Assembly: GCA_945890485.1 (NCBI GenBank)
Contig: CAMDCN010000025.1
Span: 1-64,000, forward strand
Reading direction: 5' to 3'
Length of the DNA: 64,000 nt
Origin: Candidatus Sulfopaludibacter sp. SbA3
Lineage (GTDB): Bacteria; Acidobacteriota; Terriglobia; Bryobacterales; Bryobacteraceae
Both the position numbers and the translations under genes were made by a program. The notes under the pieces are model-generated. The model was not told where the DNA came from. It worked only from the letters and a program-made list of their open reading frames with translations, and did not search any database. Shown one piece after another: positions 1 to 64,000 of this stretch (its first letter is position 1; each line of letters starts with the position of its first letter).

Positions 1-624
1 TCCGTCGAAGCCCTCGCCGCCAAACTCGCCCCCCGCGACGAAGTCGAACTTGAAATCGTCCATCGCGTCGCCGCCGGCCAATGGGAGATCCGCCGCCTCC
101 GCTGCATCCGCCTTGTCCTGCTCGAAGATCAGTTCCAAACCGTCGAGCACAAAATGAAGCACCAAGCCCTTCCCGAATGTGGCGGCGCCGTCTCGCTCGG
201 CTTCGCGTACAAAAACTGCGCGGCCCCCGGCGGCGGACTCACCATGCTCCGCCAGGACATGGCCGCCGCCGAACGCACCATCGCCGCCGCCTACCGCGAA
301 CTCCGCCAACTGCGGATTCTCGATCCCATCGCTGGGCCGCCCATGGCCTTTGACCCGCAGAGTAGCGTGCCCTGCAAGGTCTACACGACGGCCCCGCAAC
401 CGCAGCCGGAACCGGACGAAGTTCCGCCCACCTCGAACCCACAAGACGTGGAAAACAAAGCACTCGACCCCATCGAAACCCCGCAAAACAACGACGAACG
501 AAGCCACACGAAGCCGCACGTCGCCAGCGCCGGATTCGGATTCGCCATCGCTGCTCCCAATCGCCGGCCACCGCTACGTACCGAACCCGCACCGAAAACG
601 CGAACCGCAGGAGGCACCGCGTGA
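1..624 (+). CDS. Uncharacterised protein, C-terminal part (5' end outside window)
   Basis: The reading frame is open from base 1 to a TGA at 622-624, so only the C-terminal 207 residues are present. The first part (EVELEIVHRVAAGQWEIRR) matches by eye a segment of the protein at 21594-22370 (EVELGIVRHITAEQFQLER). A later helix (MLRQDMAAAERTIAAAYREL) also corresponds to the end of that protein's conserved region. I infer the two belong to one family of abundant, functionally unknown acidobacterial proteins. The last ~90 residues are Pro/Asn/Thr-rich and look disordered. No catalytic motif is visible. The family assignment is moderate; the function is unknown. Confidence 0.6.
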   Translation, partial: SVEALAAKLAPRDEVELEIVHRVAAGQWEIRRLRCIRLVLLEDQFQTVEHKMKHQALPECGGAVSLGFAYKNCAAPGGGLTMLRQDMAAAERTIAAAYRELRQLRILDPIAGPPMAFDPQSSVPCKVYTTAPQPQPEPDEVPPTSNPQDVENKALDPIETPQNNDERSHTKPHVASAGFGFAIAAPNRRPPLRTEPAPKTRTAGGTA

Positions 625-718
625 CGAAACGGGGCTAGAGGCTAGCCCAATCCCCTAAATCGCTCCCAGGGCCGCGACAGCTTCAAAAACGCCCCATCCA
701 AAATCGGCAGCCCAACGC

Positions 719-758
719 AAAAAGGGGCGGCGTCTCCCCGTCAGGAGGCCGCCGCCCC
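719..758 (-). terminator. Rho-independent terminator of the DUF1501 transcript
   Basis: On the minus strand, a 9-bp perfect GC-rich stem (724-732 pairs with 750-758) with a further 4-bp inner stem (734-737 with 744-747) is followed directly by five T (719-723). It lies 18 bases past the stop of the DUF1501 gene, in the right orientation to end that transcript. Confidence 0.8.
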
Positions 759-775
759 AATATCTGCCCCATCTG

Positions 776-2314
776 CTACGCGATCAGCTCGTGCAGCACG
801 TTGCCATGCACGTCCGTCAACCGGAAATCCCGGCCGCTATACCGGTAAGTCAGCTTCGTGTGGTCGATCCCCATCAGATGCAGAATCGTCGCGTGGATAT
901 CATGAACGTGCGCCGGCTTCTCTATGGCCTTGAATCCAAACTCATCCGTCGCCCCATAAATCGTCCCGCCCTTCACCGCGCCGCCAGCCAGCCACATCGT
1001 GAAGCCAAACGGATTATGGTCCCGGCCCTTCTTCACGCTACCGCCGCCACCGCCCACTTCCCGCACCGGCGTCCGGCCAAACTCGGATCCGCAAACCACC
1101 AGCGTATCTTTCCATAGGCCCCGCTGCTTCAGATCCTTGATCACCGCCGCAAACGGCTGATCGGAGTTCTTCGCGTTCGTCTTGTGCGCCATGATATCTC
1201 CGTGCGCGTCCCACGGATCCCCGCTCGAATAGTACACCTGCACCATCCGCACACCCTTCTCGACCAGCCGCACGGCCTGCAAACAGCCTCGCGCCGTTGT
1301 CCCCTCGCCGTACATGTCCAGCGTCGCCTGCGACTCCTTCCGGACGTCGAACACCTCCGGCGCCTCCGTCTGCATCCGGTAAGCGATCTCCATCGACTTC
1401 ATCACCGCTTCCACCTGCGAATCCTTGCCGATCGTCTCGGCGTTGATCTTCTCCAGGTTCTCGAGCAGCGCCAGTTCCCGCTTCTGCTCTGTCAACTCGA
1501 ACTTCGGGTTATTGACGTGGCTCACCAGCTTCTTCGGATCGAAGGCCGCCTCCACCTTCACCGGCTTTTTCTTCACCTTGCCGTCTTTGTCCTTCTCTTC
1601 CTTGGCATCGACGGCAGGCGGCGGTTCTTCTTCCGCGCCAGGCCGCGTCTGAATCCGCGAAGAGATGTAGGTCCCCTGATTGATCGCCGGCAGGAAGCCA
1701 TTGCTCCACAACGGAGACCCTACCGTCGTCGGCGCGGTGGGGCAAAGTACCACGAAGCCGGGCAAGCTCTTGTTCTCCGTTCCCAAACCGTAGGTGAGCC
1801 ACGACCCGATCGCTGGCCGCCCCGCCTGATTCGCCCCCGTGTTCATCATCAAACACGCCGGCTCATGGTTCGGAATCTCGGTGTAGACCGACCGGACCCA
1901 GCAGATATCATCCGCAACTTCGCCCAGGTTCGGCCAAAGCTCGCTCAAGTCCATACCGCTCTGGCCGTACTTCTTGAACTTGAACGGGGACTTCATCAGC
2001 TCACCCGTACGGCGCTCCGTCTTGATACCGCCGCCCGGCATCGGCTGGCCATCATACTTCTCCAGCGCCGGCTTCGGGTCGAAGCTATCCACCGCGGAGC
2101 AGCCGCCGTTCATAAACAGGAAAATGACGCGCTTCACCTTCGCGGGATGGTCAAGCTGATAGGAAACCATCTGCCCATCCGGTCCCGAAATGCCGCCGGC
2201 GCGGGCCACCGAATCTCCAATCATGCCCGCGAACGCCATCATGCCGAAGCCGTTCCCAATCCGGCGAAGGGCTTCGCGACGCGTGGTAGGTTGTTTAGCT
2301 TTGTGGGGGAACAT
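776..2314 (-). CDS. DUF1501 family protein, Tat-exported
   Basis: This 512-residue protein of the DUF1501 family is sulfatase/alkaline-phosphatase-like and common in planctomycetes and acidobacteria. The N-terminus carries a twin-arginine-like signal (TTRREALRRIGNGFG at about residues 10-24), so a folded protein is probably exported. Family hallmarks include the FLFMNGGCSAVDSFDPKP segment near residue 65, a GSEFGRTP motif and the RDHNPFGFTMWLAGG segment near the C-terminus. A GAGGA ribosome site lies about 8 bases before the ATG. It starts 12 bases after the PSD1 cytochrome gene, and the two almost always occur as a pair, so they probably act on one extracytoplasmic substrate. The substrate is unknown. 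Confidence 0.93.
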   Translation of the reverse strand: MFPHKAKQPTTRREALRRIGNGFGMMAFAGMIGDSVARAGGISGPDGQMVSYQLDHPAKVKRVIFLFMNGGCSAVDSFDPKPALEKYDGQPMPGGGIKTERRTGELMKSPFKFKKYGQSGMDLSELWPNLGEVADDICWVRSVYTEIPNHEPACLMMNTGANQAGRPAIGSWLTYGLGTENKSLPGFVVLCPTAPTTVGSPLWSNGFLPAINQGTYISSRIQTRPGAEEEPPPAVDAKEEKDKDGKVKKKPVKVEAAFDPKKLVSHVNNPKFELTEQKRELALLENLEKINAETIGKDSQVEAVMKSMEIAYRMQTEAPEVFDVRKESQATLDMYGEGTTARGCLQAVRLVEKGVRMVQVYYSSGDPWDAHGDIMAHKTNAKNSDQPFAAVIKDLKQRGLWKDTLVVCGSEFGRTPVREVGGGGGSVKKGRDHNPFGFTMWLAGGAVKGGTIYGATDEFGFKAIEKPAHVHDIHATILHLMGIDHTKLTYRYSGRDFRLTDVHGNVLHELIA

Positions 2315-2326
2315 ATCAAAATCCTC

Positions 2327-5300
2327 TTAGTTGATGAACAGGAACTCGCTCGAGCTGAGGAGCACTTTCGCATAGCGTCCCCACACAGTTGCTTCGTACT
2401 TCACTTCCACAGGCGCCGCCGGTCCGCCGCGCCGTCCGCCCATACCGCCCATCATGCCCATGCCCATCGCGCCGGCTCCCGCGCCACCGCCAGCACCGGC
2501 GGCGCCCGCAGCGGCTGTCGCCGCGCCGTTCGCCCCAGCCTCTTCGGTCGGCATCGGAGCGCCTTCGGGCTTGCCTTCAGGCTTCGAGGTCAGGCCGCTT
2601 ACCTCGGGAGGAGGCCCACCCGGACCGCCGCCGCCAGGACCACCCCGCCGCCTGCCCGGTCCGCCCGGGCCCGGCTCTGGAGTCTTCTTCTTCCGCTCCT
2701 CGTACTCGAGCAGCGGTTCGCTCTTCAGGTACTCCAAGCCAAAAGCGATCTCCCGCTCATTCGCATCGCGGCCGTAAACATACCGATAGGCCTTCTTGAT
2801 CCGTTCCCGGTTATTCGCTTCCTGCGCCACCCGCTTGGCCAACTCCTCAGCTTCCACCTGCATAAAGTCGGAGTTCATCAGGAACAGCCGCTGGGCCGGA
2901 ACGGTCGTAATGAACCGCTTCTCCGCGCTGATCAACGGGCTGGGGAAATCCCACAGCGTCAGGAACTCATCGGGCTTGTACCGGCTCACCTTGCCGTACA
3001 CCGTGCGCCGCAACATTGCCGGGGTCAGGTCGACCGACGGCCCACCCGCCGCGGTATCCAGATTGCCCGAAACATATAGCACCGAGTCCCGAATCTGCTC
3101 GGCTTCCATCCGCTTCCGGTTGGCGCGCCAGTAGAGGCGGTTACCCGAGTCCTTGGCCAAGGCCACCGGTTCGCTCTCGCTGGAAAGCTGATACACCGAG
3201 CTCAACATAATTTCGCGGTGCATCTTCTTCATCGACATGCCGTTCTTGACGAAGCTGGAGGCAAGATACTCAAGCAACTCGGGGTTGGTCGGCCGCTCGC
3301 CGGTCATGCCGAAGTTGGAAGGCGTATCCACAATGCCAGTGCCGAAATGCGACTTCCAAATCCGGTTCACTGCCACACGCATGGCCACCGGCTGGCTCAG
3401 AATGTTCTCGGCCAACTCGAGCCGGCCACTGCCCTTGGCGAAAGGCTTCGGCTCTCCGTCCGCAAGGACGGAAAGGAAATGCCGCTTGATCTCCGGACCA
3501 ACCTGGTTCGTCGGGTCACCCCGGAAGCTCAGTTGAATGTCCACCGGTGCCTCGGCGTCCCGAACCCCGTGGATGAAGGGGTAGCGATCTTCAAGCTTCT
3601 TACGCAACGCATCAATCGCGGTTTGGAAGGTCTTCAGCCGCGTTTGCGCTTCCGCACCCAAGCGGCTCTCAAGGCCCCAGCCCCGGAACAGTAGCACGCC
3701 CGGCTTGCCCATCCGGTTCCCCATGGCCATCATCGCGTTCGGGTCGTCCGCTTCGGGCAGTTCCCGCTGGAAGATCTCCGTCCAGAAGTTGTTCTGCTCT
3801 TCGGGCAGCGACTTCAGGCGCAGCCAGGAGCCCGGATTGAAATCCTTGAACGACGTGAAGTTGCTCGGCTTGTCGGTCCGCTTCTTCGGCTTCGACCCTT
3901 CGAGGTCCTTTGCCGCAATCACCTTGTTCTCAGCATCGAGCTCGTTCCGCTCGAGCATCAAGGAGATGATCTCTTCCTGCAGTTTGTCGGCCAGCCGCTT
4001 GGCTTCCGGCAGGGCGCTCATCGGCTTCTTCATCATGGCCTGCCAGGCGTCTTTGTACTTGTACTTGGTCGTCGGCTTGGCCATGTACTTCGTCCATCGG
4101 TCGAGCAGTTCGAAATCCAGCTTCCGCTGCTCCACCACCTGATCAAGCGGCTTCTTCGTCGGCCCGGTAACCTCCCAGACCGCCTGCAGATAGTTCGAAG
4201 TCTGGAAAGCAAGTGACCGCGAGAGGTCGTTCGTCAGCCCCTGGCTCGCTTCCTGAAGCAGCTTCTGCTCCCGCTCCAGCTCTTCCTCGATCTTGGCGTA
4301 TTCGGCCACCACCGATTTGGACGTGCGCGGGTACTCTTCATAAATCGTGTTGTAGAAAACGCCCGCCAGCGAGTAGTAGTCGGTCTGCGGGATCGGATCG
4401 TACTTGTGGTCATGGCAGCGGGCGCAGGCAACCGTCAGGCCCAGAAAGCCGCGCGTCACCACGTCCACCCGGTCATGCCGCTCGTCGGCGCGGGTGATCT
4501 CAAATGCGCCGTTGTCGTAGTACCACGGGCCGAGTCCCAGGAAGCCGGTGGCGGGGAGGCTCTTGTGCCGCTCCTTGACATCGAGCAAGTCGCCGGCGAG
4601 CTGCGCCTTCACGAACTTGTCGTACGGCATATCATCGTTGATCGCTTCAATCACCCAGTCGCGATACGCGAAGGCGTTCGGATACGGCCGGTACCCGCGG
4701 GGGAACGGGTTCAAACTACGGTAGTCGTCTTCGCCATAGCGGGCGACGTCGAGCCACACGCGGCCCCAGCGCTCACCGTACTGCGGCATCGCCATCAACC
4801 GGTCAATCACCTTGGCGAAGGCATCGGGGGATGTGTCCTTCTCAAACGCATCAATCTCTTCAAAGGTCGGCGGCAGGCCCGTTAGATCGAGCTTGGCCCG
4901 GCGGATCAAGTCCCGCTTCGACGCCTGCTTCACCGGCTTCAATCCCTGCTTCTCGAGGTTGGCCAGGATGAAGTTATCAATCGCGGTCTTGGTCCAACGG
5001 GTGTCCTTCACCGATGGCACCGCCGGATTCTGCAGCGGACGGAAGGACCAGAAGTTCCGCATCTCAGGAGCGATTACGTACTTGCCTTCGGATCCCTTCG
5101 CCGTCACCATGGTCGCGGATTGTGGCCACGGTGCGCCCGCCTTCACCCACGCGGTCAGGTCTTGGATCTCGCCTTCCTTCAGCTTGCTCCCCATCGGCAT
5201 CTTCATATCCGCCGTGGTATGCCGAATGGCTTGAATCAGCAGGCTCTTCTCCGGATCGCCCGCAACGACGGCCGGTCCTCGCTTACCTCCCTTCAGTAGC

Positions 5301-5488
5301 GCCTCCGCACTGTCCAGCCGAAGCCCGCCCATCGCGGTGTTCGTATGACAGCCGAAGCAATTGTTCGCCAGAACAGGCCGAACCTTTACCTCAAAAAAAT
5401 CTGGTGTGCCGCCGGGCGCGGTCTGCGCCCACACGGCCACGCCAGTAGCTACGGTCAGAAGCCCAAGCTTTCGCAACGTCCCTTGCAT
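2327..5488 (-). CDS. PSD1-type cytochrome c domain protein (DUF1549/DUF1553)
   Basis: This is a large exported protein of 1053 residues. The ATG at 5488 is preferred over a TTG at 5515 because it has an AAGGA site and begins a clean signal peptide (LTVATGVAVWA). A haem-binding CxxCH lies at residues 44-48 (CFGCH), followed by DUF1549, with a second Cys cluster (CARCHDHKYDPI), and then DUF1553. An unusual Gly/Pro/Ala/Met-rich low-complexity insert of about 100 residues (around bases 2400-2690) sits just before the conserved terminal WGRYAKVLLSSSEFLF. It is paired with the DUF1501 gene downstream. The family is linked by genomics to periplasmic redox or polymer breakdown, but its reaction is unproven. 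Confidence 0.92.
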   Translation of the reverse strand: MQGTLRKLGLLTVATGVAVWAQTAPGGTPDFFEVKVRPVLANNCFGCHTNTAMGGLRLDSAEALLKGGKRGPAVVAGDPEKSLLIQAIRHTTADMKMPMGSKLKEGEIQDLTAWVKAGAPWPQSATMVTAKGSEGKYVIAPEMRNFWSFRPLQNPAVPSVKDTRWTKTAIDNFILANLEKQGLKPVKQASKRDLIRRAKLDLTGLPPTFEEIDAFEKDTSPDAFAKVIDRLMAMPQYGERWGRVWLDVARYGEDDYRSLNPFPRGYRPYPNAFAYRDWVIEAINDDMPYDKFVKAQLAGDLLDVKERHKSLPATGFLGLGPWYYDNGAFEITRADERHDRVDVVTRGFLGLTVACARCHDHKYDPIPQTDYYSLAGVFYNTIYEEYPRTSKSVVAEYAKIEEELEREQKLLQEASQGLTNDLSRSLAFQTSNYLQAVWEVTGPTKKPLDQVVEQRKLDFELLDRWTKYMAKPTTKYKYKDAWQAMMKKPMSALPEAKRLADKLQEEIISLMLERNELDAENKVIAAKDLEGSKPKKRTDKPSNFTSFKDFNPGSWLRLKSLPEEQNNFWTEIFQRELPEADDPNAMMAMGNRMGKPGVLLFRGWGLESRLGAEAQTRLKTFQTAIDALRKKLEDRYPFIHGVRDAEAPVDIQLSFRGDPTNQVGPEIKRHFLSVLADGEPKPFAKGSGRLELAENILSQPVAMRVAVNRIWKSHFGTGIVDTPSNFGMTGERPTNPELLEYLASSFVKNGMSMKKMHREIMLSSVYQLSSESEPVALAKDSGNRLYWRANRKRMEAEQIRDSVLYVSGNLDTAAGGPSVDLTPAMLRRTVYGKVSRYKPDEFLTLWDFPSPLISAEKRFITTVPAQRLFLMNSDFMQVEAEELAKRVAQEANNRERIKKAYRYVYGRDANEREIAFGLEYLKSEPLLEYEERKKKTPEPGPGGPGRRRGGPGGGGPGGPPPEVSGLTSKPEGKPEGAPMPTEEAGANGAATAAAGAAGAGGGAGAGAMGMGMMGGMGGRRGGPAAPVEVKYEATVWGRYAKVLLSSSEFLFIN

Positions 5489-5532
5489 GTGAAAGGTCCT
5501 TTTCGCACGATTCAATCGATTCCAGACTGCTG

Positions 5533-5557
5533 CTACCGCTCAAGAAGGCAGCGGTAG
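5533..5557. other. Hairpin between TonB receptor and PSD1 genes
   Basis: An 8-bp perfect inverted repeat (CTACCGCT at 5533-5540, AGCGGTAG at 5550-5557) with a 9-base loop lies between the receptor stop and the PSD1 start, both on the minus strand. No T run follows it in that direction, so it is not a standard terminator. It could be a leader structure or processing site for the downstream cytochrome gene. Confidence 0.35.
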
Positions 5558-5647
5558 AAAAATTCGCGGGTGGGTAAGGCGTGGACCCGTGGTGGCAGCA
5601 AGGCCGGAGTCGAAACAGGGACTCCTCCAGTCTAACCGCATTTGCCG

Positions 5648-8600
5648 CTAAAACTCATAGCGCAGCGCAAATTGCATCACCCGGGCGTCTCCAGCGACGG
5701 TAATCTGGCCAAACGTCGTCGGATTGGCCAGCGTCAACGACGACGGATTGCTCCAATTCACGTTGTTGAAGGCGTTGAACGCTTCCGCCCGAACCTGGAT
5801 TCGGTGTCCTTCAAACATCGGCACGGCGAAGTACTTGCCGAGCGACAGGTCGAAGTTCAACTGTTTCGGTCCGCGAATCAGGTTGCGGGCGCCAACGGTG
5901 CCCGGATACTGCCCGTAGAACGCCTGGTTGGCCGATGTGTTCGGAAATACGGACGGCACTCCAATCTCGTTGAACCCAACCTGCGTCTGCGGCAGCGTGG
6001 CGCCGGGACGCAGAATGGCCAGTGACGAACTCAAGTAGTTGGTCGGGTAGACACCGCCTGTCGAGATCGTCAGCGGCAGTCCCGACCGGAACTTCGTCAA
6101 CATCGAGACCTGCCAGCCGCCCACGAATCCGTTCACCCATCCGGGAGCGTTGTTGCCCCACTGCTTGCCCTTGCCAAACGGAAGTTCGGCCACCGTGTTC
6201 GCCGTAATGTTGTGCCGAATATCGAAGTCGGAAACCGACCGCGAAGCGTTCGGGTTGAACGTGTCCTGAATTGTCGAAGTGCCGCCGGACTCGGAGCCCG
6301 AAGCAATATCCATCGACTTTGACAACGTGTAATTGAAGTCGAAGCCCCAGCCGTTAGTCACTGCCCGGCGGAGGACGAGTTCACCGCCGTGAAAGGCCGG
6401 ATTGCTGGCGTTCACCCAGGCGAGCATGCCCGCGTTCTGCCGGGCGAAGAACGTGTTGCAGCCATAGACGCTGAAACAGGAGCCGTTCGGCTGGCGCACA
6501 CGATCGAAATCATGGAGCGCATCCAGGTCGCTGCCGGCGTAGGTGCCATACACGGTGAAGAAGTAGTTTGCGGTTGCCGAAGCGGCCGCGTTGCGGGTGC
6601 CCGACGCGGCGCCTGCCGCCGAAGGAAAGATGTTCTCAAAGAAGGGGACGGGCGTGATCAGGGCCGGATTGGCGCGAACTTGCGCCGGCGTCAAACCGCT
6701 TTCCCGGATGTCGCGCAGCATGCCTGAAGCCTGCGCCCACGTTGTGCCGGACTTGTTGTCTTTGAACTGGGTCAGCGGCTGGAAGTAGTCCTGCCGCAAG
6801 ATGCCCTTGCGCGAAAGGCGGCCGATGTAGCCCACTTCAATCGTCATCTTGGCCGGCAGCGGACGCGTATAGCTCAAATTGAGCAACATCGAGTACGGGG
6901 CCACCAGATTCGGATTCACCCCCGAGTAGGAGCCGAAACCACCGGCAACAGCCGGAGGCGTGAAGGGAAAGCCGCCCTGCGGCGCCGCCGGCAGCGAAGG
7001 CAACGCCCCGCCCGTATAGCGGAACGAATCCGTGAAGTCCGTGTTCGAAGGCTGGGTCACCGAAGTCGCCAAGCCGGGCGAGCCGGATGCCGCAAACGAC
7101 GTCGCCATCGCGCTGCCGTAACGGTCATAGACCATCGAACCACCCAGACGAAGCACCGAACCCTTGCCGAAAGCGCGGCCGAGCATCGTATCGCTCACCG
7201 GGGCCCATGCGACGGCAAGTCGCGGCGCAAAGTTGTTGTTGTCGCGCTTGTAGAACCCAACCCCGTCTCGCGTCGGCCCGGCCAGTGCGAAGGTCAGAAA
7301 CGCGTTTGGCATCGCATTGCCGGCAATACCCGCCTGCGAAGCGGCAATCCGCTCAGAGAAGAACTGGTCGATACCGGTCGTGGTCGCCACCTGTACGCCA
7401 TTCTTTTCGTAGGGAACCTGATAGCTTCCGTAGCGGACGCCGTAGGTCAGAGTGAGATCCTGGCGCACTTTCCAGGCGTCCTGGATATAGAACTCATATT
7501 CCTCATTGGCGAAGGCGCGCACGACGGGCTGGCCGAACGGAACCGTCGTGCCGTCCACCTTGTATTGATAGGTTCCGCTGTAGGAGTTGATGATGCCGAA
7601 CATTGTTCCGAAGGCATTGGTAGCCAGCGTCGCCTCGGAAAGAGCCAGCGAGCCGGTGCCGGTGCGCGCCCGAAGGAAGGAGATCGCCGAAGCGTTGATA
7701 TCCGAGCCGAGGCCCTTCAGCGTGTTGCGCCCATAGCTGTAGCTGGGATAGTTGTTGTCCTGCACGCGGTCATTGGAAACCATCCGGGCATTCACGCCGA
7801 ACTGCACCGTGTGCGTTCCCTTGGTCCACGTCGTATCGTTCACGAAGTTGTGCGTGGGTTGAATGCGGGAAATCGCGCGCGGAAAGGCAAACAGATTGGA
7901 GGGGGTGAAGTTCACCGCCGCCCCGGCCACCCCGGTCGACACCGTGCCAAGCCGAGTGAGTCCGTAGTTAAACACGTTGACGACGGAGGGCGAAAGCACC
8001 GCGGTGTAGCGGGCCGAGATACCACGGCTGTTGGTGAGTTGCTTCGAGGCCGCATCCTGGCCAGGGAACTGTGCCAGATTGTCCGTGTTGTCCTGAACGT
8101 TGTCGGTCAATGTGCCCCGGACGCTGACGGTATGCATAGCAGACCGATCGAGGTTGAAATCCATCTTGGCGACATAAGCACGGTCGTCGCGCTTATAGGG
8201 AGCGTTGAAACGATAGGTGCCGAAATTCAGACCGCGGTCACCGCCCGTCAGCAGGTCGTTCGGCAATGGGTACTGCTTCATGAGATTTAGCATGTACTGG
8301 CTTGCCCCAATGCCGAGCGGATCGATCTGCCGGATTTCGGCGGGCGTGAGCGTCTGGATGCCTCCGGAATTAGTCCGCAGCAGGATCAGGCCGTTGCGAT
8401 AAGTTTCGGTGGGAACCGTCCGCGTTTGCGCGGAAGCCGATCGGTCCTTCCGGTCCTCCCAGTTCACAAAGAAGAAGGCGCGATTCTTCACCATCGGCCC
8501 GCCCAGTGAGGCGCCGTACTGGTTCCGGATCAGATTCTCGCGAGCCAGTCCAGCACGGTTCGAGAACCAGTTGTTGGCTGCGGTCTTCACGTTGCGATGA

Positions 8601-9313
8601 AACTCATAAAGCGAACCATGAAACTGGTTGGAGCCGCTCTTCGTAATCACCGAAACCTGGCCACCGGAGGAGCGGCCTTGGTCCGCGCCCTGCCCCGCTA
8701 CGGTCGTACGAAACTCCTGCACCGAATCGAGTGGAATTGGCAGTACGGCGTTGAAGCCGTTCACGCCCTGGCTGTCGTTGACGTCGACGCCATCCAGCGT
8801 GACGTTGTTCTGGTCGGCCTTTGCGCCGATGACCTGCCCTGTCGAAGTGACGCCGGGTTGCAGAGCCAGCAGTTCGACGACGTTGCGCGTCTGGAGCGGC
8901 AACTGCCGGACCTGCACCTCGACGAACGGGTTCCCGATCGTCGCGTTTTGTGTGTTGATGGCCACCGCTTCCCCGGTGACGTTGACCGTTTCGGTCACCT
9001 GACCAATTTCGAGCTGCACATTCAAAGTGGCGGGCGTGTTGACTTGCAATCGGACTTGCGAGACGTAGGAGCGGAACCCCGGCTTCTGCACTTCGAGCCG
9101 ATAGTTGCCGGGAGGCACCTGCAGGAAGCTATAGTTTCCGGTGGGCGAGGCCAGCGTTTTTCGCTGGGCCGCCGTTTCCTGATTCGTCAGCGCAACAATG
9201 GCGTCGCCGACGGCGGCGTTTTGCCCGTCGGTGACATTCCCTTGTAGCGCACTCGTCTGAGCGGCCAGCGGCGACAGCGCGGCCAGCATGAAAGCGACAA
9301 CCCTTAACGACAT
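5648..9313 (-). CDS. Oar-like TonB-dependent outer-membrane receptor
   Basis: This 1221-residue protein has a signal peptide (MSLRVVAFMLAALSPLAAQ). A carboxypeptidase-regulatory-like beta sandwich follows at about residues 20-105 (TDGQNAAVGDAIVALTNQET, PPGNYRLEVQKPGFR). Next comes a TonB plug (LDGVDVNDSQG, GRSSGGQVSVITKSGSNQFHGSLYEFHRN) and a long beta-barrel ending in aromatic FALRYEF, typical of BamA-inserted barrels. The Oar-like class is greatly expanded in Acidobacteriota and is thought to import large polymers or siderophores. It sits 160 bases upstream of the PSD1/DUF1501 pair on the same strand, which suggests uptake linked to periplasmic processing. An AGGGGA site precedes the ATG. 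The ligand is unknown. Confidence 0.93.
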   Translation of the reverse strand: MSLRVVAFMLAALSPLAAQTSALQGNVTDGQNAAVGDAIVALTNQETAAQRKTLASPTGNYSFLQVPPGNYRLEVQKPGFRSYVSQVRLQVNTPATLNVQLEIGQVTETVNVTGEAVAINTQNATIGNPFVEVQVRQLPLQTRNVVELLALQPGVTSTGQVIGAKADQNNVTLDGVDVNDSQGVNGFNAVLPIPLDSVQEFRTTVAGQGADQGRSSGGQVSVITKSGSNQFHGSLYEFHRNVKTAANNWFSNRAGLARENLIRNQYGASLGGPMVKNRAFFFVNWEDRKDRSASAQTRTVPTETYRNGLILLRTNSGGIQTLTPAEIRQIDPLGIGASQYMLNLMKQYPLPNDLLTGGDRGLNFGTYRFNAPYKRDDRAYVAKMDFNLDRSAMHTVSVRGTLTDNVQDNTDNLAQFPGQDAASKQLTNSRGISARYTAVLSPSVVNVFNYGLTRLGTVSTGVAGAAVNFTPSNLFAFPRAISRIQPTHNFVNDTTWTKGTHTVQFGVNARMVSNDRVQDNNYPSYSYGRNTLKGLGSDINASAISFLRARTGTGSLALSEATLATNAFGTMFGIINSYSGTYQYKVDGTTVPFGQPVVRAFANEEYEFYIQDAWKVRQDLTLTYGVRYGSYQVPYEKNGVQVATTTGIDQFFSERIAASQAGIAGNAMPNAFLTFALAGPTRDGVGFYKRDNNNFAPRLAVAWAPVSDTMLGRAFGKGSVLRLGGSMVYDRYGSAMATSFAASGSPGLATSVTQPSNTDFTDSFRYTGGALPSLPAAPQGGFPFTPPAVAGGFGSYSGVNPNLVAPYSMLLNLSYTRPLPAKMTIEVGYIGRLSRKGILRQDYFQPLTQFKDNKSGTTWAQASGMLRDIRESGLTPAQVRANPALITPVPFFENIFPSAAGAASGTRNAAASATANYFFTVYGTYAGSDLDALHDFDRVRQPNGSCFSVYGCNTFFARQNAGMLAWVNASNPAFHGGELVLRRAVTNGWGFDFNYTLSKSMDIASGSESGGTSTIQDTFNPNASRSVSDFDIRHNITANTVAELPFGKGKQWGNNAPGWVNGFVGGWQVSMLTKFRSGLPLTISTGGVYPTNYLSSSLAILRPGATLPQTQVGFNEIGVPSVFPNTSANQAFYGQYPGTVGARNLIRGPKQLNFDLSLGKYFAVPMFEGHRIQVRAEAFNAFNNVNWSNPSSLTLANPTTFGQITVAGDARVMQFALRYEF

Positions 9314-9415
9314 GTTTTATTCCCCTGGAGTCTTTTCTGCCCTGGACAGTAGGGCGGAGTCTCGTACGGTGAGGGGAGTCGCTGGCGAGGCGCGAGCCGG
9401 AGTTCCGGCGGGACG

Positions 9416-9430
9416 GGTAATGCGATTACC
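9416..9430. promoter_or_regulatory. Palindrome in divergent promoter region
   Basis: GGTAAT-GCG-ATTACC is a perfect 6-bp inverted repeat with a 3-base centre. It lies in the 215-base gap between the divergent TonB receptor and aminotransferase genes. Its position and symmetry fit a dimeric regulator site, but no regulator is identified. Confidence 0.35.
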
Positions 9431-9528
9431 GTGAGAGTAGGGGAACCGCGGGAGCCCTGTCCAATAGAAACCGTTTATGGGGGCTAGAAGACTTTACCGC
9501 AAGCTGCCGTTCGCGTTACCGTACACAG

Positions 9529-10701
9529 ATGAGTGTTGTTGCCCGGCCGCGCTATCGCAGCGCCCGCACCGCCGATTTCACGGAATCCGTAATCCGGGAT
9601 ATGACCCGCCAAGCCATCGCCGCCGGCGCCGTCAACCTGGCTCAGGGCTTCCCCGACTTCCCTGCCCCCGCCTGGCTAAAGGCCGCCGCCGCGCGAGCGA
9701 TTGAAGCCGATCATAATCAGTATCCGATCACCTGGGGCATCCCACCCCTTCGCCAAGCCATCGCGGACAAGACCCGCCACCACTATGGCCTCGACATCGA
9801 CCCCGCCCGCGAAATCACCGTAGTCTGCGGCGCCACCGAAGGCATGGCCGCCGTCCTGCTCGCCGTGGTTGACCCCGGCGACGAAGTGATCGTCTTCGAG
9901 CCTTACTACGAGAACTACCACCCCGACCTCCAGTTATGCGGAGCTACCCGGAAGCTGGTCACTCTCCATGCCCCGGACTGGTCGTTTGACCCTGACGAAC
10001 TCCGTCGAGCCTTCACGCCAAAGACGAAGGCCATCATTATCAACTCTCCGAACAACCCCACCGGACGAGTGTTCAGCCTCGCCGAGCTGACGCTCATCGC
10101 CGAACTCTGTCAGGAACACGATGCGCTGTGTATCACGGACGAAATCTACGAGCACATTGTTTATGAGGGCGCCAAGCACATCCCCGTCATGACGTTGCCC
10201 GGAATGCGGGACCGGGCGGTGCTGGTGAACAGTTGCTCCAAGACCTACTCCGTGACGGGTTGGCGAGTGGGTTGGGTGCTAGCGAGCCCCGACTTGACAG
10301 ACGGTATTCGCAAGGTCCATGACTTCCTGACGGTGGGCGCCGCGACGCCGCTCCAATACGCCGCGGTCGAGGCCTTGCAGGCCCCCGACGAGTATTACAA
10401 CGAGTTAGGCGACCACTATGATTGGCGCCGCCGGAAGCTGGAAGGACACCTGACGAAGGCCGGGTTCCGTTGTTTCACCCCGAGCGGAGCTTACTACACG
10501 ATGACGGACATCTCGGCGTTCGGCTTCCCGGACGACACGGCGTTTGTGCAGCATCTGATCCACAAGATCGGCCTGGCCGGCGTCCCCGGTTCAAGCTTCT
10601 TCTCCCGCCCCGAACTAGGCCGGAACTATGTCCGATTCTGCTTCTGCAAGAAGGAAGAGACCCTGGAAGCCGCCGGCGAACGCCTGTCAAAACTAATCTA
10701 A
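9529..10701 (+). CDS. Class I/II PLP-dependent aminotransferase
   Basis: This 390-residue enzyme is of the fold-type I, kynurenine/methionine aminotransferase-like group. Visible landmarks are NLAQGFPDFP (36-45), the cofactor-loop YYENYHPD, N176 in NSPNNPTG, D204 and Y207 in ITDEIYEH, the Schiff-base lysine K238 in NSCSKTYSVTGWRVG, and a late arginine in NYVRFCF that should bind the substrate carboxylate. All catalytic positions are intact and the length is normal. It likely transfers an amino group from an aromatic or sulfur amino acid to a 2-oxo acid in the cytoplasm. The specific substrate cannot be read from sequence. Its end overlaps the convergent hypothetical gene by 9 bases. Confidence 0.9.
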   Translation: MSVVARPRYRSARTADFTESVIRDMTRQAIAAGAVNLAQGFPDFPAPAWLKAAAARAIEADHNQYPITWGIPPLRQAIADKTRHHYGLDIDPAREITVVCGATEGMAAVLLAVVDPGDEVIVFEPYYENYHPDLQLCGATRKLVTLHAPDWSFDPDELRRAFTPKTKAIIINSPNNPTGRVFSLAELTLIAELCQEHDALCITDEIYEHIVYEGAKHIPVMTLPGMRDRAVLVNSCSKTYSVTGWRVGWVLASPDLTDGIRKVHDFLTVGAATPLQYAAVEALQAPDEYYNELGDHYDWRRRKLEGHLTKAGFRCFTPSGAYYTMTDISAFGFPDDTAFVQHLIHKIGLAGVPGSSFFSRPELGRNYVRFCFCKKEETLEAAGERLSKLI

Positions 10702-11262
10702 GTCAGGAGCGTCTGCTTGGGATACCCAACCTGGGTCGAGGTCGTCTGGATTTTCCAGCACGACGGAACAGTCGTCCACATCCACCATCCCGATCCTCCC
10801 GATACACTCCTCGTGTTCAGTCCAGGATTCAACCAGCACGATGATATGCCGGTAGTCGCGAATGCCCAGTTGGTCCCAATCGAAGGGTTGGATGAACCGG
10901 AAGCAATGAGGTCGATCGCCTACCGGAATAGCAAGAGGCTCAAAATTCATCTCGGTCGAAGCACTCATCCGGATCGTGGCCCCAGAATGGCGCGCTACCA
11001 CGCGGATGCGCCTGGGATCGTCACTTGTGATCGGAAAACGAGTCGGATTGGCGACAGCTCCTTCATGCCAAATCTTCGTGGGGCCGAAGATGTAGATTTG
11101 GAAGAGTATCTCCGCCACCCGCTGGAAAGCCAATTGATAGCTAAACTTCTTGTAGTCCGGGTTCTGTGAAAAACCAGAGTTCCATAGGCTCCGAGCGACA
11201 CTTCGAAATAGCGTGTACTCCTCGTCCAGGTTAATCGAACGATCGGTGGGATCCATCATCAT
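10693..11262 (-). CDS. Hypothetical protein, third gene of lexA operon
   Basis: I do not recognise this 189-residue soluble protein. Its composition is balanced and protein-like, with no signal peptide or membrane segment. The N-terminal third looks helical (EYTLFRSVARSLWNSGF, KKFSYQLAFQRVAEILFQIYIFG); the rest looks like beta sheet with acidic stretches near the end. It begins 20 bases after the stop of the lipoprotein gene, which itself overlaps lexA, so it may be carried on the lexA transcript. Three consecutive ATG codons open the gene. The tail overlaps the convergent aminotransferase by 9 bases. Confidence 0.6.
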   Translation of the reverse strand: MMMDPTDRSINLDEEYTLFRSVARSLWNSGFSQNPDYKKFSYQLAFQRVAEILFQIYIFGPTKIWHEGAVANPTRFPITSDDPRRIRVVARHSGATIRMSASTEMNFEPLAIPVGDRPHCFRFIQPFDWDQLGIRDYRHIIVLVESWTEHEECIGRIGMVDVDDCSVVLENPDDLDPGWVSQADAPDLD

Positions 11263-11282
11263 TCTTCTTGAGAGTAACAGGC

Positions 11283-11921
11283 CTATTGTTCACGGAACAA
11301 CGGAATAGTTACTTCGACAAGCTTGCCGTAAAGAAACGATATCGCTTGCGTGTGAGCAAGCCGAGTCCCGACAAACACCAGGAAGGTATGCACACCTAAC
11401 AATTGGCGATTCGTCCAAAAATATCCTTTGGCATCCGCAACAACCTCCACCTCCACCGTTCCGTTTAGGCTCAACAGTTGGATCCGGACCGGCTGATCGG
11501 CGGCGATCGGGCCGAGCAACCGACCCTCCAGCGACCGTCTCGTGCTGAGGCCCCGCGAGACCGAATAGACCTGCCCATTAGCCCCTACGACTCGCCGGGG
11601 ATTATGAACTCGATAGACCGAAATGTCATTCGAATCGACCTCCACCGTGCCAGCCGAAACAAAACCGTCACGCTGGCCGGGGTCGATCCGGACCTCATAT
11701 TCATAGTAGCTGCAGGGCAGCGGGATCGTCACGGGAGACTTGCCAGCCGGCGGCAATGGCCCCACGTCGGCATTTCGAATCCGATCGTGCAGGTGGATTA
11801 CTTGAAATGGAACACCTTCTCCTTGAGAGTTCACCACTTCAACCCGAATGGAGCATGCCAACAGCGATGGCGAGCCAATCAGCACCACCATCAGGAATGC
11901 CGACTGAAGCGCCATGCCCAT
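11283..11921 (-). CDS. Predicted lipoprotein of unknown function, coupled to lexA
   Basis: This 212-residue protein begins with a hydrophobic leader ending in SLLAC, a good lipobox (Cys at residue 23), so it is probably a lipid-anchored envelope protein. The mature part is beta-rich and looks like one or two Ig-like or carboxypeptidase-regulatory-like sandwiches (VVNSQGEGVPFQVIHLHD; SLEGRLLGPIAADQPVRIQLLSLNG). No catalytic motif is visible. Its ATG shares one base with the lexA stop (TGATG), implying translational coupling. Why a lipoprotein should be tied to the SOS repressor is unclear. Confidence 0.65.
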   Translation of the reverse strand: MGMALQSAFLMVVLIGSPSLLACSIRVEVVNSQGEGVPFQVIHLHDRIRNADVGPLPPAGKSPVTIPLPCSYYEYEVRIDPGQRDGFVSAGTVEVDSNDISVYRVHNPRRVVGANGQVYSVSRGLSTRRSLEGRLLGPIAADQPVRIQLLSLNGTVEVEVVADAKGYFWTNRQLLGVHTFLVFVGTRLAHTQAISFLYGKLVEVTIPLFREQ

Positions 11922-12547
11922 CAGTTCTTATACTTTCGCATCACCGCAATCAGTCGGCCTTGAATTTCCACTGCCGCCGCCGGCACCAAAATCGGCTCCA
12001 TCGTTGCGTTCGCCGGCTGCAAGCGAATCATCCCGTCCGCCTCGCGGTACAGGCGCTTTAGCGTCGTCTCGTACCCTTCCACCAACGCCACCACGATCTC
12101 GCCGTCTCGTGCGGAATCGGTTTTCTCCACCAACACAAAATCGCCGTCGCAGATGTGATCCTCAATCATCGACTCACCCCGCACCTGCAGCGCGAACGTC
12201 GAAGCGTTCCCGGCAAAATCACTGAATTGCAGCGAATCCCCCTGCGCCACCTGCTCCACCGGACGACCGGCTGCAATTCTTCCCATCAACGGTACCGAAG
12301 CCGACGGGACCGGGGCTCGGCCTCGCTCCGCTAAATAGGTTTCACTGATTTCCACCGACCGGCTCTGGTTAAACCCGCGTTTCAGATACCCCTTTCCTTC
12401 GAGCGCGGCAATGTGTTTATGCACCGTCGCGATCGAATTCAAGTCAATGCCTTCGGCGATCTCCTCGTAGCTCGGCGAGTACCCCTTCCGTTCGATAAAA
12501 TCGGCCAAATAGTCGAGAACTTCTTTCTGCCTGCGGGTGAGTGCCAT
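11921..12547 (-). CDS. lexA: LexA repressor
   Basis: This is a SOS-response repressor of 208 residues. The N-terminal winged helix (residues 1-70: TRRQKEVLDYL, GYSPSYEEIAEGI, TVHKHIAALEGKGYL) binds operators. The C-terminal peptidase domain keeps the self-cleavage bond A93-G94 (RIAAGRP), catalytic Ser126 (GESM) and Lys164 (TTLKRL). RecA-stimulated self-cleavage should release target genes. The ATG at 12547 follows a promoter overlapped by inverted and direct repeats (12552-12583), so it is probably autoregulated. The stop overlaps the lipoprotein start by one base. Confidence 0.97.
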   Translation of the reverse strand: MALTRRQKEVLDYLADFIERKGYSPSYEEIAEGIDLNSIATVHKHIAALEGKGYLKRGFNQSRSVEISETYLAERGRAPVPSASVPLMGRIAAGRPVEQVAQGDSLQFSDFAGNASTFALQVRGESMIEDHICDGDFVLVEKTDSARDGEIVVALVEGYETTLKRLYREADGMIRLQPANATMEPILVPAAAVEIQGRLIAVMRKYKN

Positions 12548-12551
12548 GGGT

Positions 12552-12589
12552 GTTCGCCTAATTTTCGGCGAACCTCAGGCGAAAGTCAA
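12552..12589 (-). promoter_or_regulatory. lexA promoter with candidate LexA operator
   Basis: On the minus strand a TTGACT -35 box (12584-12589) and a GAAAAT -10-like box (12561-12566) are 17 bases apart. Overlapping them is an inverted repeat GTTCGCC-N8-GGCGAAC (12552-12573). A third TTCGCC half-site lies 11 bases (one helical turn) further upstream (12578-12583). The position fits autoregulation. The motif is not the Gram-positive GAAC-N4-GTTC or the proteobacterial CTGT-N8-ACAG box. Confidence 0.6.
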
Positions 12590-12592
12590 CAG

Positions 12593-12799
12593 CTAATTCT
12601 TGCTCCCGCACATCCCCATCTGGCACGCAGGCCCGCCACAAAACTCTTTCGGTCCATCCGCCTTCGCCGCAAAGGTCGACAACTGTTGTTCCAAATGGCG
12701 ACCGTCGCATGCGGGACACGCAATCACGTCTGCTTCACGGCGCACCAGCTTTTCAAAATGCTGCCCACAATCTCCGCAACGATACTCAAAAATCGGCAT
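12593..12799 (-). CDS. FmdB-like zinc-ribbon protein
   Basis: This small protein of 68 residues starts at the ATG at 12799 (MPIFEYRC), the usual FmdB-family N-terminus. A TTG two codons earlier is less likely. Two CxxC pairs (CGDCG and CPACDG) form a zinc ribbon, and a Cys-rich tail (FCGGPACQMGMCG) follows, as is common in the family. The family is called a putative regulatory protein, but its molecular role is not established. It starts two bases after the PBP4 stop, so it belongs to the same transcript. Confidence 0.88.
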   Translation of the reverse strand: MPIFEYRCGDCGQHFEKLVRREADVIACPACDGRHLEQQLSTFAAKADGPKEFCGGPACQMGMCGSKN

Positions 12800-12801
12800 G
12801 T

Positions 12802-14211
12802 TCAATACTCCAGTAGGGTCATCACCAGTTTATCAATCACTGCCCGCGCCTTCGCCGACGTTCCGTTGTAGTTGTTCACCATCACGCTAAACGCCAGCAT
12901 TCCTCGCTTCGGGTGGTCCAAATACCCTGCGAGCGCAGCGACGTGCGTCAAACTTCCCGTCTTCGCTTTTACCCGTCCCGCCTCGGAGAAACCTTGAAAG
13001 CGCTTCTCCAAAGTGCCGTCCTCCGCCCCGATAGGCAACGATCGCAGCCAATTCTCGCGCTCCGGGCTGTTCCACAAATGCAGCAGAATTTTTGTCGACG
13101 ATTCCGGACAGACGAGTGTCAGGCGTGACAACCCCGACCCATCGACCAGGTATGTATCTTCTTCAGTGATCCCCGCCGCGGCAAACAGCGCCTTCATCCC
13201 GTCGCTGCCTCCTCCTTCGCGCCGCATAATCTCGGCGTGGAGATTCTGGCTGACCTTGTTCACCACCTGGATAATCTCGCTCAAGGGGGGGGATTTCCGT
13301 TCCGCCAAGACCTCACAGCTATCGCACGCCATGGGGTTCTCTCCGAACCGGTGTCGTACTCCCGCCCCGCCACGGACTTCGACGCCCCGGCGCCGCAACG
13401 TTTCGACGAGTGCTTGGGCGGCGAACCGCGCCGGTTCATCCACCGCCAATAGCTCTTCGGCCTCCGTCGCGCCCACCGCAATCGTTCCGTCCAGCCAGAC
13501 TTCTCTTGTCCCTACTGGCCGTTCAAAACGAATTTTCGTCGGCGTCCCCGCGTCGGCGGTCACGACTCTGTTTTGGATGGCAAAATATTCGAATCCTGGG
13601 TTCACCGTCAGTTCCGCTGGTTCGCCGGGTTTGGCGCCGGGCCGGATTTTCAGCCGCACCGCGTTGTCGTTCAGCATCAACGCCGAAACAGGGGCCCCAT
13701 ATTCATAAAGGCCGTCGTCCGCGCCCCAACCCGGCGGGACCGGATCCCACACATAGCGAGTGTCATCGCCAATCACCGACCCTTCGACGACTTTCACTCC
13801 CTTGGCCACTAGGGCGTCCGCCAACCCCTCCATCGCCGCGGCTCCGTCTCGCCATTCGGCGTCGCGGTTGTAGGGATACGTCCGGCCAGATAGAGTCGGG
13901 TCTGCCCCGCCAACCAAGCGCAAATCCTTGCCGTCGGCGACGACCTGCGTCTCAAAGCGGTGCCCGGAGCCGAGTTTCGTCAACGCCAGAGCTGTGGAAT
14001 ACAACTTCGTATTGGAGGCTGGGACAAACCAGGCTTGGGGATTGCGTTCGTATAGTACTTTTCCCGTCTGAATTTCTACAACGCGCATCCCCAGATGGGC
14101 GCGGGCGACTACCGGCTCGCTCTGAACAATTTGCTCCATGGCGACCGCCAGTTTTGGCTTTTTTGCGCCAAAAGCCAATCCTGCCATCAACAACAGACCC
14201 AAAAGACGCAT
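12802..14211 (-). CDS. dacB: D-alanyl-D-alanine carboxypeptidase/endopeptidase (PBP4, peptidase S13)
   Basis: This is a periplasmic peptidoglycan hydrolase of 469 residues with a signal peptide (MRLLGLLLMAGLAFGA). All three penicillin-binding motifs are present: SxxK at 66-69 (SNTK), SxN at 321-323 (SQN) and KTG at 417-419. The length and the large insert between the first two motifs are typical of S13 PBP4. It trims pentapeptides and cleaves crosslinks in the cell wall. It is followed by the zinc-ribbon gene on the same strand. Confidence 0.95.
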   Translation of the reverse strand: MRLLGLLLMAGLAFGAKKPKLAVAMEQIVQSEPVVARAHLGMRVVEIQTGKVLYERNPQAWFVPASNTKLYSTALALTKLGSGHRFETQVVADGKDLRLVGGADPTLSGRTYPYNRDAEWRDGAAAMEGLADALVAKGVKVVEGSVIGDDTRYVWDPVPPGWGADDGLYEYGAPVSALMLNDNAVRLKIRPGAKPGEPAELTVNPGFEYFAIQNRVVTADAGTPTKIRFERPVGTREVWLDGTIAVGATEAEELLAVDEPARFAAQALVETLRRRGVEVRGGAGVRHRFGENPMACDSCEVLAERKSPPLSEIIQVVNKVSQNLHAEIMRREGGGSDGMKALFAAAGITEEDTYLVDGSGLSRLTLVCPESSTKILLHLWNSPERENWLRSLPIGAEDGTLEKRFQGFSEAGRVKAKTGSLTHVAALAGYLDHPKRGMLAFSVMVNNYNGTSAKARAVIDKLVMTLLEY

Positions 14212-14220
14212 GCTTTAGGG

Positions 14221-14226
14221 TATACT
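14221..14226 (+). promoter_or_regulatory. -10 box for tRNA-Arg
   Basis: TATACT lies 21 bases before the mature tRNA 5' end, a suitable distance for a -10 element. No convincing TTGACA is seen 17 bases upstream, so this is a tentative call. Confidence 0.35.
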
Positions 14227-14247
14227 GGTGAACGTTGGTTTTGGTGT

Positions 14248-14325
14248 GTGCCCGTAGCTCAGCCTGGATAGAGCGTTTGCCTCCGGAGCAAAAGGTCAGA
14301 GGTTCGAATCCTCTCGGGCATACCA
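14248..14325 (+). tRNA. tRNA-Arg (anticodon CCG)
   Basis: A full cloverleaf can be folded. The acceptor GTGCCCG pairs with CGGGCAT (with one G-T pair), the D arm is GCTC/GAGC, the anticodon stem is TTTGC/GCAAA around loop CTCCGGA, and the T arm is AGAGG/CCTCT around TTCGAAT. The discriminator A and an encoded CCA end at 14325. The anticodon CCG reads CGG (arginine). Confidence 0.95.
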
Positions 14326-14411
14326 CTCCTTAAACCGTTCGGGGAAGAACCCGGTACGAGACCAACTTCGGGACTGCAGTCACAAACGGCCTCTCTGGCG
14401 ATACTGAGCGG

Positions 14412-15440
14412 GTGTTTGAACTTCTTCTACTTGCCACGGTGAGCCTTGCGGATTGGGGCGCGGTCTGTGATGGCTTCGCGGATGACACCGCAGCCATTCA
14501 AAAGGCGATCCATGCTAGCGGCGGCGAAAGGCTATTGTTCCCCGCCGGCGTCTGCGTTTCAGGTCCGCTGCAACTTCCCGAAGAAACGCACCTGCTTGGG
14601 CCAGGGACCCTACGGCTTCGTGATTACTCCGACGGCCCTTTGTTCTCTGCCCAGAACGTCAGCCAGATTACAATCGAGGGCTTGACGCTCGACGGGAACG
14701 GTGACAAACAGAATGGGAAGTTCTCGAGCGTACTTCGTTTCCGGCACGTTTCCGGGTTCCGGCTTCGCAGTTCGACGATTCGAAATGCACGCATCCATGG
14801 CGTGTGGCTCGATGATGGGTGCCGGGACTTCACGATCACGGGAAACCGGTTTCAGAACTTTGCGATTGGCTCCGCGATCCTGCTGGGCAACACGTCCCCA
14901 GAAGCCACGGTTCGCGACGGGGAGGTTTCCCACAACACCATCCTGAACGTCCGGCAGGCCAACGGCATCTTCACGATCGGCAGCGGTGCGGCCGGCGACT
15001 ACGGAACCGGGAACATCCGGATCCATAGTAATTTCCTGGCGGGTGTGGTCGACGCCGGAATTGAACTCGGGGCCGCAAGCGAGGACATCCATGTCACGAA
15101 TAACACCTTGTATCTGCTGGCCAGTTTGACGACCGGGATCATGGTGCGGTCAGCGCGGAGGATCTCCGTCGAGAACAACCGGGTGTTTGGTACGCGGACT
15201 TCCAAACAGCCACAAGACGGGATTTTCATTTGGGGACATCCGCTGGCGAACCCGGACCCGACGATTGCGCAGGACATAACTATTCGAGACAACTACGTTC
15301 GGGACTGCGGCCGATATGGCATCGCACTCCATTCCGGTCGAAGGGTCGAGATTATCGGAAACAACGTCGCGGATAGTGGCGGGGTGAACCTGTTTGTGAA
15401 TCCGAACGGCGAGCCCTACGTCTCCGAACGCCTCAACTGA
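14412..15440 (+). CDS. Right-handed beta-helix (pectate-lyase-like) protein
   Basis: This 342-residue protein is read from a GTG start. After a short hydrophobic leader it opens with the glycosidase-28/pectate-lyase signature WGAVCDGFADDTAAIQKAI. It continues with regular ~22-residue beta-helix coils rich in N, G and I (ITIEGLTLDGNG, IRIHSNFLAGVV, ISVENNRVFG, ITIRDNYVRDCG). It probably binds or cleaves a polysaccharide outside the cell. The catalytic residues cannot be assigned. Its 3' end overlaps the convergent ferredoxin-like gene by 25 bases. Confidence 0.8.
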   Translation: MFELLLLATVSLADWGAVCDGFADDTAAIQKAIHASGGERLLFPAGVCVSGPLQLPEETHLLGPGTLRLRDYSDGPLFSAQNVSQITIEGLTLDGNGDKQNGKFSSVLRFRHVSGFRLRSSTIRNARIHGVWLDDGCRDFTITGNRFQNFAIGSAILLGNTSPEATVRDGEVSHNTILNVRQANGIFTIGSGAAGDYGTGNIRIHSNFLAGVVDAGIELGAASEDIHVTNNTLYLLASLTTGIMVRSARRISVENNRVFGTRTSKQPQDGIFIWGHPLANPDPTIAQDITIRDNYVRDCGRYGIALHSGRRVEIIGNNVADSGGVNLFVNPNGEPYVSERLN

Positions 15441-16267
15441 CGCGCCGTGCCGAGTACACCATTCCAAGTGGGGATGACGATGTCGCAACTGCCGCGAACG
15501 ATGGTCTGGCAGGCTAGCCGAATGAGGGGACGTTCCGCGTTGGCTTCATGGAACGGGTTCTCCCAGTAGCCGAAGTACTGCATCCGTTTTTGTTCGAAGT
15601 CCGTGACCGGCTCGGTCAGTTCCCTGCCCCCGAGAATGCCGACCCAGCACGTTCCACAGCTTCCGCTGCGGCAGTCGACGGGGATGGGGCCCATGCCTTG
15701 GTAGCATCTCTCATCGCTTTCGTGATAGGGGCGCTTGTCGAGTTCGGCGCCGGTCGTAATATGCTGCCCCGGGAGAATCGGGAACGAGTTGCCGTCCTGC
15801 ATCGTGATCTTCATACCGCGGTTCGTCAAGCGCTGCCACAGGCCCGGTTGGGAACGCGGCGCGGGCGGCTGGTAACCGCTTTTAAGGAAGGCAGTACCGG
15901 TCTGGCGAAGCGTCATCGCGAGGACAGCGGCGATGGCGAGTTTGGCGGGATCGCCTGCGGCGATTTGGCGGATGAGAGCAGCGAGGTCATTGCCGGATTC
16001 GGCAGGCAACGCCGACTTGACGGTGGCCCAGTGGCGATGACCGGGCAAGAATGCGTGGGAGGTGTCGGCGATCTCGCTGAGACGGTAGCGGCCACGGAGT
16101 TGATAGTAGCGTTCGAACTCGGCACGATCCGTCTCCGCCTGGGCCAAGGTCCAGACGGAGAGCGGGTAGAGCTGCAGCCAGATGAGCAGCGCATCGCGCT
16201 CGACGACCTGGGGAAGGATCGAGGCGATGGCGGCAGGCCATTGCGCGTCAAATCTCGTCAGATCCAT
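15416..16267 (-). CDS. 2Fe-2S ferredoxin-domain protein with unknown N-terminal domain
   Basis: In this 283-residue protein, the C-terminal ~130 residues are a plant-type [2Fe-2S] ferredoxin with ligands C199, C204, C207 and C253 (C-x4-C-x2-C, distal C). The N-terminal ~150 residues are an unrecognised helical domain (WLQLYPLSVWTLAQAETDRAEFERYYQ). It could be a partner protein or docking unit for electron transfer. The ATG overlaps the cupin stop by one base (TAATG), so this is the third gene of the GT81-cupin-ferredoxin operon. There is no signal peptide, so it is likely cytoplasmic. Confidence 0.8.
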   Translation of the reverse strand: MDLTRFDAQWPAAIASILPQVVERDALLIWLQLYPLSVWTLAQAETDRAEFERYYQLRGRYRLSEIADTSHAFLPGHRHWATVKSALPAESGNDLAALIRQIAAGDPAKLAIAAVLAMTLRQTGTAFLKSGYQPPAPRSQPGLWQRLTNRGMKITMQDGNSFPILPGQHITTGAELDKRPYHESDERCYQGMGPIPVDCRSGSCGTCWVGILGGRELTEPVTDFEQKRMQYFGYWENPFHEANAERPLIRLACQTIVRGSCDIVIPTWNGVLGTARQLRRSET

Positions 16268-16614
16268 TACTTGTAGTGGATCTCAAAGGGCTTGTTGGTA
16301 ATGAAGAGGACGACGACGTCCTGATCGGCAGTAGCGCCATGTTCCATTTCCGGGCCTTCCGGAAACCAGACAAAATGCCCGGGACCGAAGCTGCCTTGAT
16401 GCGTGACAAGGGTGCCTTCGAGGACGTACATGCCGTGGGCGCAGGGATGGGTGTGACGGGAGTTGATGACCCCGGCCGGATACTTCACCACACGGATCTC
16501 CATGCCGGTATCGGGGTCCGTGATGAGGTTCTTCCGATAGAGGGTTTTCTGGAGATGTTCGTTAAAACGCTCTTCCCAGGGGAGGGCGTTGATATCGAGG
16601 GCAGTGATGTCCAT
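16267..16614 (-). CDS. Cupin-domain protein
   Basis: This single-domain cupin has 115 residues. Motif 1 (HTHPCAHGMYVLEG) supplies metal-ligand histidines, and motif 2 (GPEMEHGATAD) supplies the last His. It may be a small metal-dependent enzyme or a sensor/binding protein. It sits between the GT81-HAD fusion (3-base gap) and the ferredoxin-like gene (one-base overlap), so the three proteins are made together. A direct biochemical link is not evident. Confidence 0.85.
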   Translation of the reverse strand: MDITALDINALPWEERFNEHLQKTLYRKNLITDPDTGMEIRVVKYPAGVINSRHTHPCAHGMYVLEGTLVTHQGSFGPGHFVWFPEGPEMEHGATADQDVVVLFITNKPFEIHYK

Positions 16615-16617
16615 GCC

Positions 16618-18006
16618 CTATTTTGCCACTGATAAATGGGCGAGCACCTGCTGCATGTCGGAATGGATGACAAAGTCGGCGGCGGCGCCCACTTCGTCGC
16701 CTTTGGGCTCGAAGGCAATGCCGGTTCCTGACTGCCGGAGGAGGCAGATATCGTTGGCGCTGTCGCCGACGGAGAGGATGCGGTTGGCGGGGATGCCGAG
16801 CTTTTCTTCGAGGTGGAGGAGGACGTTCCACTTGCAGATGGGATGGTCCGGGCAGCCGTTTTCGTGCTCGAAGATGGGGGAGAGGGTGATTTTCCCGGAG
16901 GCGACGCCGTTCTCAAAACGCATGAGGTTGGCGACGCTAAAGTCGGCGAAGACGCGGCGGCGGACTATCTCGGTGATGATGCGGTAGCTGTCGCTGACAA
17001 TCCCGACGCGGTAGCCTTCCTTGCGGAGCGCGACGATGGTTTCGCGGGCTCCCTCGCTGAGTTCCATGGTGCGTGAGACTTCCTCGAACGCCGCGCGGGG
17101 GACGCCGGCGAGAACTTTGGCTATGGCGATGGCACGCTCGGCTGGGGTGAGATCGTGACGGTCGAGGAACTCGCAGAGGGCATCATAACGGCCGGTCTGC
17201 TTGGCGAGGACGACGACGGAGCGGTCGCGGAGGAGGGTGCCGTCCATATCGAAGAGGGCGAGGCGCTCGGTACCTTCGAGGCGGCCGGTGACAATGGAGA
17301 ATTCGGCGCGGGATTGGCGCTCGACCTCCTCTACTTCAACAACCTGGTTGATGGAGAGGCGGCCATGGCGCTCGGCGCGGTGCATGAGGGCGCGGACGAC
17401 CTGCTTCGCCATTTCGCCCAGGGCTTCGAGAGTTTGGCTGTCATGTTCGAGGTGGCCGATATCGACTTCGGCGATGCGGGCTCCGGCGAAGTGAGCGTCA
17501 ATGAGAAGGGCGAGATCGACGCCGTAGTCGGTCTCGAAGTGAAGCTGTTCGAGGAGGGAGCGCCGGACCGCGATGATACCGCCCAGGGGTTGGGTGAACT
17601 TGGCGATTTCGGGAAAGAAGGTCTGGAGCAACGGGCGGGCCGTGAGGGCGGTGACGCGGCCGGCGCTGCGGCTGAAGCGGGCCTTGACGAAGTCGGCGCG
17701 GTCGAGGCGGATCGGCTCGGTGAGGAGTTCGATGAGTTGGTCATTGAGACCACGGAGGTCGCCGTCGAGGTAGACAAGGATGTCCCCGCGCGCGGCCTGG
17801 AGGCCGTCATCCATGGACGCACCTTTGCCGAGAAGGCTGCTGGTGATGACGCGAGCGCCGCCGCGGATGGCGGCTTCGGGAGTGCCATCGACGGAGCCAT
17901 CGTCGACCACAATGACCTCGCCGACTTCGGGGCAGCGGTGGGCGAGGGCGACCACATACTCGATGTTGGCGACTTCATTGAGGGCGGGGATGATGACAGT
18001 AACCAT
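16618..18006 (-). CDS. GT81-like glycosyltransferase fused to HAD phosphatase (probable glycosyl-glycerate synthase)
   Basis: This is a 462-residue fusion. Residues 1 to about 235 are a GT-A glycosyltransferase with the NDP-sugar/metal motif DGD at 81-83 and the GT81 (glucosyl-3-phosphoglycerate synthase-like) block FVKARFSRSAGRVT, ARPLLQTFFPEIAKFTQPLGG, TDYGVDLALLID. Residues 248-462 are a phosphoserine-phosphatase-like HAD domain with motif I DMDGT (253-257), motif II SDS and motif IV GDSANDI. The predicted reaction makes a sugar-3-phosphoglycerate and then dephosphorylates it to glucosyl- or mannosylglycerate, a compatible solute. The sugar is not predictable. It is the first gene of an operon with the cupin and ferredoxin-like genes. 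Confidence 0.8.
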   Translation of the reverse strand: MVTVIIPALNEVANIEYVVALAHRCPEVGEVIVVDDGSVDGTPEAAIRGGARVITSSLLGKGASMDDGLQAARGDILVYLDGDLRGLNDQLIELLTEPIRLDRADFVKARFSRSAGRVTALTARPLLQTFFPEIAKFTQPLGGIIAVRRSLLEQLHFETDYGVDLALLIDAHFAGARIAEVDIGHLEHDSQTLEALGEMAKQVVRALMHRAERHGRLSINQVVEVEEVERQSRAEFSIVTGRLEGTERLALFDMDGTLLRDRSVVVLAKQTGRYDALCEFLDRHDLTPAERAIAIAKVLAGVPRAAFEEVSRTMELSEGARETIVALRKEGYRVGIVSDSYRIITEIVRRRVFADFSVANLMRFENGVASGKITLSPIFEHENGCPDHPICKWNVLLHLEEKLGIPANRILSVGDSANDICLLRQSGTGIAFEPKGDEVGAAADFVIHSDMQQVLAHLSVAK

Positions 18007-18076
18007 ACATTTAGGCTAGCGACCGGACATGGGATCTGACTATCCCGGAAACACACCAGAGATAGGATGAGAGGGT

Positions 18077-19378
18077 ATGCGATCACGGGCGACTTGGATC
18101 TTGTTGGTGGCGACCTTAGCGCAGGTCTTGCTAGTGGCGACGGCTTTGGGGGTGCTGGTCTGGCGGCTGCGGACGATCCAGGCGGACATGGTGCGGCTGG
18201 CGAACGAGGAGACGGCGTTGCTGCGGCGATTTGGGGATGCGCAGGTGGATCTGCTGCAGGTATCGAACCTGGTGAGGGATAACATCATCCTGGACGGGCC
18301 GGCGCAGGCGCGAGCCAAGATGGAGTTGGACAAGTTGCTGGGGGAGCTTTCGCAAAAGCGCCTGGACGAAGGGCAGGCGATACCGGGGGAGTTGCGGGAG
18401 CCGGTGGCCGTAGTGGAGAGTGCACGGCGGGAGTACTTTGCCGGAGCGCGGACTGTGAGCGAGTGGGAGGACGTGGAGCGGAAGGCGAACGGGCCGCGGT
18501 ATCTGCGGGAGGTGTTGGGACCGACGCGCGACGAATTCGCCCAGACGGTGCGGCAGATTCAGGACCTGGTGGCGACGTTGCGGCAAAGCCGGAACGAGGA
18601 GACGCGGGGGGCCATGGATGAGCTGCGGGGCTTGATTCTCCGACTCTTGGTGGCGGTGGTGGCGCTGGGACTGATCGTGACGGCGGTGGCGCTTTGGTAC
18701 ATCCGGAAATACGTGGAGCGGCTGCGTCAGTTGTCGCAGCATCTGGTGGAGGCGCAGGAGGGAGAGCGGAAGAGATTGGCGCGGGAGCTGCATGACGAGG
18801 TAGGCCAGATTCTGACGGCGTTGCGGGTGCAGTTGGGTCAGATTGAGCCGGCGAATGGGACGTCGCGGCAGCACGCCGAGCAGGCGACGGAGTTGGCTGA
18901 CCGGTCGCTGCGGTCGGTGCGAGAGATGGCGCGGGGGCTACGGCCGGCGATGCTGGATGACTTGGGATTGGGGTCGGCTTTGCGATGGCTGACGAAGGAC
19001 TTTGGGAAGCATTCGGGGCTGGAGGTGGAGTTGCAGATGAGCGGGGAGTTGGCGGACCTGGACGACGCGCACCGGACGTGCGTATACCGGGTGGTGCAGG
19101 AGTCGCTGACGAACTGCGCCAAGCACGCGCGGGCCTCGGAGGTGAAAGTGGCGGTGGAGGAGAGCAAGGACGAGATCCGGCTGACCGTGACGGATGACGG
19201 GGTGGGCATGGGAAAGCGGGGCGGCGAGGGGATCGGGATTCTGGGGATGCAGGAGCGGGTGGCGGAGTTGGGGGGCAAGTGCGAGGTGGATTCCGAGCCG
19301 GGAGAAGGGACGGTGGTTCGGGCGCGGTGGCCTCGGGGGAAGAGTGAAGTCGTGGTGGCGGCGGGGGTTGACCGGTAG
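18077..19378 (+). CDS. Sensor histidine kinase, NarL/LiaS-type (HisKA_3)
   Basis: This 433-residue inner-membrane kinase has a first membrane helix at about 7-29, an extracytoplasmic helical sensor domain at 30-185 and a second membrane helix at about 187-208. The dimerisation/phosphoacceptor motif is ERKRLARELHDEVGQ with H239. A HATPase_c domain lies at 330-425 (QESLTNCAKHA, TDDGVGMG, GIGILGMQERV). It should autophosphorylate and pass phosphate to the response regulator encoded 133 bases downstream. The stimulus is unknown. It is transcribed divergently from the GT81 operon, 70 bases away. Confidence 0.93.
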   Translation: MRSRATWILLVATLAQVLLVATALGVLVWRLRTIQADMVRLANEETALLRRFGDAQVDLLQVSNLVRDNIILDGPAQARAKMELDKLLGELSQKRLDEGQAIPGELREPVAVVESARREYFAGARTVSEWEDVERKANGPRYLREVLGPTRDEFAQTVRQIQDLVATLRQSRNEETRGAMDELRGLILRLLVAVVALGLIVTAVALWYIRKYVERLRQLSQHLVEAQEGERKRLARELHDEVGQILTALRVQLGQIEPANGTSRQHAEQATELADRSLRSVREMARGLRPAMLDDLGLGSALRWLTKDFGKHSGLEVELQMSGELADLDDAHRTCVYRVVQESLTNCAKHARASEVKVAVEESKDEIRLTVTDDGVGMGKRGGEGIGILGMQERVAELGGKCEVDSEPGEGTVVRARWPRGKSEVVVAAGVDR

Positions 19379-19511
19379 GGTTTGGTTCCTGGCGGCTGGG
19401 GTGCGCTCGATAGGGAATGGAGCCGGGCTGGCTGCGGGCGGTTGGTGGGGCGTTGGGAATCGGACTGCAGTGATTGGCGGCCAGATGGCGGGTCGAGGAG
19501 AATGGAGGGGA

Positions 19512-20156
19512 ATGATTCAGATACTGATCGCGGATGACCATGGGATTGTGCGGCAGGGGACCCGTTCTTTACTGGAGCGCGAGCCGGACCTAGAGGTTGT
19601 CGGCGAGGCCGAAGACGGGCGGACCGCGGTGGAACTAGCCGAGAAACTGAAGCCGCACGTGATCGTGATGGATATCGCCATGCCACAACTGAATGGACTG
19701 GATGCGGCGGCGCAGATCGTCCGGCGGCAGCCCGAGGCGGGAATCATCATCCTCTCCATGCACGAAGAGGAGGACTACCTCGTTCGGGCACTTTCGGCGG
19801 GCGTGAAGGGCTACCTGCTGAAAGACACGGCGCAGATGGATCTTGTCCGGGCCGTGCGGGCGGTCGCGCAGAAGAAGGCGTACTTCAGCCCGGCCGTGGC
19901 CCAGATGCTCGTCGACGACTTTACCCGGCAGATGCAGAAAAAGGGGGTTGAGGACTCCTACAATCTACTGACGGAACGGGAGAAGGAGATCCTGCAACTG
20001 CTGGCCGAAGGGAAATCGAACAAGGAAGCGGCGGGGGTTTTGAACGTGAGCCCGTATACGATCGAGACGCACCGGACGAACATGATGCAGAAGTTGAACC
20101 TGCACAATACGGCGGAAATCGTGCTTTATGCCGTCCGCAAGAAGATCATCAGCTAG
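19512..20156 (+). CDS. NarL/FixJ-family response regulator
   Basis: This 214-residue cytoplasmic transcription factor has a receiver domain with D8/D9, phosphoacceptor D54 (IVMDIAMP) and the GVKGYLLKD lysine. The LuxR-type helix-turn-helix lies at about 148-210 (LTEREKEILQLLAEGKSNKEAA, TIETHRTNMMQKL). The ATG at 19512 has a GGAGG three to four bases upstream; the frame stays open upstream but is not protein-like. It is the partner of the preceding histidine kinase. Its last four bases overlap the convergent terminase-like gene. Confidence 0.95.
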   Translation: MIQILIADDHGIVRQGTRSLLEREPDLEVVGEAEDGRTAVELAEKLKPHVIVMDIAMPQLNGLDAAAQIVRRQPEAGIIILSMHEEEDYLVRALSAGVKGYLLKDTAQMDLVRAVRAVAQKKAYFSPAVAQMLVDDFTRQMQKKGVEDSYNLLTEREKEILQLLAEGKSNKEAAGVLNVSPYTIETHRTNMMQKLNLHNTAEIVLYAVRKKIIS

Positions 20157-21592
20157 ATCACTCGCTGGACGGCAAAGACCGGCGTATGGCCGGGCAGCCC
20201 GATGAGATCCTTGTGGTCCTCGACGGCCTGCCAGATCGCTAACGACAGTGCCATGATGAGGTCGTCGTGCTCCTGCTGGCGGCCGCTGGGTTCGAATTGA
20301 ATCAGCTCTCGCTCCAGGAAGTCCATACCGGCGGCTGGCCTTTCGATTTTGATGAGGCCTCGCTCGAAGAGGAGCTTCAGTCTTGTGAGTAGGTCCGTTC
20401 TGGGGATGCTGTAGTAGTTGTCCGCTAACTGCCGGGCCTGATAGCCGCTCGAGATCGTGACGGGCTTCAGCAGCAGTCCATTGCGGTCCCCGCGAAGCAG
20501 TTCGATGACCGTGTGCCCGTTTCCGGTCGCATCGACGAGCAGCGTTCCCGGGTGCCGCAACGCGGCCAGCAACGGGAACGTTTGGGCCGCATCCCTGACG
20601 AAGCGCGGCAATCCGGTGGTTTCATAACCCAGGGGCAGGCGCGCGGCATACCGCACGGTTAACTGCGGCAGACGGGTAAAGCCTTGGGTTGCGGGATTTC
20701 TTGGGCCATGGGACCAAGTGAGTTCGACAACGATGAGAGCGCTATGATCCTGCCGCTTGCCGAGGTCGAGGCCGAAGTAATAGCGGGTTTCGCCCTGGAG
20801 CGCGAATGTTGGCACCGGCGCGACCGCGACGAACGACGCCTGGACCTGCTCCCGCGTGAGTAACTGGACGCCCTGGGAGACAAACTGGCAGAGATACTCC
20901 TGAGCGTAGGAAAGCTCTCCGTGCAGATAACGTTCGGCAGCCAGAAATTCGGGGGTGAACCGGGGACATTGGTCCGCCGTGATAGCGAAGCGGGCGAAGC
21001 CGTTTTCCTGGTCGTGCCAGAAGCGGGCGAATTCACCGGCCTGGCCATGGGGTGTTGAGAGCACCCAGAGGCTGCCGCGACTGATGCCGAGACTGGGCGT
21101 GATGGAACGAAAGATGCCGTCGGGGACGAACGCGGCCTCGTCGACGATGATGAGCCGGGCTTGGGAGTAGCCTCGGGACGTTGCGGAAATGGCCGGGCGG
21201 GCGACCAGACGGGAGCCGTTGGGAAGCCGGAGCGATTGTTTGTTGATGCCATCGCCGCGGATGCGGAAGCCGAGTTCGGCAGCGAATTCGCGGGCTTTTT
21301 CGAGGATTTCGCCGGCTTGGGAGCCGACGGGCCCGATCATCAGGATGAGCGATCCGGGGTATCGAAGGGCCAGATAGAGCGCCCGGAGCGCGGCCACGGT
21401 GCTTTTGCCGACCTGGCGGGAGGTACAGGCGATGACACGCAGAGCGTCGCACTCGAGAATCGGTTTTTGGAGCGGATCGGCTTCGAAGCCGAAGGTTTGG
21501 CGGGCCCATTCGGCTACGCTTTCGGGCATGCTGGCGGCTATTTGCGTGATAGCGACAGCCCAGGAAAGGGGATAGTCCTTGATTTCTCTCAT
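20153..21592 (-). CDS. Terminase large-subunit-like ATPase/nuclease
   Basis: This 479-residue protein has all the parts of a phage DNA-packaging motor. The Walker A-like TSRQVGKST is at 57-65, the Walker B LIIVDEAAF has D151-E152, and the coupling segment is VLSTPHG. An RNase-H-fold nuclease follows with acidic residues D276 (GLDLGKRQDHS), D354 (LLVDATGNG) and D443/D444 (EHDDLIMALS). The start chosen is the ATG at 21592, one base after the stop of the upstream partner gene. No capsid, portal, holin or integrase gene is nearby, so this is a stand-alone copy. It may be domesticated, a remnant, or part of an unknown system. All catalytic residues appear intact. Confidence 0.85.
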   Translation of the reverse strand: MREIKDYPLSWAVAITQIAASMPESVAEWARQTFGFEADPLQKPILECDALRVIACTSRQVGKSTVAALRALYLALRYPGSLILMIGPVGSQAGEILEKAREFAAELGFRIRGDGINKQSLRLPNGSRLVARPAISATSRGYSQARLIIVDEAAFVPDGIFRSITPSLGISRGSLWVLSTPHGQAGEFARFWHDQENGFARFAITADQCPRFTPEFLAAERYLHGELSYAQEYLCQFVSQGVQLLTREQVQASFVAVAPVPTFALQGETRYYFGLDLGKRQDHSALIVVELTWSHGPRNPATQGFTRLPQLTVRYAARLPLGYETTGLPRFVRDAAQTFPLLAALRHPGTLLVDATGNGHTVIELLRGDRNGLLLKPVTISSGYQARQLADNYYSIPRTDLLTRLKLLFERGLIKIERPAAGMDFLERELIQFEPSGRQQEHDDLIMALSLAIWQAVEDHKDLIGLPGHTPVFAVQRVI

Positions 21593-21593
21593 G

Positions 21594-22370
21594 CTAGGCC
21601 GCGAATTTGGGGATTGGCTTGGGATACCGTTTGCGCAATTCCGTGACGTCGTAGTGAGGCGCACATTTCTTCAGAAGTGGCTCATCGTAAAGGAGTTGCA
21701 CCACAAACCGGGGTAGCGGAAAGTTGGGTTCCTTTTTGGCTTGGTCGGCGAGTTTCAGCATCTCGTTGACGACGTGTTGCGGCGGATCCGGGTAGCTGAG
21801 CACCTCTGAGTCCGCGGTGATATCGACCGGCTCCGGCGGCAACATCGGGAACGACTTCTTGATTCGTTCGAGGAGCTGCACGAATTTGTTCCAGGCGGCC
21901 AGATGCGCCTTTTTCTTGCGCTCGAGGAAGCGGAAAACTTTGTCGTTGTTTGCGGCACGCTGAATTGCGTTATGGCTATGGTGGACATCCGGCACGTCGG
22001 GCCATTCGCGCCGCACGTTATCGTGTTCGACCTGGAGCTGTAACGTTTCGAGGTTCTCGTAGCGTTCGAGTTGAAACTGCTCGGCGGTGATATGGCGGAC
22101 GATGCCGAGCTCTACTTCCGAAGCTGGCCGGTACTGCCGCAGATTGGCCTGATGGAGATGGACGTAGGCCTTGCGATCTTCCACCGAGAGGACGGTTGCG
22201 AATGCTGGTAGAACATCGTCGTGGACGTCGACGAATTTGCCGACGGCGATGGCATTCATGGAACTGCGATGCTTGCCTTCGATGGTGACGGGGCCTTTGC
22301 TTTTGGCTCCGTTGCGACGGGCTGTTTCGGCGCGACGCTGCTTCTGTTCTTCGGTCAGGACCTTTTTCAT
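21594..22370 (-). CDS. Uncharacterised protein coupled to the terminase-like gene
   Basis: This 258-residue protein has the N-terminal signature ARRNGAKSKGPVTIEGKHRSS, seen (from memory) in many acidobacterial and planctomycete proteins of unknown role. A helical middle (EVELGIVRHITAEQFQLERYENLETLQLQ) and a basic helical segment (RFLERKKKAHLAAWNKFVQLLERIKK) follow. It ends one base before the terminase ATG, so the two are almost certainly co-translated. This is the usual place of a terminase small subunit, which would fit a basic helical protein, but no small-subunit homology is recognisable. The partial gene at the window start seems to be a relative. Confidence 0.75.
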   Translation of the reverse strand: MKKVLTEEQKQRRAETARRNGAKSKGPVTIEGKHRSSMNAIAVGKFVDVHDDVLPAFATVLSVEDRKAYVHLHQANLRQYRPASEVELGIVRHITAEQFQLERYENLETLQLQVEHDNVRREWPDVPDVHHSHNAIQRAANNDKVFRFLERKKKAHLAAWNKFVQLLERIKKSFPMLPPEPVDITADSEVLSYPDPPQHVVNEMLKLADQAKKEPNFPLPRFVVQLLYDEPLLKKCAPHYDVTELRKRYPKPIPKFAA

Positions 22371-23405
22371 GGGAGGTTACTCCGCGCTAGAATTGGCGCC
22401 GCCTCGACGAGAGGAGGGAGCCGATTCCACGATGGCGGATGGGATGGGGCAACCAGGCTACCTACTTCGTGGGTTGGCCGGAAGTGATTGCAGAGAAGGA
22501 GGTTAAGCGACTAAAAAATATCCGAACACTCTGTGACTGCCCAACTTTTGATTGGAAAACATCATAGAACTCGATCTATTCGACCTCTGAAACGAGGCGC
22601 TCCGCACCTTCCTCCCTTGGCCGGAATCCTCGAACGGGTGGGAGACGCAAAATGTACTGCGTTCGTGTAAGGATGAAAGCGAATAGGGCATTGAGCGCCC
22701 GCGCCGTTGCCCCAGACAAGACCCACGGTAAAGGTGATGGCTATTCGAAACCGACGGGGCTCGGGGTCTCTACGCCGTGCTCGCCCAAGTGCAGTAAGGC
22801 TTTGTTATCGCCATCTTCGCCCCGTCGCGGTGTTGAGCTTATGTATCCCCCTAGCGGATGCCTACGAGGCCAAGGTTGGCGATGCACCGCTTCCGGATGA
22901 GGATATCGCCACAGTGTTGCAAGCGGGCGGGGGCCGACTCTCGTCGCGACGCGTTTGAACCGCCTACATGGGAGCAGTTTATTTCGGCCGACTCAGTGAC
23001 GGAGCGGGAACACGGATGGGACCGCGCAGCCAGGTCCACGATCGCCGAAGAGCGTCGCCGGTTTCTCGATGAGGGATTTGGCCGTGCTGCTGGTGGCACC
23101 ATACACCGTGAGATGGCAGTGCGCGGCACTAAAGTCGACGCGAATATGAGGGAGGCATGCTCGGCACTCGCAACCGTCGATTTGCCGATTGGCATCACGC
23201 TACTGCATTCTGGCTACGCCATGGGTACCCGCGATGCACACCACTTCCGAATGGGCCCTGGACTGAAGGGCTGTTCTTTGCCGCTAGCTGGAAGGCCCCT
23301 TCCGATCCTGATGGAAAAGTACTAGCAGGGTTGCTCGTTGCGGTTTAGTCGCCGACCGAATCAGCGAGGTCTGCAGCCAATCCCGGACCACTGGCGGAGA
23401 CGGGG
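22371..23405. other. Gene-poor region, no supported gene
   Basis: About 1 kb upstream of the terminase pair holds only short open frames without protein-like composition, starts or ribosome sites. A frame at 22858-23325 and the overlapping frame near 23157-23348 look weakly protein-like in pieces, which may reflect a decayed gene. Nothing can be named with confidence. Confidence 0.5.
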
Positions 23406-23777
23406 CTACCCGGCATCTTCTTTGGGGATCACAGCGATGAAGACGCCAGAACCATAGTCGCGCTCTTTCCACGTCCCGGTCAGAATCGCGTTGGTTGGGG
23501 TATCCGATCGCGCCGCTTCGTAGACGAACCCATCTCCATTGCAAACGTAGAGCCCGTACTCATTGCGGTTGAATCGGTAGGACGTGCCCGGATCTTGGTT
23601 CCACTCTTCCGGCGGGTCGAAGGCTATGCTGAGGCCGCTGACCGCGGGCTTGGCCGGGATCCTGTCACACTTCCATACCCTACCTGCAAACTCTCGATCC
23701 GCCCCCTTTAGGCGGAGGTCGTCCAATGAATCAAAGGTCCAATAATACAATGCCTCGTCGCTCTGTAAGTCAATCAT
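23406..23777 (-). CDS. Hypothetical protein
   Basis: This 123-residue protein has an ATG start and a protein-like, aromatic-rich composition (ALYYWTFDSLDDLRLKG, GTSYRFNRNEYGLYVCNGDGF, TWKERDYGSGVFIAVIP). It has no signal peptide, no membrane segment and no motif I recognise. It stands alone in a gene-poor stretch, on the same strand as the Cas4-like gene 416 bases upstream. It may be cargo of the accessory region. Confidence 0.5.
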   Translation of the reverse strand: MIDLQSDEALYYWTFDSLDDLRLKGADREFAGRVWKCDRIPAKPAVSGLSIAFDPPEEWNQDPGTSYRFNRNEYGLYVCNGDGFVYEAARSDTPTNAILTGTWKERDYGSGVFIAVIPKEDAG

Positions 23778-24193
23778 TGGCGAATTCTAGCATAGTAGTA
23801 TCTGGAACAAGAGTACTAAGATATTCGAAACCACCCTTGGGAGCACTGTGCGGAGGCGGACCATCGGCCAGCGTCAGAGGCTTCCGGCGGACTGAGCGCT
23901 AAGTGGCAGTTCGCTTATGCAGGTATGTTTTCAGGCGATTACTGTTTCGACGGGGGCGGTCCACACTCAGTGGACGGAAGGGCGCAGGTGCGCATGCCCC
24001 AGTTCGTCACGGATACTCCGATGACTAGCAACTCAAGATGGCGAGAGCGATTTCTTGCGTAGCGTTGGCACTGACTTTGAGCGCGACCGCCTCCGAAGCA
24101 AGGGGACCCGAAGCCATATCAGGGAACTCTGACGAAAGAGTTCGGACTTGGAGTTTACGGCTACATGCTGAAACGCCCCGGCGCTGACGCGAT
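23778..24193. other. Non-coding or decayed spacer
   Basis: This 416-base gap lies between the Cas4-like gene and the small hypothetical gene. I see no gene, strong hairpin, tRNA or repeat array here. Confidence 0.5.
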
Positions 24194-25117
24194 TCACGAC
24201 AGTCCGACGTATGGGCCCGCTGGTGTCGAACACAACTCGAATGCGTTGTATAAGCATTGGGCACATTTAGCCGGTTTAGTCGTTGGCATCGGCGGGCGGG
24301 AGCCAGACCAGAACTGTTCGAAGAACTCCAGTTCTCTTTCTGCATTGGCGCGAACATATCGGAACACCCTGAGATTCACCGAGGCCCCATCGCCGACGGG
24401 CATCTTGAGCCAGTTCCAATTCAAGAGGCCGGGCTGCCGCTCCACGATTTGAGCTGCAGCATCTCTGAACTGATTGGCTGCTGCCTCAGCGCCGATGCCT
24501 TGAATGATCGTTTCAGCATGTTCTCGGGGAATTAAGACGCAGCTCAAAAGCAGATCGTGAACATCTACGCCAGACTCCTCCAGCAGGTATCCGTAGATGA
24601 GCAATTGAACACGGTGGCTCATCTGCAATTGATTGGAATCAGTGACCTTATATTCAATCACTGATCGCGCCTTACCCTCCTCGAAACACACCGCATCCGG
24701 CGCGCCCACGAGGGGAATCCCGCGAAAGTTCGTACGCAGGGGGGATTCCACCAGCCAGACCCTTCCTCCGAGTTGAAGGCGAACGGCAAGCTCCTCCGGT
24801 TGAAGTGGAACCGCGCCTGCAGCGAGCTCATGGTGCGTCCTTTGACCCATAAACGCCAGTCGCTCCTGGACCACGGCCTCCGCTGAGGATTGCTCAGCCT
24901 CTCTTGGCACCGAGATGAGTTCACCGGGATTCTTGAGCCAGAGTTCGACTCGCTTCTCGCAGTAGGACTGCTCAGCTACATAGAAGGCGAAAAGGGAAGC
25001 AAATGGATATCGGGCCCAGGGGGTCTTCTGCTGGTGCGTGGGCCCAGCCATTTTTCGCTTAGTGACCTTTTTCTTCGGTGTCCGGGGTCCGCTCATTGTG
25101 CCACGCCTCTTGGTCAA
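24194..25117 (-). CDS. Cas4/Dna2-like Fe-S PD-(D/E)XK nuclease
   Basis: This 307-residue protein has the residue pattern of Cas4-type exonucleases. It shows an N-terminal Cys (C53 in YCEKRVEL), a histidine (H95/H96), D141 in GAPDAV, E155-x-K157 in VIEYKVTD, the Q-x3-Y of QLLIYGYLLE (Q171, Y175) and a C-terminal cysteine trio C285, C288, C296 (CAQCLYNAFELC). The four cysteines should hold a 4Fe-4S cluster. The basic N-terminal ~30 residues may be extra; ATGs at residues 8 and 23 are alternative starts. No cas1, cas2 or CRISPR array is present. It is divergent from the type I restriction operon, so a role in defence or DNA repair is possible. Confidence 0.8.
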   Translation of the reverse strand: MTKRRGTMSGPRTPKKKVTKRKMAGPTHQQKTPWARYPFASLFAFYVAEQSYCEKRVELWLKNPGELISVPREAEQSSAEAVVQERLAFMGQRTHHELAAGAVPLQPEELAVRLQLGGRVWLVESPLRTNFRGIPLVGAPDAVCFEEGKARSVIEYKVTDSNQLQMSHRVQLLIYGYLLEESGVDVHDLLLSCVLIPREHAETIIQGIGAEAAANQFRDAAAQIVERQPGLLNWNWLKMPVGDGASVNLRVFRYVRANAERELEFFEQFWSGSRPPMPTTKPAKCAQCLYNAFELCSTPAGPYVGLS

Positions 25118-25577
25118 TATCGGCGTCGAGGTGACGAAACTTTATTCAAGACCGCCGTGAGCCAGAGGCTCCGTTTGGGTTGGTCGGCATACCATGTAAC
25201 GAATGCATGGGCGAACCAGCATCACGGCGAAATTGTTGTGGAGAAATGAAGGCATGTTACCGGCTAGATCTCGGTGGTCCACACGCACGCCTTTAACAGC
25301 AAAGATGGAAATGTCGAGCCTAAGAACGCCGTCCCCAGTTGATTTGGGATGACCCGTATCGAGAGGGCAGGACTGCAACAGGTTAAGAGGCTTTAGGATG
25401 TGGCAGAATTGAGTTTCAATTCAATCGTCGCCGCGCTGCGTCAGCTCTGGGTGGCTTGTTTCGGGTTGGTCAGAAGGCGTTCTGATCCAGCCCCACCCAA
25501 GCACTGATTCGCTCCCCGGAACCTGCCCTGCGGCTTCGACTGAGATTGTTGAGGAACGGCGATAAGGCGGAGCTTTG
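25118..25577. other. Intergenic region upstream of hsdM
   Basis: This 460-base gap between the divergent Cas4-like and hsdM genes should hold both promoters. A short inverted repeat (ATTGA at 25408-25412, TCAAT at 25421-25425) is the only structure seen. No convincing gene or sigma-70 promoter stands out. Confidence 0.4.
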
Positions 25578-27266
25578 ATGGCGAATAACGACATAACTAC
25601 CGGCGACATGAACTACGCCGACAAACTCTGGAAGGCCGCTGATACCCTCCGGGGACAGGTCGATGCCGCAGAGTACAAGCACGTTGTGCTGGGCCTGCTG
25701 TTCCTCAAGTACATTTCGGACAGCTTCGCAACCCGCCGGGAGGAACTGCGGGCCGAACTGACCAAAGATGGCATCACGGGCGAACCACTCGAACGATTGC
25801 TCGAGTCCCGCGACGAGTACACGGCGGAGCGCGTCTTCTGGGTGCCGCCGGAAGCTCGGTGGGGGAACCTTCAGAACCAGGCCACCCGCCCCGACATTGC
25901 CACCCTGATCGACGACGCCATCCTCGCCGTCGAGCGCGACAACCCGAACCTCAAGGGCAAACTCCCCCGCGACTACGCCCGGCGGGGCATTGAGCCGGTG
26001 AAGATGAAAGGTCTTATCGATCTAATCGCCGATATTGGCTTCAAGGGAAGTCACGGAAAGGCTCGCGACATGCTCGGACGGGTCTACGAGTATTTCCTCG
26101 GAAAGTTCGCCGCTGCTGAGGGAAAACTGGGCGGCGAATTCTATACACCTCGCAGTGTCGTCCGAGTGCTCGTCGAGATGTTGGAACCGTACGCAGGCCG
26201 AATCTACGATCCAGCCTGCGGCAGCGGCGGCATGTTCGTCCAGTCTGAAAAGTTCGTAGAAGCGCACGGCGGTCGACGCACCGACGTTTCTATTTTCGGA
26301 CAAGAGAGCAATCCCACCACTTGGCGGCTTGCACACATGAACTTAGCTATCCATGGCATCGAGGCGAAGCTTGGCGACCAACCGGCCGACACGTTTCTTC
26401 GGGATCAGCACCCTGACCTGAAGGCTGACTTCGTCCTTGCCAACCCGCCTTTCAACGTGAGCGACTGGTCGGGCCCACTGCTCCGTGGCGACCGGCGCTG
26501 GACCTACGGAGATCCACCCGCCGGAAATGCCAATTACGCGTGGATTCAGCACTTCATCCACCATCTTGCCCCACCCAACGGCCGGGGCGGCGGCGTGGCC
26601 GGTTTTGTCATGGCCAACGGTAGTTTGTCGAGCAACACAGGCGGCGAGGGCGAAATCCGCCGCAGGATCATCGAAGCGGATCTCGTCGACTGTATCGTCG
26701 CTCTGCCCGCTCAGCTCTTCTTCACGACGGGCATCCCCGTCTGCCTGTGGTTCCTTACCCGCGACAAGTCGGGTCGGAACATCCGACGCGGCACGCCGTA
26801 CCGTCCAGATGGACGAGCGGGCGAAACCTTGTTTATCGACGCCCGCAAGTTGGGTACGATGCAAACCCGCGTACTTCGGGTGCTAACGGGCACCGAGGAG
26901 GCGGAGTGTGTGCCCGGCACCGGGGATCCGCTACCCGCGTCCGATGTCGGTCGGATCGTCTATGCCTACCGGCGTTGGCGTGGCGAGCCCGCGCCGAAGT
27001 GGTGGAACAAGGAGGAGTACGGCCAGTGGAGGTTTACGCCCATCGCCGGCTTTAGCGAGGCCGCTACACTCGCAGATATCGCCAAACACGGGCACGCGCT
27101 TACCCCTGGACGGTATGTCGGCGCAGAAGAGCAGGAGGGCGACACCGAACCGTTCGTAGAGAAGTATCCCCGACTGTTGGCGGAGTTGGAACGAAGCTTT
27201 GACGAGGGGCGACGACTTGAGCAGGCGATTCGCAGGAACCTCAAAGGAATTCATGATGCCCGCTGA
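25578..27266 (+). CDS. hsdM: Type I restriction-modification system, methyltransferase subunit
   Basis: This is an N6-adenine DNA methyltransferase of 562 residues. The N-terminal helical HsdM domain ([33 protein letters not shown]) is followed by the SAM-binding motif DPACGSGG at 211-218 and the catalytic NPPF at 289-292. The ATG at 25578 is preferred over the TTG one codon earlier. It forms the modification enzyme with HsdS and, with HsdR, the restriction complex. The 3' end overlaps hsdS by 14 bases, so subunit ratios may be set by coupled translation. Confidence 0.97.
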
Positions 27267-28584
27267 CTGGACCCAATCGTCTATTGGCAGGTTAATCGAC
27301 GAACTGGGCGGCGATATTCAAACGGGACCATTTGGAACTAAGTTGAAAGCTTCGGAATACACGCCCGACGGCGTACCAGTAATTTCGGTACGCGAGGTGC
27401 ACTATGGACGACTCACTCTTCACGAAGACACTCCGCGCGTTAACGATTCCATTACTGGCCGGATGCCCGAATTCCTTCTGCGAGAGGGTGACATCGTCTT
27501 CGGGCGGAAGGGGGCAGTAGATCGGAGCGCTCGCGTTCAAGTTGATCAAGCCGGTTGGTTCTTGGGCTCCGATGGAATTAGACTGCGGCTGCCCGACTCG
27601 TGTAACTCGGCTTTCGTGGCATATCAGCTTCAGCAAAAGGCTCACCGTGCCTGGATGCTGCAACACGCGGCCGGCTCCACCATGCCGTCCCTAAATGAGG
27701 ACGTCATTCGCCGCATCCCCGTCGTGTTTGCACCGATTGAAGAACAACGGGCCATTGCCGCCGTCCTAGGCTCGCTCGACGGCAAAATCGAGCAGAACCG
27801 GCGGACGTCGCAGGCGTTGGAGAGTCTGGCACGGGCAACATTTAAGGCGTGGTTCGTGGACTTCGAGCCAGTCAAGGCCAAGGTCGCAGATGCGGCCGGT
27901 TTCCCGGGCATGCCGCCGTCCGCGTTCGCCGCTCTCCCTAATCGTCTGGTCCTCTCACCGCTCGGCCCGGTGCCCGAGCAGTGGACGATAGGGACGATCG
28001 ACGAAATCTCGACCGTGTCTAAGCAGAATCTGAATCCACAGGATCACGGGGACGAGACTTTCGAACACTTCAGTATTCCAGCTTACGACGCCGGTCAAGT
28101 ACCGGTAGTTGAACCAGGCAGCGGCATCATGAGCCAGAAGTTCGTGGTGGTCCCAGGTTGCGTACTTCTGTCGAAACTAAATCCCCGTATTCCACGCGTC
28201 TGGATTCCGGCACCGGCCAAGCGCGGGCGACAGATCGCCTCCACCGAGTTTCTTGTGATTGTGCCAAGACCGGACTTCACTCGCGAGTTCCTTTACTGCC
28301 TATTTCAACAGGCGGAGTTCCGAGCGAGTCTTGCTCAAAGCGCCTCCGGAACATCCAACAGCCACCAACGAGTGCGTCCTGGCGACCTACTCGCTCTTCC
28401 TTTGGCTGTGCCGCCGAAGTCCATGCTCGGCGCATTTACGGACCAAGTAGCGCCACAAATAGAGCTCTGGGAAGCGTTGCAGGCTGAATCATCCAAATTG
28501 TCGGAGATTCGAGACTACCTTCTGCCGCTGCTGCTTAGCGGGCGAGTGAGAGTACCTCCATCGCAGCCTGAGGAGGTGGCGTAG
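27253..28584 (+). CDS. hsdS: Type I restriction-modification system, specificity subunit
   Basis: This 443-residue protein starts at ATG 27253 (a second ATG follows directly) within the end of hsdM. There are two target-recognition domains: TRD1 at about 1-150 and TRD2 at about 230-390, beginning [18 protein letters not shown]. Each is followed by a helical spacer: [40 protein letters not shown] in the centre and a shorter one at the end. It recognises a bipartite DNA sequence that cannot be predicted. The last base of its stop is the first of the next gene's GTG (TAGTG). Confidence 0.95.
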
Positions 28585-29225
28585 TGCGCCCGCTGAAGCC
28601 CTGGGCATACGGCCCCTTTGAGATCTTGTTGCACGCCGACTTGCATTATCGAATCGGCGAAGACTTCGACCGCCGAATCGCGATGATCGGTTTCGACAAC
28701 GCGATTGAGGTGGCCATTACCACCTACCTTGGCCTTCACCCCATCCAGCGCGGCAACCGGCAGTACGCCAATGCGAACGTGGAGGCGTGGCTGAGAAACT
28801 ATCACTCGAAGATCGACTTCTTTTTCCTGGAGTGCGCCACCCGTCAGGTCGCCGTTGTTGGCCAGCACGATGAAATCATTTGGTATCACGAGGTGCGAAA
28901 CGGCCAGTACCACGTCGGCGGGGCCACCGTCCCGCAGAGACGCGAACTGGACGGCGTCCGAGCGGCGGCCTTGGAAGTGTTCGCGGTACTTTTTGACGTG
29001 CCGGACGCCGTCGCTCAACTAGATGCCCGCATTGCGGCGATGCAACAGGCACCGCAACCTAGAACTGACGGCGGGGATCGCCTGATCGATAGTAGATATG
29101 GACTCGTCGACCTCTGCGGACAGATGGAATACTCGAGCGAGTTGCTCTACGCGGTCGACCGGAACCGTTACCACTACACTATTCAAAGTCTGGAAAACGA
29201 ACCCGATACTGAGGATCCGTCGTGA
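28584..29225 (+). CDS. HEPN-domain protein inside the type I RM operon (putative RNase)
   Basis: This 213-residue protein starts at a GTG overlapping the hsdS stop by one base, and its end overlaps hsdR by four bases, so it is an integral operon member. The body is helical (IAMIGFDNAIEVAITTYLGL; VEAWLRNYHSKIDFFFLE) and contains EIIWYHEVRNGQYH, with R105-N106-x3-H110 (bases 28896-28913) matching the canonical HEPN RNase motif. After it comes a further helical region (GVRAAALEVFAVLFDV). HEPN proteins in restriction operons, such as PrrC and RloC, cut tRNA or other RNA when restriction is blocked. That role is inferred here. There is no NTPase domain, unlike PrrC. Confidence 0.72.
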   Translation: MRPLKPWAYGPFEILLHADLHYRIGEDFDRRIAMIGFDNAIEVAITTYLGLHPIQRGNRQYANANVEAWLRNYHSKIDFFFLECATRQVAVVGQHDEIIWYHEVRNGQYHVGGATVPQRRELDGVRAAALEVFAVLFDVPDAVAQLDARIAAMQQAPQPRTDGGDRLIDSRYGLVDLCGQMEYSSELLYAVDRNRYHYTIQSLENEPDTEDPS

Positions 29226-32200
29226 GCCGCACTGTTGCAGAAAATGTTGTGGAGGACTTCGCGATCGGCTCCCTACTCGCGTCCGGCACGGCGATGCGTC
29301 AAGGCGCGGAGTTAGCGGAGGCAGGGCTAAACCTAACTCACGGACTCATCGAGACCCTCGTCAGAGATGTGCTAGGACGGCTCAATGCACAGCTTTCGCA
29401 CGAAGAGCGCGAGAATGTGATCCGCGTCTTGAGCCGCCCACCGCACCCGGCGCTCATCCAAAACAATCGTTGGTTCCACGCCCTGCTCACCGACGGTGTG
29501 GCCGCCGAGTGCCGGGATACCAAGACTGGCGAAACCCGGGGGATCCGTGCTCGGTTAATCGACTTCGACGATCCAACCAATAATGATTTCCTCGTGGTCC
29601 GGCAACTCACCGTTGCGGGGACGGACGGAAAGACGATTCGACCGGACTTGGTGCTGTATGTCAACGGCCTCCCGTTGGTCGTTATTGAGCTGAAGGACCC
29701 GTCCAATACCGCGGCCGACCTCAATATCGCGATCGACCAACTAGGGCGGTATAAAACGGTGGTGCCAGACCTGTTCGTGCCGAACCTGCTGCTAGTCGCC
29801 AGCGACGGACTGCTAACCCGAGTCGGGAGCATTACCAGCGGACGGCAACGGTTCACGCCGTGGCGGCCGGCGAACGGGGGCGAGCCGACACTCGAGGCGC
29901 TAATCCGCGAACTGCTCAACCCCGACGCGCTGCTGGACTACCTCCGGTCCTGCGTAGCGTTCGAAGAGGACCAGCGGGGGAACATTGTCAAAAAAGTGGC
30001 TGGATATCATCAGTTCCGCGCGGTGCGCAAGGCGCGGGCGAGCGTCATCGCTGCTCAAACACTCACCACGGAAGCGCTGTTGCAGAAGACAAGGTCAGGC
30101 GTCAAATTCAACGGAAGGCCGGGTGGCGTAGTTTGGCACACACAGGGTAGCGGCAAGAGCCTAACAATGCTGATGCTGGCCGGTACGCTCGTGCGGGCAG
30201 CGGCGATGGCGAATCCCACCGTTGTGATCGTCACCGACCGCAACGATCTGGACGACCAGCTTTTCGACACTTTCGCGATGGGCCGGGCTCTGCTGAGACA
30301 GGATCCCGTGCAGGCGGATAGCCGCGAGCATTTGCGGCAGTTGCTCGACCGAGCGAGTGGCGGAGTGGTGTTCACCACCATCCACAAGTTCACCGAGACG
30401 CACGGAAAAATCACCGAGCGAGCGAATGTTGTGGTGATGGCGGACGAGGCACACCGCAGCCAGTACGGGTTTGTTGATGGCGGCGCGCGGTGGATGCGCG
30501 ATGCGCTGCCGAATGCGACGTTCGTCGGATTTACCGGCACACCGCTGACGGCAGACGACAGGGTCACTCGGCATGTGTTCGGCGATTATGCGGACATCTA
30601 TGACATCCGGCAGTCGGTGGCCGACGGGGCAACGGTCCCGATCTACTACGAGCCGAGAATCGTGAAGCTGACGATCGACGAGGCGGGCGCGGAGGCCGCT
30701 GAGGCTAAGTTGGCGGAATATGCAACCCGCGACGGGGACGGGCGGGAGGCACCGGAGAACATACGGATCCCGGTGGAGGAGTTGTACGGCGCTCCCGAGC
30801 GGCTTAAACGAGTAGCGAACTTCGTTGTGGAGCACTGGGAAGCGCGGCGCGCCGCGATGGAAGGCAAAGCCATGATCGTGACCATGAGCCGCGACATAGC
30901 CGTGCGGTTGTACGAGGACATCCGCGATCTCCGCCCTGCGTGGCACGACGAGGATGATTCTCTAGGGTCGGTGAAAATCATCATGAACGAGGGGCTCCTA
31001 CCCCGAGTGGAAGGTGAATCCGAATTGAGCTATCAACAACGGGTTGAACCATTGATAGTCCATGGCCGAACGAAAGGGAGGCGGAAGGTACTGGCTGAGC
31101 GCTTCAAGGACCCGGCCGACGACTTTCGGCTGGCGATTGTGGTCGACATGTGGCTAACCGGCTTCGACGTACCCAGCGCGCACACTATGTATCTGGACAA
31201 GCCGCTTGCTGGGCACAACCTGATGCAGGCCATCGCGCGGGTGAACCGCGTCTATGGCGAAAAGCCAGGCGGGCTGATCGTCGATCTGATCGGTCTGGCC
31301 GATCCGCTGGCCGATGCGCTGGCGATGTATGCGAACGCAACCGGGGAGACGGACAAACCGGTAAAAGAGTTGCAGGACGAGGCGATTCCGGCGATGCGGT
31401 TGGCGTTCGAGCAACTGCAGGCGTTTTTCCATGGCTTTGACTATGCAGCGGCCCTGGAGGCCCAACCGACGAACGTGCTTCGGGTATACCTCGGCGCGGT
31501 CGACCACGTCCTGGACCGCGAGCAGAACGCCGGGGAGGAAACCGGTTGGCGGCGTTTCCGCGGAATGGTGAAACGGCTGGCAGCGGCGTTCGCGCTAGCG
31601 GTGCCGCGGGAGGAGACGCGGGAGGTGGCGCCACACTTGGCGTTCTTCCAGCGCGTGGCGGCGATGATCCGAAAGCGGCTGGCCGACAGCACCGAGCCGG
31701 CGGCGGGTGAGGTCGGCCCAGATTCCAAATCGCGGGACATCGACGCGGCGGTTCGGCAGGTGATCGGCGGCGCCGTAGAAGCGGGCGAGGTGATCGATTT
31801 GTTCGCGGCGGCCGGCCTCGACGCGGCGCGGCTGGACATTCTGAGCGATGAATTTCTGGAGCGCGTGTCGGCCCTGGAGCACAAGAATCTAGCGCTGGAG
31901 ACGCTACGGAAGCTGCTCAACGACCAGATCAAGATCAGCGAGCGGACGAATCTGGTGCGGGCCCAGAAGTTCCGCGAGGCGCTCGAGAAGGCGATGCTTA
32001 GCTACACGAATAAGCAGATTTCTACGGCCGAAATGATCGCGAAGCTTCTGGAATTGGCCAAATGGGTGCGCGAAGCGAAGCGACACGGGAAGGAACTCGG
32101 TCTCAGCAATGAGGAGACGGCCTTTTACGACGCGCTGGCGGAGAACGGGTCGGCCAAAGAGGTAATGAAGTCCGACGAGCTTCGTCTGATGGCCCGCGCA

Positions 32201-32383
32201 TTGGCAGAGATGGTGAAGAAGATGCCGAAGCTCGACTGGGCACAGCGGGAGAGCGTGCGTGCGGACCTGCGGCGGAAGGTTCGGCGGCTGCTGGCGATGT
32301 ATGGCTACCCGCCCGACCTCTCGGAGGATGCAACCCAGCTCGTTCTCAAACAGGCCGAGTTGTCGACGGGCAATGCGGAATAG
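29222..32383 (+). CDS. hsdR: Type I restriction-modification system, restriction subunit
   Basis: This 1053-residue translocase-endonuclease starts at a GTG overlapping the HEPN gene (GTGA). The N-terminal PD-(D/E)XK nuclease has D142 and E156-L-K158 (RPDLVLYVNGLPLVVIELK). The SF2 motor shows Walker A TQGSGKS (307-313), the DEAH box at 408-411 (MADEAHRS), motif III FTGTPL and a second RecA domain (VVDMWLTGFDVP, QAIARVNR). The C-terminal ~250 residues are helical and bind HsdM. All key residues are intact. It cleaves DNA lacking methylation at the HsdS site after ATP-driven translocation. Confidence 0.97.
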   Translation: MSRTVAENVVEDFAIGSLLASGTAMRQGAELAEAGLNLTHGLIETLVRDVLGRLNAQLSHEERENVIRVLSRPPHPALIQNNRWFHALLTDGVAAECRDTKTGETRGIRARLIDFDDPTNNDFLVVRQLTVAGTDGKTIRPDLVLYVNGLPLVVIELKDPSNTAADLNIAIDQLGRYKTVVPDLFVPNLLLVASDGLLTRVGSITSGRQRFTPWRPANGGEPTLEALIRELLNPDALLDYLRSCVAFEEDQRGNIVKKVAGYHQFRAVRKARASVIAAQTLTTEALLQKTRSGVKFNGRPGGVVWHTQGSGKSLTMLMLAGTLVRAAAMANPTVVIVTDRNDLDDQLFDTFAMGRALLRQDPVQADSREHLRQLLDRASGGVVFTTIHKFTETHGKITERANVVVMADEAHRSQYGFVDGGARWMRDALPNATFVGFTGTPLTADDRVTRHVFGDYADIYDIRQSVADGATVPIYYEPRIVKLTIDEAGAEAAEAKLAEYATRDGDGREAPENIRIPVEELYGAPERLKRVANFVVEHWEARRAAMEGKAMIVTMSRDIAVRLYEDIRDLRPAWHDEDDSLGSVKIIMNEGLLPRVEGESELSYQQRVEPLIVHGRTKGRRKVLAERFKDPADDFRLAIVVDMWLTGFDVPSAHTMYLDKPLAGHNLMQAIARVNRVYGEKPGGLIVDLIGLADPLADALAMYANATGETDKPVKELQDEAIPAMRLAFEQLQAFFHGFDYAAALEAQPTNVLRVYLGAVDHVLDREQNAGEETGWRRFRGMVKRLAAAFALAVPREETREVAPHLAFFQRVAAMIRKRLADSTEPAAGEVGPDSKSRDIDAAVRQVIGGAVEAGEVIDLFAAAGLDAARLDILSDEFLERVSALEHKNLALETLRKLLNDQIKISERTNLVRAQKFREALEKAMLSYTNKQISTAEMIAKLLELAKWVREAKRHGKELGLSNEETAFYDALAENGSAKEVMKSDELRLMARALAEMVKKMPKLDWAQRESVRADLRRKVRRLLAMYGYPPDLSEDATQLVLKQAELSTGNAE

Positions 32384-32462
32384 GGAGGCGCACCTCGCTG
32401 GGGGCCAACCAGCAGCATGCGACCGCCAGCCGGTCGGTGCGTCCGTGATCTGACAACCGGTT

Positions 32463-32680
32463 CAGATTCGATTCCTGCGCAATGACGATATCCAGTTTCC
32501 TGGGGGAGAATCCAAAAGGCGCCCTCAAACGAAGGGCCGAATCGGCTGTGATGCGCCGGCGTTCATGGGCGATGCCGCGGATCCCGTTCGGCGGGCCATC
32601 AAGTTCCCGCGCCAGCTTATCAATGCTCAGTCCGATCGGCACAGAATATGGTGGCACAGGATCTCGGCGGTATTGAATAG
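32463..32680 (-). pseudogene. Frameshifted higA antitoxin remnant
   Basis: On the minus strand, bases 32639-32463 read PIGLSIDKLARELDGPPNG through ITADSALRLRAPFGFSP. This matches closely the intact HigA at 36122-36454 (PLGLSINKLARELHVPPNR, ITADTGLRLSTYFGVSP). The preceding conserved GEIL motif is found in another frame (AEIL at 32657-32668), so a frameshift near 32640-32655 has broken the gene. No start codon survives in a suitable place. It is a second, decayed copy of the same antitoxin family. Confidence 0.75.
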
Positions 32681-33234
32681 GGGTACTGTATGGGCTGGTG
32701 AGCGGCGGGAGGGACCACGATCGCGGCACACCGCAAAGGGAATCTTCCGCCTGTCGGCTTGGGGCAGTTCCAGTTCAAGCTAGCGCATTGTTGCAGCTTC
32801 TCCGTTTGTCTCTTGATACGACGGATTCCCCAGGGTTCCGCGGGCAAGGCGCCACCGTCCCGGTGCGGGTCGAATTACCCTGACAGTTTACTGAGGAGCT
32901 AGGCCAGGGCAGGACCGTGCGCTGTGGGATGCTGAGGTGTTTTCTCGAACAACCTTAGGGAATCGCCCTATTTCCATGATTAGGCCGGTGTGAAATCATT
33001 CAAGCGAATAGTACTGTCTAGTACTGTCGCGATGGTCGACAGGCTCCTGTCCGGTCCGGATGTTCGTTTTTTGACAAAGCGCTTTATTTTCGTGGTTTAC
33101 CGCCGCGTAACTACGAAATCTCCGAAGTTTGCCGGAATGAATTGGCTGGGCTTCCGATAGCCCAATAGCACTCGCGTTGAGTGTTTCTGGCGTTGCTGGC
33201 AGACCGTTGCGGCGTCGTCAATCTGAGAGGATTC
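32681..33234. other. Intergenic region without supported gene
   Basis: Between the higA remnant and the membrane protein gene I find no supported gene. The stretch contains a tandem 10-bp repeat (33009-33028) and a TTGACA (33071-33076) without a good -10 partner at 16-18 bases. Confidence 0.45.
33009..33028. repeat. Tandem 10-bp direct repeat TAGTACTGTC x2
   Basis: TAGTACTGTC occurs twice back to back, and each copy contains the palindrome AGTACT. Ten-base spacing equals about one helical turn, as expected for paired regulator sites. It lies about 200 bases upstream of the membrane protein at 33235. It may also be chance. Confidence 0.5.
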
Positions 33235-34101
33235 ATGTCGCAGTTTGAATTGATTCCGTGCTCGATTGAGAGTAGTTCGGCAGAGCCCTGCCCGAAAGGG
33301 TGTGCGAAAGTGGTGGAGCTACGTCCGCAGACGCGGCCGTCGGCTCGGAACGGGCGGATTCCAGAACAAGTTCCCGGACTCCCCACTGAGGCCCCACGCC
33401 GTGGACTGCAACTCGTCCGCACGCCGATGGTCGTGGAGCGGCCTATTTGCGAGGAACTCACCCTTCTGGGGGATCCGGCGCGACCGGCAAGCGCGGCGTC
33501 GGAGTTCGACGGGGCCGCGTTGGGGTATGTATCCATGGCCGACGTTGCGGCAGGGTGGAAAGGCCGCGCAAAAGCAGGCCTTGTTGCCGGTTTGGCTCTG
33601 CTCGCTGGGGGCGTGGCGGTTGGATGGTGGGCAATTCCGAGTTCCGAGCCGATCAACGCCACGACAAGCGCGGCGGAAATCTGCGCGGCATTTCGCCCAT
33701 TTGGGGTGACTGAAACGCCAGGGCTTGCCGGGGCCCGGAGCTCTGGTTGCAGAACTGCCTCAAGCGGCGACGGGCCGAATGAGCCGGAGCGATTGTCACT
33801 GACGGTAACGGCTGCCGCCGGGCCGGGCAGTGCCCTCGAATCGGTGGAGATGGGAGGCCAATACCGTCCGCGCGGCGCCAGGACGGAGCTTCAGCGAGAG
33901 ATGCTGTGGGCGGCGAGTTCGGTGTTTACCCGGCTAGAAGCGGAGGTGCCGACCGAGGTCCTGGAAGGGATCGAGGAACCGTCGGTGATGAGGTTTCGGA
34001 GGGAAGGATTCGACGTTGGCATCTCGCACGTCTGCGACGCTGCGGTTGGGATGGCGAATGCCCGCTGCCGCGTGGCCCTCTCGATCCGAAGGGCACCTTG
34101 A
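33235..34101 (+). CDS. Single-span membrane protein of unknown function
   Basis: This 288-residue protein starts at the ATG at 33235, with GAGAGG just upstream. About 110 polar, Pro-rich cytoplasmic residues precede one membrane helix (113-133, AGLVAGLALLAGGVAVGWWAI). The exported C-terminal domain has cysteines (ICAAF, SSGCRT, HVCDAA, ARCRVAL) that could pair in disulfides. I recognise no family. It is followed 101 bases later by another membrane protein on the same strand, so the two may be an operon. Confidence 0.6.
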   Translation: MSQFELIPCSIESSSAEPCPKGCAKVVELRPQTRPSARNGRIPEQVPGLPTEAPRRGLQLVRTPMVVERPICEELTLLGDPARPASAASEFDGAALGYVSMADVAAGWKGRAKAGLVAGLALLAGGVAVGWWAIPSSEPINATTSAAEICAAFRPFGVTETPGLAGARSSGCRTASSGDGPNEPERLSLTVTAAAGPGSALESVEMGGQYRPRGARTELQREMLWAASSVFTRLEAEVPTEVLEGIEEPSVMRFRREGFDVGISHVCDAAVGMANARCRVALSIRRAP

Positions 34102-34202
34102 GCATCGCTGCAGCCGGCTCTTGCCAACTTTGGCGCGCCTGCGCAACCGACGAATGACCTATTTTGACAGTGACGCCGCCGACAAGGCGGTGGGAGGTAT
34201 GG

Positions 34203-35510
34203 ATGTCTTTTCGTTTACTGACACGGCAAGCAAATGTCTGGTCGGCTGGTTTTAGTTTGAAGAGAGACGAGCGAAGACCGATGGCGTCGGTCCTGTTGTT
34301 GCTGTCGCGAATCTTTTGTTTCCTCGCCATTGCGGTAGGAATCGTCTCGTTGCTTTCCACCTGGACGGGGGAGACGGGCGGCGTGGTGAGCTACATTCTG
34401 CTGGCTCCGGATGATGCGCTGGGCTTGATCTTTGTCGGTTTTGCGGTCCGGCTATCCCGCCTCGAAGCGCACCGACTTCCCATTCGCGTGATTGTGCAGG
34501 CGTCGCGCCTGAGCCTGCTTGCGCTGGGAGTGGTGGCGCTCTGCGGGCTGGAAATCATGGTCCTGCTACCATCGACGGCGGCAAAGCCAGTGGGGAGTGG
34601 GGCCGGGTTCGCGGCAGGGGTGCTCTACCTGCTGATTGCTTCCGTGTTGATGTTGCGGATTCGCCATGCGGAGAGTGAGGTCCGCTCGATCCTGGCGGCC
34701 TTGCTGTGCGCGTTTCTGGCGTCCTGTTGGATCTCGCTGCTCTTGGCGAGCGGCGGGTTGGCGCCGGTGCCGCCTGTATTACAAATCGAATTGGTGCCGT
34801 TAGTGCTCCTTTCGGGAGTTGGGGCTGTTTTGGTATCGCTGATCCGCGCTCCCGGTATGCTTCGGGTGCTCGCCGATGAAGGCCCGGAAGCGGCGGCGGC
34901 CCGGGTGCTGTTTCCGCTGGCGTTTGCGATTCCATTGGTCTTGGCGATTTTGCGGCATCGCGCGGAGGTGGCGGGACTGCTGCATCGGGATCTTGGATTG
35001 CTGCTGCACGTGATTCTCAGTACCGGGAGCATGGCGCTCATGATTGTGTGGAATGCCCACCGGATCTCGACGGCCGCGCGGGCGATCCGTGCCGCGGAGA
35101 AGTTGATGGAAGATTTCGATGCGCAGTACCGGGCGATCCTGGGAGCGTTTTCTGAACCAGTTTGGATCTTTGATCCGAAAGGACAACTGATTTTTGAGAA
35201 TCGCGCCGCCGGCGAGTATGCCTCGGGCGAGGAAATTCCGGGCGCGACTGTTCGCGATCCTGCCAGTGCGTTGGGATCTTTGCAACAGCGATCGATTTTG
35301 AGCGCGGCGCTTTTTGGACGGCGGGTGCGGGATATCCAAATGTTTGAGAGGGTAACGGGAGAGCCGCGGCTATTGACGGTTCAGTACCTGGGAGTGCTGT
35401 ATACGAGGGAGGCGGAACAAAGCGCGATCGTACTCGTGGCGCGGCCGAGCAACGGGAACGTAAGAACGGTTGCTGCGCTGGAACAAACAGAGCCCGTCAG
35501 CGCGGGATGA
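34203..35510 (+). CDS. Multi-span membrane protein with PAS domain and no output domain
   Basis: This 435-residue protein starts at ATG 34203, which has GGGAGG about six bases upstream (alternatives at 34164 and 34281). It has seven to eight hydrophobic segments over about residues 25-270, then a linker helix (AIRAAEKLMEDFDAQYRAIL). A PAS-like domain follows (AFSEPVWIFDPKGQLIFENRAAGEYA through LLTVQYLGVLYT). This is the layout of a membrane sensor kinase or diguanylate cyclase, but the protein stops right after the PAS domain. No kinase, GGDEF or other effector is read in any frame just downstream. It is either a truncated sensor or one that signals through a partner. Confidence 0.7.
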   Translation: MSFRLLTRQANVWSAGFSLKRDERRPMASVLLLLSRIFCFLAIAVGIVSLLSTWTGETGGVVSYILLAPDDALGLIFVGFAVRLSRLEAHRLPIRVIVQASRLSLLALGVVALCGLEIMVLLPSTAAKPVGSGAGFAAGVLYLLIASVLMLRIRHAESEVRSILAALLCAFLASCWISLLLASGGLAPVPPVLQIELVPLVLLSGVGAVLVSLIRAPGMLRVLADEGPEAAAARVLFPLAFAIPLVLAILRHRAEVAGLLHRDLGLLLHVILSTGSMALMIVWNAHRISTAARAIRAAEKLMEDFDAQYRAILGAFSEPVWIFDPKGQLIFENRAAGEYASGEEIPGATVRDPASALGSLQQRSILSAALFGRRVRDIQMFERVTGEPRLLTVQYLGVLYTREAEQSAIVLVARPSNGNVRTVAALEQTEPVSAG

Positions 35511-35897
35511 GCCGAGCGAATCGGTTTGGGAGTATGTTCGGCGAGATGGAAGGCGGAGCGGCGCCCGTGTCGGCATTTTTCGGATCAGGCGACTTTGTTG
35601 CGATCCCCGGAAGCTTGGGATGCGGTTCCTCGATCAACTGGAAGGAACTCGTCGGAATTGGGCTGGGTGGTACGGCGATTCATCGCGGTGGCGAGTCTCA
35701 AACCGGCGAGCGCCAGACATGGTGGTGGCCGGAGCGAGCAGGTATGACTGGCTCCTCAAATCGGGTTGTCCGCAAGTCCCTCTAGAAGAAAGTCGCCAAG
35801 CAGGACAGAAATCTGGGATGGATAGAGCACAACCTCATCGTCCGACGCAGGGGCGAGAACTTTCGATAGCGGTTCAAAATGCAGCCGCCGACGCTAG
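35511..35897. other. No supported gene
   Basis: Open frames in this 387-base stretch have no recognisable content, and the downstream part leads into the IS630 remnant. It may be scar sequence from the same insertion or the lost end of the PAS-protein gene. Confidence 0.4.
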
Positions 35898-36125
35898 CGG
35901 TTCCTAGCAGAAGGCCTACCGGGTTTGGCGAAAGAAGCTCCCTTCCCCGGTCGCCTGCCAGCGATCGCCCCGGACAAAGTGGCCGAAGTCCTCCGATTCA
36001 CCGCTCCGGGAAAGCCCGTCCACGCCATCGACTGGAGCGCCACCGGCATTGCAGGCGAACAAGTATCGCCTGCCGTTCAGAATCGGGCCACGCGGAAACT
36101 CTGTCGATGGCCGGTTGACCCCTAG
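35898..36125 (+). pseudogene. IS630-family transposase fragment
   Basis: One frame reads RFLAEGLPGLAKEAPFPGR, then APDKVAEVLRFTAPGKPVHAIDWS. This matches the IS630 transposase segment between the N-terminal helix-turn-helix and the DDE domain (typical pattern RFL.EGL.GL...PRPGR, KVaEVlrlT...KP..AthWS). It opens after a stop codon and ends at a stop at 36123-36125. No DDE residues or terminal inverted repeats are seen. It is therefore a short relic, not an active element. Confidence 0.7.
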
Positions 36126-36454
36126 GTAGTATCCCGTCGGCGAATCGCCTTGGCAGTTTCGTCACCGAGGGCGAGGCGGGCTGCGCGCAGGTCATAACCG
36201 GATTGCAGGTTTATCCACGTCTCCGGGGAGACGCCGAAATAGGTGCTCAACCGAAGGCCCGTATCGGCGGTGATGGAGCAGCGCCCATGGACGATGCCGT
36301 CGATACGGTTCGGCGGGACATGAAGTTCCCGCGCTAACTTATTGATGCTCAGCCCGAGTGGCACCATAAACTCTTCCTGCAGGATCTCGCCGGGATGAAT
36401 CGGGTCGAACGGGGAGGTTTGGTCCGGCTTTTTTTCGTCAGCGATTGTCGACAA
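36122..36454 (-). CDS. higA: HigA-family antitoxin
   Basis: This 110-residue antitoxin starts at a TTG (36454); no better in-frame start lies upstream. The typical N-terminus (PFDPIHPGEILQEEFMVPLGLS) leads into the XRE helix-turn-helix (INKLARELHVPPNRIDGIVHGRCSITADTGLRLSTYFGVSPETWINLQ). It normally neutralises the HigB mRNA interferase and represses the operon. Here the adjacent higB is wrecked (36438-36540), so this is an orphan. It might still repress, or protect against HigB toxins arriving on mobile DNA. Confidence 0.85.
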   Translation of the reverse strand: MSTIADEKKPDQTSPFDPIHPGEILQEEFMVPLGLSINKLARELHVPPNRIDGIVHGRCSITADTGLRLSTYFGVSPETWINLQSGYDLRAARLALGDETAKAIRRRDTT

Positions 36455-36560
36455 TCACCTGCACCTCGCTATCACGCCCAGTGAAGCAAATCGGCCATTG
36501 GAGTCAATTATCATCCTACGCGGTCGCTTCTCAATACCTCTCAACGATGAACGGGCAGGA
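36438..36560 (-). pseudogene. Decayed higB toxin gene
   Basis: Directly upstream of and overlapping higA, the minus strand at 36497-36438 reads WPICFTGRDSEVQVIVDNR followed by stop. This is the family's C-terminus (W-R-I-C-F-x-W-R-D ... V-x-I-V-D). In another frame 36540-36514 reads EVLRSDRVG, matching the LEALKGDRxG segment. Stops and a frameshift lie between them, and no intact N-terminus is seen. The toxin is therefore inactive. Confidence 0.72.
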
Positions 36561-36800
36561 CGAGCAGTTCCTGTCAGCGGAGATGACAAGTGCCTGCCTG
36601 AGCGGACGTCACTCTGAGAGTGAAGTTGACTCGTGTGAGGCATTGGGTTCACCCTTCGCCCTGGGGCTCGGCTCGTGTCTGGATGGCGGGACGGTCTTCG
36701 ACGAGATCTCGGCAGGAATTGAGGCGGCAACCCTTGTTGTGACGCGTTCGGCGGTCTGGGACAGGCTCGAGTGTTGCGTATTTCGGTCCGCGCAGCAATG

Positions 36801-38258
36801 TCAGCGGAGAAGGAGCCGAGCGAATTCGCTTTCAAGACTCTGGTTCGCGAGTTGGATGGCAGCGCGGCGCTCGGCAAGCCATTGTTCGAGGGAGGCGAGG
36901 TTCTTATGGTGCCCGGCGAGCATGCGAGTCATCTCGGCGGGCTGGGGGCCGCCGATTCCCTTCCGGTTGCGGATCATGCTCTGCGGGTTCATTGCCTGCT
37001 TGAACTGCGCTTCGCTGATGGGCGGGGCTTGGGATACCGCCTTTTGATAAACGAGGCGGAAGTCCTCATAGGTGAAGTCGAGAGGCCGCTTGTTGTTGGC
37101 CCGGCCATAGTTGGCGAGGGCCGCCGCAATGTGGTGCCCATCACGGAAAGGCACGTTACCTTCGCGCATGAGGGTGTCGGCGAGTTCCGTCATGACGGAG
37201 TAGTCGGCCGTGACCAGTTCGAGGGTACGGTCCGGGTTGACGCGGAGCGATTCGACGAAGGTGGCAAGTTTCGCATACATCAGCTTCGACTCGCGGGAGA
37301 CGCGTTCGACCCGCTCGAGGAGTTCAAAGCGGATATCCTTGTGCTCGCCTCCGGGGGTGTTGTGGGCCATGAGGGTGACGGCCTGGGCGTCCGCAACGAT
37401 GGAGCTGCAGAGTACGCGGATGCGTTCGCCGTCGCTGGGGTTTCGCTTCTGCGGCATGATGCTCGAATGGCCGACGGAGCCGTCGGCGATGTTGATGCCG
37501 GGGCGGGAGTCGCTGTATTGGATGAGGAACTGCTGGATGAAGCGGCCGATGTTGAGCGCGGAGAGGGAGAGGACGGAGGCGAACTCGACTTTCGTGTCGA
37601 CGGTGGAGACCATGACGGCGTCGTAGCCGTTGTCGACGAGACCGTTGAGGCCCATGAGTTCGCGGAGGCGTTGGCGATTCAGGGGGAAGCTTGAAGTGGT
37701 GAATGCGCCGACGCCGAGGGGGCTGCGGTCGATGCGGGCATAGGCTTCGCGGAGGCGCTGCTCGTCGCGTTCGAGCGCGGAGATAAAGGCAGTGTACTGA
37801 TGGGCGAGGGTGGTGGGCTGGGCTTGCACCATGTGGGTAAAGCCGGGGATGACGGTGTCGACGTTCTTTTCGGCGAGCGAGAGCATGGCGGACCGGGCTT
37901 TGGCCGAGGCGGCGAGGATTTCGAGAGCGTCGTCGCGCAGGAAGAGGCGTTCGGAGGTGGCGCCCATGTCGTTGTTACTGCGGCCGGTGTGGAGGCGGGA
38001 GGCTTGGGGGCCGATTTTGGCGATGAGGCGGCGTTCGAAGGCAGCGTAGTCTTCGCGCAGGGGTTTGACTTCGGCGATGGTTTCGCGGTCGGCTTCGCGG
38101 ATGGCGTGGGCGAGCTGGTGGGCGAGGGTGTCGGAGATGAGCTTCTCTTCGCGCAGCATGATGACTTGGGCTTTGTGCTGTTGGACCTGGTAGTGGTAGA
38201 GACGGGACTCGTCCGGCTTGTCCTGAAAGAAGAAGGCGAGCAGCAGCAAGAGGGTCAT
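36801..38258 (-). CDS. Argininosuccinate-lyase/fumarase-superfamily lyase with signal-like N-terminus
   Basis: This 485-residue protein shows the superfamily's three conserved regions: HTGRSNNDMGAT (C1), FTHMVQAQPTTLAHQY (C2, catalytic His) and the signature GHSSIMPQKRNP (C3, catalytic Ser loop). The family cleaves C-N bonds, releasing fumarate. Compared with true argininosuccinate lyase (GRSRNDQ) the first motif differs at two positions, so the substrate may be another succinyl- or fumaryl-type compound. The N-terminus (MTLLLLLAFFFQDKPDE) looks like a short export signal, which is odd for this family. No other arginine-synthesis gene is nearby. Confidence 0.82.
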   Translation of the reverse strand: MTLLLLLAFFFQDKPDESRLYHYQVQQHKAQVIMLREEKLISDTLAHQLAHAIREADRETIAEVKPLREDYAAFERRLIAKIGPQASRLHTGRSNNDMGATSERLFLRDDALEILAASAKARSAMLSLAEKNVDTVIPGFTHMVQAQPTTLAHQYTAFISALERDEQRLREAYARIDRSPLGVGAFTTSSFPLNRQRLRELMGLNGLVDNGYDAVMVSTVDTKVEFASVLSLSALNIGRFIQQFLIQYSDSRPGINIADGSVGHSSIMPQKRNPSDGERIRVLCSSIVADAQAVTLMAHNTPGGEHKDIRFELLERVERVSRESKLMYAKLATFVESLRVNPDRTLELVTADYSVMTELADTLMREGNVPFRDGHHIAAALANYGRANNKRPLDFTYEDFRLVYQKAVSQAPPISEAQFKQAMNPQSMIRNRKGIGGPQPAEMTRMLAGHHKNLASLEQWLAERRAAIQLANQSLESEFARLLLR

Positions 38259-39009
38259 GGCGATACTGTATCGCTCCTGGTGTGGGATGCCGGCCGCTGC
38301 GCCGTCCTTACCAGCCGGGAACGCGAAATCGTTGCCAGCGATGAGTCATTGTTTTGCGAGGATCTCGCCTTCGGCGACGGAACGGGCCGGCATCGCTCCG
38401 CTCGAAGAAGGCATATCCCGATGTCTGCGTCTCGCTTGAGGAGCCTTTTTCGCACGATTGATCACTTTGGCCGGAGCGGCCAGCGCCGCCGAGGCAAGAG
38501 ACCTTGGCCAGATTCCCGTGGCGTTCAGCGAGACCGAGGAGGGCCAGTGGGAGCGCGTGGGCGGTACCATTCGCTTGAGCTGACGCCCGCCGGACCGCGT
38601 CTGGTTTTCGACTCTCGCCGCGGGTAAAAAGGGTCAATCCGCAGGGGAAGCCGAGCGGCCAGGACCGTTTGCCGGGCACGGTGAACTAAATCTCTGATAG
38701 TAATCTGCACCAAGGACGGACGAACCTCTCAACCTTTCGCGCCGTGCGCAGACCCGCGGAACATTGCCATGCAGGTGGGGAAGCAGCACGTGCTGCGGAT
38801 CGGAGAGCTGGAACTCACCGGGTCGGGCGGGGGGAAAGGGGCTGCGGATCAACATGCTCTTGGCGTTGCAACTTCACGCCACGAGATTGGGCCGGTCTGC
38901 CAACCCCAGAGCCAGGTGACGGTGCGGATTCCTGCCGTGCTCGTTATGCGGATCAATCCGCTGGATGCCCTGCGTTGTGAGTGGGCGGGGCTGATATTCT
39001 AAGCGGTTG
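38259..39009. other. Intergenic region, possible degraded small gene
   Basis: No intact gene is supported in these 751 bases. Near 38455-38580 the plus strand reads LAGAASAAEARDLGQIPVAF through GGTIRLS-stop, and a shift of frame would continue it as LELTPAGPRLVFDSRRG to a stop near 38627. This could be a small exported protein broken by one frameshift, but the evidence is thin. Confidence 0.3.
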
Positions 39010-40422
39010 ATGCAGTGTACGGTAGAGAGCTTCCAGTTCTGGCCCATCCTGGTGCCGGACTTCCGGTTATTGAACGCGTCCGGTTTACATGCTCCGTTGA
39101 CGCCAAGGATTGTGACGCGATGCGTCCTGAGTGACGGATCGGTGGGATGGGGCGAGGTTCCCTGCAACACGGGGGTGATCCGGGTGCTGCGGGCGGTGTT
39201 GCCGGAGGTGGTGGGAACCGGAATCTCCATGGAAGAGACACGAGGGACGCTGGAACAAGTGGCGGCGCGGAGCCGGACGTTGTCGGCGCAGTTCGCCCTG
39301 CAGGATGAGCGGGGATCGGCGACGTTTGACCGGGGCGTGACCAACCATGTGCGGGCGGGCGTGCAGATGGCGTTGCACTCGGCCATCGCGCAGAGGATGG
39401 GGGTCCCGCTTTGTGATCTGCTCGGCGGCGAGAACGGCCGGAAGCGGGATGAGGTTCGGTTCAATTTGTACCTGTTCTTCCTCGCGGATACGGCGGGGAG
39501 CGGACTGGATTATTCGTATTTGAAGCCGAAGCCATACCGGAACGAGTTCGAGGCGCTACGGGAATCGGTGGTGGTGGACGCGGCGAGCGCCGTGCGCTTG
39601 GCGAAGGCCGGGGTGGCGGAGTTGATGCCGGGCGTGAAGTTGGTGAAGTGGAAGTTGGGGGTGCTGGATCCACGGGCGGAGTTGGCCGTGATGCTTGCGG
39701 TGGCCGAGGCGCTGGGGCCGGAGGTGCAAGTGGTGCCGGATCCGAATGCGGCTTGGGACAATGAGACGGCGATTTCCTTCATTCGTGAGTTGAAGGGGGC
39801 GATTGGAGACCAACTGCCCTATTTCGAGGACCCGGTAGCGGGCCGGGACAATATGGCGATTGTGCACCGGGAGACGGGGGTGCCGTTGGCGACGAACATG
39901 TGCGCGGCCAATTTTGAACAGCATGAAGACGCGGTGAAGAAGCAGGCGATCCAGATTACGCTGGGCGGGGACTGCCACTACATTGGGGGCAGCGATGAGG
40001 CGGTTCGGCTGTCGCGGTGGTGCTCGGCGAACGGGATCAGCTTTGCGCAGCACTCGAATACGCACTTGGGGATTTCGCATGCGCACACGGTGCAGATGGG
40101 GGCGGCGGCGGATACGCACGATTGGCCGTTTGACTCGCACTACTTCCCCTGGCAGGCGGACTACGACCCGATTGTGAACGCGCCGATTCCGGTGGAGTTT
40201 GGCGGGATCTGCCGCGTGCCGGAACAGCCTGGGCTGGGGGTGGACGTGAATTTTGATGGGGTGATGCAGTTGCATGAGGTGTATCTGGCGGCGAATCGCC
40301 ACGGGAGGGCGTACCAGAACCGGGACGACGGGCCGGTGGCGGAGGTGGTATACGGAGGCTGGACGCGGCCGCAGAACCGGACGGAGAGGTGGTTTCAGGC
40401 AGGGGTCCCGAAGGCGATTTAG
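39010..40422 (+). CDS. Enolase-superfamily dehydratase, glucarate-dehydratase-like
   Basis: This 470-residue enzyme belongs to the mandelate-racemase/glucarate-dehydratase branch of the enolase superfamily. Visible landmarks are the KxK-type catalytic lysines (VKWKLG), metal ligands in PDPNAAWDN, YFEDP and ATNM, the GGDCHYIGG loop, and the general-base region HSNTHLGISHA. It probably dehydrates a sugar acid to a 2-keto-3-deoxy product in the cytoplasm. The substrate is uncertain, as several positions differ from classical GudD. The ATG at 39010 is preferred over TTG 39007. A sigma-factor-type promoter begins 10 bases after its stop. Confidence 0.85.
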   Translation: MQCTVESFQFWPILVPDFRLLNASGLHAPLTPRIVTRCVLSDGSVGWGEVPCNTGVIRVLRAVLPEVVGTGISMEETRGTLEQVAARSRTLSAQFALQDERGSATFDRGVTNHVRAGVQMALHSAIAQRMGVPLCDLLGGENGRKRDEVRFNLYLFFLADTAGSGLDYSYLKPKPYRNEFEALRESVVVDAASAVRLAKAGVAELMPGVKLVKWKLGVLDPRAELAVMLAVAEALGPEVQVVPDPNAAWDNETAISFIRELKGAIGDQLPYFEDPVAGRDNMAIVHRETGVPLATNMCAANFEQHEDAVKKQAIQITLGGDCHYIGGSDEAVRLSRWCSANGISFAQHSNTHLGISHAHTVQMGAAADTHDWPFDSHYFPWQADYDPIVNAPIPVEFGGICRVPEQPGLGVDVNFDGVMQLHEVYLAANRHGRAYQNRDDGPVAEVVYGGWTRPQNRTERWFQAGVPKAI

Positions 40423-40432
40423 ATTCTCGGGT

Positions 40433-40459
40433 TGTCACAAACGGCTGTGCTGCCTGGTC
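40433..40459 (+). promoter_or_regulatory. Candidate ECF41-type promoter
   Basis: TGTCACA (40433-40439) and GGTC (40456-40459) are separated by 16 bases, 20 bases before the ATG of the NAD(P)-binding gene. The described ECF41 target motif, as I recall it, is TGTCACA-N16-CGTC. This site fits with one mismatch in the -10 part. The convergent neighbour encodes an ECF41/SigJ-type sigma factor. Confidence 0.55.
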
Positions 40460-40479
40460 CTGTCTTCGGAGGTTCGTCT

Positions 40480-41235
40480 ATGAAGATAGTTTTGATGGGC
40501 GGCAATGGACTGATAGGAAGCAAGCTGGCCCCGCTGTTGCGGGCGATTGGTCATGAGGTGTTGGCGGCTTCGCCTCGGACGGGCGTGAATTCGGTGACTG
40601 GCGAGGGTCTCGCGCAAGCGCTGGAGGGGGCGTCCGTCGTGGTGGATGTGACGAATTCGCCGTCGTTTGCCGACGATGCGGTGATGTCGTTCTTTACCGC
40701 TTCGACGAAGAATCTGGTGGATGCGGCGGCCGCGGCGGGGGTGGGCCATCTGGTGGCGCTATCCGTTGTGGGCTGTGATCGCTTGCCGGACAGTGGTTAC
40801 ATGCGGGCGAAGGTGGCGCAGGAGCGGATCATCCGGGCGGGGACTGTTCCCTACACGATTGTGCGGGCGACGCAGTTTTTCAAGTTCGTCCAATCGATTG
40901 TGGACGTGGCGACGGTGGGGGGCACGGTGTTGGCGCCGGCGGCGATGTTTCAGCCGATCGCGTCCGACGATATTGCCGCGGAGTTGGCTGGCATAGTGGC
41001 GGGACCGCCGCTGGAGGGGCCGGTGGAGTTGGGGGGACCGGTGACTTACTCGATGGAAGTGGCTTTGCAGCTTTTTCTGGAGTCGAAGGGGGATGCGAGG
41101 CGGGTGGTGACGACGGCGGAGGCGACGTACTTCGGAACGCCGTTGGAGGAGCGGTTTTTGGTGGCTGGCGCGGGAGCGCGGCAGTGGACGACGCGCTTCG
41201 AGGAGTGGCTTAGCGAGGTTCCGGCCAGGCGGTGA
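40480..41235 (+). CDS. NAD(P)-binding epimerase/NmrA-like oxidoreductase
   Basis: This 251-residue atypical SDR starts at ATG 40480, seven bases after GGAGG. The Rossmann motif MGGNGLIGSKL lies at the N-terminus, followed by VVVDVTNSP and VGHLVALSVVG. The usual SDR Tyr-x3-Lys is represented by YMRAK. It is probably a cytoplasmic NADPH-dependent enzyme or redox sensor. Genes of this type (with carboxymuconolactone decarboxylases and oxidoreductases) are the standard targets of ECF41 sigma factors. The sigma factor gene here is convergent and overlaps its end by 26 bases. Confidence 0.85.
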   Translation: MKIVLMGGNGLIGSKLAPLLRAIGHEVLAASPRTGVNSVTGEGLAQALEGASVVVDVTNSPSFADDAVMSFFTASTKNLVDAAAAAGVGHLVALSVVGCDRLPDSGYMRAKVAQERIIRAGTVPYTIVRATQFFKFVQSIVDVATVGGTVLAPAAMFQPIASDDIAAELAGIVAGPPLEGPVELGGPVTYSMEVALQLFLESKGDARRVVTTAEATYFGTPLEERFLVAGAGARQWTTRFEEWLSEVPARR

Positions 41236-42088
41236 GCTTGGCGGGGTTTTGGATCCAGAAGAGTTGCTGGATGCCTTCGGCGGAGGCGTCGATGGCGACC
41301 ATGACGATGACCACTCCGTCGCGGGAGACGACGGCGACGGGTTGGCCGTTAGCTTCGCGCCAGGAAAGGGTGGCACCGGACCAAAAGCGCGCAGCGATGC
41401 CCCCGGCGAACTTGGCGATACGGCGGCGGCCGAGGAGGGGGACGGTGGCGGCGCGGACTGTGCCGCCTCCGTCGGAGAGGGAGACGGCCTGGGCCGTGAG
41501 GAGAGATTCCAGGGAGGCAATGTCCCCTTGTCGGGCCGCGGCGAGGAAGGCAGCGAGCAGGCGGCGTTGCTCGGCTGGGGGGACGGGGGCTTGGCGCTGT
41601 TCGGTGAGATGGCGACGGGCGCGGGTGACGAGTTGGCGGGTGTGCGGTTCCTGGATTTCGAGGATTTCGGCGATGCGGCGGTAGGGATAGTCGAACGCTT
41701 CGCGGAGGATATAGGCGGCGCGTTCCTGGGGATTCAACTGTTCGAGAAGGACGAGGACGGCGAATTCGAGCGCCTGGGCCCGTTCGGCGCCGAGAGCGGG
41801 GTTGGCGGAGGTGTCGACGGGTTCAGGGAGCCACGGACCGATGTAGGTCTCGCGACGGGCGCGGGCGGATTGGTTGGCGGTGAGGGCGAGGCGGGTGGCG
41901 GTGGTAATGAGAAACGCCGCCGGGTCGACGACGAGGTTATGGTCGACTGCCTGCCAGCGGAGCCAGACATCCTGCACGAGGTCTTCGGCTTCGGCGGCGG
42001 TGCCGAGCATGCGATAGGCGAGGCCAAAGAGGCGGGGGCGGACGGAAAGGAAGGCCGCAAGGGAGGGATCTTGCGGGTTCGGCGCCAT
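41210..42088 (-). CDS. sigJ: ECF41/SigJ-type RNA polymerase sigma factor
   Basis: This 292-residue protein starts at ATG 42088; the open frame upstream is not protein-like. Sigma region 2 is FGLAYRMLGTAAEAEDLVQDVWLRW and region 4 is ERAAYILREAFDYPYRRIAEIL. A fused SnoaL-like domain follows (about 165-292) with the ECF41 hallmark DGGG (SLSDGGGTV). In this group the extra domain controls sigma activity in place of an anti-sigma factor. It probably activates the convergent epimerase-like gene through the TGTCACA promoter. No such site is seen upstream of itself. Confidence 0.9.
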   Translation of the reverse strand: MAPNPQDPSLAAFLSVRPRLFGLAYRMLGTAAEAEDLVQDVWLRWQAVDHNLVVDPAAFLITTATRLALTANQSARARRETYIGPWLPEPVDTSANPALGAERAQALEFAVLVLLEQLNPQERAAYILREAFDYPYRRIAEILEIQEPHTRQLVTRARRHLTEQRQAPVPPAEQRRLLAAFLAAARQGDIASLESLLTAQAVSLSDGGGTVRAATVPLLGRRRIAKFAGGIAARFWSGATLSWREANGQPVAVVSRDGVVIVMVAIDASAEGIQQLFWIQNPAKLTAWPEPR

Positions 42089-42285
42089 GCTTTCATGATA
42101 GCGGTGGGAGGCCTGCGGAAAGATTGCCATGCGGCACGGGCCACAGCCTGGAGTCTGTAGCCGTCGTCGAGGCCGGGGGACGGCGGACGGTATTGGCGCT
42201 TGCGTGCAGTTGGGCGGGAAAGCGCACCAGGCTAGCCGGCAAGCACAACAATGTAGAACCAATCATACGAAAGCGAGTCTGTTAT

Positions 42286-42311
42286 CTTTCGTTTGCGAAA
42301 GGGATCTTTTT
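42286..42311 (+). other. Hairpin followed by T run in the leader of the cytochrome operon
   Basis: CTTTCG (42286-42291) pairs with CGAAAG (42296-42301) around TTTG, and five T follow at 42306-42311. It lies 56 bases before the cytochrome start, and no plus-strand gene ends nearby. It might attenuate the downstream operon, but the stem is short. Confidence 0.3.
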
Positions 42312-42366
42312 GCCACGTTGAGCAGTTTGTTGATAATCTACAGGCACATTGCTTTCGATTGCTCCG

Positions 42367-44313
42367 ATGCGAAACCGGGTTGTAGTTGCGCTGCTATTCA
42401 CTGCGGCGACGTCTGCGGTGGCGCAGACGCAAGCTCCTTATCGTTTCGGAGAAGCGTTGCTCCCCGTCCTGGAGGCTGCCGGATGCCACCGCTGCCACGT
42501 TCCGGAAGGTGTCGCTTCGGGGACACGGTTGCACTTTCCACCGGAGGGAGCGAGCGCGGAGCGAATTGAACGATTTGGCGAATCGCTGGTGACTTTGGTG
42601 GACCGAAAGAATCCCAACGATTCCTTGTTGCTGCGCAAGCCGACGATGCGCATGAACCATGGCGGAGCGGAGCGCATTACCCCCGGCAGCGAACAGGAGA
42701 AGACGCTGCGGCAGTGGATTCAGTATCTGGCGTCGATGCCGGAGGATCGGGCACGGCGGGCGGCGCTGTATCGGAGTTCCGAAGCGTCCAGCTATGGGAA
42801 GAGCGGGCGAGCGGTGCTGCGGCGATTAACGCATCAACAGTATGCCAACACCGTGCGCGACCTCTTGAAGGAAGCGACGGACGTTTCGAGCCAGTTTCCG
42901 CCGGAAGATTTCGTTGATGGGTTTAAGAATCAGTACCAGTCGCAGTCGTTATCGCCGACGCTGATTGAGACCTACAGCCAGACGGCTGAACGGTTGGCGG
43001 GGCACGTATTTCGCCGGGGCGATTCGCGGAAGTTAGTCCCTTGCGACTTCCAAAAAGAGCCGGCCACCTGCCGGGAGAAGTTTATCCGGACCTTTGGGCG
43101 GCGGGCGTTCCGGCGGCCGTTGGAACCGCAGGAGCTGGCGCGGTTTGATGCCTTGTTCAAGAGTGAACGGGAGTTTTTGCGTGGCGCCGAGGCGGTGATT
43201 GAAGCCGCATTACAAGCGCCGGCGTTCTTGTTCTGGATGGATCAGGCGCCGCGGCCGGTCTGGAACGCCTATGCGACGGCGAGCCGGTTGGCGTATGGGA
43301 TTTGGAATACGATGCCGGACGACGCGCTGCTCGACCGGGCGGAACGGGGCGAGTTAGGCACGCCGGAGAAGGTGGCCTCGGCAGCGCGGGCGATGTTGAA
43401 AGATCCCCGGGCGCGACAGGGGCTGGACGAGTTTGCGTCGCAGTGGCTGCGGTTCGACCGGGTGTTGACGGCGGCCCGCGAACGACGGACGTTTCCGATG
43501 TTTGGCCGCGAGTTGGTGAACTCGATGGTCGAAGAGGAGAAGCGGTTCGTGGCGGATCTGGTTTGGAACGATCGTAACTTCATGGATCTGTTCCGGGCCG
43601 ATTATGGGTTTGTGAACACCGAGTTGGCGACTGTGTATGCGGTGCCCGCGCCGAAGGAGGATTTCCAGCGGGTGGTGTTTCCGAAGGAGCAGGATCGGGC
43701 TGGCGTTTTGGGCCACGCCTTGTTTCTGACGCTGACGAGCAAGCCGGAGGACACGGCACCCACGTCGCGCGGGATCTTTGTCCGGGAGCAGTTCCTTTGT
43801 CAGCAGGTGCCTCCGCCGCCCGCGGGGGTGGATACGAACTTGCCGCCGGTGGACGAGGAGCTTCCGCGCACCAATCGGGAGCGGCTGAAGCAACACACAT
43901 TGAATCCGGCCTGTGTGGGTTGCCATTCGCTGATTGATCCCATCGGATTTGCGCTCGAAAAGTTTGATGCCGTGGGGATGTATCACGCCAAGGCGAAGCT
44001 CTTGTTTTATCCTGATGAGCACGAGGCCAAGGTGCCGAAGAAGCAGGTGCTGTTGGACCTGGATACGACGGGCCAGTTGACGGGGGTGCCGAATTCTGAG
44101 TTCGCAAATCCGCGGGAATTAGGCGAAATTCTGGCTAGAACCGAACAGTGCCAGGAATGTATAGTGAAGCAGGTGTTCCGCTATCAGGCCGGACGGCACG
44201 AGTCGCGCAGTGATGCTCCTCTCATTCAACAGGTTCTCCAGGATTTCCGGACCTCTGGATTCCGGTTTCAGGAGCTGCTGGTTTCCTACTTTAAGAACGG
44301 AGTGACCCCATGA
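42367..44313 (+). CDS. Cytochrome c-type protein with DUF1587/1595/1592/1588/1585 domains
   Basis: This is an exported protein of 648 residues. The start is ATG 42367, giving a clean signal peptide ([20 protein letters not shown]). One CxxCH haem site lies at 40-44 (CHRCH), followed by DUF1587 ([17 protein letters not shown]), DUF1595 ([18 protein letters not shown]), DUF1592 (middle), DUF1588 ([40 protein letters not shown], a second CxxCH) and DUF1585 at the end. This is the planctomycete/acidobacterial multi-domain cytochrome of unknown substrate. Its stop overlaps the DUF1552 start by four bases, so the two form a unit. Confidence 0.92.
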
Positions 44314-45632
44314 GCAATGTGATTACAAAGCGGCAACGGCTATCGCGCCGCACCTTACTAAAGGGTTTGTCCGCGGCGCAGACGGCAGTAACGGTGGCTT
44401 TGCCGCCGCTTGTTAGCATGTTCAATTCTCATGGCACGGCGTACGCGGCGGAGGGGGCTCCGATTGAGCGGCGTTTCGTACTCTGGTTCAACGGAAACGG
44501 TATTCCGGAACGGTATTGGATCCCGGATGAGACGGGTTCCGCTTACGCGATGACGCCGTGCCTCGATCCGCTGGCGCGGCTGCGTAACGATGTTCACGTT
44601 GTCAGTGGCCTGGACAACTCGGCAATTGTGAATACGGCATTCGATGGGCATTCGACGGCGATGAGCGCGTTGATGACTTGCACGCGATTCTCCGGCCGGG
44701 GGCCCAGTGGGCCCTCGCTGGACCAGTTAGTGGCCGCGAAGCTTGGTTCGGAGACGCGTTTCCGCTCGCTGCAGATTGGGGTGTCGCAGGAGTCTTTCGG
44801 CGGCGCAATGCAGAAGAACATGAGCTGGGCGGGTCCGGACCGTCCGCTCCCTCCGGAGGAGATTCCGCATCGACTTTTCGACCGGCTGTTCGGGGCGCGG
44901 GACGAAGGTTGGGTGAAGCGGAAGCGGAGCATTCTGGATGCGGTGCGCGAGAATGCCAACGAACTGCGGAAGGGATTGCCGGTGGAAGACTCGCAGCGAT
45001 TGGACGAGCATCTGTCGTCGGTGCGGGACCTGGAGCGGTCGATCGCTTCCCTGCCCCCGGAGTTCCGAAAGGTGACGCCGCCGGGCGAAGATTTCGACAT
45101 GAAAGATTGGCCGCGTATTGCGAAGGTTCAGAGCGACTTACTCGCGTATGCGCTGGCGACACGGCAGACTCGGGTGGCCAGCTATATGCTGACCAAGTGT
45201 CAGGGGTTAGCGCGCTTTCCGTGGCTTGGCCATACGGCGGCGCGTCACCACGACTACACACACAAGGACGGCAAAGCGCCGGGGGCGAGTGGGGCCGAGG
45301 GTCAGCGGATTCTGCGGGACATCTGCCGGTGGCACGTCGAGGAGTTTGCTTATCTCGTGAGCAAATTGAAGTCGATCCCGGAGGGTGCGGGGACGCTGCT
45401 CGATAACTCAATGCTCGTGTTCGTACACGAGCATGCAGAGGCCAATCTGCACAAGGCCAGCGGCATGATCGCCGTGGTGGCGGGATCGCGGGACAAATTG
45501 ATCCACGGCCGGCATACGCGGGTGGCTGGGAATGTTGGGGACTTCTACCTGACGCTGACCGAGGGTGTAATGAATGCCGGGTTGGGTACGTTGCCAACGG
45601 CGACGAAGAAGCTGCCGGGGCTCTTGGCGTAG
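44310..45632 (+). CDS. DUF1552 family protein, Tat-exported
   Basis: This 440-residue protein has a twin-arginine signal ([22 protein letters not shown]), so it is exported folded. The body has the DUF1552 marks [39 protein letters not shown] and [12 protein letters not shown]. The fold is thought to resemble the alkaline-phosphatase/DUF1501 group. It overlaps the cytochrome gene (ATGA) and should work with it outside the cytoplasm. No substrate is known. The end lies two bases from the stop of the convergent LRR gene. Confidence 0.92.
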
Positions 45633-45634
45633 GG

Positions 45635-46558
45635 TTACGGCGCGGGAAAAGGCCCGGTGAGCATGTGCAGGTCCGGACGGGCTTCTCGCAGCTTTTGCAG
45701 GGCGTCGCCGGAGACAGCAGTCTCCTGCAGATCGACGTGCTTGAGGCTACGCCACGACGCCAACACGGAGAGGCAGGAGTCATCGATGCGCGGGCCGAGT
45801 TCGAGGCCCAAGCGTTCCACTTTACCGAGACTGGCCGCGAGAAGCGTCAACCCGGCCGCGTCGATGGTCAGATGACCGAGCTTGAGCACGCGGAGGTTAC
45901 TCAGTTCGCTGATGGCTTCAACGAGCACCGTCGCCATGGCGTTGGCATCGCTTCGCTGATTGCGATTCACCGAGCGGGGGCCGCTGAGGTCGAGCCATTC
46001 GAGATCGGTAACTAACCGGAGGACAACCAAAGCATCCTCGCGGAGGCGGTTGCGGCCCATCTCCAGGCGTTTGAGTTTAACCAGCGGAATGAGGTTATCG
46101 AGCCCGTTTTCCGTGATCGCGGTACCCGTCACATCGAGCGACTCGATCTGGGGTAGGCCGCTGGCGACGGCCATGGTTCCATCGCCGATCCGGGTACCGC
46201 GCACATTGAGCCTCCGAAGGTCGCTCCATTGCTTAATGGCGTTCATCCCCTGGTCGGTAATCTGCTCGGCGTAGAGCAGGTTCAGCTCTCGGATGCGCTT
46301 GGCGGGACGGAGGTAGAGCAGCCCCTCATCGGAGATGCGGGTATGGGATAGATCGAGACGTTCCAGGCCTGGGAGGGCAGCGAGGTCAAGGAGTTCGGAA
46401 TCGTTCACCCAGGTGCCCGCGAGTTTGACGGCCACGATCTCGCCAGTTCTACCGGTCTCGACGCTACCGCCGAGGCGGGCGATCCATTCGGGCTGAGGCA
46501 CCCTGGCGGCGAGGGCGGGCCAGGGGAACAGGAGCTTCGCGAAGTGGCGGCGTCTCAT
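45635..46558 (-). CDS. Leucine-rich-repeat protein, second of a coupled pair
   Basis: This 307-residue protein starts at ATG 46558, which overlaps the stop of the upstream LRR gene by four bases (ATGA). The N-terminus (MRRRHFAKLLFPWPALAARVP) resembles an export signal. About nine repeats of roughly 24 residues follow (LPGLERLDLSHTRISDEGLLYL; WSDLRRLNVRGTRIGDG), of the cysteine-containing/RNI-like LRR type. It is probably a protein-binding scaffold. It may be a shortened duplicate of its neighbour. Confidence 0.8.
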   Translation of the reverse strand: MRRRHFAKLLFPWPALAARVPQPEWIARLGGSVETGRTGEIVAVKLAGTWVNDSELLDLAALPGLERLDLSHTRISDEGLLYLRPAKRIRELNLLYAEQITDQGMNAIKQWSDLRRLNVRGTRIGDGTMAVASGLPQIESLDVTGTAITENGLDNLIPLVKLKRLEMGRNRLREDALVVLRLVTDLEWLDLSGPRSVNRNQRSDANAMATVLVEAISELSNLRVLKLGHLTIDAAGLTLLAASLGKVERLGLELGPRIDDSCLSVLASWRSLKHVDLQETAVSGDALQKLREARPDLHMLTGPFPAP

Positions 46559-48576
46559 AGGTGGCGCCTTGTGGGGAGAGCGGATTCCTTTTCCCAGAAG
46601 ACGCGACATTGCGGCAGGGAAGATCTTAGCTGCTTTAAGCCAACCTCGGAGACCAGGGTGTGATAGAGATCCAACGCCTTCAGGCTCGTGACGGCGGAGA
46701 GGCGCGCGGCGCCCTTGTCGGTGACGTCGGTGCTATCGAGCGTGAGGTCTTCGAGCGGCAGGGTGGCGAGCAGGTCGATGCCTTTGTCGGTCACTTTCGT
46801 ATAGTCGAGTTTCAATGAACGCAAGGATTTGATTTGTGCCAGATGGACGACACCAGCGTCGGTGAGCCGGGTGCGCACGAGCCGCAGGCGCTCGAGTTGG
46901 GGGAGGGATTTAAGATGAGCGAGGCCCTTGTCGGTGAAGCGTCCGTGATTGAGATTGAGGTCGCGCAGGGTAACAATCCGGGCGAGGCGCCGGAGGCCTT
47001 CGTCGCCGATATCGACGCCACGCAAATCCAACTGTTCGATGTTCGCGACTGGGACGAGGGGTTCGAGGCCCGCATCGGAGATATCGGTATTGCTGAGCAT
47101 CAGGCGGCGCAGGGAAAGGAGGCGAGCAATCTGTGGCATGCCCGCGTCAGTGAGGCGGCTGGAATTCAAGTCGAGGTCTTCGAGATGAGGCAGGCCAGCC
47201 AACTCACCGAGAGAGATTCCGGCGACAAGGGTTCCAGCGAGCGACAGCTTCGCGAGGTGAGGCAACCGAGCGAGGCTTTTGAGGTTCCGATCCGTGATGG
47301 AAGTGAAGCCCAGGTTCAGGTTCCGCAGCGAAGTAAGATTGGCGATGGCGCCCAGGCCGTTGTCACTCACATCGGTCCCTTCGAGATCGAGGGATTCGAG
47401 CGCGGCGAGGGTTTTGAAATGCAAAAGTTGCTTGTCATTGAAGGGCACGCGGGCCAGGGAGATGGAACGAATCTGACCGTCGCTGAGCTGGGCGCGTCCG
47501 CCAAGCGATTCGATCCAAGTGGCAATCGCCTTGGGGGTGAATCCCTTGGGCGCCGCATCCGCGGCTGGTATGTTCCGGGCCGCCATTTTGTTGACGAAGG
47601 CCACGCGGCAATTCGGATTGGCAGCACGCAGGGCGGTTACACCAGCTTCGGATACCTCGCTGTAGCGAACATCGAGCAGGCGCAGATTCGGTAGCTTGTG
47701 GAGCTTTGAAAGTCCGGCATTCGTCATGCGGCTCCGGTAGACATTCAACTCCGTCAGTTGGGTTAGGCCAGCCAGGATGTCAGCGCTCTGATCCGTTATT
47801 TGGGCACCGAGGAGGTTCAGCCGGCGCAAATTGGTGAGCTTTCGGAGGTGGTTGACGCCGGAGTCCGTGATGCGAACTCCGTAAAGATCCAGTTCTTCGA
47901 GGGTGGTGAGGTCCTGGATATACTTCAGGCCCTCGTCCGTGATCAGCGTTCCGATCATGGTCAAGCGGCGCAGCTTTTTCATGCCGGTGAGGCCGGGCAT
48001 CATTTCATCCATGATGTTGGCGTCGTTGAGGTCGAGGTACTCCATGTTGACGAAGGGCGCCAACGTCTTCGGACTTTTGATGGTGACTAGCGCGACGCGC
48101 AAGTCCCTAAGCTGTGTCAGGGGAGCGAGGCGTTGCAACCCCTCTTCGCCGAGGCGCAAATAGGCGAGCGTGGTGAGGCCAGCTTCGAACTTCTCCAGCT
48201 TCGTCGAGTGCTTGAAGTAGTCGAACATCTCGTCGGCGTATTCGGACTTCTTGTCGAAGGTGGGGCTCCAGACACGAGCAGGCAGGAAAACTTCGCGGAG
48301 CTCCGGGAGTTGGCCGAGGGGATGGAGTTCTTTGGGGGGAACAACGGTGCCATGCATGTCGACGCCGACGATGCGAATGGCGGACGACGGCAAGTCGATT
48401 GGATCGTTGATGTAGGCAGATCCGCCTTGCAGGAGCACCCGGCCACCCTTGCGGAGGGCCCATAGAGCGATCTTGCGCTCTTCACTCTCCTGGGCGAACG
48501 CGATTACCGGACAGGCGGCCACGAGCAGTGCCGCCAGCACTGCACATTTCCATCGCTTATCATTGCTTTCGCCCAC
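46555..48576 (-). CDS. Large exported leucine-rich-repeat protein
   Basis: This protein has about 673 residues from a GTG at 48576, chosen because it directly precedes a good signal peptide (CAVLAALLVAACPVIAFAQ); the frame upstream is Arg-rich and not protein-like. After an N-terminal unit there are two blocks of LRRs of about 24 residues with the recurring L-x-x-L-x-x-L-x-L ... TD-x-G-L pattern, separated by a non-repeat spacer (AARNIPAADAAPKGFTP). The likely role is extracytoplasmic protein binding. It is followed by a second LRR gene with a four-base overlap. Confidence 0.85.
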   Translation of the reverse strand: MGESNDKRWKCAVLAALLVAACPVIAFAQESEERKIALWALRKGGRVLLQGGSAYINDPIDLPSSAIRIVGVDMHGTVVPPKELHPLGQLPELREVFLPARVWSPTFDKKSEYADEMFDYFKHSTKLEKFEAGLTTLAYLRLGEEGLQRLAPLTQLRDLRVALVTIKSPKTLAPFVNMEYLDLNDANIMDEMMPGLTGMKKLRRLTMIGTLITDEGLKYIQDLTTLEELDLYGVRITDSGVNHLRKLTNLRRLNLLGAQITDQSADILAGLTQLTELNVYRSRMTNAGLSKLHKLPNLRLLDVRYSEVSEAGVTALRAANPNCRVAFVNKMAARNIPAADAAPKGFTPKAIATWIESLGGRAQLSDGQIRSISLARVPFNDKQLLHFKTLAALESLDLEGTDVSDNGLGAIANLTSLRNLNLGFTSITDRNLKSLARLPHLAKLSLAGTLVAGISLGELAGLPHLEDLDLNSSRLTDAGMPQIARLLSLRRLMLSNTDISDAGLEPLVPVANIEQLDLRGVDIGDEGLRRLARIVTLRDLNLNHGRFTDKGLAHLKSLPQLERLRLVRTRLTDAGVVHLAQIKSLRSLKLDYTKVTDKGIDLLATLPLEDLTLDSTDVTDKGAARLSAVTSLKALDLYHTLVSEVGLKQLRSSLPQCRVFWEKESALPTRRHL

Positions 48577-48635
48577 TTGGCTTTCGTTTCCTAGCCTTTC
48601 ATTCTGTGATGAATTCCTCCGGTGGGTCAAGCCGC

Positions 48636-49775
48636 CTATAGGACAGGCCAAGCTTCGAGGGAACCTGCCAGGGGGGCGGCGTAACGAAGGAATTCCGGGG
48701 TGGCGTCGTTGCCGGAGGGAGCGATCCAACTGCGCGGAACGAGGCGTTCGAAGCCCGCGACGGTCTCGAGCGGGACGGGGACGGTTTCCGCCGTGGAGGT
48801 GAGGCCGATCATGACGCCGGAGTGGCCGCGTTCGGCCGCTTGGACGGCGTCGAACCCGCACCGATAGGACTCCTGTGCGTCGACTTCGGAAACGGCGAAG
48901 GAGCAGGAGCGGCCGAGCAAGCCGGGCTTCTCGGCACGCACTCGGAGGCCGGTGGCGTGGCTGACGGCACGGGCCAGAGTGTGGGCGAGGTTGCTCGGCA
49001 GTTCATGCAACAGGTTGCCGGGACGATCCAGGTCCGCTCCGAAGGGATTTCCTTGCGGGTCCCGGAGACCTTCGCAGACAGCGACCACGACACGACCCAG
49101 ATTCCGATAGACGCTTTCGACGTCCGCGCAAATCTGTTCGAGGGAGGGCGGGCATTCTGGGAAATAGATGAGATGGGGCGCGTCGCCGGGGTGAGAGCGA
49201 GCCAGGGCGGTAGCGCCGACGACCCAACCGGCATTCCTACCGATGACTTCGACAATGGTGACGGGAGATGGCAGCGCCCGGTTGTCCGCACCGATGTCGC
49301 GGACCGCGTGGGCGTAGAAGCGGGCGGCCGAACCGAAGCCGGGGCAATGGTGTGTTCCGAGCAGATCGTTGTCGACCGTTTTGGGAATCCCGATAACCTG
49401 GAGGGCGTCGGCCTGCTCAAACAAGAGCGCGGTCTTCATGGTTCCGTTACCTCCGGTGAAGTAGACGGTACCGATTCCCTGCTCCCGGCAGCGAGTAATC
49501 GCCGGGCCAAGGTGGGAATGATCAAAGGGCTTGCGGGTGGAGCCGAGCACAGAGCCGGGTGCCCGGCGGATCTGAGCGAGGACTTCGGTTGAGAGTGATC
49601 CGAGGTCGATCCAATCGTCGCGAAGCAACCCGTGCACGCCGCCACGCGCCCCATAGATTTGTCGGACGTGGAATGAGGCACGACAGGCGTCGATGATTCC
49701 GGCTAGGCTGGCGTTAAGAACGGCGGTTGGTCCACCCCCATGGACGACGATGGCGGCATCCGGGAACTCAGTCAT
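48636..49775 (-). CDS. Phosphofructokinase family protein, PPi-dependent type likely
   Basis: This 379-residue enzyme has the PFK-A fold. Landmarks are GGGPTAVLN (13-21), GSTRKPF (78-84), the catalytic loop PKTVDND (131-137) and EVIGRNAGW (176-184). The phosphoryl-donor site, usually GGDGS (ATP) or GGDDS (PPi), reads GGNGT at 108-112. PKTxDND favours the pyrophosphate-using group, but the Asn at 110 is unusual, so donor choice and even activity are uncertain. It should phosphorylate fructose 6-phosphate. It is the last gene of the glycosyltransferase operon, 45 bases after it. Confidence 0.85.
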   Translation of the reverse strand: MTEFPDAAIVVHGGGPTAVLNASLAGIIDACRASFHVRQIYGARGGVHGLLRDDWIDLGSLSTEVLAQIRRAPGSVLGSTRKPFDHSHLGPAITRCREQGIGTVYFTGGNGTMKTALLFEQADALQVIGIPKTVDNDLLGTHHCPGFGSAARFYAHAVRDIGADNRALPSPVTIVEVIGRNAGWVVGATALARSHPGDAPHLIYFPECPPSLEQICADVESVYRNLGRVVVAVCEGLRDPQGNPFGADLDRPGNLLHELPSNLAHTLARAVSHATGLRVRAEKPGLLGRSCSFAVSEVDAQESYRCGFDAVQAAERGHSGVMIGLTSTAETVPVPLETVAGFERLVPRSWIAPSGNDATPEFLRYAAPLAGSLEAWPVL

Positions 49776-49820
49776 CCCCCACCACTATACTTTGATATCC
49801 TTTCGCTCTCTTTGTGATAT

Positions 49821-50669
49821 TCACTGGGGAGTGAGTGTTTTCGGGGCCGGCGCCGGCTGTTCCTGAACGGCACGGGCGAGCGCATAAACGCCCGATCCTT
49901 CGTGAGCCGGCTCGGGGACGGGTTTGGTGGACAGGTAGTCCGGCCAGAGGGTCCGCTCCCGGACGACCAACCCCAAGCGGTACTCCCAAACGAGAAAGAT
50001 CATCCGCCAACCCAATTTCCAGGCTTTCCAAAAGCTCCCGGTGACGGACGATTCGCCTACCCGGGCGCGGTAGTTGAGCGGAATTTCGACGAATGGCACC
50101 TGATGGGCGAGAAGTTCCATGAGGATCTGGGGACCGAAATGGGAGCCGCGAATCGTCAAGTGTGGCCGGAGCAACTGGGCGGCTTCGCGCGAGAGGAGCC
50201 GATGCGTACAGCCCATGTCAGTGAGAATTGTCGTATTGAAGAGGAGTTCGGTCATCTTGGCGACGGCCCAGTTGCCCCAGCGCAAAAACAGTCCCATGTT
50301 GGCACCGCGCCAGATGAACTGGCGACTGGTGCGGGTGCCGAGAACAACGGGCACATCGTCGGAATAGGCGAGAAGTTTGGGTACGTCCAATCCGCTGAAT
50401 GTTCCGTCTGGCTCGGAAAAAATGATCAGGTCGGCGTCGGTATTATCGAGGCCGCACAGCAAGGCGCTGCCGTAGCCTTGCCGGCGTTCGAAGATTTCGC
50501 GGGCTCCGGTTCCGGCTACCTCTTCGGAGGTGCCCGCGGCCGCGTTGTTGTTGACGACAATCACCTCGTCAACCAGCCCGGTAGAGAAGTACTCCAGGAT
50601 GGACTCGCGTATGGAGTCTTTCTCGTTGTACGTCGGAAAGATGACTGCAACTTTTTTGCCGCGGTGCAT
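49821..50669 (-). CDS. Family 2 glycosyltransferase (DPM1-like)
   Basis: This 282-residue protein starts at ATG 50669, which overlaps the methyltransferase stop by one base (TAATG). The GT-A fold shows KKVAVIFPTYNEKDSI, DEVIVVNNNA, the polyprenyl-phosphate-transferase-like RRQGYGSALLCGLDN, and metal motif EPDG in place of DxD. There are no obvious membrane spans. It may transfer a sugar to a lipid carrier or chain, consistent with the multi-span GT upstream. The C-terminal 30 residues are Pro-rich. Confidence 0.85.
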   Translation of the reverse strand: MHRGKKVAVIFPTYNEKDSIRESILEYFSTGLVDEVIVVNNNAAAGTSEEVAGTGAREIFERRQGYGSALLCGLDNTDADLIIFSEPDGTFSGLDVPKLLAYSDDVPVVLGTRTSRQFIWRGANMGLFLRWGNWAVAKMTELLFNTTILTDMGCTHRLLSREAAQLLRPHLTIRGSHFGPQILMELLAHQVPFVEIPLNYRARVGESSVTGSFWKAWKLGWRMIFLVWEYRLGLVVRERTLWPDYLSTKPVPEPAHEGSGVYALARAVQEQPAPAPKTLTPQ

Positions 50670-51328
50670 TAGTTTGCCGCCTCCGCCACCACCAGAAACT
50701 GTCCCGCCAACGGGCGGTACGGCAGGGCTAAATAGAGGCTGACCATCCACTCAGCCTTCGGCCAGCGCGACTTCATCGTGAATGGGGTGAACCGCGGCTC
50801 ACTGTGGACGACGCGGAACCCGGAGGCCGCGAGAAGGCCGGCGAATCCGGCGTCGGTATAGGCCGTTTTGTGGGTATAGTCGTCGAAGTAGCGGCGCGGT
50901 TCGAGGCGAAAATTGGGCTGGACGGCAATCAGCTTGCCTCCGGGCTTGAGCATTCGCTTGGCCTCCAGGAGAATCTGCTGGCCTTCGTCGGCGGTGAAAT
51001 GTTCAAAGAAGTTGGAGGCGAAGACCGCGCCAAGCGAGCCATCTTCGATCGGAAGCGGTTCGAGCGCGCCTTGGATCAGTGGGCGCACGTCTTCTGCCCA
51101 ATACGGGATCAGGTCCGGGTTCAAGTCCAAGGCCCATTTCTGGCCGCTTTGAATGAAGCGTGAGAAGTCGCCATAGCCAGCTCCGAGGTCGAGTGAACCG
51201 GCTTGCTGGTCAACCCACGGCTGCAGATAGCGGCAAAGCGCCCGCCAGACCTTAGCGCGCTCCGGATCGAAGGCGAACCGCGTCTGGTGGTACACACTCG
51301 TATAGAGTTCAGTTGCGGATTGGCTCAT
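50669..51328 (-). CDS. Class I SAM-dependent methyltransferase
   Basis: This 219-residue protein starts at ATG 51328 (an ATG five codons upstream is possible) and overlaps the upstream gene by 20 bases. The SAM-binding motif I is LDLGAGYGDFSRF, with WALDLNPD as motif II, VFASNFFEHF as motif IV and MLKPGGKLIAVQPNF as post-motif. It lies between two glycosyltransferases, so it may methylate a sugar or a glycan intermediate. There are no membrane segments. Confidence 0.87.
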   Translation of the reverse strand: MSQSATELYTSVYHQTRFAFDPERAKVWRALCRYLQPWVDQQAGSLDLGAGYGDFSRFIQSGQKWALDLNPDLIPYWAEDVRPLIQGALEPLPIEDGSLGAVFASNFFEHFTADEGQQILLEAKRMLKPGGKLIAVQPNFRLEPRRYFDDYTHKTAYTDAGFAGLLAASGFRVVHSEPRFTPFTMKSRWPKAEWMVSLYLALPYRPLAGQFLVVAEAAN

Positions 51329-52838
51329 AGATGTAGTTCCCATTCAAGAAAGCTCCGTCGAGGTGTTTGACTAAGCGGTAGTGCGTGCGAACCGCGTCCA
51401 ATTGGGTCTGGGGCAGCGAGGCGAGTTCGGCTGTCAGCCACTCCGGTTTCTGTGGGGCCGACACATCAAACGGCAGAATTACGGTGTCGAAGCGCCCGGC
51501 TTCGAGGTCTCGCTGTACCGGCCCCGGGTCGATCCGGCCAGCCTCCACGAGCAGCGAATAGATCAGCGTTTCCACCTCAATTCGGCCGCGCAGTTGCAGC
51601 GTGGCGTCATAGCTGCCTCCCAGCACACGGCTGTCGTCCGGACGGAGATATGGGCGCAACGACTCGATTTCGGCGGTCTTGACCGACTCGAATACGGCGC
51701 GTTCGGCGGCCGTGCGGGCCGTCAGCGTCAAATTCAAGGCGATATGCAGGACGATGGGGATCTGCAGGAGGGTGATGGGAGTCCGCCGATTGGCGATAAC
51801 GGCCGGAAAGAAACCCATCTGGCCAAGTCCCACCCCGGCGGCTATCGCAAGCAGCAGCGTCATTTCCAACTGGTAATTGAGGTCGGAGCCGATCTTCGGC
51901 GCTGTTAGCAGCCAAACGATAATCGAGAGCCCGGTGTACAAGACGAGGGGCCCTGCCCGGCGGGCGAGGGATGGCACACCGCATAGAAACGTGAGCAGCA
52001 GGCCGCCGGCGGTGAGCAGGAAGTATTGACCCTGATCGAGCAGCTTGGTACTGGCAAATGGATTCAGGTTCGCGAATATGGCGCTGTCGAGGTAAGCGCC
52101 GTGGGTAGCGATCTGAAGGACGGCGGCGATGGAGCCTCCGGCGAAGGCGACGGCGGGGATCCAACGGAACGCGGTCCGGCGATCCTCCCGGAGAAGGGTG
52201 AGCCCAATCGCGGCCCCGCTGGCGATCGCGGTCTGTTTCGTGAAGACCGCCAAGACCACAAAGATCGCGGCCAACCAGATGCTGCCATTTCCCGCCCGCC
52301 AGTCGAGAAAGGTGGAAAACGCGGCCAGCGAGCAGCAGACCGCCAGCATGTCGACTTGGCCAACCGTGCCCCAGTAGAGCAGGTTCGCGGTGGAGGCGGC
52401 GAGCAACAGGCCGGTGGCGCGGGCTGCCGCATCGCCGGGCACGAGTCGGCGCAGAATTCGCCAGCAGAACCAGAGCGCACCAAGCAGTGCCAGTATCGAG
52501 ATGCCGCGAGCGGCCAGGTAGATGGGCACTCCGAGACGGTCGAGCATAGCGCACAGGGAGTAATAGATCGGACCGTAGGCCGCTACGGTGTACGGATACT
52601 GATTCAGAGGGTGATAGAGCCCCTGACCCTGGGCAAACATATGCGAATGCAGCCCGACGATACCTTCCACCGGCGTCAGCCCGTTCTGAGCCCAGAGGGC
52701 GACGGCAAAGACGGCCACCAGCCCGAAAGCCGTGAGAATCGACGCCAATTGCAAGGCTCGATGGAGCCCGCGTTCCCGGACATCGGGACGAAGAACGGCG
52801 GATTCGGCGTCGGCATGCGCCAACTCGGGAGACAGCAT
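51309..52838 (-). CDS. Multi-span membrane glycosyltransferase (GT39/ArnT-like)
   Basis: This 509-residue protein has about 10-11 hydrophobic helices up to residue ~385 and a C-terminal soluble domain. The first large loop after helix 1 ([37 protein letters not shown]) has the acidic and Tyr residues expected of GT-C lipid-linked-sugar transferases. It probably uses polyprenyl-phosphate sugars at the outer face of the membrane. It heads the operon GT-C, methyltransferase, GT2, PFK. It is divergent from the giant metzincin gene, 163 bases away. Confidence 0.8.
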
Positions 52839-52956
52839 AAGCTTCTCCGGGAGGTATCGACCTTTTGGGCCGAAAACTTTACGCAGCTCCTACGACAAGC
52901 CTGGCCCGGCCTTGGCCCCGCGTCGCGGCCTACTCCCATGCAGAGTAAGCATACGT

Positions 52957-52993
52957 TATACTACTGCCACTCGAAATCTAAACTGTCCGGAGG
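52957..52993 (+). promoter_or_regulatory. -10 box and ribosome site of the giant metzincin gene
   Basis: TATACT at 52957-52962 is a good -10 element without a clear -35. GGAGG at 52989-52993 is eight bases before the ATG at 53002 and decides that start over the longer open frame upstream. Confidence 0.45.
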
Positions 52994-53001
52994 CTGACCG
53001 C

Positions 53002-56000
53002 ATGCTTCGACTCATACTTGTCGCAACCCTTTCGTTGCAGACGCTGATGGCGCAGTCGAATCCGGCGGAGTTCGCGAAGCTAGTCGGTTTTACTTTCGCA
53101 GATGGCGCACTTCCTGTTGAAAACACGACCGGCGAGTTCACGCTGGTGGGCCGGGATTCCCAGTTTCCATTACAGGCTGCCATCGTGGTCACCGTGCCTC
53201 GGGATGCCGTTCGCATCAGCGGAGGAGTCTTTTCGACGCCGATTCCCTACACGATCACGCTGACGGGAAGCGTCCGCCTGATCGGGGAGCGCGACGGAGA
53301 AGTTTTCGACGTGGAGGTGCGCGGCGGTGAATCGGGCGCTTGCGGTAGCGCTCCCCAGGTGTCCCGGCAGACCAATCTGGCGCGGGGCACTACAGTGAAT
53401 TTGAGTCTTCGCTTGTCCTGCACCCTGAGCAGCTTAAGCGGAACTGCGTTCAGCCGCCGGATTAGCGTAAATATCTTTCGCCGCAATGACAACAGATCCG
53501 TCAGTGAACCGGCAGTGACGACGACAGTTCGTTTCGAGCGCGGAACCCCATCGATGAGCTTGTGGGACGGGACGCGCATGATCCCAAACTCCGCCAGCAA
53601 CCCCGCGGTCGCGGCGATTTTGGAGACGCTGGACCCCAAGGCGCTTCGACTGCAAACCACCTTTTTTGATGACATCCCATGGCAAGTCAGGGTGGCGACA
53701 GAGTCCGGAGAGGACTGGCTCTCCATTCCGAGGGCCGGCGTCGTTCCAGCCAGGGGCTCGGCGGACATTGCGGTATCGGCCCGTCTTCTCCCCGGACTGC
53801 GGACAGACAATGCCACGGTAACCCTCTCAGCGGCAGGGATGCGGGATCTCAGCTTTCTTGTTCTTCTCGATCTGCCGCCGAATTCGATCCAGATCAGCTC
53901 CGTCACCCCGGACGCCACAGAACGTCTGTTGATCACGGAAGACATTCAGATTTCCGGAGAGGTGACGATGCGGTTAGGCGCGCTGCAGGCGATCCGGGAG
54001 GTCCAGGTACTTAGCGCGACCGGCGGGGTAATCGCATTCCAGCGAGCCTCTACGACCGGTGACCCCGCGACGGCGTCGTTTTCGATGCCGGCCTTCCGCG
54101 CGCCGACGGGAACTACCTCATTGCGGTTACGCGCCCGCTTGCTTGCGTTGGACGGGACGACACAACTGGCCGTTAGTCCGGAGATCCGCTACGAGGTTGT
54201 GGCGGGGAAAGACTCCGTGGAAATTCTTTCGGTGTCACCTCCGGCCGGTCCGGTGCCCGATCTCCTGAATCCGGTGTCGTTTTCGGCGATGGTGGCGTAC
54301 GAACATTTTCGGAGCGCGGCGACGGGTCTGGTGCTCGAGGTGGCCGACGAAGGAGGGGCCGTAGTGCGCCGGAGCGACCCGGTCACCGTGCTGATCGGGA
54401 GCGGGAGGCGCACTCTGACGCTCCCTGCGGTGACGATCCCGGTGGATAACCAGCGAATTTCGCTGTATGCCACATTGGTGGATGCAGGGACAGGCGCGAT
54501 TCTATTGCGGAGCACGCCCATTGTTTACGGCGCCCGGCCGGTGGATCTCGTGATCACGAGCCTTGAACCAGTCCAGGTACTGCATTATTTGCCGGGGCAA
54601 ATTCCTTTGGTGGCCGGGAAACCGACGGTAGTCCGGGTCTTCGTACGGGCCTTTGGCGGGTCCGGTCCCACGCCGGGGGTAACGGCTACATTGTCCGCGA
54701 AACTACCCGGGGGCGGCACTGCCTTGCCGGCGCTGATCCGGCCGTTTACCGAGCCGCTGACTCCGATCGCCGACCGGGTGGGAGAGGCTTTTATTGATGA
54801 AGAGAGCATCGACTTTAAGCTCAGTGACGACTGGGTAAAGACTCCGGGAGAGCTGGAGGTCACGGCAACTCTGGTCGTGCCGGCAACGGTGAACGATCTA
54901 CTACCCGCCAATAACTCGAAGACGGTGAAGATGACCCTGGTACCGGCGCCGTTCAGCCCGGAGGCCGCAGTCCCAGGTAAGTTGCGCATTGGTTGGCTGC
55001 CGCTTTGTTTTGGGCCGGATAATTGTGCGACGGGTCCGCTGCCGGGTAAGGAGTTCTTAGAGAAGGTTTACCCTTTGCCGGCGGGCAGCGTGGAGACGTT
55101 CCGGGCGGCCAAGCGAGCCACATTTCGGACGCAGCCATCAAGGGATGATTTCCCAGCAACTTTCAATGGTGAACTCGATTACGAATCGTCGGTGTTGGAA
55201 TGGGAAAGCGACATCGCTACGGCGGTCCGCGGTTTGTTCCGGCGATTTCCCGCCGAGGATAGGTATCGGATGGATCAGTTGGTGGCGATGCGACCGCGGC
55301 TGCCTGCAACTGACTATGCCGGCCTTGCGGACACGAGAAAGAACGGGGGAGAGGGCCGGACGATTTTGATGGTGGACGGGCAGACGGCGGGATTTGGCCG
55401 AAACGTGCTTGCCCATGAGGTCGGACATAATTTGGGATTGCGGCATGTTCCATTAGCCATGCCGCCGTTATGTAATAGAGTCGCGTCCGACGACGAATCA
55501 ACAGTCTGGTGGCCATACTCAGACCCGACAATTCAGTTTCCTGGCTACGATGCGTCTCTGGCAGTACCCCGGCGAGTTGAAGCTGCTACCAATTTCGACC
55601 TGATGTCGTACTGCGCGACGGCCGAAGCAGACAACATCTGGATTTCGCCATTCCATTACCTGACTCTCTTCAATAATCGATTGTCGCCGAGTTTGGCGCC
55701 GGGCACCCCTAAGGCAGCCGTCACGGTGGGCAAGGCGGCGGCTCAGGAGTATTGGGAGCTGCGAGGCACCGTGGCCAAAGACGGCTTGACCGGAACGCTG
55801 GCGCCGATCTTTCGATTGACGACCGAGTCGACGCCGTTGCCGACCGCGAGCGGCAGTCCCTATTGCGTTCGATTCTCGGGAGCCTCTGGCTTGCTGGGGA
55901 CGCACTGCTTTCCGCTATCGTTTCGGCATGAGGAATCGGGCAAGGAGCTGCGGCGGGCGGCGTTTTCATTCCTGGTCTCCTCGCCGGCCGGAACGACACG

Positions 56001-59000
56001 CGTCACGCTATTCAACGGGACGAGAGAACTCGCCGCTCTCGCGCCGGGGAGCCAGCCTCCGGCCGTGACTATAGTGACGCCACGAGCGGGAGAGCGCTGG
56101 GAAGCTACTTCGAGCCAGCAACTGGCATGGGCGGGCACAGGGTCGACAACACTGAGCTACCTGGCCGATTACAGTTTCGATGGAGGAAAGAACTGGATTC
56201 CGATCTCCCCCGAAACGACCGACACACGGCTCACGATCGATTCGAAGGAGCTGACCGGCGGCACCAACGTGTACTTCCGGGTAACAGTAAGCGATGGATT
56301 CTCCAATGCGGTGGCTCAGGTGGGCCCCATCACGATTGCGCAAACTCCTCGCTTGGCGGCGACGACGGGGACGTTGGACTTCCGCAAGACCGTGCTGGCG
56401 CAAAGTGCCGTGCAAGCCGCCACCATCACCAATACGGGCACCGGTCCGCTGCGCGTAACCGCTGCGGCATTTAGCGATGGGGTGTTTAGCTTGGTCTCGC
56501 CGGCGGTTCCGTTTGACGTGGAGGCCGGGGCGAACCAGCAAGTCGAAGTGCGATTCAATCCGCTGTCCGCAGGGGCGCGAGCGGGGATGTTGGCTCTGAC
56601 GAGCACGGGCGGAGCGGCGGAGATTCAGTTGCGCGGAACGGGGTTGGTGGAGACAGCCGCGGACGCCGAAGTGTCGCCGGGCAGCGTGGATTTTGGCGCA
56701 GTGCCGGTGGGCGGGTCGAAGACGATGACCGTGACGATTCGCAGCTTTGGTCCGGCGGCGCTGCGGGTAAGTTCGATGACCACTGCCGGGGCAGGCTTTC
56801 GCAGCGGCACGGCAGGCGCGTTGACGGTGGCGGCGGGAGCATCGCGAGTGGTGGAGGTGCAGTTCGGGCCTTCGGCGGTAGGGGCGCAGACGGGTACCCT
56901 GACGATTGCCACGAACGACCCCGCCAGGCCGAACATCGCGATTACCTTGCGGGCCACCGGCGTGGCGCCCGGCGCTGGAGGTGCGCCGGTGCCGCAGGTG
57001 GCGGCAGGCGGCGTGGTGAGCGCGGCCAGCTTTCTGGGGCCGTTATCGGCGGGACAAGTGGCGGTGCTGTTCGGAACGGAGCTAAGCCAGGGGACGGCGG
57101 CAGCATCGAGCGTTCCGTTGGCAACGCAATTGGCGGGAACACGTGTGCTGGTTGGGGGCACGGCGGCGCCGCTCTTCTACGTTTCACCTACGCAGATCAA
57201 CTTTCAGGTGCCGTTCGAAGCGACGGAGGGAAGCGTGCCCGTGCTGGTGGAACGGGACGGGATCGCAGGGCCAGCGGCGACGGTGACGGTGGCCGCCAGT
57301 TCGCTCGAGTTTTTCACCTACGCGCGAGCGGGCAGCGAGCGGGACCCGATCTTGGTGCATTTAGACAACTCCTTAGTGACTCCGGCAAATCCAGCGCGGG
57401 CAGGCGAGGTACTCCTCGGCTATGTGACTGGCTTGGGAGCGGTGAGCAACCGTCCGGCGTCCGGGGCGAGTTCTCCTGCAGCGCCTTTGGCGGCAGCGCT
57501 ACAACTGCCTGTGGTGACGTTGGGAGGAGCACCAGTGCCGGTGCTGTTCGCCGGCTTGACACCGGGCGGAGTAGGCCTTGGCCAGTTGAATCTACAACTG
57601 CCGGCAGCGTTGCCGGCCGGGGGATGTCTGCCGCTCGTCATGCGCGTGGGCGGGGTGCAGAGCCAGATCCGGAATCTGGCTACGACCGCGGATGGATGCA
57701 CGCAGGTGGCAGCGCCGCGGTTGGTCTTGGGCGCGGGCAGCGTCGAATTCGGTGGAGTCGCGGTAGGACAGACGGTGGACCGGACCGTGACTGTAAGCAA
57801 CGGCGGCACGGCGGGGTTGACCGTGACGGCATTGCGGTTGGACGGGCCGTTTGCCGTGGTTTCTCCGGCTACGCCCTTTTCACTGGCAGCGGGCGGGTCG
57901 CAAGTGGTGACGCTGCGCTTCCGGCCGGTTGCGGCAGGGGCGGCGGCGGGCAATCTGGTGGTGACGAGTAACGACCCCGGTTCGCCGGCGACGGTGACAG
58001 TGGCCGGTGTGGGACTAGCGGTAGCCGGGCAGCCGAGCTTGGGGGTTCCCGCATCGTTGGCGTTTGGCAGCGCCGTGGTGGGACAGGCTGTGACCGTAAC
58101 CGCTTCATTGGCGAATACCGGGACGGCGGAGCTGGCGGTGAGCGGTTTGGCAGTGACTGGGGCGGCGTTCTCGCTGGAGGGCGCTCCGACGCTTCCGTTT
58201 TCGATCGCGGCGGGGGGCCAGCGGGTCTTGAGCCTGCGGATGGCACCCGTGGCGGCAGGGGCGCAAATGGGCGAGTTGCGGGTAAGCAGTAATGATCCGG
58301 CTCGGCCAGCCACGGTGATCTCGTTAACGGGTACGGGTACGGCACCTGTAGTGAACAATCCAGTGCCCGTATTGGCTGCCCTGGTTCCGGGCTCGATCAC
58401 GGCAGGCAGCAGCGCATTTACGCTGACGGTTACGGGATCCGCATTCGCCACAGGGGCGACGGTGAATTGGAACGGATCGGCGCGGGCGACCACCTTCGTC
58501 AGCGCGACCCAGTTGCAAGCCACGGTACCGGCGGCGGACGTGGTGTTGCCGGGGACGGCGGAGGTCGCAGTGACGAATCCGGCGCCGGGCGGGGGGAGGT
58601 CGGCGATCAAGTTGATGGGGATCGGCCCGAGCGGGGGACCCGCCGTATTGGCCCAACAGTTTGCGGTGAGGTCCTGTCCCTTGCTGACGGCGTATGTCTC
58701 GGCGATTGACCGGGCCGGAAACGTAATCACCTCGCTGGGAACGGCGAACTTCCGGTGTAGTGAAGATGGCCAGCCGGTCAACTGCGCGGTGGAGCCCGCA
58801 TCGGCGGAGACCGGGATCTCCGTCGCGCTGGTAGTAGATACGGGAGTGACAGCCGGCGAGCTGGATACGGAGCGGACGGCGGCGGCAGCGGCCATTGCCC
58901 AACTGCTGCCGGACGATCGCGTGGCGCTCTACCAGGCGGGAAGCACGGAGGCTGTGATGGGCGGTTTCACCAGCAATAAGTCGTCGGTGATCAGCGCCCT

Positions 59001-59448
59001 GGGGGCGATCACGGCCGGGGGCACCGGCAGCGCGACCTACGATGCGATTGACGGGGCAATTCGGGGCTTAGCGGCACAAACGGGCCGAAGGAGAGCGGTG
59101 CTGGTATTGACTGGAACTGAAAACGTGACAGGCACGCTGCGCAGCTCGGCGGTGCTGCTTGAAAGAGCAAGAACGGCCGGGACGCCTATATTCGTGCTCT
59201 CCTTTGGCGCGGCCACCGGCACAGGAACGGTGATGCGGCAGTTGGCTCTAGACACCGCCGGCCAATACCTGGCTACGAGCGGTAATTTGGGTTTGCAGGC
59301 AGAGCGGGTAGGGCAAATTATGGCCAATCAGCATGTCGTTTCCTGGAGTTCATCCTTCCGCGATGGAGCGTTCCATGCGTTCGGCCTGACCTTTACCGGC
59401 TCGCAGGGTTCCGCGGGAACTACCGTGTATTTCCCGGCTTGCCGGTGA
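53002..59448 (+). CDS. Giant secreted chimeric metzincin with BACON, SPD-2-like, TIGR03437-like and VWFA domains
   Basis: This 2148-residue protein has a signal peptide ([18 protein letters not shown]). In order it shows: a BACON-like sandwich near 220-290 ([22 protein letters not shown]); a CARDB-like sandwich near 515-650; a metzincin zinc peptidase with [11 protein letters not shown] at 805-815 and Met-turn FDLMSYC (Met868); choice-of-anchor-D/SPD-2 repeats at about 1117-1316 and 1571-1780; a Solibacter-type TIGR03437-like domain at about 1330-1560; an IPT-like domain near 1785-1870; and a C-terminal acidobacterial VWFA domain ([21 protein letters not shown]-like [12 protein letters not shown]). 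All zinc ligands are present. It is probably a cell-surface or extracellular protease with adhesive modules. It is not joined to the next operon, 121 bases away. Confidence 0.85.
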
Positions 59449-59569
59449 GTCAGTTTGAAGCATACGCTGTGTTAGACTGAAGCGCGAACCGGTGGCATGT
59501 GATGCCGATTGAGAGAGCTTAGTTGCCGCTCGACAGCTCAGCGCCAATTGCCGGAAGAGGAGGAGCCTC

Positions 59570-59932
59570 TTGCTCACGATTCGTCCGCAACAGTTTCGAC
59601 GGCTGGAAGAATACATGTTCGACCAGTTTCTGGGCGAGTGCGCCAGGCTGGTGCGAGAGCGGCGTCCGGCGATGGCGGCGCGGTTGGGGGACGCAGCGGC
59701 GCTACGGGAGTTTGTTACGGCGTCGGTGAAACGCTGGCAGGCGCAGGGGTTCACCGAGCAGGGGCACCTGATGAAGCTGTTGGATTGGGAGTGTGAGTAC
59801 GGGGTGGGATTTCAAGACGAGCCACGGTGGGAGTGGCTGAACGCGATACTCGGGTTAACTCTCGCGCCTTCGAGCCGTATTTTCCGCGTTGAGAAACGAA
59901 TGGCACTTTTACGTGAAAGAGGGGAGCTATGA
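59570..59932 (+). CDS. Small helical protein heading the metallopeptidase operon
   Basis: This 120-residue protein is read from TTG 59570, with a strong GGAGGAG a few bases upstream. It is all-helical, with LTIRPQQFRRLEEYMFDQFLGECARLV at the start and FVTASVKRWQAQGFTEQGHLMKLLDWECEYGVGF after. This resembles, from memory, small proteins encoded beside VgrG/PAAR genes in type VI secretion effector clusters (LTI...Q...L start, then a helical bundle). If so, it may be an adaptor or chaperone. No secretion-machine gene is within the window. Its stop overlaps the next start by four bases. Confidence 0.65.
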   Translation: MLTIRPQQFRRLEEYMFDQFLGECARLVRERRPAMAARLGDAAALREFVTASVKRWQAQGFTEQGHLMKLLDWECEYGVGFQDEPRWEWLNAILGLTLAPSSRIFRVEKRMALLRERGEL

Positions 59933-60357
59933 ACACGGGGACCGAGCCTCGCCGGGGTGGCGTCGCCGGGGATCCGGTGGAGCCTTGCCCCGATGATGAT
60001 GATCTGGACGTCGTCTGCGATATCGAGGAAGAGGATGCCGATATCGAGTTGGAATGCGAGTCGGAAGAGGAAGAGGATCCTGATTTAGAGTTCGACTGCG
60101 GAGCGACCGACGTTGAACCGGCGGATGCGCCGATGGAGTCCCGGGCGAAAGATGGAGAGGCAGCCGAAGAGGAAGCCGAGGAAGAGGACGACGATCCGGA
60201 CCTGGACTTCGCGTGTGCCTTGGAAGAAGACGATGACGCCGATCTGGAATTCGAGTGCGATGCGGCGGACGACGATGAGGCGGATCTGGAATTGGATAGC
60301 GCCGTCGAAGATTCTGTAAACGAGCAAACGAGGGAAAGCGTCAACAGCAATGCCTGA
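59929..60357 (+). CDS. Highly acidic Cys-repeat protein
   Basis: This 142-residue protein is dominated by Asp and Glu. Six copies of a D-[LI]-[DE]-[FLV]-x-C motif occur at residues 25-30, 38-43, 52-57, 91-96, 105-110 and 119-124 (the last ends in Ser). Within each cluster of three they are spaced 13-14 residues apart, and the two clusters are split by a 33-residue linker. The alternating hydrophobic pattern suggests short beta strands with cysteines on one face, perhaps for metal or for disulfides. There is no signal peptide. The start overlaps the previous stop (ATGA), and the end overlaps the metallopeptidase start by eight bases. I know of no family match. Confidence 0.7.
   Translation: MNTGTEPRRGGVAGDPVEPCPDDDDLDVVCDIEEEDADIELECESEEEEDPDLEFDCGATDVEPADAPMESRAKDGEAAEEEAEEEDDDPDLDFACALEEDDDADLEFECDAADDDEADLELDSAVEDSVNEQTRESVNSNA
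60001..60300 (+). repeat. 42-base (14-residue) coding repeat in the acidic protein
   Basis: The protein repeat of 13-14 residues gives a DNA period of 39-42 bases in two groups (60001-60099 and 60199-60300). The DNA copies are diverged, so the repeat is kept at protein level rather than being a recent duplication. Confidence 0.6.
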
Positions 60358-62872
60358 TCCAAAGAAAGAAGACATTTTCGAAGAATCGACGTACAAGGTC
60401 ACGGCGACAATTAAGTCCGGGATGTTCAGCACGAAGTACAAGGGGAAGTTGGACCTGGTGTACAAGAAGGGCGATACCGTGCTGCATACGGACGCCAACG
60501 TGGACGTGAGTAAGGGAAAGGTGGAAAAGGACTATCTGGTGCCCAAGGTGCCGGATACGGAAGACACTTACGTCCTGAAAATCGTTGCCAACTACGGGAA
60601 GAAGAAAGAGAAGACGCTGGTGCTGACCGAGGCGACGGTTTGGCCCAAGACCCTCAAGATTACGGTTAAAGACACCGAAGGCAAAACGATCAAGGAGGTC
60701 CCCTTCGAGGTCCCCTTCGGTACCGGGCAGAAAGCGCGAGGCGACACCGACGACAACGGCGTCGGGAACGTGGACCTGCGGAAGTCGACCTACGAAATCA
60801 AGATCAAGAAGCCCTGGGAAGTCATCAGTGACAAGAACGACGCCAAGAAGCGGGAGCACGAGATTGTTGTCCGCCGGAATATGGAGGCGAAGATCCTGAA
60901 GCCGGATCTTACGAAGCCCTGCTGGTCGCCGTCTGTAGAGGGGGGAGACACGGCGGCGGGTGTGCGGCAATATGTGAACGCGCCGACAACGGGGGAGAAC
61001 GGTTGTGACGGCGATGGGAGCATCATCGAGTTTGAAGTGGCTTGCAAGAAGCTGACGGACGGGCTGAAGAACGACAAGATCTACATCAAGGTGGAGTTCT
61101 CAAAGCTGGGCGAACGGACGACTCCGGTGCCGACGCTGCTGGCGCCGGCGCAGGGGATTGCCAGCGCGGACGAAGGGAAGACGCTGACTGGCCACGTGCT
61201 GTTGGCGGCGGACGGCGGTACGGCGAAGTTCAAACTGCAGTTGGGGTATGCAGGCGGGGAGACGTTTACGGTCTCGGTCGGGTATTCCAAAGGTGACCCC
61301 ACGGATGATGCACAGACTTTCGTAACTTGGCGAAAAGTGACCTATCAGCTCCGCTTCCCGAAGTTGATGAAGGTGCGCATGACGGAGAAGACGCGGACGG
61401 ACGGGACGAAATACTTCGATCTTCCGGATGGTGTGTACAACGTCGCGAAAACGCGATTGGCGGCGGTGTTCGTAGAGTATAAGAACATCAAATCGCACGA
61501 GTTTGACCCACCTCCGGGGTCTCCGTGCCTGGTAACGCGTGGATATCTCGAAGATTCAGCCGATACGACGCCGGTGTACGTGATTGACGAAAACCTGGTG
61601 TGGCTGGGCGGGGCTCCCAACTTTGACGCCGTGGGTGACCAGCGGGAAACGACGATTACGCTTTGCGATGCGGCGCTTGATGAAGCCACGAAGATGGTGA
61701 ATCCAACGATTGAATTGACGGCCGTCGAAACGAAAGACGTCGTTATCGATACAGCGGTGAGCTATAAGTATTTCGTGAAAAGGCCGTTCCAAGCGAATAT
61801 GGTGAACCTGGAGGTGGCGGGCTATGAGTGGGTGGCGGCCATGGACAAGGTGGCCAATCCGGACAAGAACGTAAAGCCGACGGTGAAAGTAGAGTTCGTC
61901 ACCGAGGACCGGGAGGACTGGGACGAGTACGAAATTACGGAGCCGAATGCGGGCACGGGTTCAGTGGTCATCAACTTCACGGGCAACGATCCGTTAACCA
62001 CCGGGGACAAAACCAAGCTGAAAACGTTCTACGAGGCCTGCTTCAACAAGGCGAAGGAGATGCGTCAACAGAAGAACGTGCTGACGTTCAAGGTTTCCGG
62101 ACCGGCGGGCGTAGACGGGCACGACGTGCAACACAATGCGATTCGGTCGGAGTTCAACGCGATCCGGACGGCGTCGGCGAAAACTCTGCTCTACCATCCT
62201 GGACTGGACGACGACGGGAACCCGCGGAAGGGCCCGATGACGGATGTGACGATTGAGCATATGACCAGCCGGAAATTGAAATTTAAACTACCGGTGCGAG
62301 CGAACGACACCGAAGCATTGAAGCCAGGCGATTTTGTGGGTGCGGCATCGGCGACGAAGTGCCCGGTGAATGTGACGTATTCGATGATGGGCGCCTATAC
62401 CTACAATGGTCATGCGGGAGGTGGCAGTCAGGTGCTGGTGCTGCGCAACGTGATTCCAGAGGCGATCGCGGCCACCGTCTGCCATGAGTTGGGTCACGCG
62501 ATGGGGATGGCGGTGATGCCGCTGGCAACGGGAGCAGCGATACCGATGCCGCCGGGCGTGAGCGCGGACCTTTCCAAGCACGTGGACAACGGCGGGTGGT
62601 ATTACCGGAACAAGAGCGCCGCGCCCTACACAAATGGCTTTCGAGCGCTGCACCAAGGTCCGCACTGCAGTAACGGGATGCCGGCGCCAAAGAAGACGCA
62701 CCAGAAGTTTGACAGTTGGTCGCCGACTGGCGCTTCGCCGGCGTGCATTATGTGGGGTTCGGGCGGTGGCGAGGATTCCCGCACGCAGTACTGCGCGAAT
62801 TGCACGAAGATATTGAAGGCCCGCGATCTGCGCGACGTCCGGAAGACCTGGGCAGGGAGCGCCGAAGGATGA
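60350..62872 (+). CDS. Leaderless zinc metallopeptidase of the four-gene operon
   Basis: This 840-residue, Lys-rich protein has no signal peptide or membrane segment. The N-terminal ~650 residues look like several beta-sandwich modules (YKVTATIKSGMFSTKYKGKLDLVY; LKITVKDTEGKTIKEVPFEVPFG). The peptidase domain carries HELGHAMGM at 712-720. Further Cys/His follow in GPHCSNG, CIMWG and YCANCTKILKARDL, a pattern I associate with zinc peptidase effectors of contractile secretion systems. The lack of a leader beside an acidic partner and an exported partner suggests delivery by a dedicated machine or toxicity needing control. The target is unknown. It overlaps the genes on both sides (8 and 4 bases). 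Confidence 0.75.
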   Translation: MPDPKKEDIFEESTYKVTATIKSGMFSTKYKGKLDLVYKKGDTVLHTDANVDVSKGKVEKDYLVPKVPDTEDTYVLKIVANYGKKKEKTLVLTEATVWPKTLKITVKDTEGKTIKEVPFEVPFGTGQKARGDTDDNGVGNVDLRKSTYEIKIKKPWEVISDKNDAKKREHEIVVRRNMEAKILKPDLTKPCWSPSVEGGDTAAGVRQYVNAPTTGENGCDGDGSIIEFEVACKKLTDGLKNDKIYIKVEFSKLGERTTPVPTLLAPAQGIASADEGKTLTGHVLLAADGGTAKFKLQLGYAGGETFTVSVGYSKGDPTDDAQTFVTWRKVTYQLRFPKLMKVRMTEKTRTDGTKYFDLPDGVYNVAKTRLAAVFVEYKNIKSHEFDPPPGSPCLVTRGYLEDSADTTPVYVIDENLVWLGGAPNFDAVGDQRETTITLCDAALDEATKMVNPTIELTAVETKDVVIDTAVSYKYFVKRPFQANMVNLEVAGYEWVAAMDKVANPDKNVKPTVKVEFVTEDREDWDEYEITEPNAGTGSVVINFTGNDPLTTGDKTKLKTFYEACFNKAKEMRQQKNVLTFKVSGPAGVDGHDVQHNAIRSEFNAIRTASAKTLLYHPGLDDDGNPRKGPMTDVTIEHMTSRKLKFKLPVRANDTEALKPGDFVGAASATKCPVNVTYSMMGAYTYNGHAGGGSQVLVLRNVIPEAIAATVCHELGHAMGMAVMPLATGAAIPMPPGVSADLSKHVDNGGWYYRNKSAAPYTNGFRALHQGPHCSNGMPAPKKTHQKFDSWSPTGASPACIMWGSGGGEDSRTQYCANCTKILKARDLRDVRKTWAGSAEG

Positions 62873-63996
62873 GCGGCGGCGCCCCAATCCGTGCGTTGCA
62901 TTGCGGCTTGGTGGCGGCGGGCCTATTGTTGGCCCAAACCGGTTCGAGAGAAGGCGCGAGGAAACTTATGACGAATGAATTGGAAGCGGTCCGTTTGCCG
63001 GACAGTTCGTTTTGGGAGACGGGCTCCCGGGACCACGGTTTGGATCCGCTGGTGAAGAAGTACAAGACTTCGCACTTTGGGATTCTGATTGATGGTCCGC
63101 GCGAGGTGGTTTTGTCGAGCCGGGATACGCTGCCGGTGTTCACTTACTACATGGGCAGCTATAAGCAAACGGCTCAACGAGATTTCCCGCGGGTGGCTTC
63201 GCTTGTGGTGATGGACCCGGATCGAAATCATATTCATGTGGCGCCGTTCCTGGAGAAGCGGGGCGAGTCGTTGTTAACGGATGAGACGGAGCCGGAGGCG
63301 AATCTGCCGAATGGGTACCAGATGACGTTTCAGCAGGTGGATGTGCGGCGGCGGACGGAGTTGCCGTGGGCGGCGGGACGCTTCCTTTCGCAGGTGCTGC
63401 TGATGGATCTGTCCTCGAACCGGTTGGAGACGAAGTTGATCGCGGGGAGCGGGGCGTTTTCAGATCCGGAGAAAGAGAAGTTCTTGGCGGAGGAGCGGGC
63501 GAAGAAGGATCCGCCTGCGCCGTTTCCGGCGGCTAGCACGGCTTTGGCCGAAGCTCCGCCGATTCCGGAGGAGATGGGGATCACGTTAGCAGCTCCGCGA
63601 GTGGTGGTGCTCGAGAAGCAGGGGAAATTGGAGTTAAGCGGAGCGTGGCGGCTGCCCGTGCTGCCCGAGGAGTTGGTGAAGCCCGCGCATGCCGAATACA
63701 ACAAGGCGAACGGGTTGATGCAGAAAGAGGGCGGCGCCTACGCGGCTTGCGTGGGCCTGCACTTGGTAGTGCTGAGCAGCGAAGAGGACGTTCCGAATCT
63801 TTACACGCTGCGGCTGCCGGTGGCGAAGGTGGAGATGGTGGACGGCAAGCCGGTGGCCAGCGGGAAGTTTACGGTGGATCTGCTGCAGATGCCAGACTTC
63901 CCGGTGGGAGAAGAGACGCTGTTTCTCTATGCCTACGGCAAGGAGTGGGCGAGCGAGCCGGCTGCGATTGGGGTGGTGGACCGGCGGCAGCAGTAG
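62869..63996 (+). CDS. Exported protein of unknown function, possible immunity or partner
   Basis: This 375-residue protein starts at ATG 62869, overlapping the metallopeptidase stop by four bases (ATGA). The N-terminus (APIRALHCGLVAAGLLLAQ) is a probable signal peptide, so it acts in the envelope. The body is mixed alpha/beta with strands such as HFGILIDGPREVVLS, ASLVVMDPDRNHIHVAPF and APRVVVLEKQGKLELSGAWRLPV. No family is recognised. As the last gene after a putative toxic peptidase, with export opposite to its leaderless partner, it fits an immunity protein, but this is inference. It ends four bases before the window end, so the operon may continue beyond. Confidence 0.7.
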   Translation: MSGGAPIRALHCGLVAAGLLLAQTGSREGARKLMTNELEAVRLPDSSFWETGSRDHGLDPLVKKYKTSHFGILIDGPREVVLSSRDTLPVFTYYMGSYKQTAQRDFPRVASLVVMDPDRNHIHVAPFLEKRGESLLTDETEPEANLPNGYQMTFQQVDVRRRTELPWAAGRFLSQVLLMDLSSNRLETKLIAGSGAFSDPEKEKFLAEERAKKDPPAPFPAASTALAEAPPIPEEMGITLAAPRVVVLEKQGKLELSGAWRLPVLPEELVKPAHAEYNKANGLMQKEGGAYAACVGLHLVVLSSEEDVPNLYTLRLPVAKVEMVDGKPVASGKFTVDLLQMPDFPVGEETLFLYAYGKEWASEPAAIGVVDRRQQ

Positions 63997-64000
63997 CATG

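What the first reader, a model, noticed from the sequence alone, without database searches (positions are those of the whole stretch)
59570..63996. Four-gene overlapping operon: helical adaptor-like, acidic Cys-repeat, leaderless metallopeptidase, exported partner
Seen: four genes overlap by 4, 8 and 4 bases; the third encodes HELGH and has no leader; the fourth has a signal peptide; the second is an unfamiliar acidic repeat protein. Inference: an effector (peptidase) with adaptor, charge-neutralising or metal-handling chaperone, and periplasmic immunity protein, perhaps cargo of a type VI or other contractile system. I know of no described system with this gene order.
Basis: partly seen in the sequence, partly recalled or inferred. 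Interest (0 to 1): 0.78.

Follow-up and report, generated by a model that had tools for sequence, protein, structure and literature searches.

The report
Type VI secretion metallopeptidase effector cassette
Four tightly coupled genes of a soil-type Acidobacterium most likely encode a zinc peptidase fired into rival cells by a type VI secretion system, with a docking helper, a small tether and an exported self-protection protein; the helper looks like one half of a known loading adaptor that here has become its own gene.

Summary
In detail: four genes at 59570-63996 overlap by 4, 8 and 4 bases, and the tight coupling recurs in diverged copies. g3 encodes a leaderless zincin, g4 a partner that looks exported. 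Both occur together in 4 of 61 related genomes (5 loci); a diverged zincin-g4 pair lies in a fifth. g1 belongs to a wider family with no Pfam model. In 11 of 11 Acidobacteriota loci fetched outside the window's family it lies near the type VI secretion (T6SS) adaptor gene DUF4123, in 10 also near VgrG; within genus and family such core genes are in view at only 3 of 18 loci. Its model best matches the T6SS adaptor Tap3 (E 0.24), and neighbouring DUF4123 proteins are short, as if lacking Tap3's helical C-lobe. The genome has a T6SS, though not next to this cassette. I conclude: an orphan T6SS effector-immunity cassette. g1 is probably a stand-alone adaptor C-lobe, g2 a tether, g3 a metzincin-like toxin, g4 a periplasmic immunity protein. 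New: the split adaptor and a Pro/Cys leader on proteins encoded after g1. No function was measured.

The parts
59570..59932 (+). g1: 120-aa all-helical protein (by model) of a family linked to T6SS spike genes; probable stand-alone equivalent of the helical C-lobe of DUF4123/Tap adaptors
59929..60357 (+). g2: 142-aa acidic repeat protein with an N-terminal PC leader; probable tether/carrier between g1 and g3
59974..59988 (+). PVEPC leader motif of g2 (residues 16-20; PVLPC in the G011 and C3 copies)
60350..62872 (+). g3: 840-aa leaderless zincin; Ig/prealbumin-like N-terminal part (weak model), central 'GG[DE]xF...WRK' module, C-terminal peptidase; probable T6SS effector
62483..62497 (+). HELGH zinc-binding/catalytic motif (residues 712-716), invariant in 5 homologues
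62663..62668 (+). H772-C773: candidate displaced third zinc ligand (H768 is a second candidate) and first structural Cys; all invariant in 5 homologues
62744..62803 (+). C799-I-M801 (Met-turn-like) to C815-x2-C818: order of the archaemetzincin Cys4 site
62869..63996 (+). g4: 375-aa partner with an exported look; probable periplasmic immunity protein
62869..62937 (+). hydrophobic, signal-peptide-like N-terminus of g4 (judged by eye); kept as a type, not as a sequence, in the three other complete copies
63998..64000 (+). first bases of a CorA-like gene (named by eye) that starts right after g4 and runs past the window

Best explanation
The four genes form an orphan type VI secretion effector-immunity cassette. 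g3 is a metzincin-like zinc peptidase injected into neighbouring cells. g1 is the loading adaptor: a free-standing version of the effector-recognising helical C-lobe that other bacteria fuse to DUF4123 (Tap) adaptors. g2 is a small tether that occupies the slot held elsewhere by leader/TTR carrier proteins; its N-terminal PC leader is recognised during loading, and its acidic strand-like repeats hold g3, perhaps by strand pairing with g3's Ig-like N-terminus. g4 is exported and protects the producer's periplasm. Shown here: gene order, overlaps, conservation, motifs, spread, neighbours, a T6SS in the genome. Inferred: T6SS delivery, g1-g2-g3 contacts, peptidase activity, site of action, export of g4, immunity.
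For: (1) T6SS in the genome: TssE-, TssF-, TssG-, ClpV-, VgrG- and PAAR-type genes and TssC on contig C12. (2) g1 family: 14 of 396 phylum genomes. I fetched loci of 11 of the 13 others: 11 of 11 have DUF4123, 10 of 11 VgrG, 8 of 11 PAAR in the stretch; typical order VgrG-DUF4123-PAAR-g1-effector-like gene. DUF4123 occurs in 12 of 297 phylum genomes; 11 of those 12 are g1-positive, and in 10 the two genes lie within 1 kb. Each of the 21 family members is recovered by a profile built without it (the cassette g1s left out together), E 6e-16 or better, best other gene E 0.5. Sagittula and Sinorhizobium plasmids show DUF4123, then a g1-like gene, then a nuclease- or toxin-like gene and an SMI1-like gene. 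(3) The g1 model (pLDDT 70) matches Tap3 first in the PDB, Foldseek probability 0.99, next best 0.11; Tap3's C-terminal domain is a five-helix bundle; 12 DUF4123 proteins from g1 loci are 171-188 aa long. (4) Bridges: the own-genome g1 on C7 is 33% identical (1e-27) to the T6SS-embedded g1 of G303, with the same TTR, LysM/PGB, HExxH order behind it; g3 shares a central module, and weakly the CxM...CxxC tail, with the T6SS-embedded zincin of G303. (5) HExxH in 16 of 57 genes (>=200 aa) after g1 against 9 of 173 control genes; without the g3 cassettes 12 of 49 (p 2e-4). (6) g4 beside g3 in 4 of 4 g3 genomes and beside a diverged zincin in G034.
Against: No VgrG, PAAR, DUF4123 or sheath gene was found near this cassette. 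Of 18 other g1 loci in the genus and family (16, 2), core T6SS genes (VgrG or DUF4123) are in view in 3, carriers only (TTR or LysM/PGB) in 3 more, none in 12; some of these contigs are short. The only DUF4123 hit of the genome is on C1, at the start of a long protein, so what g1 docks on here is open. The Tap3 match has Foldseek E 0.24 and no sequence support: the g1 profile does not list Tap3 in the PDB even at E 10; an undoubted DUF4123 protein does not list it either. g3's candidate third His lies 50 residues beyond the place that the metzincin signature demands, and no Pfam cut-off is reached. The tail comparison of g3 with its sister zincins has E 0.008 but probability only 5%. The g4-like gene of G034 shows no signal peptide as it stands. 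Short DUF4123 genes without a gene of g1 size annotated after them exist (Azospirillum twice, Eleftheria). G232 has DUF4123 but no g1 match listed.
Confidence: 0.7

Rival explanations
1. g2 is a trans-acting inhibitor or folding chaperone of g3 (a propeptide-like, cysteine-switch or charge-shielding protein) that keeps the peptidase silent in the producer's cytoplasm, and not a tether.
For: g2 is extremely acidic with Cys in many of its strand-like units and lies next to g3 in all five copies; the first 180 residues of g3 are basic in three copies; leaderless peptidases need control in the cytoplasm (general knowledge).
Against: A PC, CP or CC leader like that of g2 stands at the N-terminus of 17 of 26 first genes after g1 outside the cassettes (12 of 173 controls), among them proteins without HExxH such as those of L078, L081, L088, L091 and L130. 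Cys number falls from 6 to 3 in two copies. g3's N-terminal part is not basic in G011.
Confidence: 0.25
2. g4 is not an immunity protein but a co-exported partner or substrate-side factor, and the operon is a housekeeping secreted-peptidase system.
For: g4 has no known family; a CorA-like gene follows directly; g4 is larger than most immunity proteins (general knowledge).
Against: g3 has no leader while g4 looks exported; patchy presence in 4 of 61 relatives; T6SS linkage of g1; several other g1 loci also end in a partner gene without a known family.
Confidence: 0.15
3. g1 is only an arbitrary helical bundle; its likeness to the Tap3 C-lobe is convergence, and g1 binds VgrG or PAAR in another way.
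For: Foldseek E 0.24, model pLDDT 70 from 3 sequences; no sequence match; profile comparison with two long DUF4123 proteins gives only E 0.07 and 0.32, probability below 1%.
Against: A search of 350,542 chains that knew nothing of T6SS put a T6SS adaptor first, far ahead of the next by probability; the two weak profile alignments fall in the parts after the DUF4123 domain; DUF4123 neighbours are short.
Confidence: 0.35
4. The peptidase is loaded on a different contractile or export system, or is a toxin-antitoxin-like or anti-phage module.
For: The cassette itself is not linked to spike genes.
Against: No PADLOC match for g1, g3 or g4 at E 0.01; g1 linkage to T6SS genes across the phylum.
Confidence: 0.08

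Closest known systems
Tap3-Tke5 (DUF4123 adaptor with effector, Pseudomonas putida; PMC12909789, passages read)
   Same: Adaptor gene before effector and immunity genes; g1 model resembles Tap3, whose C-terminal domain is a five-helix bundle that contacts the effector.
   Different: Tap3 joins both lobes in one chain; here DUF4123 and the helical part are separate genes, and g1 has no DUF4123 match. Tke5 is a MIX pore-former, g3 a zincin.
VgrG2b C-terminal metallopeptidase with PA0261, Tpe-Tpi family (PMC6899460, passages read)
   Same: HExxH zinc peptidase delivered by T6SS, toxic in the periplasm, with a periplasmic immunity protein; a TTR-like fold ahead of the peptidase.
   Different: VgrG2b domain is thermolysin-like and fused to VgrG; g3 is metzincin-like, free, and matched no PDB chain by sequence.
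RIX-TTR secreted adaptor with Rte1-Rti1 (PMC10435454, abstract and section 9 read)
   Same: Three-gene order tether-effector-immunity; tether carries a loading leader plus a strand-rich part predicted to complete a fold with the effector's N-terminus.
   Different: g2 has acidic repeats and a PC leader, no match in Pfam or NCBIfam, and is preceded by g1.
Archaemetzincin, peptidase family M54 (PMC3427221, abstract start and passages read)
   Same: Order HExxHxxG, H-C, C-x-M, C-x-x-C, with Cys4 zinc site and Met-turn.
   Different: 52 residues between G and the candidate His instead of 2, 25 instead of 4 to the next Cys, 13 instead of 17 before CxxC; no M54 hit in the Pfam scan.
LysM/PG_binding and DUF2345 carriers in vgrG loci (PMC10673891, abstract and section 7 read)
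   Same: Carrier proteins between VgrG and effector; LysM/PGB carriers occur behind g1 in the genus.
   Different: The cassette has g2 in that place.
Listeria metzincin with a TIMP-like lipoprotein (PMC8235301, search listing only)
   Same: A metzincin next to a protein that may inhibit it.
   Different: Phage-derived, secreted, not a T6SS cassette; no sequence compared here.

Membership tests
T6SS cargo effector with immunity | T6SS present in the genome | tested here: met
T6SS cargo effector with immunity | Encoded next to VgrG, PAAR, Hcp or a known adaptor | tested here: not met
   no VgrG, PAAR or DUF4123 hit in C25:50001-79690, VgrG and DUF4123 only on other contigs; Hcp not searched; met for the g1 family elsewhere
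T6SS cargo effector with immunity | Effector gene followed by a cognate partner gene that co-occurs with it | tested here: met
T6SS cargo effector with immunity | T6SS-dependent secretion and neutralisation by the partner | not testable with these tools
   needs bench work
DUF4123/Tap adaptor (for g1) | Match to PF13503 | tested here: not met
DUF4123/Tap adaptor (for g1) | Fold of the helical C-lobe | tested here: inconclusive
   Foldseek first hit Tap3, probability 0.99, E 0.24, model pLDDT 70; the part of Tap3 aligned is not printed
Metzincin clan (for g3) | HExxHxxGxxH plus Met-turn | tested here: inconclusive
   HExxHxxG and C-I-M present and invariant, third His displaced; 8 sister zincins chosen for their motif have HExxHxxxxxH-CxM-CxxC and match serralysins, ADAM17 and 3lmc by profile, E 1e-5 to 6e-3
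Archaemetzincin M54 (for g3) | HEXXHXXGXXHCX4CXMX17CXXC spacing | tested here: not met
   same order, other spacing
VgrG2b/Tpe metallopeptidase | Sequence match to the solved family structure | tested here: not met
   no PDB chain at E 1 for the g3 profile
RIX/MIX/FIX secreted adaptor (for g2) | Recognisable RIX, MIX or FIX domain | tested here: inconclusive
   no Pfam or NCBIfam hit for g2; I did not check that all three domains have models there

The most novel reading that the evidence does not exclude
Acidobacteriota, and some Alphaproteobacteria, have split the Tap adaptor of type VI secretion in two: a short DUF4123 lobe that stays with the spike genes and a free helical lobe (g1) that is handed out with each effector cassette, near or far from the spike. 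The effector side carries a matching Pro/Cys leader, in this cassette on a separate acidic beta-repeat tether (g2). This lets one T6SS serve many orphan effectors, chiefly a new class of metzincin-like peptidase toxins.
Probability: 0.4. Interest if true: 0.75.

Novelty: new variant of a known kind. Interest (0 to 1): 0.6.

Why it matters
T6SS effectors lack a universal signal, so orphan effectors are hard to find. The g1 family plus the PC leader would be a new handle for finding them in Acidobacteriota, a soil phylum with little T6SS work in the library searched (8 papers held all four terms). A split adaptor would also help to show which half of the Tap protein reads the effector, a question on which the Tap3-Tke5 and Tap6 work differ (passages). 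Metzincin-like T6SS toxins would be a further peptidase class beside VgrG2b; of the 10 papers that held both 'type VI secretion' and 'metzincin', none describes such an effector in its title or the start of its abstract.

Tried and rejected
Pfam and NCBIfam scans of the four proteins, and a PADLOC scan of g1, g3 and g4, gave nothing above cut-off. AlphaFold of g3 from 5 sequences failed for the peptidase part (mean pLDDT 47); its Foldseek hits to prealbumin/Cna_B-like pilin domains presumably rest on the better-modelled N-terminal part and have low whole-model TM, so I use them only as a hint. A PDB profile search with g3 gave nothing. The phylum search with the G034 zincin found nothing, but that sample held no genome known to carry it; plasmid searches with it and with the G002 g1 found nothing. 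The idea that the exported partners of L079 and L126 are homologous failed (BLASTP E 0.36), although their zincins are homologous (6e-14). Five other HExxH proteins after g1 (L079, L080, L126, L127, L128) lack the Cys tail and were left out of the zincin profile. A cysteine-switch role for the PC motif was dropped because genes after g1 without HExxH carry it. The 'WRK' module pattern was drawn from the sequences it was then counted in, so it is descriptive only. In one search four of 34 g1 loci gave no downstream gene chain (L085, L089, L094, L129) and were dropped from the leader count; L015 counted as a miss because its 71-aa g2 was not picked. The control genes wrongly include the g3 of the C3 copy, which lowers the contrast. 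Six of the 16 loci outside the cassettes had E above 0.001 (L087-L092, among them the two VgrG-linked ones); one search was run to test them and supports all six.
Full report
What is there. The four genes and their overlaps are real. The window is the first 64,000 bases of a 79,690-base contig (C25) of a 7.1-Mb draft genome. The remaining 15.7 kb hold a gene that looks like CorA directly after g4 and then ordinary genes by eye; queries for VgrG, PAAR, DUF4123, DcrB and LysM/PGB proteins found nothing in C25:50001-79690.

Copies elsewhere. g3 was found in 4 of 61 related genomes, all in the same genus, at 54-86% identity over nearly the full length, five places in all because the window's genome has a second copy on contig C3. 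In a phylum-wide sample of 396 genomes only the window's own matched. g4 was found in 5 of 61: the same four genomes (in G001 in two pieces at contig ends) and G034, another genus of the family. There, the gene before the g4-like gene ends in HEIGH...GGHC...CCVM...FCDMC, a diverged version of the g3 tail. The profile comparison supports the g4 match (E 3e-9) and gives a local match for g3 in its middle part (E 1e-5, probability 81%). So the pair holds together while the sequences drift apart.

g1 is the key. A profile from four cassettes matched 11 of 61 relatives at E 0.001 or better; all 11 of these genomes have VgrG, as do 41 of the 61. I fetched 16 g1 loci outside the g3 cassettes (15 from the genus, one, G030, from the family), six of them with E above 0.001. 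In 5 of the 16 a T6SS marker lies in the fetched stretch: VgrG in L088 and L091, DUF4123 in L091 and L080, a DcrB-type gene in L080, a protein like the VgrG tail in L089, LysM/PGB carriers in L088, L089 and L077. A wider profile of 21 sequences matched 14 of 396 phylum genomes and five places in the window's own genome. Of the two further own-genome loci one (C7, L137) has TTR and LysM/PGB carriers and one (C1, L136) no marker. So within genus and family, core T6SS genes are in view in 3 of 18 loci and carriers alone in 3 more. Leave-out tests recover all 21 members at E 6e-16 or better, while the best of the control and downstream genes scores E 0.5; a profile without the six weak ones finds the 13 Acidobacteriota loci at E 7e-9 or better, Sinorhizobium at 7e-5 and Sagittula at 0.003.

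Outside the family the link is plain. Of the 13 other g1 genomes I fetched 11 loci: 11 of 11 have DUF4123, 10 of 11 VgrG (one only as its tail at a contig end, one on the other strand), 8 of 11 PAAR in the stretch. DUF4123 itself was found in 12 of 297 phylum genomes; 11 of the 12 are g1-positive, and in 10 of those the two genes lie within 1 kb; the twelfth, G232, has no g1 match listed. No Pfam or NCBIfam family matches more than one of the 21 sequences, and those single matches have E 0.006-0.09. Related genes follow DUF4123 on plasmids of Sagittula (annotated VgrG, DUF4123, hypothetical protein, HNH endonuclease, SMI1/KNR4) and Sinorhizobium (unannotated; my reading of its frames); a third, in Tritonibacter, precedes HNH and SMI1 genes without DUF4123 in view.

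What g1 may be. AlphaFold from three sequences gives six helices, pLDDT 70, pTM 0.58. Foldseek against 350,542 PDB chains puts Tap3 (9r8g_B) first: probability 0.99, TM 0.58 by query length, E 0.24; the next best probability is 0.11 and nothing reaches E 0.001. Tap3 is the DUF4123 adaptor of a P. putida T6SS toxin, with an alpha/beta N-domain (1-198) and a five-helix C-domain (199-302); the C-lobe of a related adaptor, Tap6, was proposed to read the effector, whereas in Tap3 a loop of the N-domain makes 54% of the contacts (PMC12909789, passages). The search did not print which part of Tap3 aligned; the C-domain is my inference from helix content and length. Twelve DUF4123 proteins from g1 loci (L126-L135, L080, L091) are 171-188 aa; that of L138 sits in a 341-aa frame with another domain in front. 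Two plasmid DUF4123 proteins go on for another 100 residues or more (Spartinivicinus 294 aa, Thioclava 351 aa); the gene after the Thioclava one is not g1-like by profile and the one after the Spartinivicinus one is far too long. Short ones without a gene of g1 size after them also exist (Azospirillum twice, Eleftheria), so the link is strong in Acidobacteriota but not a law. Sequence evidence for the C-lobe is weak: E 0.07 and 0.32 for the two long proteins, both falling behind the DUF4123 domain.

What follows g1. Among 57 downstream genes of at least 200 aa, 16 carry HExxH, against 9 of 173 control genes in the same stretches (p 1e-5); without the g3 cassettes 12 of 49 (p 2e-4). Eight of these zincins, chosen for their tail, share HExxHxxxxxH, CxMxY and CxxC as invariant columns, and their profile finds serralysins (1e-5), ADAM17 (0.005) and 3lmc (0.006) in the PDB (that 3lmc is an archaemetzincin is recalled). 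Five others have HExxH without this tail. g3 has HELGHAMG, then H772-C773 after an insert, C799-I-M801, C815-x2-C818, all invariant in five homologues; the tails align weakly (E 0.008, probability 5%). The consensus of archaemetzincins, HEXXHXXGXXHCX4CXMX17CXXC, has this order with other gaps (PMC3427221, abstract start and passages). g3 also shares a 'GG[DE]xF...WRK' module with other g1-linked proteins, including the zincin of G303 that lies inside a T6SS locus. The G303 g1 is 33% identical to the orphan g1 of the window's own contig C7, and both are followed by TTR, LysM/PGB and HExxH genes. This links orphan cassettes to T6SS-embedded ones.

g2. The first protein after g1 has PC, CP or CC in its first 60 residues in 20 of 30 loci, against 12 of 173 controls; without the cassettes 17 of 26. 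g2 shares it as PVEPC/PVLPC. In L089, L134 and L137 the same place is held by a protein that matches the tail of VgrG (TTR-like; the name is from general knowledge and weak Pfam hits). I therefore read g2 as a tether. The closest worked example is the RIX-TTR secreted adaptor, first gene of a three-gene operon with effector and immunity (PMC10435454, section 9). g2 length varies between copies (71 to 168 aa with my starts).

g4. The four complete copies begin with a hydrophobic stretch of differing sequence. This was judged by eye; hydropathy peaks of similar height occur elsewhere in the same proteins. The known parallel is VgrG2b and its periplasmic immunity protein PA0261 (PMC6899460, passages).

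Mechanism and novelty. The most likely reading is a T6SS metallopeptidase effector with adaptor, tether and periplasmic immunity. The kind is known; the split adaptor lobe, the PC leader and the metzincin-like toxin class would be new. In the rows listed I saw no title or abstract start describing a stand-alone Tap C-lobe or a metzincin T6SS effector; several of those lists were cut, and the library lacks most subscription papers. No step of function is proven here.

Noticed in passing
window 52732-59448: A 2238-aa protein with [11 protein letters not shown] and repeats that look Ig-like by eye lies just upstream of g1; a second, unrelated metzincin-like protein.
   Followed up: no
L005 46-861 (G000:C25, from base 63998): A CorA-like gene (named by eye) starts 1 base after g4; same neighbour in G009 and G001, another gene after the C3 copy.
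   Followed up: partly
G000:C1:171304 (L154): The only DUF4123 hit of the genome is the N-terminus of a long protein that looks Ig-like, not beside the VgrG on C12.
   Followed up: partly
G000:C15:94232-95080 (L162): A second, more distant TssC-like match (E 2e-58) in the window's genome.
   Followed up: no
L153 and L155: In G232 and G231 DUF4123 stands behind what looks by eye like a forkhead-associated domain, so adaptor and phospho-reader would share a chain.
   Followed up: no
L103 1827-1876: In G034 the ATGA after the zincin is not in frame with the g4-like gene, which shows no signal peptide as it stands; draft contig of 3,200 bases.
   Followed up: no
L136 8357-14584 (G000:C1): Another own-genome g1 is followed by a 2075-aa protein without HExxH; candidate effector of unknown type.
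   Followed up: no
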